NCBI GenBank assembly: GCA_011330685.1
Contig: DRPV01000155.1
Span: 1 to 32,667 of the forward strand
Origin: Desulfobacterales bacterium
Lineage (GTDB): Bacteria > Desulfobacterota > Desulfobulbia > Desulfobulbales > VMSU01
Direction: 5' to 3'
Length of the DNA: 32,667 nucleotides
Position numbers and translations under genes: made by a program
Notes under the pieces: model-generated
Databases searched by the model: none
What the model saw: the letters and a program-made list of their open reading frames with translations, nothing else
What the model was told of the DNA's origin: nothing
Shown: piece by piece, positions 1-32,667 of the stretch
How positions within the stretch are numbered: position 1 is the stretch's first letter
Layout of the letters: each line of letters begins with the position of its first letter

Positions 1-79
1 CCTCGGGAATGGGCGCTGGACCGTTCTGGGCTCCCTTGGCCACACAGACCATTTCTTCCACTTCAGGAGAGTATTCCAT
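1..79 (-). CDS. Unknown protein, N-terminal fragment (runs off the window)
   Basis: Only the first 26 codons are inside the window, reading MEYSPEVEEMVCVAKG and then a Pro-rich stretch. I chose the ATG at 79 because a perfect AAGGAGG Shine-Dalgarno lies five bases upstream (85-91, complement). An in-frame ATG at 112 has no such site and would place the SD inside the coding region. No stop appears before the window edge. I do not recognise the family, and the fragment is too short to assign a function. It is divergent from glnA, and about 480 bp separate the two start codons. Confidence 0.5.
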   Translation of the reverse strand, partial: MEYSPEVEEMVCVAKGAQNGPAPIPE

Positions 80-360
80 GGCATCCTCCTTGACCGGCTT
101 GCTGTCCGGCATACATATTATAAATATAAAAATATCAGTGCTTATTATTACTTTCCAACATCAGCAAAAAATATAACACGTACAGATAAAAGGCGCAATT
201 CAACTTATCATGAACACTTCCCACCTTTTACCATTTTCGTAATTTATCACTTTTTTTCATCCTTTTTTGTAATATATTCCACAATAGTTCATTTGCCTCC
301 GGCCATGGAATATTCCCTAACAAGCAGTGAGAGCAGGAGCAACAGGACCGCGCCAATGTT

Positions 361-376
361 TGGCACCAAACTTGCA
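361..376 (+). promoter_or_regulatory. Sigma-54 (RpoN) promoter of glnA
   Basis: TGGCAC, five bases, TTGCA: an exact match to the -24/-12 consensus, with the GG and GC doublets correctly spaced. The implied start site is near 387, giving a leader of about 170 bases before glnA. RpoN control of glnA is well established in other proteobacteria, where NtrC-type activators respond to nitrogen limitation. That activator's identity here is inference. Confidence 0.88.
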
Positions 377-485
377 AACGTTAAGATATTTTACAGGGCA
401 GCCTGAAAAGCAAAAAAATATCATTTTGTGGCCTCATTGGGAGAATAACGGCTGATTTTTTTCTTTTTTTAGGGTATGAATTTTT

Positions 486-533
486 GGGTACAGTTGCCAT
501 TGTCCACCAACAGGCATTTCGCTGAACAGTTAC
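486..533 (+). repeat. Divergent copy of the short GTTAC-box repeat module in the glnA leader
   Basis: The leader ends with the box CTGAACAGTTAC at 522-533, preceded about 35 bases earlier by GGGTACAG. Box orientation and spacing match the short module at 31929-31979. It lies downstream of the sigma-54 promoter, so it should be transcribed into the 5' leader of the glnA mRNA. The interior is poorly conserved, so assignment rests on the boxes and spacing only. Confidence 0.4.
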
Positions 534-560
534 TAATAATTAATCACAACAAGGAGCTAA

Positions 561-1892
561 ATGATGACCAGAGACGAGATTTTAAAGATTGTCGAAGAAA
601 AGAATATCAACTTTTTCAGATTGCAGTTCTGCGACATTAACGGCTTTATGAAGAATATTGCCATTCCCCGCAGCCAGTTGGAAAAGGCCTTGGACGGCAA
701 AATCATGTTTGACGGCTCCTCAATCAGCGGCTTTGCCGATATTGAGGAATCCGATATGTATCTGGTGCCGGATTATGATACCTTCGTTATCCTGCCCTGG
801 CGCAACCAGGACGGCATTGCCGCCGCCCGCCTCATCTGTGATGTCCATAACGCCGACGGCACCCCCTTCAGCGGCTGCCCACGCTGCAACCTGAAACGCG
901 TCATGGCCGAGGCCCGTGAGATGGGTTTCACCATGAATGTAGGCACCGAGGCGGAATTCTTCCTCTTTGAGAGAGATCATGACGGCAGCAGTACCACCAT
1001 CACCAACGACCGGGCCGGTTATTTCAGCCTTGACCCGGATGATTCCGGCAATGACTGCCGCCGGGAGATTATCGAAACCCTGGAGTCCATGGGCTTTGAG
1101 ATTGAGGCCTCGCACCACGAGGTCGCCGAGGGTCAGCACGAGATCAACTTCAAATACGCCGATGCCCTGGCCTGCGCCGACAACACCCTGACCTTCCGCT
1201 GGGCGGTAAAGGCCATTGCCAAGAAACACGGCCTGGCCGCCACCTTTATGCCTAAACCCATCTTCGGTATTAATGGTTCCGGCATGCACACCAACCAGTC
1301 ATTATTCAATCTTGACGGCAGTAATGCCTTTGCCGACGAGAGTGACTCCCTGCAACTCAGTGAAGTCGCCTATCAGTACATCGCCGGAATTATCAAAAAC
1401 GCCCGTGATTTTGCCGCGGTTACCAACCCGACGGTAAACTCCTATAAACGTTTAGTCCCCGGCTATGAGGCCCCGGTCTACGTCGCCTGGTCAGCCTCTA
1501 ACCGCAGCGCTCTGTGCCGTATTCCGGCCTCCCGCGGCCTGGGTACCAGAGTCGAGGTTCGCTGCCCGGATCCCACCTGTAACCCCTATCTCGCCTTTGC
1601 CATGATGCTGAATTCCGGCCTCGACGGCATTAAAAATAAATTAACACCCCCCAAATCGACGGACATAAATATTTTCCACATGACCGCCGCTGAAAAAGAC
1701 GCCGCCGGTATTGCCTCCATGCCCGCCTCATTAAACGAGGCCTTAGATGTTCTGCGCCAGAGCCCCCTTGCCAAAACAACCCTTGGTGAGCACATCTTCA
1801 AGAAATATTTAGAGAGCAAAGATGCTGAGTGGGATCGCTACCGCATAGCGGTAACAGATTGGGAATTAGATGAATACTTAGATGTCTATTAA
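561..1892 (+). CDS. glnA: Glutamine synthetase, type I
   Basis: Makes glutamine from glutamate, ammonia and ATP, the main ammonium-assimilation step, as a cytosolic dodecamer. The 443-residue length and motifs FDGSSISGF, EAEFFLF, GSGMHTNQS and NRSALCRIP mark a complete GSI enzyme of the short (GSI-alpha-like) type. The adenylylation segment of long GSI enzymes (NLYDLP around Tyr397) aligns with DINIFHM, where Phe replaces Tyr, so adenylylation control is unlikely. SD AAGGAG (551-556) lies 4 bases before the ATG at 561 and 7 before the one at 564; the second may be the true start. Expression is probably RpoN-dependent through the promoter at 361-376. A strong hairpin follows the stop, so the gene is monocistronic. 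Confidence 0.97.
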   Translation: MMTRDEILKIVEEKNINFFRLQFCDINGFMKNIAIPRSQLEKALDGKIMFDGSSISGFADIEESDMYLVPDYDTFVILPWRNQDGIAAARLICDVHNADGTPFSGCPRCNLKRVMAEAREMGFTMNVGTEAEFFLFERDHDGSSTTITNDRAGYFSLDPDDSGNDCRREIIETLESMGFEIEASHHEVAEGQHEINFKYADALACADNTLTFRWAVKAIAKKHGLAATFMPKPIFGINGSGMHTNQSLFNLDGSNAFADESDSLQLSEVAYQYIAGIIKNARDFAAVTNPTVNSYKRLVPGYEAPVYVAWSASNRSALCRIPASRGLGTRVEVRCPDPTCNPYLAFAMMLNSGLDGIKNKLTPPKSTDINIFHMTAAEKDAAGIASMPASLNEALDVLRQSPLAKTTLGEHIFKKYLESKDAEWDRYRIAVTDWELDEYLDVY

Positions 1893-1937
1893 ATCCTGAA
1901 CAGAGCTGCTTTCAGTTTTGAAAAATGATGAACAAAA

Positions 1938-1975
1938 AAAGACCGCCTCTTTTTTATAAAAAAGAGGCGGTCTTT
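1938..1975. terminator. Bidirectional rho-independent terminator between glnA and the PilZ gene
   Basis: A long perfect stem (GACCGCCTCTTTTTT pairing with AAAAAAGAGGCGGTC) with a four-base ATAA/TATA-type loop is flanked by A-runs on the left and T-rich sequence on the right. It sits between the convergent glnA and PilZ genes and can serve both. Confidence 0.85.
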
Positions 1976-2020
1976 GTCTTTACTGCCGCAGAGGGAAAGC
2001 GGGGCTCCCCGCCAGACACC

Positions 2021-2464
2021 TCACGTCCACAGTTTTAGCAGGAGCCTGTTAAACCATCCCCCCTCCTCACCCATTTTCCCGGCGGCAATACGCTTCAAAA
2101 GTGTAATTCTCTCATCATTGGGCGGGGCCTGAAATTCAACCCCCATATGAAAGCAGCGCAGCTCCTCGTCATCATCAAGATTAAACCAAACCGGCCGCAC
2201 TGGAATCGACAGCGCCTCACCATCCTTTTTACCCTCTCGCTCAATGTACAATTGATTGTCGGGGTTATCCTGCGGCTCATAGAAAAAATGATGCCCCTGA
2301 AAATGAACCTGATTCAGTATAAGCCCTAAGCCATAGGAAGAGAGATCAACCACAAAGCAGGGCACCGGCCCGGCCAAACGCATATCCCGGCTCTCATCCC
2401 GCAGAATAAGATCAATGGTTATATTTTTATTATAACGCTCCGCCCGGCGCTGTGCCTTTCCCAT
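2021..2464 (-). CDS. PilZ domain protein (probable c-di-GMP effector)
   Basis: 147 residues. The N-terminal RRAERY stretch fits the basic RxxxR c-di-GMP contact, followed by DLSSYGLGL, the D/NxSxxG motif of the PilZ beta-barrel. HMGVEF near residue 120 matches the conserved strand that usually closes the domain. No signal peptide or membrane segment is visible, so it is probably cytosolic. In other bacteria such single-domain PilZ proteins link c-di-GMP to motility or surface traits, and the flagellar operon and HD-GYP enzyme in this window fit that. The actual partner is unknown. The gene stands alone between the glnA terminator and the divergent selenoprotein-like gene. Confidence 0.8.
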   Translation of the reverse strand: MGKAQRRAERYNKNITIDLILRDESRDMRLAGPVPCFVVDLSSYGLGLILNQVHFQGHHFFYEPQDNPDNQLYIEREGKKDGEALSIPVRPVWFNLDDDEELRCFHMGVEFQAPPNDERITLLKRIAAGKMGEEGGWFNRLLLKLWT

Positions 2465-2544
2465 GTTTTTTCACCCTCTTTTAATCAGTATTATACTCTA
2501 TCATAAAATTGATAATAAAAAAAGTACGCCTGTCCTTTTTTTGC

Positions 2545-2575
2545 TTGACAGCTCCATGGATATAACGGATATAAT
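2545..2575 (+). promoter_or_regulatory. Sigma-70-type promoter of the Sec/Met-rich peptide gene
   Basis: Perfect TTGACA (2545-2550) and perfect TATAAT (2570-2575) are separated by 19 bases, slightly longer than the usual 17. The start codon follows about 45 bases downstream. Both hexamers being consensus suggests a substantial, probably housekeeping-type expression level. Confidence 0.7.
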
Positions 2576-2621
2576 AATAATTATCAGTACACTTTTGCTT
2601 ATAAATTAAAAGGAGGAAATG

Positions 2622-3020
2622 ATGAAAAGCAATGAACTTAAAAATTTGCTGGCCGGAGTCGGCATTGCCGGCTTATTATCCCTTACCGGAATCGGGCTGG
2701 GAACCGTTACCACTGCCGGAGCAAGCGGTTGAGGTAAATCATCATCCAGCGCCGGGAGCGCTGCAATGGGAGCAAGTGGCTGTGGGAAATCATCTGCCAG
2801 CGCCGGGAATACTGCAATGGGCGGCATGATGAACAAGGATGACATGCCCATGAACCAAAAAGGCAAGATGAAAAATAAGGACGATATGCCAATGCAGAAG
2901 GACGGCACAATGATGAACAAAGACGACATGCCAATGCAGAAAAACGGCACAATGATGAACAAAGCCGGCATGCCAAAACAGGACGGTACAGATAAACCGG
3001 CTGCAGGAGGTGATAATTAA
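2622..3020 (+). CDS. Secreted Sec/Cys-repeat, Met-rich peptide with in-frame TGA (putative selenoprotein)
   Basis: The ORF track shows only the part after 2766. The frame continues upstream through one TGA (2730-2732, codon 37) to ATG 2622, five bases behind SD AGGAGG (ATG 2619 also possible). Read through, it gives 132 residues. Residues 9-29 are hydrophobic after a basic start, then TTAGA/SG, a plausible signal peptidase site. Two 17-residue tandem repeats follow: GASG(Sec)GKSSSSAGSAAM and GASGCGKSSASAGNTAM, with TGA exactly at the Cys position of the second. Then come four copies of an MMNKDDMPMQKDGT-like unit. A consensus promoter and terminator frame the gene. The layout recalls Sec-containing RiPP-like precursors (SbtA type, from memory), but no maturase gene lies nearby. 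Soft-metal binding or post-translational modification is inference. Confidence 0.8.
2730..2763 (+). promoter_or_regulatory. Putative bacterial SECIS element at the in-frame TGA
   Basis: After TGA (2730-2732) and a 14-base spacer comes a perfect 6-bp GC-rich stem, CAGCGC (2747-2752) with GCGCTG (2758-2763), closing a CGGGA loop. The loop lies 20-24 bases after the TGA and carries G at its second position, within what is known for bacterial SECIS elements read by SelB. In the Cys copy of the repeat the left arm is kept but the right arm reads ATACTG, which breaks three of the six pairs. The hairpin therefore exists only where a TGA must be decoded. Confidence 0.7.
2818..2990 (+). repeat. Tandem Met/Asp/Lys coding repeats
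   Basis: Four imperfect tandem units of about 42 bases encode MMNKDDMPM(N/Q)K-like segments; the middle two are closest to each other. All differences keep the reading frame. The repeat is within the coding region of the Sec peptide and explains the long open frames on the opposite strand. Confidence 0.75.
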
Positions 3021-3062
3021 GCCTCCAGTAGCTTTAAATATACCAGTTATATATTAGGCTGT

Positions 3063-3106
3063 AAAAAAGAGTGGCGGAATCATCAATTCCGACCGCTCTT
3101 TTTTTT
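3063..3106 (+). terminator. Rho-independent terminator of the Sec/Met-rich peptide gene
   Basis: AAAAAAGAG..GGCGGAAT, a short loop, then ATTCCG..CGCTCTTTTTTTT forms a long stem with two small mismatches and a T-run. It closes a single-gene transcription unit before the PEP-CTERM gene. Confidence 0.8.
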
Positions 3107-3160
3107 GCGCTCAATTCTTTTATATGTTAATTTTAAGAAAAATCAAAACGGGGGGATAAT

Positions 3161-3871
3161 ATGAGGTGGATACTGATATTTCTGGTCGTGGAATCGTGTC
3201 TATGGGGCGGAAGCCTAAATTCTGCCAGGGCGGATATAATTGGTTTTCAATTCAGTGGTTCCTGGACAAGTGTCGATCCGGCTTTTACAAACCTTACCGG
3301 CGGTGTCGATCAGCCGGTTACCGGCAGCATTTATTATGATACCACCATTACCGATAAAGATTCAATCGCCAAACGAGCCTATTATTACGGCAATGATAAA
3401 ATTATAAATCTTTCTTTCACCACCAATGCGGCCCATATTCAAATCCAAAAAGCCCGTATCGCCATCTATGCCAACTATAATGGTAACAAGAATAGTCTGG
3501 GTTTCGATCAATTCCAGCTCTGGTTTAGCACCCAGTCAGACGGCCAGGGCAAAGTCACATCGATGGCCTCTCTGCCGCAAGACACAACAGGATCATTTCT
3601 TTTAAAAGACGAGACCAATAAGAATCTCTTTAATAATGACGACAGTTTGCCCAGTAACTTAGACCCATTACGGCTGATGTCTACAATGTCATTCACACTC
3701 TCTCGCTCCCCAGAGTACAAAGATGAAGCCGTGGCCAAAATTACCTCCCTCACCACCCTGCCCGTCCCGGAGCCGGAGACTATAATTCTTCTATGCCTGG
3801 GGCTGGCCTTAATCTTCCTTTGGCATGGGCTTAATAACCGTAAGGGCGGATTCCAGCAGTTGAGAGCTTAA
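3161..3871 (+). CDS. PEP-CTERM sorting-signal protein
   Basis: 236 residues with an N-terminal signal peptide (hydrophobic residues 3-20, SARA/D cleavage near 25). The C-terminal tripartite tail is VPEPE at about 206, then a hydrophobic helix, then basic residues (NNRKGG). This tail is the PEP-CTERM signal, normally recognised by an EpsH-type exosortase that moves the protein to the cell surface or exopolysaccharide; no exosortase is in this window. The middle is beta-rich, Asn/Asp/Ser-rich and not assignable to a function. SD GGGGGGA lies close to the ATG. The last 63 bases overlap the convergent yfiR-like gene, so both C-termini share DNA. Confidence 0.85.
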   Translation: MRWILIFLVVESCLWGGSLNSARADIIGFQFSGSWTSVDPAFTNLTGGVDQPVTGSIYYDTTITDKDSIAKRAYYYGNDKIINLSFTTNAAHIQIQKARIAIYANYNGNKNSLGFDQFQLWFSTQSDGQGKVTSMASLPQDTTGSFLLKDETNKNLFNNDDSLPSNLDPLRLMSTMSFTLSRSPEYKDEAVAKITSLTTLPVPEPETIILLCLGLALIFLWHGLNNRKGGFQQLRA

Positions 3872-4402
3872 ACGCAGACCGGCCGTCCTGGCGGCACTTA
3901 AATTCACCTGATAACGGATACGGCCCTCCATTTTCACCAACTCAATCATACCGCCCGCGCTTAGAAAGTGCCTAACATCAGCCACCGTCAAAATAGGCCG
4001 CCCCTTGAGCCGCGCGACAATCATCTTGAAATTATCGGCCTGAGAGCGGCCAATAAAAAGAATATGACAAGCCGAGAAATCAAGATCAGGCCGATAAGAG
4101 TTATAAAGGATTACCTTGATAGTCGTTCTTCCTCTCTGCCGCAGACGCCTCGCCAATTCAGTAAGACTGCGGCCCAGCTCCTGGTCGCCGAGAACACCAA
4201 TCACCTTTACGACCTTTTCTTCTTTCTCTTCCTGATCCGGCCAGGTGACAAAATGTAAAAAGTTATAGAGATAGACGGCCTTGACCTGAACCTGTTTAAT
4301 CACCGGTTCTCCGCCGCCGGCAGCCGCCGATGAAACAACCATAGAGGAGGCAATCAGAGCCAGGATAACAAGCGCCATCCTTAAATGAAGCCTCATCTTC
4401 AT
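3809..4402 (-). CDS. YfiR family periplasmic regulator (DUF4154)
   Basis: 197 residues: a signal peptide (MKMRLHLRMALVILALIASS, ending near AAAGG) then the YfiR domain, seen in VKAVYLYNFLHFVTWPD, IGVLGDQELG, HILFIGRSQ, ILTVADVRHFLSAGGMIELV and INLSAARTAGLRLSSQLLE-like segments. In Pseudomonas, YfiR is a periplasmic inhibitor of the inner-membrane cyclase YfiN. Here its ATG overlaps the stop of a histidine kinase by four bases (ATGA), so the two are translationally coupled and it probably acts on that kinase's sensor domain. That function is inference from context. The 3' end overlaps the PEP-CTERM gene tail to tail. Confidence 0.88.
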   Translation of the reverse strand: MKMRLHLRMALVILALIASSMVVSSAAAGGGEPVIKQVQVKAVYLYNFLHFVTWPDQEEKEEKVVKVIGVLGDQELGRSLTELARRLRQRGRTTIKVILYNSYRPDLDFSACHILFIGRSQADNFKMIVARLKGRPILTVADVRHFLSAGGMIELVKMEGRIRYQVNLSAARTAGLRLSSQLLESALTVIKPMPKED

Positions 4403-5943
4403 TCCATACCCCCCACACCGCCGTCTTCCTCATCAGCCTTTTTACACGGCTCCACCGGCAGGATAATGACGATCTCTGTCCCACGGCCCGGTGCCGAGTG
4501 TACTTCAATCTTACCATGATGGTTTTTAACAATATTATAGGTAATTGACAGACCGAGTCCGGTACCCTGGCCCACGGGCTTAGTACTGAAAAAGGGGTCA
4601 AAGATGTATTCTAAGGCCTCGGGTTCAATTCCGCTCCCGTTATCCTGAAAGCTGATATACGCTTTGCCCCCGGCCGGCCAGGTCTTGAGCCGGATGGTTC
4701 CCCGTTTTTCAATGGCCTGGATGGCGTTAAGGAGTATATTCATATAGGCTTGGCCCATATGATCCCGCTGACAATAAACAACAGGCAGATCCGGATCGAA
4801 ATCCCGGATAATCTCCGCCTTATCCCGGCACTCGTAACGAAGAAGATTGATGATATTATTAAGCTCGGCGTGGATATCAACCGGAACTAATTGACCATGA
4901 CTGGATCTGGAAAAGGCGTTAAGATCCTGGACAATTTTCTTTGTTCTTCTAACTCCCTCCTCGGCATTGGCCAATAATGAGACAATATCAAGATGCATCT
5001 GCCAGGCTGGGGAGGCCTTATGATTTTCCGCCATCTCCACGACCAGTTCATTGGTCATCCGCTTAATATTGGGTAAGGCACCGGCAATGAAACTTATATT
5101 ATTATTAATATCGTGGGCAACTCCAGCCACCAGCTGACCCAGGGCCGCCATTTTCTCGGATTGCACCAGCTGGGCCTGACTCTTCCTGAGATCATCCATG
5201 GCGTTCTGCAGCTCCTCGGTACGAGCCGCTACCCGGCCTTCCAGGGTGCGGTTGTATTCCTCCAGGCGCTCATGGGAATCACGCAGCCGTTTATTCATCT
5301 CCACAAAGGCGCTACAGAGAACCCCCATCTCATCCCGCCCCCGCATAGAGGAACATTTTTTAAACTGAAAGTCTCCGGCAGCAATCCGTTTAACCATCTC
5401 AGTTAAAGACAATAATGGTTTCGAAACAACATTACGCAGAATGGCCGAAAGCCAAAAGGCCGAGAACAAAGAGCCAACGCCCACCAGCAGCAGAATAAGT
5501 AATATCTGCCTCCGCCCTCTGGCCATATCACGCATGTCATCCTCAATAACGATACGACCGACATAGGTGCCGTCATCAAGGATAATCTTCCGGGAAAATG
5601 AACAAATTTCTTTTACTGAAGTACCTTTAAGCGCCGACGCCTTATAACTGGCAAAAACATGCCCCTGCTTATCGTAGAGAATCACCTGCCGAACTGATTT
5701 ACGGCCCTTCAGGGTGGCGAGCACAACACCGGCATCCTCCGGAACATCAAACATAAGAGCGGCCTTGCAGTTGGAGCCGACAATAAGAGCCAGATTGTTC
5801 ATGTCCCTTTTATAGACCTTCTGAAAATGATTAACCACCAGGCCGTAAAAGGCCAGGCAGGCAACCAGCACCGTCAGGCTGCTGGTAAGCATCAGAATCA
5901 GGGTTAGTTTATGTTTAATACTTACGTCACGCCAGAACATCAT
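4399..5943 (-). CDS. Membrane histidine kinase with CHASE8-like periplasmic sensor and HAMP
   Basis: 514 residues. TM1 is at 14-36. A periplasmic domain at about 38-140 (LALIVGSNCKAALMFDVPEDA..YDKQGHVFASY) resembles CHASE8, the sensor fold of YfiN/TpbB. TM2 is near 146-168, a HAMP domain at about 170-222 and a coiled coil at about 223-265. In HisKA the phospho-acceptor is His277 (GVAHDINN). HATPase_c has the N-box NILLNA, then DNGSGI and GQGTGLGLS. All catalytic motifs are present. No response regulator is adjacent, so the partner is unknown. It lies nine bases after the TonB receptor and overlaps the yfiR-like gene, forming one operon. An envelope or ligand signal sensed with YfiR is likely but unproven. 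Confidence 0.92.
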   Translation of the reverse strand: MMFWRDVSIKHKLTLILMLTSSLTVLVACLAFYGLVVNHFQKVYKRDMNNLALIVGSNCKAALMFDVPEDAGVVLATLKGRKSVRQVILYDKQGHVFASYKASALKGTSVKEICSFSRKIILDDGTYVGRIVIEDDMRDMARGRRQILLILLLVGVGSLFSAFWLSAILRNVVSKPLLSLTEMVKRIAAGDFQFKKCSSMRGRDEMGVLCSAFVEMNKRLRDSHERLEEYNRTLEGRVAARTEELQNAMDDLRKSQAQLVQSEKMAALGQLVAGVAHDINNNISFIAGALPNIKRMTNELVVEMAENHKASPAWQMHLDIVSLLANAEEGVRRTKKIVQDLNAFSRSSHGQLVPVDIHAELNNIINLLRYECRDKAEIIRDFDPDLPVVYCQRDHMGQAYMNILLNAIQAIEKRGTIRLKTWPAGGKAYISFQDNGSGIEPEALEYIFDPFFSTKPVGQGTGLGLSITYNIVKNHHGKIEVHSAPGRGTEIVIILPVEPCKKADEEDGGVGGME

Positions 5944-5952
5944 GCGGCCATG

Positions 5953-8304
5953 TCAATAGTCATAAGAGAGGGACAGATAATATTGCGGATTCTCAGCCCT
6001 GGGTGAATCAAGAGGGCGGGTACCGTTAAAGTAGGCAGGATGTTGATTATAATTTTTATGCAGCAGTTCTTTGGCACTGAACGACAGCCTGAGATGTTTA
6101 TTAAACTGATACCAGAGGTTGGCATCCATCACAAAAGACCATTTATCGAAAAGAGCGGCCACTGCCGGATCGGTCACCTTTGCCTTTTCATAGCGGGGCG
6201 ACTCCAGGAGCCCGTTGGCTCCGGCAAAAAGACCGGGTAGAACTTCATAGCTGAGATACAGCTTAAACATATGGACAGGGTAACGAGTCCAGGTATCATC
6301 CCGGTTGGCCACCCGGATAGAGTCTTCAAAGGAGTTAAGCGGTTTGGAGTAGCTATACGAAAGAGAGCCGGAAAGAGGGCCCTCCGGCGGTCGGTAATTC
6401 AGGCTTAATTCACCGCCGACGGCCGTAATTATCTTATGACTGTTACCATAAGTAAAACCGCTGTCCACCCAGCCCTGAGTGTCTTTATAGCGGTTATAAA
6501 ACAGGGCGCTGGTAATATTGACGGACTTCACAAGTCCGTTAATATCATAATTAAACTCATAACTCTTGGAGGTCTCGGGTTTAAGTTTAATATTAGTGCC
6601 GTTGGCCTTATTCTGATGCGCCACCCATTTCAGCGGCCAGTAATCGGCAAAGCGAAAGCCCTCCTGATATGAGAGCCTCACCGTCTGCCGCCCGCTTATC
6701 TGATAGGCCAGAGCCAGGCGCTTGGTATAAGCCTCCGCGTCATCAGGGGGCGGATATGGGCCGTCGTTAAAGGGGGGAACCGCCGATATATCATGGTTAT
6801 AATAGGTCTTATCATAGCGCAGACCACCCAGAAGGGTGAATTTACCAATCTGAGCCTGATCCTCGCCAAAGGCACTAAACGTATGCCATTGCCAGGGATA
6901 GGTATAGAATTTAAAATATTTGGCCTCTACCCCCCAGGCAATCTTCTGGTTACGCAGGCCGGTGTAATTATTGATCAGGGTAAGGCCCGTATGCAGTTCA
7001 TCACCATAGGCATAATAATCCTCATTGCACTTCATGGCCGGACAGTCATTACCATCGGTGGGGGGCAGGCTGATATGAAGCCTCCGCACCTCATCAAGTA
7101 AGAAATCGCTGAATACCGAGTGTGATTTAAGACGATGATAGTAGGGGATCAGGGTAAGGTTATTATGCTCGTTAAGTCGCAGCTTTATCTCTGGAGAGAT
7201 AAGAAGATTCTCAGACTCCTGCACATAAAATGGTGAATAACGGCCGCCCCTGGCCTCGGCAGTCGCCTTGACTTCCTCCCGCCAGTCGGCACTGCTGGTC
7301 AGATACTCGCCAAGCACCGGGCCAACATTGGAGGTATGACTCAGCAGCCCCTTCAGGTCGACCCGCAGGCGGTCATCAGGCCGGCCGAACTGGGCCCGGA
7401 AGGCAAATTTATAGTTGCCATCGGTCTTACCGACCCGGACATTATCAAGAAAGGTGGCGGAAGGCGTGCCGTTCACCCCGTTTAACTTAGACCATTGAGA
7501 AATGGGCAGGGTGTAATGCGGCCGCACACCATCATTTTTGCTGTAACCACCATAGAGAAAATAATTTAACCGCTCGTTGAGCACTTGGCCATAACTACCC
7601 TCGACCTGCCGAAAATCACCGCTGCCCACCATGGTATAGACCCGCAGCCCTTCCCGGCTCTTCCCCGTGGCGCTGATCAGATTTATGGAACCGTTAATAG
7701 CCCCTGAACCATAGCGCAGAGTGCCGGGGCCGGTGGAGATTTCCACCCTCTCAATGTCACCCAACAGGGTGGTGGAAAGATCAGAACCGTTTATTCCCAC
7801 GATTTGCCGATTATTGATATTGACGTTATCGCGCAGCATGATGGTCTTCGAATTGTTATCAATGAGCATGCCCCGAACTCCAATGATGGTACCCTGATTA
7901 CCATGAGTAGCGGTGGACATCCCCGGTACCTGGCGGTCGATATATTCGGCGATGGAACGAATCCCCATCCGCCGCAGCTGCTCGATGTCAACCACATAAT
8001 GACTACCGGGCGCCTCACTGCGTGACATGGGGAAAAGGCCTGAAGATTGAATGGGAAGCCGAGCCAGTTCAGCCATGGAAAGACCAAGAAGATAATCATA
8101 CACCCGGTCATCACCCTGAGGAGCGGCAAGCGGAGCTGGTGTCGATGACGGCTGCCGACTTGTTTGCGCCGCACTGCCGCCTGCTGAAGCCCCAAGCAGC
8201 AGCAAGATAAAAAATCCGGCAGCAATTATTTTCATCCCCATCAGAGGAAGGAGCTGGCATTTTCCACACCAATTGTGCTGCACCGACAAACTTCGGGAAC
8301 GCAT
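5953..8304 (-). CDS. TonB-dependent outer-membrane receptor
   Basis: 783 residues. SD GGGGAG six bases upstream supports ATG 8304; the hydrophobic export signal begins only near residue 24, so the n-region is long. After it comes DYLLGLSMAELARLPIQS, the N-terminal segment common in receptors of this family. The plug domain spans about 85-215 (RSIAEYIDRQVPGM, IGVRGM, VERVEISTGPGTLRYGSGAINGSINLI). The 22-strand barrel fills the remainder, ending in an aromatic YYLSLSYDY. These proteins import siderophores, cobalamin, metals or other ligands using TonB energy. The ligand cannot be told from sequence. It is the first gene of an operon with the histidine kinase and YfiR, which suggests a receptor tied to signalling. 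No Fur box was recognised. Confidence 0.93.
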   Translation of the reverse strand: MRSRSLSVQHNWCGKCQLLPLMGMKIIAAGFFILLLLGASAGGSAAQTSRQPSSTPAPLAAPQGDDRVYDYLLGLSMAELARLPIQSSGLFPMSRSEAPGSHYVVDIEQLRRMGIRSIAEYIDRQVPGMSTATHGNQGTIIGVRGMLIDNNSKTIMLRDNVNINNRQIVGINGSDLSTTLLGDIERVEISTGPGTLRYGSGAINGSINLISATGKSREGLRVYTMVGSGDFRQVEGSYGQVLNERLNYFLYGGYSKNDGVRPHYTLPISQWSKLNGVNGTPSATFLDNVRVGKTDGNYKFAFRAQFGRPDDRLRVDLKGLLSHTSNVGPVLGEYLTSSADWREEVKATAEARGGRYSPFYVQESENLLISPEIKLRLNEHNNLTLIPYYHRLKSHSVFSDFLLDEVRRLHISLPPTDGNDCPAMKCNEDYYAYGDELHTGLTLINNYTGLRNQKIAWGVEAKYFKFYTYPWQWHTFSAFGEDQAQIGKFTLLGGLRYDKTYYNHDISAVPPFNDGPYPPPDDAEAYTKRLALAYQISGRQTVRLSYQEGFRFADYWPLKWVAHQNKANGTNIKLKPETSKSYEFNYDINGLVKSVNITSALFYNRYKDTQGWVDSGFTYGNSHKIITAVGGELSLNYRPPEGPLSGSLSYSYSKPLNSFEDSIRVANRDDTWTRYPVHMFKLYLSYEVLPGLFAGANGLLESPRYEKAKVTDPAVAALFDKWSFVMDANLWYQFNKHLRLSFSAKELLHKNYNQHPAYFNGTRPLDSPRAENPQYYLSLSYDY

Positions 8305-8401
8305 ATGGTTCTCCCCTGTAACTAATAATTAAAAAACCTGTCTATCGGCGAACAGCAACCCGTCGCTGAATAACCAGTTGATTTTGAGTTACAACTAAAC
8401 A

Positions 8402-8431
8402 AATCTACCCAAAATTAAAAACGGTTGTCAA
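8402..8431 (-). promoter_or_regulatory. Candidate sigma-70 promoter of the receptor/kinase/yfiR operon
   Basis: On the minus strand, TTGACA (8426-8431) and TAGATT (8402-8407) are 18 bases apart, about 100 bases before the receptor ATG. The -35 is consensus and the -10 matches at four of six positions. Confidence 0.45.
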
Positions 8432-8814
8432 TCGCTTTAATGTAAACGCTCAATAAATCATACTCTGTAGGATAACTACCCTTCAAGGCATGTAACTGCT
8501 CAGATGTGCCCCAGGTTCGTTCGTTTCGCCCTCCGAAGCGTACCTTTTGTACGTGAGGAGGGCGAAACGGACGAGGTAAGCGAAGACTCCGAGATGGGGT
8601 GCAGCTGAGCAGTTACAATTGCGAGTTTAGGGGATTTTTTTGCCCATACTGAATAGTTGGCCAAGGCATGAGAGGATCGGCCATTTTCAGGGAAGGCAAG
8701 GAAGCGGGGCTTAGTGACTCCAGAAGGCCGCAACTTTTCAAGCCGTAGAACCATACACAAAAATCAGGCCTGAAAAATTACCGCAATATGGGGGGTCAGA
8801 TTTTCAGAAGGGCA
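8432..8814. other. Repeat-filled intergenic region between the receptor and fliW
   Basis: No credible gene is present. Positions 8492-8659 are a composite palindromic repeat. The remainder to 8814 has no coding signal I trust; the 86-residue minus-strand ORF here is repeat-derived. Confidence 0.6.
8492..8659. repeat. Composite palindromic element, copy A (long hairpin module plus short module)
   Basis: 8492-8616 is bounded by a perfect 12-bp inverted repeat, GTAACTGCTCAG and CTGAGCAGTTAC. Inside, CGTTTCGCCCTCC pairs with GGAGGGCGAAACG around GTACC-TTTT-GTAC, so most of the 125 bp can fold back. The right-hand box is shared with a short module running to a degenerate box CTGAATAGTT at 8649-8658. 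Related full copies are at 21808-21950 and 26441-26549. Confidence 0.82.
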
Positions 8815-9282
8815 TTATTTATAGTCTGAGAGCGGCCAGCAGGGATTATAATGTTTGTCATCCAGTACTATCTGACGAGCCAGCCTTTTAGTGATATTAA
8901 TCACCACAGGGCCTAAGAGGTTGGCGGTCATCTCCTGCGGACGACCTGGGGGAATAGTCAAGATCACCAGAATCTCCGGTGCCTCATCCCCAGAGAGAGA
9001 CAATTCATCACGGGTTAAACGGCTGATCTCCGGTTCATAACTAATATTTAAGCAGGCCGCCTGCAGAACCGCAAAGGCCAGAGACGGATTTTGAACGGCC
9101 TGCAGCCACCAGAAAGGTGAATCCGGGCCATGGGGAATTAAGATAAATTGCCGATCATCGGGGAAGCCCAGAATAGGCGAGGTCATGGTAATAATTTTGT
9201 CCTCGTCTATTTCAATATCGCCAAAACGGCTTGTGTGAATCAACATACCCCGGCCTGTGATAACTTCAGCAGTGTTTTCCAT
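8815..9282 (-). CDS. fliW: Flagellar assembly factor FliW
   Basis: 155 residues covering the FliW domain: an N-terminal TSRFGDIEIDEDKIITMTSPILGFPD block, then FILIPHGPDSPFWWLQAVQNPSLAFAVL, and a C-terminal LGPVVINITKRLARQIVLDD segment. FliW binds CsrA and relieves its repression of flagellin translation, and also binds flagellin, so it couples filament supply to synthesis. It lies 53 bases after csrA, the usual partner order, at the 3' end of the flagellar block. The flagellin gene itself is not in the window. No strong SD is visible, and translation may depend on upstream coupling. Confidence 0.93.
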   Translation of the reverse strand: MENTAEVITGRGMLIHTSRFGDIEIDEDKIITMTSPILGFPDDRQFILIPHGPDSPFWWLQAVQNPSLAFAVLQAACLNISYEPEISRLTRDELSLSGDEAPEILVILTIPPGRPQEMTANLLGPVVINITKRLARQIVLDDKHYNPCWPLSDYK

Positions 9283-9335
9283 ATTCTTGTTTTTTATAAT
9301 AATGAACTACCATGAAAAATACCCCGGCAGTAATC

Positions 9336-9596
9336 TTAGCGTTTATTTACAGCCTGACTACGGGCAGCCTTACTGCCCAGTAAACGAGCCGCGGTTTGCA
9401 GATCAAGGTCGACTCCGGCGGCAGCCTTTTTATTTTCTTCCATAATGCGGTTAAAAATCTCCTCACGATGGACGGCCACCGCCGCCGGGGCCTCAATGCC
9501 AAGCTTAGCCTGCCCCCCCTTGATCTCTAACACTTTTACCTTTATCTGATCGCCAATGGCAATACTTTCGCCTATTTTTCGGGTCAGAATCAACAT
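9336..9596 (-). CDS. csrA: Carbon storage regulator CsrA
   Basis: 86 residues. The first 60 are textbook Csr[49 protein letters not shown]. The C-terminal tail ([18 protein letters not shown]..) is longer than the 61-residue E. coli protein. CsrA dimers bind GGA motifs in mRNA leaders to block translation, and in flagellated bacteria with FliW they control flagellin. SD GGGAGGG sits six bases before ATG. It follows flgL after a 191-bp gap that contains a hairpin and a repeat box, so it may also have its own transcript. Confidence 0.96.
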
Positions 9597-9728
9597 TTTA
9601 AGCCCTCCCTGGCTTTATATCTTTACTCAAAATTTTACATTTAGTGCCTTACTGATTGTTTTCTTGTTTTTCATGGCAATAAATTATTTTGAACCGCAGC
9701 CCACGTAAACGGTCAATTAACCACACCC

Positions 9729-9763
9729 AACTTCATATAACCCCCTAACTGTAAGCGTTTCAG
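9729..9763 (+). repeat. Intergenic repeat shared, inverted, with 30388-30422
   Basis: These 35 bases, starting AACTTCATATAACCCCCT, match the reverse complement of 30388-30422 at 33 positions. The segment ends in the box CTGTAAGCGTTTCAG, a relative of the GTAAC-box family. It lies just after flgL. Confidence 0.7.
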
Positions 9764-9787
9764 GGGCGTATGGCAATACCGCCCCTG
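9761..9787 (-). terminator. GC-rich hairpin right after the flgL stop
   Basis: CAGGGGCG (9761-9768) pairs perfectly with CGCCCCTG (9780-9787), directly adjoining the flgL TAG. No T-run follows on the flgL strand, so it is not a classical intrinsic terminator. It may protect or process the mRNA between flgL and csrA. Confidence 0.45.
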
Positions 9788-12700
9788 CTATTTAAGAAAA
9801 TCCACCAGACTGAGCTGCATGGTCTTACTGGCGGCGGCCAACGCGGCCTGGTAGGCCGTCTCCTTGGTCTTTAAATCCATCACCGCCTTAATCATATCCG
9901 TATCCTGCACCTCGGAGAGATTACCCTTGGTGGAGACCTCCATATCCGTATAAATCTGGGTCTGTATATTTATCCGATTGGCCCGCGCCCCGAAGTTAGA
10001 AATCTGCTCCGTTAATTTACTCATCAGGCTGTCTATATTATCCATATCCTGGCCAATGGCTTGCTGCTGCATAAATTCCGCCGCCACACCAGTCGCTTTA
10101 AGAAAGTTACTGCTGTCATCACTTAAGGCGACGGTATATCGATCAGGGTCATCGGAACTTATCACCAATTTACCGTCGGAATTCCAACTCGCCGAGACAT
10201 GGGGAATACCGTCAATACGGTTAGTGACGCTGTCTAAGGAATCAGTCGCGGGATCAACATTAATGGTCAAAGGTACCGAACGGGACGGATAATAATCATG
10301 GTCGGTAACCGTCACCGTAAAAGTCCCCTCGCTGAACAAATCCTCCGAGGGCAGTTGAGACGCCGGCTCCAGACCGGTGGCCTTACTGTTAAGCAGCTGC
10401 GAGGTAGAGGCCGCGGCATGAATACCGGTTACCGTGGTAAAATTCTTACCTTCCAGGGAATCTTCCAGGCCTTTTAAGGTCGTAAAAATAGTGGTATCTA
10501 CAATGCCGGTTTTACCGTTATCTCCCACTAACATCGTGTTGGTCTTACCAATCTTAATATTCAGACTGCCAATCCGATCACCGGCATAACGCACGCTGCC
10601 TTCCCGGTCGTGGATACTGAAGACATCAATGCGGCCATCGCCTTTGGTATCACCAGGTTCACCGCTTACCGAGGTACCGCCGGCCATCCCCAGAGCGCCC
10701 AAACCAGGTTCAGTTGAATTAACCGTTGGCTCAACCGTCTCCAAAATAAATTTACGGGCAGAGCGTAATTGCAGAGTTCCTGAATATACCCGGTCTCTAT
10801 GCTCAACACCACCATTTAACCGGGTGATATCCTCACCATGCACCGAGGTCTGGATATGGATATTACGGCCGTCAACGGCGGTAAGCTGCAGGCTGCCGTC
10901 CGCGCCCCGTGTACCCTTAACCCCGGTGGCGGCGGTCTGAGCGTTAATGGCCGTCAGGAGGGTGTTGGTAGAATCCTTGCCGCTCACCGTAGTGGGGATG
11001 GTGAATATATCTACCCCGTTGATTCGCAAATCACCAGTATCGAGAAAACGCGGCGTTGAGCCATAATCTATCTGCCCGTCACTACTCGGAGAAGTGAGTC
11101 CCAATTCCTGAATAATCGTATCGGCAGGAGGCGAAGTGGTGGGGCTGGTAATAGTAAAAGCGGCATTTGAAGCCAGTGATATCTCGCCGGTATTATGGGA
11201 ATTATCTACCGCCTGATCGACATTACTGAGGCCGGAGAGAGTCGTTTCTCCGGCGGATAAACCAGCCAAGACGATATTACTTTCGTCACCACTCTCCGTA
11301 TTGCTCAGAACCACGCTGTTTAGCGCCCCACCATTGGCCCCGCTGCCGATACTAGCTGTAACTCCGGTCTGGGCAGTCAGCTTGTTAATGGCCGAGGCAA
11401 TATCCGAGGCAGTGGCGGCCGGGCTGACCCCGCCGGTGGTAAGCGCCACGGAAACCCCGTTCAGGGTAAAATCCAGGGCCTCGGGGCCGGGGGCGGTGGC
11501 CGCCGATCCGGCGTAAAGAGTAGTAAGCAACCCCTTGACCCCGGTGGTATTGCTGATGGCATTAATTTCAGTTCCGGCATTAAAGGCCTTGGCCATATTA
11601 AGGCCGTTGGTCACTGCCCCGCTGTTGATAGCGTTATTAAGCACCGTGCCGTTAATCGCCAGATCATTGGCATTAATGGTGTTATTGGTTACCGTGCCGG
11701 TGAGCAGGGTCTTTTCCGTCCCGCTGTTCACCGCCCCATTGGCCGCGACATGGGCCGGATCAACCTTGGCCGTGACCCCGGTCTGGGTTGTCAGCGAATT
11801 AATAGCCGCCGCCTTGGCCGCCGCCGAAGAGGCGGCGTAAACATCGGAGAGGCCATCAGCGGTCGTGGCCGGCACCAGTGTCCCATTAACCCGCAAATCA
11901 CCGCTGGTCAGGGGATAGCCATAAACCAGCTTTCCGTCACCAGCCGCGTCATAATCACCCTTACCACCGCCGTCCAGGCCCAGTTGCTTGAGGATGCTGT
12001 CGTCAGGAGGATCGGGGCTGGTTGTCATACTGAAGGCACTGTCACCGGACAGGGTTATCTGGCCGGTATTATGAGTAGCATCGGCCGCTTGCGAACCATT
12101 AGTTAGATTAATGGCGCTTCCGGTAGTACCGGCGCTGAAATTAGCAATGCTGACGGCATTTTCATCCCCGGCCTCGGCATTTTTCAGAATCAGAACATTA
12201 GCAGCCGCACCATTGGTGCCGTCACCGACCGCGGCTGTCACCCCGCTTACGTCCTTTTCGGCCTCAACGGCGCTGACAATGGCATTATTGATGGCCGCGG
12301 CGGTTGTACCGTTAGTCACGGTTACCGAAATATGATGATTATTAAGATCAAAGGAGATCGTACCATCGGCAGTGGCATCGGTGGTAGCGGCAGTGGCCGT
12401 AACTAAAGTGGTTAATTTGGAGCTCATAGTTGTGCCGCCAAAGATATTACCGTCAATGGCGGTTTTTAAATTAGCGGCCCCCTGCATATTGAGTCCCGAA
12501 CTACCAGCCGGAGTCAGGGTTACCGCCCCCACGTCCGTACCGTTTATCAGCAGATCATTGGCCGCCAGATCAACAGGGGCGGTATTAAGCACCGTAGAGG
12601 TCAAGCCGCTCATATCATGGGCGTTGCCGTTAATCCAATGACCATCGCCCTTATCCTTGATAAAGGGGGCCGGTTCCAGAGCGGTATAACCGTTAGTACG

Positions 12701-13114
12701 CTCACCGCCAAAAATGAATTTACCATTTTCCTGAGTATTGGCAAGCTGCACCGCCTGTTGAAAGAGGTTCTTGACTTCAGCGGCCAGGGCCTTCCGGTTA
12801 TCGACGCTCAAAGCCGGGTCAACGGCCTGAATGGCGAGGGTCTTGGCCCGCAGAGCGAGAGACTTCATCTGAGTCATGGCGGTCTCCGAGGCCCCGATAA
12901 TATTACCGCCACTGGTAATATTGCCCTTAAACTGTTTCAACTCCGCCACGGTAGTTCGAAAACGCAGGGCACTGACCAGATTAACCGGGTTGTCCGAAAG
13001 CCGGGACAACTGGCTGCCGGATGATATCTGCTCATTGATATCAGCCATACTGGTGGTAATCCGATCAAGATTGTTCTGGATTCCGGTATATATGGTATTT
13101 AATGTGGTTCTCAT
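9788..13114 (-). CDS. flgL: Flagellar hook-filament junction protein FlgL (HAP3), enlarged
   Basis: 1108 residues against roughly 300 in E. coli. The first 140 or so (TLNTIYTGIQNNLDRITTSMADINEQISSG, FIFGGERTNGY) and the last 100 (EQISNFGARANRINIQTQ, TDMIKAVMDLKTKETAYQAALAAASKTMQLSLVDFL) are the flagellin-like coiled-coil ends that join hook and filament. Between them are two tandem units of about 250 residues starting near 187 (DLLINGTDV) and 484 (DLAINGTVL), each with NxxVLxN.ExGDE, a HNTG motif and an ELGL/QLGL end. They are probably surface-exposed domains related to flagellin hook-IN segments. A calcium-like DTKGDGRIDVFS motif lies near 823. It follows flgK by seven bases. A single open frame shows it is intact. 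Confidence 0.93.
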   Translation of the reverse strand: MRTTLNTIYTGIQNNLDRITTSMADINEQISSGSQLSRLSDNPVNLVSALRFRTTVAELKQFKGNITSGGNIIGASETAMTQMKSLALRAKTLAIQAVDPALSVDNRKALAAEVKNLFQQAVQLANTQENGKFIFGGERTNGYTALEPAPFIKDKGDGHWINGNAHDMSGLTSTVLNTAPVDLAANDLLINGTDVGAVTLTPAGSSGLNMQGAANLKTAIDGNIFGGTTMSSKLTTLVTATAATTDATADGTISFDLNNHHISVTVTNGTTAAAINNAIVSAVEAEKDVSGVTAAVGDGTNGAAANVLILKNAEAGDENAVSIANFSAGTTGSAINLTNGSQAADATHNTGQITLSGDSAFSMTTSPDPPDDSILKQLGLDGGGKGDYDAAGDGKLVYGYPLTSGDLRVNGTLVPATTADGLSDVYAASSAAAKAAAINSLTTQTGVTAKVDPAHVAANGAVNSGTEKTLLTGTVTNNTINANDLAINGTVLNNAINSGAVTNGLNMAKAFNAGTEINAISNTTGVKGLLTTLYAGSAATAPGPEALDFTLNGVSVALTTGGVSPAATASDIASAINKLTAQTGVTASIGSGANGGALNSVVLSNTESGDESNIVLAGLSAGETTLSGLSNVDQAVDNSHNTGEISLASNAAFTITSPTTSPPADTIIQELGLTSPSSDGQIDYGSTPRFLDTGDLRINGVDIFTIPTTVSGKDSTNTLLTAINAQTAATGVKGTRGADGSLQLTAVDGRNIHIQTSVHGEDITRLNGGVEHRDRVYSGTLQLRSARKFILETVEPTVNSTEPGLGALGMAGGTSVSGEPGDTKGDGRIDVFSIHDREGSVRYAGDRIGSLNIKIGKTNTMLVGDNGKTGIVDTTIFTTLKGLEDSLEGKNFTTVTGIHAAASTSQLLNSKATGLEPASQLPSEDLFSEGTFTVTVTDHDYYPSRSVPLTINVDPATDSLDSVTNRIDGIPHVSASWNSDGKLVISSDDPDRYTVALSDDSSNFLKATGVAAEFMQQQAIGQDMDNIDSLMSKLTEQISNFGARANRINIQTQIYTDMEVSTKGNLSEVQDTDMIKAVMDLKTKETAYQAALAAASKTMQLSLVDFLK

Positions 13115-13121
13115 TTTATTC

Positions 13122-15974
13122 CTACCTGCCCACCGTACTCAATAGGGTCTGCAGCATCTCGTCCGAAACCGTAATAAGCTTGGCCGCCGCGGTATAGGCA
13201 TGCTGAAATTTCATCAAATTAGCCATTTCCTCATCAAGAGAGACTCCGGACGTTGAATCCCGAATGGCCTCTAATTGAGTATTTACCTGCTTGTTATAGG
13301 TTAAATCGGTATTTATGCTCTTACTCTTGAGCCCTATTTCAGCAATAAGAGAATTATAGAAACCATCTAAGGTGTCAGTTGTGCCGCCACTGAAGCTAAC
13401 CTCTTCATTTCTTTGAATATTTGAGACCAGCAAAGCGTTGGAGTTGTCACCTCTGAATATTTCGCCATATTTATTAATCGTCCCGGCGGCGAGATTATTC
13501 AGCTTATCAGAGACCGTGGAATTAATGCCGATGGTGCCGGCAGAGTGACCGGAAAATATAGTATTCAGGCCAATGGCCGCCAGAAAATTCGAGTCGTCGC
13601 CGCCAAAGGCGAATTGATGACTGGCATCGGGGGTCAGAATCAGCTTATTGTCGCTCACCGTGGCCTCCACCCAGGGGGTTGTCACCGTCGGGTCATTAAT
13701 GGCGTTAACGATTGATTTGTTAATAACATCGGCCACATCCTGTAAATTATAGGCCCGTTCCAGGGGGATGGATACCGGCTGAGCCAGAGCGAGAGAACCG
13801 TCCTTATTGTAGAGCCACATCTTAAAACTCTTGCCATCGGTACTCAGGGTATCGGCATAATCCAGCCCCATGAGAGAGTTGGCCACGCCGTTATCAGCAA
13901 AGGTATATGATAATTTACCATCATTGGCCGTCTCGTCGGCCTTGGCCACCCCAAGCTTGGTAAACTTTGTAAAGCCGAGATTACCGCTCCCTGCCCCGCT
14001 GATATTATCCACCCTTATATCCGAGGTCTCACTGGAAAAGACAACGGCATTCAATATTCCACCGTTAGTGCCGTTTCCCACCTTAGCGGTAACTCCGCTC
14101 TTGGCGCTGACCAGATTTATCGCATCGACTATCAACTGGGCGTTCTGGGCCGCGGTATCGGCAGATAAAAGATTAACCGAAACCGCATGACCGTTAACGG
14201 TAAAGGAAACGGGAGAATTCGCTCCCGGAACAGTCACAGCATTATCGCTGTAATGAACCGTCCCGGCCCAGCCCAGCTCGGCCATAATGGTGTCATCAGC
14301 CCCGCCGTCAATACTGATGGGCCCCGAGCCGGTGAAGACGGAAAGAGCGCCGGTATTATGCGCGGCATCGGCCGTATAGGTTCCATCGGTAAGGCCGGCC
14401 TTGGCCTCCACCGGATCCGTTTGATCAAGACCGGCAAGGACAATCTGCGATTCATCGCCCTTATTTGTATTCCGCAGAACAAGGGCGTTAACAGCCCCGC
14501 CGTTCAAGCCATTCCCCACCAACGCCTCAATGGTAATCTTGGGCTGATTGGTCTGAGGCGGGGTGAGTCCCACATTATCATTATAGTCACTGATCGCCTG
14601 ATTAACGGCATCCTTTAAATGAGAGGCCAAAAGCGCCGGATCGGTGTCATCCGGGGCACCGGCGGCATCAACCGTATAATTTACCGCGATACCGTTTACC
14701 GTAAAGCTGATAGTCTGGCCGTTATCTGCGGCTGTCATGGGGGTCACGGCATCGCCGGCCACCTGAGTCGTCATTTTAGCGATAACCCCGGCCCCGGCGT
14801 TATTGATAGCCACTGCGGCGTTATAGGTCTTACCCATGGCCTGGCCATAGACCACGGAACTACCGTCAATCCGGCCAATATCCCGGCCGTTAATCTGCAG
14901 ACTGCCGGCAATAATCGTCTCGGCGGCAGTATCAACATCCACCGTGGTATGCAGCAGCGCGGCATCATGGGCCGCTTCAGAACTGACAAGACGATCAGAG
15001 AAAGGCACCATTCCCACGCCCTGACTGTGCTGCTGATTAACCTCCCTGATCAGAGAATTGGCAAGAGAGTTCAAACGGCCGAGATAATTATCAGGATTAC
15101 CCTCAACCAGCTGATTATTCATCCCGACCAGTCCCCCAAGCTTGGCACCCAGAGCCTCACCGGAGGGGATAACCGCCATGGTCTGGGCACCGGTGGCGGA
15201 GGTCTGCACCCAATGGAGCTTGTTATCCGACCAATCCAGGCTCCAGGACTCGTTATTATTGACCAGAGAATGACCATCACCAAGCATTATGGTATAGGCC
15301 CCGTTGGCAGATTCAAAATAATTGACATCCACGTAGCCGGAGAGTTTTTTTAACAAATCATCCCTGGTATCACGCAGATCATTCTGCTGCTGGCGAGTGG
15401 TCTCGGAAGCGGAAATCTTCACGTTAATATTCGCTAATTGTTTAGTCAGACTGTTTACGGCACTGATTGTGGACTTCAGGTTCTCGCCTATATTGAGTTT
15501 GACCTGGTTGATATCCGCGGTCATGGACTGAAACTTATCATTTAAAATTTCCGCCTTCTGCACCACAGTCTGGCGGGCGGAAGACAATTCAGGGTTATTG
15601 CTTAAGGCCTGCCAGGCGGCCCAAAACTGGCTCATCAAATCATTTACCGCCAGACCGGGAGCCTCATTAAAGGTGGTTCCCACTACCTTCATTATCTGTT
15701 GCTGGGCCTGCAGATTATTGATGGTGGAATTCTGGTCCATGAGCCGTTTCACCATAAACCGATCATACTGCCGCACCACCGATTCACTGCGCACCCCGTT
15801 ACCGAAAAATCCTGCCCGGTCGGGAGTGGCCACCGGAGTGGTCAAATCCAGTATCTGACGGGTATAGCCCGGATCATCAACATTGGCGATGTTATGCCCC
15901 GCCACATTGATTGAGGCCTGATGAGTAAGCAGGGCCTCCTTAGCTATATTTAATACCGACGCGATACTTGGCAT
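13122..15974 (-). CDS. flgK: Flagellar hook-associated protein FlgK (HAP1), enlarged
   Basis: 950 residues against about 550 in E. coli. The N-terminus has the axial-protein signature (ALLTHQASINVAGHNIANVDDPGYTRQ), and the C-terminal VSLDEEMANLMKFQHAYTAAAKLITVSDEMLQTLL forms the D0 helix. Residues about 355-660 carry inserts of the same type as in FlgL: NGGAVNALVLRNTNKGDESQIVLAGL, HNTG, MAELGW, then another FTVNGHAVSV..AKSGVTAKVGNGTNGGILNAVVF unit. FlgK caps the hook and receives FlgL, so shared insert domains may contact or decorate the same junction surface (inference). It starts four bases after the flgN stop, in one operon. Confidence 0.95.
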   Translation of the reverse strand: MPSIASVLNIAKEALLTHQASINVAGHNIANVDDPGYTRQILDLTTPVATPDRAGFFGNGVRSESVVRQYDRFMVKRLMDQNSTINNLQAQQQIMKVVGTTFNEAPGLAVNDLMSQFWAAWQALSNNPELSSARQTVVQKAEILNDKFQSMTADINQVKLNIGENLKSTISAVNSLTKQLANINVKISASETTRQQQNDLRDTRDDLLKKLSGYVDVNYFESANGAYTIMLGDGHSLVNNNESWSLDWSDNKLHWVQTSATGAQTMAVIPSGEALGAKLGGLVGMNNQLVEGNPDNYLGRLNSLANSLIREVNQQHSQGVGMVPFSDRLVSSEAAHDAALLHTTVDVDTAAETIIAGSLQINGRDIGRIDGSSVVYGQAMGKTYNAAVAINNAGAGVIAKMTTQVAGDAVTPMTAADNGQTISFTVNGIAVNYTVDAAGAPDDTDPALLASHLKDAVNQAISDYNDNVGLTPPQTNQPKITIEALVGNGLNGGAVNALVLRNTNKGDESQIVLAGLDQTDPVEAKAGLTDGTYTADAAHNTGALSVFTGSGPISIDGGADDTIMAELGWAGTVHYSDNAVTVPGANSPVSFTVNGHAVSVNLLSADTAAQNAQLIVDAINLVSAKSGVTAKVGNGTNGGILNAVVFSSETSDIRVDNISGAGSGNLGFTKFTKLGVAKADETANDGKLSYTFADNGVANSLMGLDYADTLSTDGKSFKMWLYNKDGSLALAQPVSIPLERAYNLQDVADVINKSIVNAINDPTVTTPWVEATVSDNKLILTPDASHQFAFGGDDSNFLAAIGLNTIFSGHSAGTIGINSTVSDKLNNLAAGTINKYGEIFRGDNSNALLVSNIQRNEEVSFSGGTTDTLDGFYNSLIAEIGLKSKSINTDLTYNKQVNTQLEAIRDSTSGVSLDEEMANLMKFQHAYTAAAKLITVSDEMLQTLLSTVGR

Positions 15975-15977
15975 TCT

Positions 15978-16490
15978 TCAGACCTCTCGACTGATCAGGC
16001 TGGGCTGGACGCTGCTCCGCCTGAAGCCGGCAGCCCCGTAGGTAGCAGGGGCCGAAGCCTCGGGGCCGGTTAAAAGACTAACCGCCTCATTTAAGCAGGA
16101 CAAGGTATCCATGGTCGCCCGCCGGTTTATCAGGGTCTGGGTTTGAATCTCCAGGCGCAGCTCCCGCAGGTTTTGCCTGTACTGCTCGACAATCCGGCAC
16201 TCACTATCTGCCAGCAGGGGCAAAATGGCCGCCAAGGTCGAGACCGGCGGTTTATCATCCTCCGCGGCAACCGCCTCCTCAATAACACCTTTCAGGATAT
16301 CATCCACATATTGAATCCTAGTCAGTAAACTTTCCTTCTCCTTGGAAAGCCTGAAAAGTTCCTGAGCCGCCATCGCCTTCAAGGCCTTATTTTCATCCCG
16401 CAGAAGACTATTAAGTTCTTCCGAAAATCTGGCATTAGTCCGCAGCCCTTCAATGAGCTTTTCCACTATTTCCGGTTTTAGCTTTTTCAT
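15978..16490 (-). CDS. flgN: FlgN-type flagellar export chaperone
   Basis: 170 residues, predicted all-helical: charged heptad-like stretches LIEGLRTNARFSEELNSLLRDENKALKAMAAQELFRLSKEKESLLTRIQYVDDIL and a second helical half around ILPLLADSECRIVEQYRQNLRELRLEIQTQ. FlgN binds FlgK and FlgL in the cytosol and delivers them to the export gate. Placement directly before flgK, after flgJ, is typical. It overlaps flgJ by four bases (start inside the flgJ end), implying translational coupling. Sequence identity to known FlgN is low, so the call leans on length, helical pattern and position. Confidence 0.82.
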   Translation of the reverse strand: MKKLKPEIVEKLIEGLRTNARFSEELNSLLRDENKALKAMAAQELFRLSKEKESLLTRIQYVDDILKGVIEEAVAAEDDKPPVSTLAAILPLLADSECRIVEQYRQNLRELRLEIQTQTLINRRATMDTLSCLNEAVSLLTGPEASAPATYGAAGFRRSSVQPSLISREV

Positions 16491-16819
16491 ATTTTTTTAT
16501 CCTGGTTGTAACGATGAACTATTGATTGGGGGCCGCGGCTTAACTGGCGGTACAGGCTGTCACCAAGGCCCATACCCCGCCCCTTGGCCATATCCTGAGC
16601 CAAGGCATCATCTCCCATTGACTGATACATATCAGAGGAATATCCCCCCCCGAATATGCCGTCTTTGGGAATGGATTTCCGCATGGTAGTGAGCAGCTGT
16701 TTAAGCATCAGGGCCTCAAAATCATGGCAGGCTTTACGCAATTTCTTCTCTTTAAGCTTATCGGCAGCCGCCCCCGTTTGCTTGAGCTCCACTCCCGCCC
16801 CATCTATCCGCATCATCAC
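16487..16819 (-). CDS. flgJ: FlgJ-type rod-binding protein (N-terminal domain only)
   Basis: 110 residues: LRKACHDFEALMLKQLLTTMRKSIPKDGIFGGGYSSDMYQSMGDDALAQDMAKGRGMGLGDSLYRQL is the rod-cap domain of FlgJ. The muramidase domain of the enterobacterial protein is absent, as in many deltaproteobacteria, so cell-wall opening must use another enzyme. FlgJ caps the growing rod in the periplasm. It sits nine bases after flgI and overlaps flgN by four bases. Confidence 0.93.
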   Translation of the reverse strand: MMMRIDGAGVELKQTGAAADKLKEKKLRKACHDFEALMLKQLLTTMRKSIPKDGIFGGGYSSDMYQSMGDDALAQDMAKGRGMGLGDSLYRQLSRGPQSIVHRYNQDKKI

Positions 16820-16828
16820 CCTCCTCCC

Positions 16829-17947
16829 TTAGATAATCTTTAATTCGGCCTGCAGCGCCCCGGCCGCCTTAATGGCCTGTAAAACAGCGATTAGATCACG
16901 AGGAGCAACCCCCACGGAATTAAGGGCCCGCACTAATTGGCCCAGGGTAACCCCCGGATCAATCTCCGCCAGTTTTTTAGAGGTCTTGCCGGCCGTGGCG
17001 CTGGCAATCTGGGCGGTCATTTTCTTCACCATTTTATTAGTCAACAGCTTGCCCACCATAGCCGAGGCAATTGGTGGTGTTTTGGCGGCGGAGACCTGCA
17101 CGCTGAGGGAACCATGGGCCAGGGCCAGCCGGCTGATCCTGACATTTTCGCCCATGACCACGGTGCCGGTACGTTCATCTATCACCACCATGGCATGGTT
17201 GTCCGGCCGTACATCCAGATCCTCTAATTTTGCCAGCAGGGCGACCTGCCTGTTTTTATAGGATTCCGGCACCTCTACCCGGACGCTGGCCCCATCCTGG
17301 GCCTTGGCGAAATCGCCCCCGAGATCATTATTAATGGCCTTCACGACCCTGATTACCGTGGTAAAATCCGGCCTGTCCAGGCTGATAGTCACATAATTCC
17401 GCCCGGCAAAAGAGACCGGCACCTCTCTCTCCACCGTAGCACCATTGGGAATACGAGCCACGGTGAGATGATTCTTCTGGCCGCCTCTCCGCCCGCCCGG
17501 CACGACAAAACCGCCTATACTCACCGGCCCCTGGGCCATGGCATAAATCTTACCGTCTAAACCACGCAAAGGGGTGGCAATCAGGGTGCCACCCTGCAGA
17601 GAGGCGGCATCACCAAGAGAAGATACAGTAACATCAATTTCCTGACCGTTTTTGACAAAAGGCGGCAGACTGCCGGTCACCAAGACCCCGGCTACATTCT
17701 TCACCTTAATATCGTTGGAGTTGATATTCATGCCGATATTCTTCAACATATTGGTCAACCCCTGGGTGGTGAAGGTTGATTTGTTGCCATCACCAGTACC
17801 ATGCAGCCCCACCACCAAGCCGTAGCCTAATAATTGATTATCACGCACCCCGTCCACCTGAGCCATATCCTTCAGACGGGCTCCCTGGGCAGTCAAGACC
17901 GCAACATCCAGCAAAAATAGGGTTATAATTAAGAGTATTTTTTTCAT
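16829..17947 (-). CDS. flgI: Flagellar P-ring protein FlgI
   Basis: 372 residues with a Sec signal peptide (MKKILLIITLFLLDVAVLTAQG). Family blocks are clear: RLKDMAQVDGVRDNQLLGYGLVVGLHGTGDG, FTTQGLTNMLKNIGMNI, VKNVAGVLVTGSLPPFVKNGQEIDVTVSSLGDAASLQGGTLIATPLRG, and a C-terminal VTLGQLVRALNSVGVAPRDLIAVLQAIKAAGAL. FlgI forms the ring around the rod in the peptidoglycan layer. A sigma-54 promoter precedes it at 18003-18018, so flgI through fliW can be transcribed separately from flgF-flgH. Confidence 0.97.
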   Translation of the reverse strand: MKKILLIITLFLLDVAVLTAQGARLKDMAQVDGVRDNQLLGYGLVVGLHGTGDGNKSTFTTQGLTNMLKNIGMNINSNDIKVKNVAGVLVTGSLPPFVKNGQEIDVTVSSLGDAASLQGGTLIATPLRGLDGKIYAMAQGPVSIGGFVVPGGRRGGQKNHLTVARIPNGATVEREVPVSFAGRNYVTISLDRPDFTTVIRVVKAINNDLGGDFAKAQDGASVRVEVPESYKNRQVALLAKLEDLDVRPDNHAMVVIDERTGTVVMGENVRISRLALAHGSLSVQVSAAKTPPIASAMVGKLLTNKMVKKMTAQIASATAGKTSKKLAEIDPGVTLGQLVRALNSVGVAPRDLIAVLQAIKAAGALQAELKII

Positions 17948-18002
17948 AAAAAATTCCTGTATTCAAGGGGGCGGCCAGAAACTGCCCCTGAATTTATATA
18001 AA

Positions 18003-18018
18003 AGCAATTAACGTGCCA
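18003..18018 (-). promoter_or_regulatory. Sigma-54 promoter upstream of flgI
   Basis: Minus strand: TGGCAC, GTTAA, TTGCT, matching TGGCAC-N5-TTGCW exactly. The predicted start is near 17991, about 45 bases before the flgI ATG, within the 96-bp flgH-flgI gap. Confidence 0.82.
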
Positions 18019-18043
18019 CCATAAAGCGGCAATATTTGCCGCC

Positions 18044-18742
18044 CTAAAACGGCCAGACTACATCAATGAGATTAGCGAACCAGCCAGGCCGCTGCTTGGA
18101 GCTTAACGATCCGACACCGTTATATTCAATGCGGGCATCGGCAATATAGGAAGACAATATAGTATTATCACTGCTAATATCCTCCGGCCGGATAATGCCG
18201 GAGAGGATAATATGCTGGGTCTCATTGTTAACCCGTACCTCCTGATAACCGCGAATCATCAGATTACCAGTTGGCGAGATATTAATTACCCTGGCTGATA
18301 TGGTGGCGGTTACCTGACTGTCGCGCGAGGTTTCACCCTTACCATGAAAGGATTTGGTCAAGTCGGCATTCATACTGGTCAAGGAAGGAGTCTGCGCGCC
18401 ATGACGGCCCCGGAACAGGCTTTCATAGCCAAAGAGTGAAGAGACACCACCCTTGAGACTGGAATCATGCGAGGTCTTGGTTTCAGCATTTTTATCGGCG
18501 CTGGAATTCTCGACGATCTTCACCAGGAGGATATCACCCACCTTGTGAGCCCGGTCATCCTCATAAATATTCTTGGCGGCCGGATTAAATATAGCCCCCG
18601 TCGGGGCGGCGGCCGTTACATGGTCAGCCGCCGGCATACTGTAACGCTCCGGCAATACCGGTTTATCCGCGACCGCTGGATTCTGTCCGGCACAACCGGC
18701 TATCAGGAAGAACAAACAACCGTAAAGTCTAAGTATTCGCAT
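18044..18742 (-). CDS. flgH: Flagellar L-ring lipoprotein FlgH
   Basis: I start at ATG 18742 (232 residues), because SD AGGAG lies seven bases upstream and the protein then begins MRILRLYGCLFFLIAGC, a proper lipoprotein signal with lipobox IAGC. The ORF-track start at 18787 adds 15 residues and would overlap flgA. Family blocks: IYEDDRAHKVGDILLVKIVENSSADKNAETKT, GSLTATISARVINISPTGNLMIRGYQEVRVNNETQHIILSGIIRPEDIS-like region, and IEYNGVGSLSSKQRPGW. FlgH assembles the L-ring in the outer membrane, working with FlgI. Confidence 0.95.
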   Translation of the reverse strand: MRILRLYGCLFFLIAGCAGQNPAVADKPVLPERYSMPAADHVTAAAPTGAIFNPAAKNIYEDDRAHKVGDILLVKIVENSSADKNAETKTSHDSSLKGGVSSLFGYESLFRGRHGAQTPSLTSMNADLTKSFHGKGETSRDSQVTATISARVINISPTGNLMIRGYQEVRVNNETQHIILSGIIRPEDISSDNTILSSYIADARIEYNGVGSLSSKQRPGWFANLIDVVWPF

Positions 18743-18752
18743 TATAATTCTC

Positions 18753-19505
18753 CTAATATACCGCCTCGACCTCATGGGCATTAACAATCCGGGCGTAAAT
18801 CTTTTTACGGCTCATCAAATTCTTCACCATAACCATATCCCCCAAGGCTCCGGCCATGTCTATCCGGCCCGCCGCCCTCACCACGAGCGCCCCGGAATGA
18901 ACGACAATGGTGACCATATCGCCCCGCTTAACAATCATCGGCCGCTTCAGCAGGCGTTTAAAGAAAACCGACCCCGGCCGCATGGTGGTCTTTAACTGCA
19001 GACCCGCCGCCTGAGCGGGATCAGTAATAACATCAGGGCCCAACATGGTTATATTGCGCCGCATGGTATCAAGATCAGCGGCCCGCAGTATAGTATTACG
19101 GGAGAGATTACGGGCCGCGCAGACCACATCCCCCCAGAGTTCCACATCAGCGCTCATGCTCACCCGTACCTCTTTGCGGTCAGCCGCCATGATGGCGACC
19201 TCCATCTCCTGCCGCAGCCCGGTGTCGTTACCACTTTTTGACAACAACCGATAAGTAAGCGGCCCGGACAAGACCTTAACCACCGCCGGCCGGGCTCTAA
19301 AATGACTTAAGCGCCGCTCTATGCCCGGCAGATAGGATTTTGTCCTGCTGCCCGTGGGCAACATATTCATAAACACCTTCTCCAGGTCACTTTGCCTCAG
19401 GGTTACCATGGAACCGGCTCCAGCCGGCCAGGCGGCAATAAACTGCGCTCCAATCACTGCCGCCATAATTAACAGCCATCCCCTGCCCTTATGCCTTAAC
19501 ACCAT
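18753..19505 (-). CDS. flgA: Flagellar P-ring assembly chaperone FlgA
   Basis: 250 residues with a signal peptide (hydrophobic 11-26, AGA/G). The C-terminal half has the SAF-type fold: AARNLSRNTILRAADLDTMRRNITMLG, MRPGSVFFKRLLKRPMIVKRGDMVTIVVHSGALVVRAAGRIDMAGALGDMVMVKNLMSRKKIYARIV. FlgA is the periplasmic chaperone for FlgI. It lies 71 bases after flgG and ten before flgH in the same operon. Confidence 0.93.
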   Translation of the reverse strand: MVLRHKGRGWLLIMAAVIGAQFIAAWPAGAGSMVTLRQSDLEKVFMNMLPTGSRTKSYLPGIERRLSHFRARPAVVKVLSGPLTYRLLSKSGNDTGLRQEMEVAIMAADRKEVRVSMSADVELWGDVVCAARNLSRNTILRAADLDTMRRNITMLGPDVITDPAQAAGLQLKTTMRPGSVFFKRLLKRPMIVKRGDMVTIVVHSGALVVRAAGRIDMAGALGDMVMVKNLMSRKKIYARIVNAHEVEAVY

Positions 19506-19576
19506 AGTTCCAACCTCAACAAATTACGGCCTGCCGCCTTCCAGATGCCAATTTAGCCCCCCGCAATTATCCCAAA

Positions 19577-20359
19577 TTATCGTTTCAGACTGTTGGCTAT
19601 CTCCATTAATTGATCAGCGGTGGTAATCGCCTTGGAGTTGACCTCGTAGGCCCTCTGGGTAATAATCAAATTCACCATTTCCTCACTGACATCAACATTG
19701 GAGGTCTCCAAAAAATGCTGTGCAAGGCTGCCCATACCGTTACTGCCCGGATTATCCTCCACCGGAGCCCCGGAGGCCGTTGTTTCGGCAAAGAGATTGC
19801 TGCCCACACTCTTTAAGCCGGCCGGGTTGACAAAACGCACCAGGGTAAGCTGTACCGAGCCCAAGGTCTGCTGGGCGTTATCCTTGGCCGTCAGCAGACC
19901 GCTGGAATCAATAGCCAGCTCGGTGGTACCATCGGGGATGGCAAATTCCGGCTGCAGTCGATTACCGTTGGCTGTCACGATATAGCCGTCGGCGTCACGC
20001 TTAAAGCTCCCGGCCCTGGTGTAATAATCCGTGCCGTCACGACTGATCTTAAAAAAGCCGTCTCCCTCAATAGCCATGTCAAGGTCATTGCCGGTCTGGG
20101 TAAATGAGCCCTGGGTAAAGAGCTTCTGTACCGAAGTCACCCTGGTACCCAGCCCCACCTGCACCCCGGTGGGAACCATCCCGCCGCCCACGGTCTGCGC
20201 CCCCACCTCCCGAAGCGACTGATAAAATAAATCCTCAAACTGCACCCGGCTCTTCTTAAAACCGCCGGTATTGACGTTGGCCAGATTATTGGCGATGACA
20301 TCCAACTGGGTCTGCTGGCCGTCCATCCCGGTACGAGCTGAATAAAGGGCGCGGATCAT
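19577..20359 (-). CDS. flgG: Flagellar distal rod protein FlgG
   Basis: 260 residues, the usual FlgG length. N-terminal axial motif: MIRALYSARTGMDGQQTQLDVIANNLANVNTGGFKKSRVQFEDLFYQ. The centre contains GVQVGLGTRVTSVQKLFTQGSFTQTGNDLDMAIEGDGFFKI. The C-terminus has GMGSLAQHFLETSNVDVSEEMVNLIITQRAYEVNSKAITTADQLM. FlgG builds the distal rod passing through the P and L rings. SD AAGGAG precedes ATG. It follows flgF after a 54-bp gap. Confidence 0.98.
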   Translation of the reverse strand: MIRALYSARTGMDGQQTQLDVIANNLANVNTGGFKKSRVQFEDLFYQSLREVGAQTVGGGMVPTGVQVGLGTRVTSVQKLFTQGSFTQTGNDLDMAIEGDGFFKISRDGTDYYTRAGSFKRDADGYIVTANGNRLQPEFAIPDGTTELAIDSSGLLTAKDNAQQTLGSVQLTLVRFVNPAGLKSVGSNLFAETTASGAPVEDNPGSNGMGSLAQHFLETSNVDVSEEMVNLIITQRAYEVNSKAITTADQLMEIANSLKR

Positions 20360-20413
20360 AGTTTTTCTCCTTGTCTCATATATTTTTAGGGTGATTTACC
20401 GTCAGCATTGGAC

Positions 20414-21142
20414 TCACCCTGTCAAATTTCCAACTCTGGAAATAGCCTGATGATCCAGGTCATCCAGGGTTTGAATCATCTTCTGCTGGGCCTGATACGA
20501 CCTCTGCAGATCAATCATCTCGGTCATCCCCCTGACCACACTTACGTTTGAGGCCTCGACATACCCCTGTTTAATATCGACCTTAGAGGCCTGTAATTCC
20601 TGATTGCCGGGCTTTAACTTAAAAAGGCTGTTACCCTCTTTGACCAGACCCCTCGGCTCAGTAAAATCCACCACGGCCAGACGGTCAACGACCTGGCCGC
20701 CGGAGCTGATAGTGCCATCCCGGCCGACCTCAATATGCTCTGAATTCAGGGAGATAGGGCCGCCGTTGCCAATCACCAGATTGCCGTCAGCCGTACTCAA
20801 CTGACCGCCGCTGTTTAAAGTGAAATTTCCGTCTCTGGTATAACGAATCCCCTGCGGCGTCTGGATCTTGAAAAATCCCCGGCCGTTAATGGCAAAGTCC
20901 AAGGGGTTATCGGTCTTCTGCACCGCCCCCTGGCTCTGGTCGATTATTGATTTGATGCCCTTGCCCACCCGCATCCGGTTGCCGGCCGCCTTGAACATCA
21001 TCTCCCAGAAGGTTAAATCATCTTTTTTATAACCGTCGGTATTGACATTAGCCAGATTATTGGCTACTTGATTCAGTCTTTGTTCCTGAGCCACCATGGT
21101 CTCTGTGGCCTCGGTGAGCCCAAGACGATTTTTAATAAACAC
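20414..21142 (-). CDS. flgF: Flagellar proximal rod protein FlgF
   Basis: 242 residues starting at GTG with SD GAGGAGGG six bases upstream. NQVANNLANVNTDGYKKDDLTFWEMMF is the rod/hook N-terminal motif. DFAINGRGFFKIQTPQGIRYTRDGNFTLN and the C-terminal QGYVEASNVSVVRGMTEMIDLQRSYQAQQKMIQTLDDLDHQAISRVG complete it. It shares the FlgG fold but is shorter, and it is paired with FlgG as usual. A sigma-54 promoter just upstream makes it the first gene of the rod/ring operon. Confidence 0.95.
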   Translation of the reverse strand: MFIKNRLGLTEATETMVAQEQRLNQVANNLANVNTDGYKKDDLTFWEMMFKAAGNRMRVGKGIKSIIDQSQGAVQKTDNPLDFAINGRGFFKIQTPQGIRYTRDGNFTLNSGGQLSTADGNLVIGNGGPISLNSEHIEVGRDGTISSGGQVVDRLAVVDFTEPRGLVKEGNSLFKLKPGNQELQASKVDIKQGYVEASNVSVVRGMTEMIDLQRSYQAQQKMIQTLDDLDHQAISRVGNLTG

Positions 21143-21184
21143 CGTATTCCCTCCTCAAATTATATAGTTTCATCCTCGTTTTCT

Positions 21185-21200
21185 TGCAATTAAGGTGCCA
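21185..21200 (-). promoter_or_regulatory. Sigma-54 promoter upstream of flgF
   Basis: Minus strand: TGGCAC, CTTAA, TTGCA, a perfect -24/-12 element. The predicted start is near 21174, about 30 bases before the flgF GTG. It closely resembles the flgI and glnA elements, supporting RpoN control of this flagellar class, as is known in other polar-flagellated bacteria through FlrC/FleR-type activators. Confidence 0.87.
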
Positions 21201-21347
21201 TCAGCCTTGACGTTCGGGATAATCTAACTTTATCGCCGGACACAAGGCGCCTGAGGGGAATATAAGCGGGTTGGAATTTTTAAAAAGATGGGGGAATCAG
21301 AGGCGGCGGCCCTTGATAAAAAAGCGGAAGTCGGTAAATACTGCCTA

Positions 21348-21641
21348 TCAGCCCTCAGGCTGATATTTCTCGTTAGCGCGATAGATAAAGGCCAGAATTT
21401 CGGCAACCAGGATGTAGGTTTCCGGCGGAATCTCCTCATTCACCTTGAGACGGGATAATATCTCCACCAGATCGGCATCGGCGTGAATGGGAATATCATG
21501 TTCCCGCGCCAGAGCAATAATGCGCTCGGCAATCAGACCTTCACCCTTACCAATAACGACCGGAGCCCGATTACTCTCCTGATCGTAACGCAGAGCCACA
21601 GCCTTATTTTTAACAGATTTTGTTTTTTTTGATTCAGCCAT
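21348..21641 (-). CDS. FlhB C-terminal-domain homologue (FhlB/EscU-YscU-like)
   Basis: I start at ATG 21641 (97 residues, MAESKKTKSVKNKAVALRYD), which matches the family length. The ORF-track start adds 35 residues that come from repeat-containing upstream DNA. The core AVALRYDQESNRAPVVIGKGEGLIAERIIALAREHDIPIHADADLVEILSRLKVNEEIPPETYILVAEILAFIY matches the cytoplasmic domain of FlhB that follows the NPTH autocleavage site, without the membrane part. Such stand-alone proteins can substitute for the cleaved FlhB fragment in export switching. It precedes flgF with a separate sigma-54 promoter between them. SD is weak. Confidence 0.85.
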   Translation of the reverse strand: MAESKKTKSVKNKAVALRYDQESNRAPVVIGKGEGLIAERIIALAREHDIPIHADADLVEILSRLKVNEEIPPETYILVAEILAFIYRANEKYQPEG

Positions 21642-21710
21642 GTTAGTTTCTAATAAAAAAGGGTAACAACAATCAATATAAGCTACAGTTAAAAAAAACT
21701 CCTCCCGAGG

Positions 21711-21758
21711 TGTAAACGTTTCAAGCACGCACATCAGGGTGTTCATGGAACGTTTACA
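21711..21758. repeat. Short inverted repeat bounded by TGTAAACGTTYC boxes
   Basis: TGTAAACGTTTC (21711-21722) and GGAACGTTTACA (21747-21758) are inverted with one mismatch. The right end, CAGGGTGTTCATGGAACGTTTACA, resembles the segment across the ribF stop at about 30467-30489. Confidence 0.6.
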
Positions 21759-21763
21759 TTTTT

Positions 21764-21950
21764 GTATCTATTCAGCTAAGGCACCGAATTGCCCTAAACT
21801 GTGAGCTGTAACCGTTCAGGAAAGCGAAGACTCCGGATGTGCCCCAGGTTCGTTCGTTTTGACCTCCGAGTCTGTACTCCCTGTACGTGAGGAGGGCAGG
21901 TAAGCGTAGACTCCGAAACGGACGAAGATGGGGTGCAGCTGAATGGTTAC
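21764..21950. repeat. Composite palindromic element, copy B, ending 10 bp before sfsA
   Basis: A short module (21764-21812, beginning GTATCTATTCAG) shares a box with the long hairpin module 21808-21950, bounded by GTAACCGTTCAG and CTGAATGGTTAC. Centre: CTGTACTCC-CTGTACGTGAGGAGGG. The right end abuts the sfsA start region and supplies whatever ribosome-binding sequence sfsA has; no clean SD is seen. Confidence 0.82.
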
Positions 21951-21959
21951 ACATTTTTT

Positions 21960-22655
21960 ATGAAATTTGACCCCGAATTACAAGCGGCAGTTTTCCTGCG
22001 GCGCTACAAACGTTTCCTGGTCGATGTCAGAATGCCTGACAATAAGGAAACCACCGTCTATTGCCCCAATACCGGCCGCATGACCAACTGCCTGCGACCG
22101 GGATGTGATGTTCTGCTCTCCTACTCTGATAATACCAAGCGCAAATACCCCTGCACCCTGGAGCTGACCCGGCCGGGCTCCTGCTGGATAGGGGTCAATA
22201 CCGGGCGAACCAATGCCTTGGTAGCCGAGGCCCTGCGAGCGGGAATCATCCAGGAGTTCAGCCGCCTTAAGACAATAAGGCCGGAAATTAAGGTTTCTAA
22301 CTCCAGCCGCCTTGATTTTCTTTTAGAAGATGACAATGATATGATATACCTTGAGGTAAAGAGTTGTACCTTGGCGGCGGACGGGGCAGCGATGTTCCCG
22401 GACGCGGTGACCAAGCGCGGGGCCAGACATATGCGGGAGCTGGCCGCTTTACGAAGTCAGGGATTTAAGGCCGCTGTTTTGTTTTGTGTCCAACGGGCCG
22501 ACGCTGATTATTTTAGACCGGCCGCAGAAATTGACCCTCAATATTGCGCGGCATTGCGTCAGGCTCAAGGCCTTGGAGTAATGCTTCTCGCTTATCAGGC
22601 GGCTGTCAAGCCGTCCGGGATAAAAATTATCAAAAAAATTCCCATAAGGTTTTAG
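21960..22655 (+). CDS. sfsA: SfsA family DNA-binding/nuclease-like protein
   Basis: 231 residues from ATG 21960. The ORF-track GTG at 21933 lies inside the repeat, and homologues begin near this Met. Core blocks: RRYKRFLVDV, CPNTGRMTNCL, ELTRPGSCWIGVNTGRTNALVAEAL, then SRLDFLLEDDNDMIYLEVKSCTL..AMFPDAVTKRGARHMRELAAL, which carries the PD-(D/E)xK-like D and ExK residues. The protein was named sugar fermentation stimulation protein in E. coli; its biochemical role is still unclear. Its stop is immediately followed by the queC ATG, so the two are probably co-transcribed. Confidence 0.95.
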   Translation: MKFDPELQAAVFLRRYKRFLVDVRMPDNKETTVYCPNTGRMTNCLRPGCDVLLSYSDNTKRKYPCTLELTRPGSCWIGVNTGRTNALVAEALRAGIIQEFSRLKTIRPEIKVSNSSRLDFLLEDDNDMIYLEVKSCTLAADGAAMFPDAVTKRGARHMRELAALRSQGFKAAVLFCVQRADADYFRPAAEIDPQYCAALRQAQGLGVMLLAYQAAVKPSGIKIIKKIPIRF

Positions 22656-23444
22656 ATGACCACCAACAGCCACACCAAAATTCATACCCCTGTAGAAGCC
22701 GCACCTCCTCCACATAATCAGGAAAATCAGAAAAAAGCCGTAATCCTCTTAAGCGGCGGCCTTGACTCCACCACCGTTCTCGCTATTGCCAGGGCGGCAG
22801 GCTATCTTTGTTACTGTTTAAGTTTTTCATACGGTCAACGGCAGGTTATTGAACTCCAGCGGGCCAGAGAGACGGCCGCCCGCTTCCAGGCCGAAGATCA
22901 TCTCGTGCTGGAGTTAGGCTTGGACCGGATAGGCGGTTCGGCCTTAACCAGCGCTCTTGCCGTCCCCAAGCACAACGACCCGGCCGCCATTGGCAATGAC
23001 ACCCATGACATTCCAGTCACCTATGTTCCGGGCCGTAACACCATTTTCCTTTCCTACGCCATGGCCTGGGCCGAGGTTATCGGAGCGGCTGACATTTTTA
23101 TCGGGGTTAACGCCATGGACTACAGCGGTTATCCGGATTGCCGCCCCGAATACCTTGAGGCCTTCAGCCGGCTGGCCCGTCTCGCCACCAGGGCCGGGGC
23201 CGCCCAGGGCCGTGAACTGACGATTAACGCCCCGTTATTAGAACTCAGCAAAAAGGAGATAATTCTTCGCGGCCTGGAACTTGGGGTTGACTACAGCCGC
23301 ACCCATAGCTGCTACGACCCCGATGCCGCCGGCCGGGCCTGCGGGGCCTGTGACGCCTGTCTTTTGCGCCTCAAGGGCTTTGCCGAGGCTGGATGCCCCG
23401 ACCCGGCCGTTTATCAAGATGAGGGCCAGAACCATGCCTCATAA
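22656..23444 (+). CDS. queC: 7-cyano-7-deazaguanine synthase QueC
   Basis: Converts 7-carboxy-7-deazaguanine to preQ0 with ATP and ammonia, in queuosine biosynthesis. 262 residues with the PP-loop SGGLDSTT (33-40), [20 protein letters not shown] and [17 protein letters not shown]. The zinc-binding cysteines are Cys219, 229, 232 and 235 (CGACDAC). The first 26 residues are a Pro/Asn-rich extension not found in E. coli QueC; an internal start is possible but no better SD was seen. It begins directly at the sfsA stop and overlaps nagZ by 11 bases. Confidence 0.96.
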
Positions 23445-24450
23445 CAACTCTCAAGCGCTTACCGGCGGCCATCTTTTCATGATTGGCCTTCCAGGGACGG
23501 AACTGGACGAATCCACCCTGGAGCTCATTAATGAACACAGTGTCCATAATTTTATTATCTTTCGGCGGAACGTCAAGAATAAACCACAGTTACAAACTCT
23601 TTGTGTCGCCCTGAACGAGGCCTGTCGGCAGCGCGGCCTGCCCCGGCCCCTGATTTCCATCGACCAGGAGGGCGGCCCGGTTGCCCGGCTGCCCAGGCCC
23701 TTCACCCAGTTCCCGGCCATGCACAAGCTCTCAGGCGCTCCAAATCACAAAAAGCTGCTGGCGGAATACGCCGCTACCTGCGCCAGAGAACTCCGGGAGG
23801 TTGGTATCAATATGAACTTGGCCCCGGTATTGGATATCTGCCCCGCCGATCAGGATCTGTTCATGGAAGAGCGTTCCTTAGGCGGAGACGCGCGGCAGGT
23901 TACAGAGCTGGGACATCTCCTGATTACCGGCCTGCAAGGCGCCGGTGTAGCGGCCTGTGCCAAGCACTTTCCCGGCCTGGGCGCGGCAACTCTTGATCCC
24001 CACAAGGAACTACCGGAAGTTGACCTGCCGCTCTCCTATTTTAAAGAAGAGGGGCTGGCTCCCTTCCGGCTGGCCGCGGCTATCGGCGCTGCCGCCTTCA
24101 TGACCTCACATGCCGTTTACAACGCCATAGCCCCCCAGATACCAGGCACCCTGTCACCCAAGGTGGTTGGAGAACTTATCAGAGACGAATGCGGCTACGA
24201 TGGTTTAATCATTACCGATGATTTAGAGATGGGTGCCATTGAGTTGTTCATGCCATTCCCCCAGGCCGTTCTACAGGCCCTGCTGGCCGGGGCCGATCTT
24301 TTATTAATCTGCCATGACCACGACAAGGTACGAGCGGCGCTCCACGAGCTGACCCGAGCCGAAAAGAGCGGCGAAATAAGCACTGAGATAATCAGTGACT
24401 CCCTCTACAGACAGCAGGCCCTGCTCAGACGTTTTGGCCGGGGACTATAA
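23434..24450 (+). CDS. nagZ: Beta-N-acetylhexosaminidase NagZ (GH3)
   Basis: 338 residues from ATG 23434 ([18 protein letters not shown]). The ORF-track start at 23281 only extends the frame backwards through queC. GH3 motifs: [48 protein letters not shown], with the NagZ-type Asp-His catalytic dyad loop kept as DPH, and [11 protein letters not shown]. NagZ removes GlcNAc from anhydromuropeptides in cell-wall recycling and acts in the cytosol; no signal peptide is seen. It overlaps queC and is the last gene of the sfsA-queC-nagZ set. Confidence 0.93.
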
Positions 24451-24477
24451 TTTTGCTTCATAAGAAGCTGAACTCTA

Positions 24478-24486
24478 TGGTATAAT
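24478..24486 (+). promoter_or_regulatory. Extended -10 promoter of the hibernation-factor gene
   Basis: TGGTATAAT at 24478-24486 is a perfect TATAAT with the upstream TGn extension. No good -35 is apparent. It implies a leader of about 205 bases before the ORF at 24702. Confidence 0.5.
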
Positions 24487-24494
24487 AGCATTTA

Positions 24495-24701
24495 TAATTT
24501 AACTTTTCCCTTAAATACACCAGCCCTGGCTGGATAGTTACGAATAAAGTACTATCTTCTTTCCTGAACCGTTGCAGATCAGCAAAATTTAAGCAGTCAG
24601 GCTGTGCCATATCGGTCGGCCTTAAGAACAATGAAAGTCCCATGCTTCACTTATGGTGTCGCAGACGATTAAGGGCTTTCAGACAAAAATGGAGGATTTC
24701 T
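24495..24701 (+). other. Long leader of the hibernation-factor gene, with repeat-box relics
   Basis: About 205 bases without a gene. CTGGATAGTTAC (near 24530) and CTGAACCGTTGC (near 24565) look like decayed copies of the intergenic repeat boxes. I see no known riboswitch. Confidence 0.35.
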
Positions 24702-25229
24702 ATGGAGCTACAGGTAGAAGGCCGCAATATTGAAATCAGAAAATCTTGGCAGGACAAAATTAATACTGAAAGGGAGAGACTTGACAGGCATCATCCTGGT
24801 TTGGTGCATAATCTCCGAATAACCATTGCGGACGCCAAACACCACAAAGAGGGGGGGTACGAATTACAGCTCGTGGCCTCTGTCCCCAACGACACAGTGG
24901 TAGTTAAACGCAAGGGCGATAAGATTCGTGCCATGTTAGGTGATGCCTTTGATACCCTGGGCCTGCAGCTTAAAGAGCTGCAGCGTAAAAGGCGGCAGAC
25001 CAACAAAGTTGATACAACCCTGCCCAGTAATCAGGAAGGGGTAATCAAAAAAATAGTGCCCTATGAATCATACGGCTTTATTGCCACCACCGATGGCCGC
25101 GAAATCTATTTTCACGAAAACGCCCTGAAGGATATGTCCATTGAAAAAATCAATGAGGGCGATGCCGTAAAATTCGGCGAAGCCGAAGGTGATAAGGGGC
25201 CTTGTGCCGCCTGGGTACGATCCTATTAG
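24702..25229 (+). CDS. Ribosome hibernation factor (HPF/RaiA) fused to a cold-shock domain
   Basis: 175 residues from ATG 24702, six bases after SD GGAGG; the ORF-track start is 20 residues too early. Residues 1-100 (MELQVEGRNIEIRKSWQDKINTERERLDR..GYELQLVASVPNDTVVVKRKGDKIRAMLGDAFDTLGLQLKE) are the S30EA/HPF domain that binds in the 30S decoding groove. Residues about 112-175 are a cold-shock domain with RNP1-like YGFIAT and RNP2-like IYFHENAL. The cold-shock part replaces the dimerisation tail of long HPF. The fusion probably silences or protects ribosomes in stress with extra RNA contact (inference). It is monocistronic: own promoter candidate and terminator. Confidence 0.9.
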   Translation: MELQVEGRNIEIRKSWQDKINTERERLDRHHPGLVHNLRITIADAKHHKEGGYELQLVASVPNDTVVVKRKGDKIRAMLGDAFDTLGLQLKELQRKRRQTNKVDTTLPSNQEGVIKKIVPYESYGFIATTDGREIYFHENALKDMSIEKINEGDAVKFGEAEGDKGPCAAWVRSY

Positions 25230-25284
25230 ATCGCGGTGTAAAGATAAAATTTACTGTACATAAAAACATTCTTAAATTACATTT

Positions 25285-25326
25285 AAGGCCCATCGCGGAT
25301 TCCCTCCCGCGACGGGCCTTACTTTA
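25285..25326 (+). terminator. Rho-independent terminator after the HPF-CSD gene
   Basis: AAGGCCC-TCGCGG pairs with CCGCGA-GGGCCTT around an ATTCCCTC-type loop, followed by ACTTTATTT. Confidence 0.75.
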
Positions 25327-25348
25327 TTTAACCCGTGACTAATGAATT

Positions 25349-26440
25349 ATGAAAAATGTAAAACAGATTGATATTGCTGATTATAATAAGCTGAAGGACG
25401 AGGTGATTTTACAACGAATCACGGCCCGTAAGGAAGAATTACGGCAGGAGGTTCTGCTGCTCTGTCATCATTACCAGCAGGACGATATATTCCAATTTGC
25501 CGACTACACCGGCGATTCACTGAAACTGGCCCATAACGCGGCCCAGGTGGCCGACAGGCGCTATATAATCTTCTGCGGGGTGCATTTCATGGCCGAATCC
25601 GCCGATATTCTCACCGGTGATGACCAGATTGTCATCCTTCCTGACCTGACCGCCGGCTGCTCCATGGCCGATATGGCCACCAGCGGCGAGGTGAAGGGGC
25701 TCTGGCGTGAACTTGCCCCTTTTCTGAATACCAGTCGGCTTATCCCCATAACCTATGTTAATTCCTCGGCCAGCCTCAAGGCCTTTGTCGGGGAACATGG
25801 CGGCTCGGTCTGCACCTCATCCAATGCCGGCCGGGTATTGAACTGGGCTCTGGAGCAGGGCGAGAAGGTCTTTTTCTGCCCCGATGAACATCTCGGCCGC
25901 AACTCGGCCCAGGCCGCCGGTATTCCAGATGAAGAGGTTGTCCTCTGGCGGCGGGGAGAAATACTGGGCGGCAACAGCCAGGAGCAGCTTAAGAGGGCCA
26001 GGATAATCCTCTGGGACGGTTACTGCACGGTTCACATGCAGTTCTCCGCCGCCCAGATTGCCGGCATCCGCCAGGCCGATCCCGAGGTGAAAATTATCGT
26101 CCATCCGGAATGCCGCCGCGAGGTGGTGGAGGCCGCTGACCTCCAGGGTTCCACGGAGATGATTATCAAGGCCGTGAGCGAGGCCCCGGCCGACAGCAGT
26201 TGGGCGGTGGGCACCGAAATCAATCTGGTAAAGCGTTTAACAGCCCAATTCCCGGATAAAAATATCCGATCTCTGTCTCCGGTGGAATGCAAATGCTCCA
26301 CCATGTACCGTATTGACCCCGTCCATCTCCTGTGGGTACTGGATAATCTGGCTGCCGGCCACGTCGTAAACCAGATTAAGGTGGACAAAGAAACCGCCGC
26401 TTTGGCCAGTTTAGCTCTGAACCGCATGTTAGAAATATAG
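25349..26440 (+). CDS. nadA: Quinolinate synthase NadA
   Basis: Condenses iminoaspartate with dihydroxyacetone phosphate to quinolinate in NAD biosynthesis, using a 4Fe-4S cluster. 363 residues. Cluster ligands: Cys104 (TAGCSMAD), Cys226 (GYCTVH) and Cys314 or Cys316 (PVECKCSTM). Other blocks: HHYQQDDIFQFADYTGDSL, FCGVHFMAESADIL, TYVNSSASLKA, CTSSNA and FFCPDEHLGRN. No strong SD is visible near the ATG. nadB and nadC are not adjacent. The stop codon TAG is followed without a gap by a palindromic element, and the last codons are duplicated 161 bp downstream. Confidence 0.97.
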   Translation: MKNVKQIDIADYNKLKDEVILQRITARKEELRQEVLLLCHHYQQDDIFQFADYTGDSLKLAHNAAQVADRRYIIFCGVHFMAESADILTGDDQIVILPDLTAGCSMADMATSGEVKGLWRELAPFLNTSRLIPITYVNSSASLKAFVGEHGGSVCTSSNAGRVLNWALEQGEKVFFCPDEHLGRNSAQAAGIPDEEVVLWRRGEILGGNSQEQLKRARIILWDGYCTVHMQFSAAQIAGIRQADPEVKIIVHPECRREVVEAADLQGSTEMIIKAVSEAPADSSWAVGTEINLVKRLTAQFPDKNIRSLSPVECKCSTMYRIDPVHLLWVLDNLAAGHVVNQIKVDKETAALASLALNRMLEI

Positions 26441-26465
26441 GTAACCATTCAGCTGCACCCCATCT
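26428..26465 (+). repeat. 38-bp perfect direct repeat, copy 1 (nadA 3' end)
   Basis: Begins GTTAGAAATATAGGTAACC and covers the last 13 bases of nadA plus the first 25 of the adjoining palindromic element. An identical copy starts at 26589. Confidence 0.9.
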
Positions 26466-26655
26466 TCGTCCGTTTTGCCCTCCTCACGTACAGGGAGTAC
26501 AGACTCGGAGGTCAAAACAAACGAACCTGGAGCACATCTGAACGGTTACGGTTCCGAGTTCCGGGTAATTTATTGCCTTTGCTGAATAGTTAGAAATATA
26601 GGTAACCATTCAGCTGCACCCCATCTCGGAGTCTGCGCTTACCTCATCTATTTAG
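26441..26655. repeat. Composite palindromic element, copy C, with a second partial copy
   Basis: Long hairpin module 26441-26549 between GTAACCATTCAG and CTGAACGGTTAC, then a short module to the degenerate box CTGAATAGTTAG (26582-26593). A truncated second long module starts again at 26602 (GTAACCATTCAG) and fades near 26655. The region 26441-26706 has no gene. Confidence 0.82.
26589..26626 (+). repeat. 38-bp perfect direct repeat, copy 2
   Basis: Identical to 26428-26465 with a 161-bp period, including the copied nadA codons TTAGAAATATAG. It shows that a segment of the repeat was duplicated together with the gene end. Confidence 0.9.
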
Positions 26656-26706
26656 GCCTTTTAGAATACGACCATGGGGATGTAACTTGTTCAACACTTA
26701 CGAAAG

Positions 26707-27354
26707 TTAAGAGGGCCAATAACTCCGGCAAGGGACAGAAACAAACTCCATATCCGGCAGAATGAGACAGGTGAGCCTGCCGCCGTATACCGCCCCGGTA
26801 TCAATACCGATCCCCCATTCAGTGATTCGTGGCCTGCTATGGGCAGTGTGACCATAAACCACTATCTTGCCCAGGCCGGGATCATGCCCCTGCTCCCGGC
26901 TCCAGAGCAACCAGTCCCGACTCTGCATGCTGAGATGAACACCCCGCTGCACGCCGGCATGGACATAGATATATTTATCATCCTGCCAATATAATTCCAG
27001 CTCCCGAAAAAAGCGTCGATGCCCGGCCGGTAATCCTCCGGCCGCGATTGCCGCTTCTCCGCCATAGCTGGCAATGGTCTGCCGCCCGCCGACCTGCAAA
27101 TAAATATCCCGCCCCAGGCCTTCGAGATAATTATTAAACATCTCCTCATGGTTACCCATAAGGGTGATTATCCTCTTGAAGCTGCCCATGAGACCAATAA
27201 CCGTTTCCACGACCTGCCGGGATTCCGGCCCCCGGTCAATATAATCACCGAGAAAGATCAGGGTATCCTGGCCGGGGGTAGAGTTGATTTTGGCCAGCAG
27301 GGCCATAAGGGCTTGATGACAGCCGTGAATATCGCCAATTACAAAAGTCCTCAT
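26707..27354 (-). CDS. Metallophosphoesterase, serine/threonine phosphatase family
   Basis: 215 residues with the calcineurin-like metal-binding motifs in order: GDIHG (7-11), GDYIDRG (about 36-42), GNHEE (about 67), a HAGV block near 133 and VYGHTAHSRP, which supplies the last metal-binding His. This is the PrpA/PrpB or bis(5'-nucleosyl)-tetraphosphatase-like branch; protein phosphatase and ApaH-type activity cannot be told apart from sequence. No membrane segment is seen. It starts 28 bases after the AIM24-like gene and is probably in its operon. Confidence 0.88.
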   Translation of the reverse strand: MRTFVIGDIHGCHQALMALLAKINSTPGQDTLIFLGDYIDRGPESRQVVETVIGLMGSFKRIITLMGNHEEMFNNYLEGLGRDIYLQVGGRQTIASYGGEAAIAAGGLPAGHRRFFRELELYWQDDKYIYVHAGVQRGVHLSMQSRDWLLWSREQGHDPGLGKIVVYGHTAHSRPRITEWGIGIDTGAVYGGRLTCLILPDMEFVSVPCRSYWPS

Positions 27355-27382
27355 GACATTACTGTTATTGAACCGTTACCGG

Positions 27383-28375
27383 CTAATAACTATTGTCACC
27401 ATTAATAAGATTCCCCAGGCCGCCTAATATCGAGCCTTCCCCCCGGCTGCCGCCATTAGCCGGCGCGGCGGCCAGCATGCGGCCGGCGAGACGGGAGAAG
27501 GGCAAAGACTGAAGCCAGACCCGACCGGGGCCTTCCAGATTGGTAAAGAAGAATCCCTCACCGCCAAAGAGGGCGCTCTTGATATTACCGGCCTGCTGAA
27601 TATCAAACTTAACCGCCGGCTCTATAGCGACCACGCAACCGGTATCCACCTGTATACGTTCACCAGCGGCCAGCATCCTCTTAATAACGGTGCCGCCGGC
27701 GTGAATAAAAATCATCCCGTCACCTTCCAGCTTTTCCATGATAAAGCCTTCCCCGCCGAAGAGCCCGGTCATAATCTTCTGCTGTAGATAAATACCGATG
27801 GAAACCCCTCTGGCGGCGCAGAGAAAGGCATCTTTCTGGCAGATCAGGCAGCCGCCCATATCCGGCAGAGAAATGGGGATAATATTACCAGGGTATGGAG
27901 CCCCAAAGGCGACATGGGCCTTACCATGGCCGCCATGGGTAAAGGCGGTCATAAATAGACTCTCGCCGGTCAAAAGCCTCTTCCCGGCCCCAAGCAACTT
28001 ACCCATGAAACCTTTCTGACTCTGAGAACCATCACCAAATATGGTTTCCATCTGAATGGAATTATCCTTGTACATCATGGCTCCGGCCTCTGAGACTGCC
28101 GATTCACCGGGATCCAGCTCAACCTCCACAAACTGCATCTCGGAGCCGAATATCTTATAGTCAATTTCATCGGCGGTACGGCGGCCCTTAAAGGGCGGCG
28201 GCACCGCCGTATCACCGGCCGTCATCAATTCGTCGATACTTTTAATCGGTACCCATTCTACCAGACCGGAATGCCAAGCGTGACCGTTTGGATTACGGCG
28301 GGCCTCCGCCCGAGCCTGATTAAGATCCATGGGGCCGATTTTCTTACCGTTATAACTGAGATACCATTGAGACAT
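27383..28375 (-). CDS. GYF_2 domain plus AIM24 (TIGR00266-type) protein
   Basis: 330 residues. Residues 1-55 (WYLSYNGKKIGPMDLNQARAEARRNPNGHAWHSGLVEWVPI) are a GYF_2 adaptor-type domain. Residues about 70-300 are an AIM24 beta-barrel: DYKIFGSEMQFVEVELDPGESAVSEAGAMMYKDNSIQMET, LFMTAFTHGG, GIYLQQKIMTGLFGGEGFIMEKLEGDGMIFIHAGG, ALFGGEGFFFTNLEGPGRVWLQSLPFSRLA. Function is unknown for the bacterial family. The C-terminus is Gly/Ala-rich. SD AAAGGA five bases before ATG. Followed by the phosphatase gene after 28 bases. Confidence 0.87.
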   Translation of the reverse strand: MSQWYLSYNGKKIGPMDLNQARAEARRNPNGHAWHSGLVEWVPIKSIDELMTAGDTAVPPPFKGRRTADEIDYKIFGSEMQFVEVELDPGESAVSEAGAMMYKDNSIQMETIFGDGSQSQKGFMGKLLGAGKRLLTGESLFMTAFTHGGHGKAHVAFGAPYPGNIIPISLPDMGGCLICQKDAFLCAARGVSIGIYLQQKIMTGLFGGEGFIMEKLEGDGMIFIHAGGTVIKRMLAAGERIQVDTGCVVAIEPAVKFDIQQAGNIKSALFGGEGFFFTNLEGPGRVWLQSLPFSRLAGRMLAAAPANGGSRGEGSILGGLGNLINGDNSY

Positions 28376-28539
28376 AAATATCCTTTCAGGGTTTTTTTAA
28401 AACCTTTCCATATAAACAGCTCTGCCCGGTTACCCCGGCACAACTACCGAAAGTCGCGGCAAGCTCAACACCCTTGGCAGGTGATTTTCATATCTGTCAG
28501 ATAACGCTCTAAAAGGGAAAAACGCCGGCAGCTAACGAT

Positions 28540-28722
28540 TCAATCGCTAAGACAGTCGTCACGCCAGGAGCAGCCTTCCTGACTACAATAACCATCAGCG
28601 GTCTGGAAGCAGGGGAAATTACCTTCCGCCTCCTGAATTTTTTTAATTAAATCCGCCTTCTTGAGGCGTCCTGGTTTACAGCCTACTCGTTTAGCAATTC
28701 TTTTGATGTCAACCATTTTCAT
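28540..28722 (-). CDS. Small SAP-like protein with a C-terminal Cys cluster
   Basis: 60 residues from ATG 28722 (MKMVDIKRIAKRVGCKPGRLKKADLIKKIQEAEGN). The ORF-track ATG overlaps the SD GGAGG, which sits eight bases before the chosen start. The first 35 residues resemble the SAP/Rho-N helix-extended-helix nucleic-acid-binding fold. The end, PCFQTADGYCSQEGCSWRDDCL, has four Cys that could bind zinc or an Fe-S cluster. I recall similar small proteins in sulfate-reducing and related bacteria, but no function. No operon partner is evident. Confidence 0.75.
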   Translation of the reverse strand: MKMVDIKRIAKRVGCKPGRLKKADLIKKIQEAEGNFPCFQTADGYCSQEGCSWRDDCLSD

Positions 28723-28753
28723 TTTTGTTACCTCCATACATTTAATAATATTT

Positions 28754-28811
28754 GTAACTATTCAGCCAAGGCGGATAAGCTGCCCTGAATTGTGAGCTGT
28801 AACTAAGTTAC
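28754..28811. repeat. Short palindromic module, solo copy
   Basis: Begins GTAACTATTCAGCCAAGGC and ends in AGCTGTAAC; closely resembles 21764-21812 without the adjoining long hairpin module. It finishes with GTAACTAAGTTAC, a near-palindrome. Confidence 0.7.
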
Positions 28812-28929
28812 ATTTTTTATATTTTTATATTTTTATATTACAGCACAGTCTGGCAATATTTGTCAAAAAAAATGATGGCATAACAGGAAGAAAAAAATAG
28901 GAAGTACAGGAATAAAATATCAAAAAAGC

Positions 28930-28992
28930 TAAGGAGCACGGAGACCATTAGAAAGGAGAAAAGAGGGGGAGGGCGGCCGCCGGCTCCTTAGC
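28930..28992. repeat. Inverted repeat GCTAAGGAGC ... GCTCCTTAGC
   Basis: A perfect 10-bp inverted repeat encloses about 40 bases of purine-rich sequence and a GGCGGCCGCC palindrome. It could be a structured RNA or a relic element; I recognise no known RNA family. Confidence 0.45.
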
Positions 28993-29096
28993 AGGGGTTT
29001 GTTGAAATTCTCAACAACCTTATTAGTAATGATATACATTGTTTGAAAAATAAAAAGGGTTAAGGGAAAATAAATGAATAATATTTTAAGCGGCCT

Positions 29097-30320
29097 CTAT
29101 TGTTTTGAATTAAAATCGTAAATCTCTTTAATCTGAGAGGCATGCTTAAGGAATATTTTAATGAGCCGTGGATCAAAATGACTGCCGGCGCCATTTTTTA
29201 TTTCCATTACCGCCTGCCGGAAAGACCAGGGCTTTTTGTAGGGCCGAAATGAAGTAAGGGCATCAAAGACATCACAAATAGCGGTTATACGCCCGGCTAA
29301 AGGAATATTCTTGCCGTGCAGACCGCGCGGGTAGCCGCTGCCATCCCATTTTTCATGATGGGTAAGGGCGATATTTTTGGCCACCCGCAGGAGTTCAGAA
29401 TCATAACCGGATAACAATTGCGCCCCAATACGGCTGTGGTTTTGCATGAGTTTAAACTCATTAGTCGTTAAGCGGCTGGTCTTCAGCAGAATCTGATCAG
29501 AGATGCCTATTTTGCCAATATCATGCATGGGAGCGGCCTGGAACAACAGGGTATTTTTATAGCTGCTGAGTCCGCTTCCCCGGCCAATAATGGCGCAATA
29601 ACGGCTGATTTTATTTATATGGAGCCCTGTCCATTTATCGCGGAATTCTGCCGCTCGGGCCAGGCGGTAAACAATTTCCAACTGGGCCTTTTTGAGTTCA
29701 ACGGTTCTTTGTTCCACCAGGGATTCAAGATGATCCCGGTGAAGGCGTAATTCTTCTTTGGCCTGTCGTAATTCTTCTTCAACCCGCATCTCTTTGGTGA
29801 CCACAAACAGGAGACCAAGTGAAAGGCAGATATGATCGTCAGCATGCGTCTCAATGGTGGCCTGATCTTTGAGCCAGAACGGCGCGGCCTCGGGCGGGGC
29901 TATTTTATAAATGGCCTCAGCCATGCCCCGCTGCCTGACCTGACCGCGTATGCGCCAGCGCGCGTTAGTAAGCAGGTGGCGGTCGATTATCTCGGGTGTT
30001 ATCTGATCCTCGGTCTGGGGGGGCGGATATGTACAGCGGTCAACAATACAGCAGCGCAACATTTCGGCCGTCTCCCGCGGGTCACATTGTAACAACGCGG
30101 AGAGACGAAAGCCGCTGTATTCGTACCATATATGATGGGCTTCATCTATATTCCAGGCGGCAATATAGGGAATGGCGGAGAGCCCCATCAGCTCTAAATC
30201 AATAAAACGGACTATGGCCTTTTGGACATGCGTTTTCAAGGCATCCGAATAATCGTTGTTTAATATATGACCATGATAGTCATTACGCAGAAAATCTGTA
30301 AAACGCCGATCGTCAATCAT
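29097..30320 (-). CDS. HD-GYP domain c-di-GMP phosphodiesterase with N-terminal sensory region
   Basis: 407 residues. Residues about 25-170 form an unassigned, probably PAS-like input region (YIAAWNIDEAHHIWYEYSGFRLSALLQCDPRE). A coiled coil follows at about 178-215. HD-GYP spans 215-400: GLHINKISRY, HDIGKIGI (His266, Asp267), HSRIGAQLL, HHEKWDGSGYPRGL (321-334), DVFDALTSFRPYK. All metal-ligand and GYP residues are present, so c-di-GMP hydrolysis is likely. No membrane segment is visible, so it is cytosolic. Together with the PilZ protein this suggests c-di-GMP circuits near the motility genes. The gene is monocistronic by spacing; no clear SD. Confidence 0.9.
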   Translation of the reverse strand: MIDDRRFTDFLRNDYHGHILNNDYSDALKTHVQKAIVRFIDLELMGLSAIPYIAAWNIDEAHHIWYEYSGFRLSALLQCDPRETAEMLRCCIVDRCTYPPPQTEDQITPEIIDRHLLTNARWRIRGQVRQRGMAEAIYKIAPPEAAPFWLKDQATIETHADDHICLSLGLLFVVTKEMRVEEELRQAKEELRLHRDHLESLVEQRTVELKKAQLEIVYRLARAAEFRDKWTGLHINKISRYCAIIGRGSGLSSYKNTLLFQAAPMHDIGKIGISDQILLKTSRLTTNEFKLMQNHSRIGAQLLSGYDSELLRVAKNIALTHHEKWDGSGYPRGLHGKNIPLAGRITAICDVFDALTSFRPYKKPWSFRQAVMEIKNGAGSHFDPRLIKIFLKHASQIKEIYDFNSKQ

Positions 30321-30387
30321 GGATTAAGCATTACCACGAAAGGTTGGATTGCGAAATAAAAAAAGGAACGTGCACATGGCGGCGTCC

Positions 30388-30490
30388 ATGAAACGCTTAC
30401 AGTCAGGGGGTTATATGAAGTTACACACCGGCTCCCTGCATATCGAAGGACTCGCTCGCGTGCAGCAGGGTGCTCATGGAGCACTTACAG
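30388..30490. repeat. Second box-family element overlapping the ribF stop
   Basis: 30388-30422 is the inverted copy of 9729-9763. Similar boxes, CATGAAACGCTTACAG (30387) and CATGGAGCACTTACAG (30475), lie at the two ends in direct orientation. CCCTGCA and TGCAGCAGGG form an internal hairpin. The right box encodes the last RibF codons and its stop. Confidence 0.6.
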
Positions 30491-31448
30491 TGGTATAGCT
30501 GAGAAGATGATCCTGCTGGGCCTTGAACAATACCCCTCTGGCCTCTTCAATATCTTGCCCTATCTGCTCAGCTAAGGCTGTCGGGCCGGAGAATTTACGT
30601 TCTCCCCGGATATATTGCAGCAGGTTTATTTTGATATCTTTACCGTATATATCCTGATTAAAATCAAAAATATGGGTCTCGGCGGATATCTTACGGCCCT
30701 CAAAGGTGGGGTTGTAACCGATATTTAAAACACCGCCGTAACACTTGGCGTCATAGAAGACCTGGGTGACATAGACCCCATGCTTCGGGCAGAGGTCGTC
30801 GGCGGCAATATGGAGATTGGCGGTGGGAAAGCCCAGCAATCTGCCGCCCCGCTGCTGGCCCTTTTGAACCTCGCCCCGGATTTGGTAGAAACGTCCCAAA
30901 AGCTTCCTCACGTCCCGCATTCGGCCCTGACTCACCAATTCTCTGACTTTGGTACTGCTGACCAGCATACCATCAACATAGATGGCCTCTATTACCGAAA
31001 CCGCGAAGCCCTTCTTTTTACCCTGCTCCCGGAGGAAGGCAATATCGCCCTCTCTACCTCGGCCCAGGGCGTAATCATAACCCACCACCAATTCCTCGAC
31101 ACCAATAGTCTTGATGAGGGCTTCATCCACAAAATCCTGGGCGGCGATGGTCGCGAATGGCTTGGTAAAGGGGATAATAATCAGAACATCTATATCGGCC
31201 TGGGCAATAAGCTCCCGTTTCTGGTCGCAGGTGGAGATTAATTTAATCCCGATATCCGGCCGTACTACCTTTAACGGATGAGGGGCAAAGGTAATGGCAA
31301 TACTGGTACCTTTACAGTGTTTGGCCTTATCAACCACCGTCTTGAATAACTGTTGATGGCCAAGATGAACACCGTCAAAATTGCCAATGGTAACAAAAGG
31401 GCGGGGAAAGGGGTGTTTAATATCTTGCAGATCGGTATATATTCGCAC
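30474..31448 (-). CDS. ribF: Bifunctional riboflavin kinase / FAD synthetase RibF
   Basis: Makes FMN then FAD from riboflavin. 324 residues, normal length. The FAD-synthetase half has TIGNFDGVHLGHQQLF (nucleotidyltransferase HxGH) and SSTKVRELV. The flavokinase half has LLGFPTANLHI (PTAN motif), GVYVTQV, NIGYNPTF and EAETHIFDFNQDIYGK-like sequence. The start codon is GTG at 31448 with no strong SD. The last seven codons and stop lie in a repeated intergenic box sequence (30467-30490), so the C-terminal SAP tail may be recent. Confidence 0.95.
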   Translation of the reverse strand: MRIYTDLQDIKHPFPRPFVTIGNFDGVHLGHQQLFKTVVDKAKHCKGTSIAITFAPHPLKVVRPDIGIKLISTCDQKRELIAQADIDVLIIIPFTKPFATIAAQDFVDEALIKTIGVEELVVGYDYALGRGREGDIAFLREQGKKKGFAVSVIEAIYVDGMLVSSTKVRELVSQGRMRDVRKLLGRFYQIRGEVQKGQQRGGRLLGFPTANLHIAADDLCPKHGVYVTQVFYDAKCYGGVLNIGYNPTFEGRKISAETHIFDFNQDIYGKDIKINLLQYIRGERKFSGPTALAEQIGQDIEEARGVLFKAQQDHLLSYTTVSAP

Positions 31449-31579
31449 GTTTACAGCATCTCTGTTAAGATTAGTGGGGGAATTTGTTAAACTACAACCA
31501 AATAGTCGTTAAAGAAAGGGCTTTTTACCAATAGCCCGGCCTGGAGTTGCGTTTTTTTAGCACGATATGATAAATTAGC

Positions 31580-31607
31580 TTGACAAATAGGCAGAAAAAA
31601 CTAAATT
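31580..31607 (+). promoter_or_regulatory. Promoter of tRNA-Leu
   Basis: TTGACA (31580-31585), a 16-base spacer and TAAATT (31602-31607) lie about 16 bases before the mature tRNA 5' end. A consensus -35 with a fair -10 is usual for tRNA genes. Confidence 0.65.
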
Positions 31608-31622
31608 AGCCCCATCTTCAAT

Positions 31623-31709
31623 GCCGAAGTGGCGGAACTGGTAGACGCGCTAGGTTCAGGGTCTAGTGGGAGTATTCCTGTGGAGGTTCGATTCCTCTCT
31701 TCGGCACCA
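31623..31709 (+). tRNA. tRNA-Leu (CAG anticodon)
   Basis: 87 bases including encoded CCA. Acceptor GCCGAAG pairs with CTTCGGC, discriminator A. The D-arm has GGCGGAACTGGTAGACGCGC. The anticodon stem CTAGG/TCTAG encloses TTCAGGG with CAG at 34-36. A long variable arm (class II) and GGTTCGATTCC T-arm complete a leucine tRNA. Confidence 0.96.
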
Positions 31710-31714
31710 TTTTA

Positions 31715-31826
31715 TATATGATGCTCTGGTAAAAAGTCCACATTTGGCAATTTTACTATAGGTAAACCCCTTGAAATCATTAGGGGTAGAATTAGACCTT
31801 TCGACTTTTTACGATAGCATCATATA
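31715..31826. mobile_element. MITE-like palindromic element immediately 3' of tRNA-Leu
   Basis: 24-base terminal inverted repeats, TATATGATGCT-ctg-GTAAAAAGTC and GACTTTTTAC-gat-AGCATCATATA, match at 21 positions and enclose 64 bp with its own ACCCC/GGGGT stem. No coding capacity. It begins five bases after the tRNA CCA. It is unlike the GTAAC-box family. Confidence 0.65.
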
Positions 31827-31828
31827 TT

Positions 31829-31865
31829 AAGGCCGTAGCTCTTATGAGTTACGGCCTTTTTTTTT
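31829..31865 (+). terminator. Rho-independent terminator of the tRNA-Leu unit
   Basis: AAGGCCGTAGCTC, TTAT loop, GAGTTACGGCCTT with one mismatch, followed by at least eight T. Confidence 0.82.
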
Positions 31866-31903
31866 GTAACTTCTCAAAAAAGCTCTGGTAAACGTTTCTT
31901 TTT

Positions 31904-31979
31904 ATCCAGACTCTGCGCTTTCCAGAACGGTTACAGTTTACGAGTTGAGGGTAATTTGTTGCCTCTGCTGAACGGTTAC
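31904..31979. repeat. Truncated composite palindromic element next to argJ
   Basis: A fragment of the long module (AGACTCTGCGCTTTCC, ending AGAACGGTTAC) is joined to a complete short module ending in CTGAACGGTTAC at 31968-31979. It stops ten bases before the argJ stop codon. Confidence 0.7.
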
Positions 31980-31988
31980 AAAAAACAA

Positions 31989-32667
31989 TCAGGTACGATA
32001 ATCAGCATTTATCCGCACGTAATCAAGCGACAGATCACAGGTGTAGATCTCTGCCTCGGCTTCTCCCGCTTTTAGATCAATGGTCAGGGAAAATTCCTTT
32101 CGCGCCATAATAAGGGCTGCGGAGCGCTCAGCGGCGGCCGACAATAAACGCCCATCCTTTATTAACTCGTTATCACCGACTGAGATTAACAACCTGGCCG
32201 GATTAAAGGCGGCCCCTGAACGTCCCAGGGCCGCCATTATCCGGCCCCAGTTAGGGTCTGAACCAAAGAAGGCCGTCTTTACGAGAGCGGAGTTCGCCAC
32301 TGTTCGAGCCGCCAATTCCGCCTCGGCATCAGTTCGCGCCCCGCGAACCAGAATCGTCACCAGCTTAGTCGCTCCCTCACCGTCAGCGACAATCTGCAAG
32401 GCCAGATCACGGGTAACTTCATGCAGCATCCCGGCAAAAGCCGCGGCCTCGGGGCTGTTAAGATCATTAATTTCAGGCCCCCCGCTCCGGCCGCTGGCCA
32501 TGATGATAACCGTGTCATTGGTGGAGGTATCGCCATCCACCGTTATCCGGTTGAAAGACTGCTCCACCGCCCTGGGCAGCATCTCCCGCAGTAAGGCCGG
32601 GCTTATAACCGCATCGGTCATAATAAAACTCAGCATAGTGGCCATATTGGGCATAATCATTCCGGCC
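31989..32667 (-). CDS. argJ: Glutamate N-acetyltransferase ArgJ, C-terminal part (runs off the window)
   Basis: About 225 residues are inside the window; the N-terminal half is beyond the edge, so the true start is not visible. The frame continues upstream of ATG 32660 (AGMIMPNMATML), which contains the conserved Ala-Thr autocleavage site that frees the catalytic Thr of the beta chain. SFNRITVDGDTSTNDT, FFGSDPNWGRIMAALG and a C-terminal CDLSLDYVRINADYRT confirm the family. ArgJ transfers the acetyl group of acetylornithine to glutamate in the arginine pathway. A repeat element abuts its 3' end. Confidence 0.95.
   Translation of the reverse strand, partial: AGMIMPNMATMLSFIMTDAVISPALLREMLPRAVEQSFNRITVDGDTSTNDTVIIMASGRSGGPEINDLNSPEAAAFAGMLHEVTRDLALQIVADGEGATKLVTILVRGARTDAEAELAARTVANSALVKTAFFGSDPNWGRIMAALGRSGAAFNPARLLISVGDNELIKDGRLLSAAAERSAALIMARKEFSLTIDLKAGEAEAEIYTCDLSLDYVRINADYRT

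Follow-up and report, generated by a model that had tools for sequence, protein, structure and literature searches.

The window, i.e., the whole 32,667-nt stretch of DNA that was analyzed, carries on its forward strand a gene assigned to the sbtA family, with one internal TGA predicted to be read as selenocysteine (Sec, U). The following features were annotated at this locus:

2545–2575 (+), promoter candidate from sequence: TTGACA (2545–2550), 19-nt spacer, TATAAT (2570–2575)
2572–2586 (+), Fur-box-like palindrome TAATAATAATTATCA, agreeing with TGATAATNATTATCA at 13 of 14 specified bases (one mismatch)
2610–2616 (+), Shine-Dalgarno sequence AAGGAGG
2622–3020 (+), sbtA-family gene of 132 residues, predicted Sec at codon 37, stop codon TAA
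2622–2720 (+), leader (residues 1–33) with the TIGR04081 domain, resembling a Sec signal peptide
2718–2768 (+), repeat copy 1 with the predicted Sec codon (GASGUGKSSSSAGSAAM), from direct-repeat comparison
2730–2732 (+), TGA predicted to encode Sec; Sec/TGA or Cys in congeners, SECIS-type hairpin downstream
2747–2763 (+), bacterial SECIS-type apical stem-loop CAGCGC-CGGGA-GCGCTG, loop 20 nt after the TGA
2769–2819 (+), repeat copy 2 with Cys (TGT at 2781–2783) and the hairpin lost, from direct-repeat comparison
2826–2993 (+), Met-rich tail of four 14-residue units of the MNKDDMPM type, from translation and repeat comparison
3063–3108 (+), terminator-like inverted repeat with a T run, from sequence

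Apart from the TGA at codon 37, the frame from 2622 to 3020 is free of stops and translates as MKSNELKN...TAGASGUGKSSSSAGSAAMGASGCGKSS...MNKDDMPM...; an in-frame ATG at 2766 opens an 84-residue ORF (2766–3020) without the leader. The original prediction of a single read-through gene is borne out by the open frame, the Shine-Dalgarno sequence, the terminator-like stem (3063–3104, with a T run), and a TGA at the same codon in the congener L060. The Cys that it placed opposite the TGA was likewise recovered, as TGA and TGT occupy equivalent positions in two 51-nt direct repeats of 82% identity, and its four MNKDDMPM-type units correspond to 42-nt tandem repeats in the DNA. The consensus promoter that it proposed is perfect in both hexamers, but the spacer measures 19 nt, so that a scan for spacers of 16–18 nt did not list it; GATATA, 17 nt from TTGACA, is an alternative −10 box. 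Of the three congeners inspected, L060 and L061 conserve TTGACA.

Four genomes of the genus carry sbtA, with Sec in this genome, L060 and L061 (TGA at the motif site in both congeners) and only Cys in L062. As anticipated, homologs have either TGA or a Cys codon at this place and no unrelated codon. Downstream of the TGA, 51 of the 100 differences between the window and L060 fall at third codon positions (p 2e-4), a pattern by which coding continues beyond the TGA. This divergence, together with the shared TGA in L060 and the Cys read-through in another congener, indicates that the gene is more than a chance frame.

The hairpin after the TGA fits the published SECIS model (upper stem of 4–16 bp, loop of 3–9 nt, G within the first two loop positions, spacing of 16–37 nt; PMC13188914) with a 6-bp stem, the loop CGGGA and a spacing of 20 nt, which is also the commonest spacing in the family. 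The Cys repeat differs in the 3′ arm and forms no SECIS-type hairpin. Taken alone, the hairpin of the window is weak evidence, since 6.5% of synonymous recodings match its energy. Minimum-free-energy z-scores of the SECIS region were uninformative, and a position-specific hairpin test was therefore used in their place. Among 93 translated family members, the gene of the window included, a stable hairpin conforming to the model is present after 203 of 217 Sec codons and after 6 of 15 Cys codons, but after none of the 17 genuine TGA stops, counts that come from related rather than independent sequences. Moreover, its base pairs covary across the family (CG, GC, TA and AT types). With such a hairpin after the TGA of the window and none after the genuine TGA stops of the family, there is no sign of a stop at codon 36, the outcome that would have contradicted the original prediction. 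In L039, L040, L041, L118, L123 and others, sbtA ends in ...SGUSG-TGA, the Sec TGA lying two codons from the true TGA stop; apparently, the hairpin tells the two apart even inside single genes.

The Sec machinery on which the prediction depended is encoded in this genome as regards SelA (607 bits), SelB (376 bits) and tRNA-Sec (73.7 bits, anticodon TCA), but selD is absent from the assembly: the sole match in a search of this MAG was rejected as a selD candidate because its sequence points to a ThiL-like protein. The assembly probably has a gap here, since all nine other genomes of the taxonomic family (9/9) have SelD. In several genomes of the family (L172 (G444), L171, L173 and L174) SelD contains an in-frame TGA and is probably itself a selenoprotein.

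That the TGA instead ends translation, or arose through faulty assembly, leaving a 36-residue peptide followed by a separate or decaying ORF at 2766–3020, is very improbable. The in-frame ATG at 2766 and the missing selD would suit this explanation, but the ORF that opens there has no leader, the TGA recurs at the same codon in an independent congener genome with Cys in another, third-position bias persists after it, and the SECIS hairpin is missing after true TGA stops. We are nearly certain that SelB and tRNA-Sec decode the TGA as Sec, with the downstream hairpin (spacing 20 nt) directing them.

The TIGR04081 (SbtA) profile matches residues 1–27 with 30.6 bits, barely above the cut-off of 30.5, and the SG-Sec/Cys-G motif follows the leader in two copies, GASGUGK and GASGCGK. 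The 93 relatives share a common plan, in which a KKLLAGxGIAGLL-type leader precedes SG-U-G or SG-C-G, often followed by SAGS-like residues. Judged by its sequence, the peptide is a member of the SbtA family, precursors of thio(seleno)oxazole peptides, a family named “selenobacteriocin” in a review (PMC13188914). The profile match vindicates the earlier suggestion of an SbtA-type precursor and gives a family to a peptide that had been treated as having none; the prediction was thus right in outline, but its novelty is smaller than implied, as family and chemistry were already published. The precursor looks low-complexity; a Pfam search with it returned no credible family, and a PDB search nothing relevant among solved structures.

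SbtA scores above the cut-off in 106 of the 194 genomes of the order, and its presence follows that of the maturase SbtM (TIGR04082): 103 genomes have both, 83 neither and 8 are discordant, an agreement of 186/194 (p 2e-44, with genomes that are not independent). In 61 genomes the two genes are close together on one strand, sbtA preceding sbtM by at most about 700 bp. Within this genus they are on separate contigs, and sbtM is present in 4/4 congeners; here it is encoded on contig C136, not adjoining sbtA (664 bits, cut-off 350). Of the two maturase types that had been proposed, the radical SAM enzyme is therefore present as SbtM, for which a PDB search showed similarity to radical SAM peptide maturases, SkfB among them, but a search of this genome for an MNIO (PF05114) gave no match. 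A review (PMC11002830) reports that Cys and SeCys substrates lose four hydrogens with SbtM in vitro and that the Cys product is a thiooxazole. From this family chemistry and the co-occurrence, SbtM very probably modifies the precursor encoded in the window.

Contamination of the contig is unlikely, because L060 and L062 have the same neighbors as the window (glnA, PilZ, a PEP-CTERM protein and a TonB receptor). Positions 3161–8304 of the window encode a PEP-CTERM protein and then, on the other strand, a YfiR-like protein, a CHASE8 histidine kinase and a TonB-dependent receptor; the PEP-CTERM and TonB receptor genes are also close to sbtA in L060 and L062. A mercury-resistance (mer) operon (merR, merT, a merP-like HMA protein and a merA-like reductase; L061:5694-8486) lies convergent with sbtA in one congener only. 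Across about 45 sbtA neighborhoods, no conserved neighbor besides sbtM was found, and no dedicated exporter, protease or immunity gene.

The Fur-box-like palindrome overlaps the promoter; when the upstream region was shuffled 2000 times, one shuffle agreed equally well with the Fur consensus TGATAATNATTATCA, and the AT-rich DNA around the site counts against it. L060 and L061 have related sites at −50 to −52, and L062 has one at −143. Iron-responsive transcription through this site is conceivable for the genus, with the balance leaning somewhat against it. In Met content, the four congeners occupy ranks 1–4 among the 93 family members, and the Met-rich tail, the Fur-box-like promoter site and, in one congener, the adjoining mer operon look genus-specific and new. 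In G484 (L098:5029-5800) the frame after sbtA leads into what seems to be a Met-rich exported protein in its own right (MKKMMIGTALMLAFAVTPAHA...), which may correspond to the Met tail in unfused form.

We propose the following pathway. SelB and tRNA-Sec would read the TGA as Sec, guided by the downstream hairpin. The unlinked SbtM would then form a seleno/thiooxazole at SG-Sec-G before export, and probably also convert the SG-Cys-G site 17 residues further on. Sec-dependent export of the modified peptide would follow; the leader makes it highly likely that the peptide is exported. A lipobox (e.g., VTGC, ITGC) occupies the corresponding part of the leader in about a dozen relatives, which suggests a location in the envelope. 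There, the heterocycles and Met repeats might buffer or scavenge a soft metal by binding it, for example Cu(I), Ag(I) or Hg(II). MNIO-class thiooxazole peptides bind copper, and bufferins use Sec signal peptides (PMC12668002, PMC12452194). Copper binding by thiooxazole peptides, the top Met content, the Fur-like site and the mer operon of L061 together make soft-metal binding our best guess, a role for which we see an even chance. Its most specific form, a selenium-containing metallophore in which an SbtM-made selenooxazole/thiooxazole is joined to a Met-rich metal-binding tail under Fur-like metal-responsive control, is put forward tentatively, as rather doubtful. If true, it would suggest that SbtA peptides function in soft-metal handling in the envelope, and that a radical SAM route exists in parallel to the MNIO captophorins.

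The same SbtA/SbtM product could instead be a released antimicrobial or signaling peptide rather than a metal ligand, as the listing as “selenobacteriocin” (PMC13188914) and the frequency of antimicrobial activity among RiPPs would allow. We consider this unlikely: only sbtM travels with sbtA, and about 45 neighborhoods showed no conserved exporter, protease or immunity gene, several members look like lipoproteins that the leader lipobox would tether in the envelope, and SbtA occurs in more than half of the genomes of the order, against the sporadic occurrence typical of bacteriocins. These points favor an envelope role over a secreted bacteriocin. Alternatively, Sec might be inserted into an exported redox or selenium-storage protein that SbtM leaves unmodified in this genus. 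The location of sbtM on another contig agrees with such a protein, a selenenylsulfide could arise between the Sec and the Cys of the peptide, and the many Met residues could undergo reversible oxidation; however, all four congeners have sbtM, sbtM tracks sbtA across the order, and the SGUG/SGCG motif is identical to that of linked systems, so that this reading, too, is quite improbable. We hold with good confidence to the identity, decoding, maturation and export of the peptide as an SbtA selenopeptide precursor, an assessment that leaves the metal role aside. The chemistry of SbtM is published, and a function of SbtA peptides is not stated in the literature found. A Sec core with a Met-rich tail and a Fur-like operator is a natural variant that makes a metal-binding function directly testable, and this lineage-specific, possibly metal-regulated form would help to settle what SbtA peptides do.

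Met-rich periplasmic copper/silver proteins are known from the PcoE/SilE type. Like these, the precursor is small, is probably exported and repeats a Met motif, but it has an SbtA leader and a Sec core, and there was no relevant match among solved structures. Captophorins and bufferins, MNIO-made 5-thiooxazole peptides that bind copper, probably resemble it in their type of heterocycle, in leaving the cytoplasm as precursors by means of a Sec signal peptide, and in a proposed role as metal ligand. In contrast to their synthesis by MNIOs, a radical SAM enzyme would act here, in a genome in which no MNIO gene was found, and selenocysteine is not mentioned for their precursors in a survey (PMC12452194). 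The closest likeness is to the SbtA family itself, as the leader scores above the curated cut-off, SG-Sec-G is followed by SAGS, a SECIS lies after the Sec codon and SbtM is encoded in the genome. In contrast to most relatives, which have 2–5 Sec, the precursor combines one Sec with one Cys, its tail is rich in Met where many others are rich in Glu/Lys/Ala, and its gene stands apart from sbtM with a Fur-like site at its promoter.

Follow-up and report, generated by a model that had tools for sequence, protein, structure and literature searches.

The window, a stretch of 32,667 nucleotides from a Desulfobacterales bacterium, carries the genes of both hook-filament junction proteins as intact open reading frames on the reverse strand: flgL at 9788..13114 (-), encoding 1108 residues, and flgK at 13122..15974 (-), encoding 950 residues. 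Whole FlgL scores 162.7 bits against TIGR02550 (FlgL; cut-off 127.2) and whole FlgK 333.4 bits against TIGR02492 (FlgK; cut-off 170.75). In FlgL, Pfam places Flagellin_N (PF00669) at residues 6-139 and Flagellin_C (PF00700) at residues 1024-1107, with the C-terminal helix region at 9794..10045 (-); the N-terminal D0/D1 part, residues 1-165 (12620..13114, -), is where all relatives align. In FlgK, Pfam recognizes only FlgK_D1 (PF22638, residues 100-322, E=1e-48) and the rod-type ends. The surroundings are those of an ordinary flagellar operon. Upstream are flgN, coding for the export chaperone of FlgK and FlgL (15978..16490, -; PF05130, E=5e-14), and the genes of a rod-binding protein, FlgI, FlgH and one rod protein, and downstream are those of CsrA and FliW. 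A TonB-dependent receptor and a CHASE8/HAMP histidine kinase adjoin the operon (window 4399-8304, -), and ORFs similar to those of this receptor and kinase are also neighbours at two other loci (L040 and L041).

A repeat unit common to FlgL and FlgK

The first-pass annotation had described both proteins as oversized and as carrying related inserts, and alignment of the proteins bears this out far beyond chance. FlgL 171-447 matches FlgL 471-732 in self-comparison with 38% identity (E=5e-34), FlgL 479-673 matches FlgK 353-569 with 35% identity (E=9e-21), and FlgL 165-382 matches FlgK 335-571 with E=1e-15; shuffled controls for these pairs (one within FlgL and two between FlgL and FlgK) gave z = 27, 19 and 15. 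Since whole FlgK and FlgL still match at E=1.4e-18 in composition-adjusted BLAST, the likeness does not come from low complexity, and this BLAST and the shuffles together ruled out a low-complexity origin of the shared motifs. At the DNA level the copies are old, being 60-75% alike over 36-57 nt only.

A profile HMM grown from both FlgL copies finds units of ∼210 residues. Each resembles two Flagellin_IN motifs (NG..., AIN, TGV.A) followed by NGG..N..VL.N...GDE, HNTG and D..L..LGLGGG. The first of them, FlgL inner unit 1, spans residues 185-398 (11921..12562, -) and is recognized by the unit HMM and the A1 alignment (E=6.4e-67). What follows had been taken as part of a plain tandem of two units of about 250 residues. 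The repeats are real, but the tandem arrangement and the unit size had to be revised, and indel and tree evidence replaced the tandem with a nested arrangement. On that evidence, FlgL has a third, 'terminal' unit, which is split into residues 404-466 (11717..11905, -) and residues 691-832 (10619..11044, -) by inner unit 2. The first half is colinear with the single unit of one-unit FlgLs, and the second half holds a full Flagellin_IN match. Between them is a nested insertion of 224 residues (FlgL 467-690; 11045..11716, -), within which the unit HMM, the alignment and the tree place inner unit 2 at residues 482-685 (11060..11671, -). Three observations argue for the nesting: one-unit relatives align to residues 398-466 and then directly to 690-1108; the 879-residue FlgL of a relative (G007) cleanly lacks exactly residues 467-690; and the joined halves of the terminal unit group in the tree with terminal units that are uninterrupted in relatives.

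The related units ascribed to FlgK were also recovered, with a correction. There is one full unit, residues 356-579 (14238..14909, -; unit HMM E=4e-56, A1 alignment), plus an extra half-unit, residues 573-674 (13953..14258, -), which is a clean 102-residue indel absent from the FlgK of another relative (G009) and has a weak Flagellin_IN match at 14064-14150. Nearer the C-termini, FlgL has an IN-like tail domain at residues 926-1020 (10055..10339, -; IN match at 10148-10324), part of which (946-1019) is related to a tail domain of FlgK at residues 735-812 (13539..13772, -) with E=5e-5.

Among the units, sequence homology to the outer domains of flagellins is shown for the terminal unit only. 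FlgL exceeds the gathering score of Flagellin_IN (PF07196; 39.6 vs 22.7 bits) through four stretches, the best of which is residues 695-746. Neither FlgK nor the window FlgL's inner unit 1 reaches this score, and the kinship of these two units to the others rests on the unit HMM and the A1 alignment; Pfam sees Flagellin_IN in just 13 of 35 units. Terminal-unit residues 694-772 align to H. pylori FlaA 249-329 (PDB: 9ygu, E=1.5e-5), and the second half of this unit aligns to C. jejuni FlaA 251-311 (PDB: 6x80, E=8e-4). The D2/D3 domains of H. pylori FlaA are Ig-like and surface-exposed (PMC12880188). What sets the inner units apart from the IN domains in the D2/D3 regions of H. pylori FlaA/FlaB and C. 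jejuni FlaA is an additional NGG..GDE segment, HNTG and the LGLGGG tail. The A1 profile, in which 32 of 35 rows are FlgL or FlgK units, found no PDB chain at E<=1. Structure prediction reached a pLDDT of 48 for a single unit (8 sequences) and 39 for full FlgL (4 sequences). Values of 70-80 were reached solely by the IN hairpin-helix-strand parts, and the best-predicted part of FlgL was the tail domain 926-1020 (66-78). Since the models are of low confidence, the fold search in the PDB, whose best Foldseek match was H. pylori FlaA at E=0.025, counts as weak support only. A further match of FlgL unit 1 (window 11885-12604, -), at E=2.6e-5, is to phrog_165, a tail-sheath family of PHROG, perhaps via a common IN-like motif.

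History and distribution of the units

Two unit trees, of 87 and 90 units, were used to trace how the units are related. A branch with 100/100 support parts terminal FlgL and flagellin units from the units of inner FlgL, FlgK and DUF4347 proteins. On these trees, a flagellin-type terminal FlgL unit is set apart from a derived 'inner' type, which is found in FlgL and once in FlgK. Inner units group mostly by position across genomes.

That flgK adjoins flgL and that their units are homologous would be expected if ongoing gene conversion held the units alike, a process that the first-pass annotation had offered next to domain copying. The similarity of FlgK units to inner FlgL units is indeed very slightly higher within a genome (0.254) than between genomes (0.246; permutation p=0.019). 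However, the similarity among FlgK units themselves is 0.456, far above either value, and the FlgK units fall into a single clade supported at 100/100 (34/34 rows in one tree and 30/30 in the other) and are monophyletic in all 200 bootstrap trees; moreover, flgK and flgL share no long tract of high DNA identity. Gene conversion is thus very improbable, and the trees and the similarity comparison rule it out as the main process. The single FlgK clade and its high internal similarity point instead to one old sharing event, after which the units descended vertically. The homology of the units and the trees uphold domain copying between FlgL and FlgK, and the trees place the sharing once, before the unit-bearing families of the order diverged. 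The simplest history would start from a flagellin-type outer domain in FlgL and the origin of the inner type, continue with a single old transfer from FlgL to FlgK or the reverse, and end with vertical descent during which FlgL units were gained and lost.

The relatives are members of the same order, and the named matches among them are Deltaproteobacteria MAGs and one Desulfobulbaceae MAG. When 247 phylum-wide genomes were searched with the unit profile at E<=1e-10, only this order and three further genomes (G085, G237 and G121) were hit; the match in G121 is weak, and those in G237 and G085 group in the tree with a flagellin unit of G017. Inner units are almost restricted to this order. Flagellin frames of 1158-1168 residues with five unit-like stretches were also seen (L082:190-3663, -; L157:2282-5785, -); these are near-alike in G017 and G237, and since the two genomes belong to different orders, transfer is suggested.

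Outside flagellar proteins, one inner-type unit each was found in two relatives, in giant surface proteins of the DUF4347 (LEPRxxFD) kind, of 1900 residues in G014 (L079:1829-7528, +; E=1.5e-55) and of 2474 residues in G004 (L059:1552-8973, -; E=1.9e-43). The inner-unit stretch of these proteins bears no Pfam name, and the second of them adjoins a TolC-like ORF of 744 residues. The inner unit therefore works outside flagella, which is what one would look for if the units were ligand-binding or adhesive modules at the junction, with copy number giving avidity rather than a match to filament diameter. We regard this reading as unlikely. A long DUF4347-type frame with the unit occurs in only 2/194 genomes of the order, and with two cases only, the idea that the unit is commonly housed in such proteins was rejected. 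In support of adhesion, neither a ligand nor a conserved aromatic patch or cation site was identified, and the 11 FlgL copies per flagellum (PMC12221982) would make a poor adhesion site. An adhesive role alone also does not predict the correlation with flagellin length described below.

Among relatives, FlgL length forms a ladder. Unit-free FlgLs have 312-346 residues (families f4, f11 and f12), and unit-bearing ones fall on rungs of 620-674, 870-905, 983-1108, 1161-1236 and 1355-1461 residues, their units being counted with the unit HMM. The best period is ∼234 residues, and none of 2000 uniform draws was as periodic, a comparison uncorrected for kinship. Sequence comparison has FlgL copy number changing repeatedly through whole-unit, in-frame insertions and losses, some of them nested, and so giving rise to the ladder. 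One genome (G024) has two separate flgK-flgL pairs (L066 and L067), each with a two-unit FlgL.

Such a ladder could arise without function, if the outer domains of axial proteins tolerate inserts and unit number merely drifts by repeat recombination. The units occupy sites of known hypervariability in outer domains, the indels between close relatives are clean and comprise whole units, and a single genus (g3) holds one-, two- and three-unit FlgLs, all of which would fit neutral accretion. On the other side, the position-specific orthology of the unit types is maintained from family to family, which suggests constraint, and FlgL length is correlated with flagellin length in several subsets of genomes. 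On balance, drift is an improbable account of the ladder.

FlgL length, flagellin length and the junction ring

FlgL length was compared with that of the longest flagellin frame, flagellin lengths being those of open frames in draft genomes. Across 29 unit-bearing genomes the two are correlated (rho 0.57). Phylogenetically independent contrasts gave r=0.53 (p=0.004), and their rank-based form was not significant (rho 0.29, p=0.15). In a further 11 genomes rho was 0.77 (p=0.006), falling to a non-significant 0.38 if the set retains two genomes in which all flagellins are short or truncated. The combined set gave rho 0.64 (n=40), and genus g33, whose eight genomes overlap the other sets, gave rho 0.80. 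The median flagellin has 530 residues where FlgL has one unit and 827 residues where it has several (p=5e-4). There are exceptions in both directions: three one-unit FlgLs are paired with flagellins of 825-843 residues, and some multi-unit FlgLs occur where only flagellins of 280 or 442 residues were found. FlgK length shows no correlation with flagellin length (rho 0.12). In the window genome itself, the large flagellin is cut at 635 residues by a contig end. On contig C244 of this genome, a flagellin-type protein (L001:742-2625, +), cut at 628 residues by the contig end, has long ASGSxLxxGS-type repeats, for which Pfam gives sub-threshold matches to left-handed beta-helix (hexapeptide) families.

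How the units may act is suggested by the order of the rings. FlgL forms an 11-subunit layer directly below flagellin, and FlgK forms the layer on the hook (PMC12221982). If the inner units are like the terminal unit, they should widen the FlgL ring, and FlgL and not FlgK should then scale with flagellin, as is observed. We argue, with slightly better than even confidence, that the inserts are copies of a surface module that enlarge the outer domains of the junction rings, and that the FlgL ring is thereby matched to a bulky filament. The module, a pair of Flagellin_IN motifs with a distinctive tail, would have been copied into the outward-facing domains of the rings, the terminal unit probably being its oldest context. 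Like flagellin D2/D3, the units would form Ig-like or beta-rich domains on the outer side of the D1 ring, so that every added unit could extend the FlgL ring radially. Under a thick filament of large flagellins, the diameter and lateral contacts of the FlgL ring would then fit those of the first flagellin layer, whereas FlgK, facing the hook, would not need to scale. Thick filaments are known to be built from giant flagellins (PMC6248924). The unusually large junction collar that the first-pass annotation had proposed is plausible on these grounds, since FlgL unit number varies stepwise across relatives and follows flagellin length.

Parts of this picture are already known from other bacteria. 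Enlarged FlgLs of 750-950 residues (PMC5691160) with a bulky D2 (PMC12221982) are found in the Campylobacter type, which resembles the present case in that bacteria whose flagellins are multi-domain have an FlgL with an oversized outer domain. The window FlgL falls far below the cut-offs of the models for that type, scoring 78 bits against 749 for PRK08412 and 54.4 against 878 for PRK14692 and matching at the termini only, and the unit profile matches no PDB chain. X. campestris FlgL and B. pseudomallei FlgK have a homologous D2 beta-sandwich (PMC6155364), which is a precedent for an outer domain common to FlgL and FlgK, but there it occurs in one copy each, with ∼80 C-alpha atoms superposed and without repeats. 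Giant flagellins with tandem domain extensions likewise show repeat-based growth of the surface domains of an axial protein; there the filament protein grows, whereas here the junction proteins do, and FlgL size is not treated as a variable in the passages of that work consulted here (PMC6248924). In the open-licence literature we found no prior account of a repeat unit common to FlgL and FlgK, of a nested FlgL copy-number ladder, of FlgL unit number being linked to flagellin size, or of the FlgL/FlgK unit in giant DUF4347 proteins.

That FlgL copy number tracks flagellin size suggests a joint that is enlarged one module at a time to suit how thick its propeller is. A broader and more tentative possibility is that the junction acts as a modular adaptor, whose FlgL ring is tuned to flagellin by whole or nested units, and that the same module was passed to giant surface proteins of the T1SS type, which would link flagellar and adhesin surface domains. 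The unit represents an uncharacterised surface domain that FlgK and FlgL have in common with some flagellins and with giant surface proteins. Pfam hardly recognizes it, and by sequence it is missing from the PDB. As FlgL size changes in fixed steps while its polymer neighbour flagellin changes too, these bacteria provide a natural series. With it, the way in which junction proteins fit a conserved hook to filaments that differ greatly in thickness can be tested directly within one genus.
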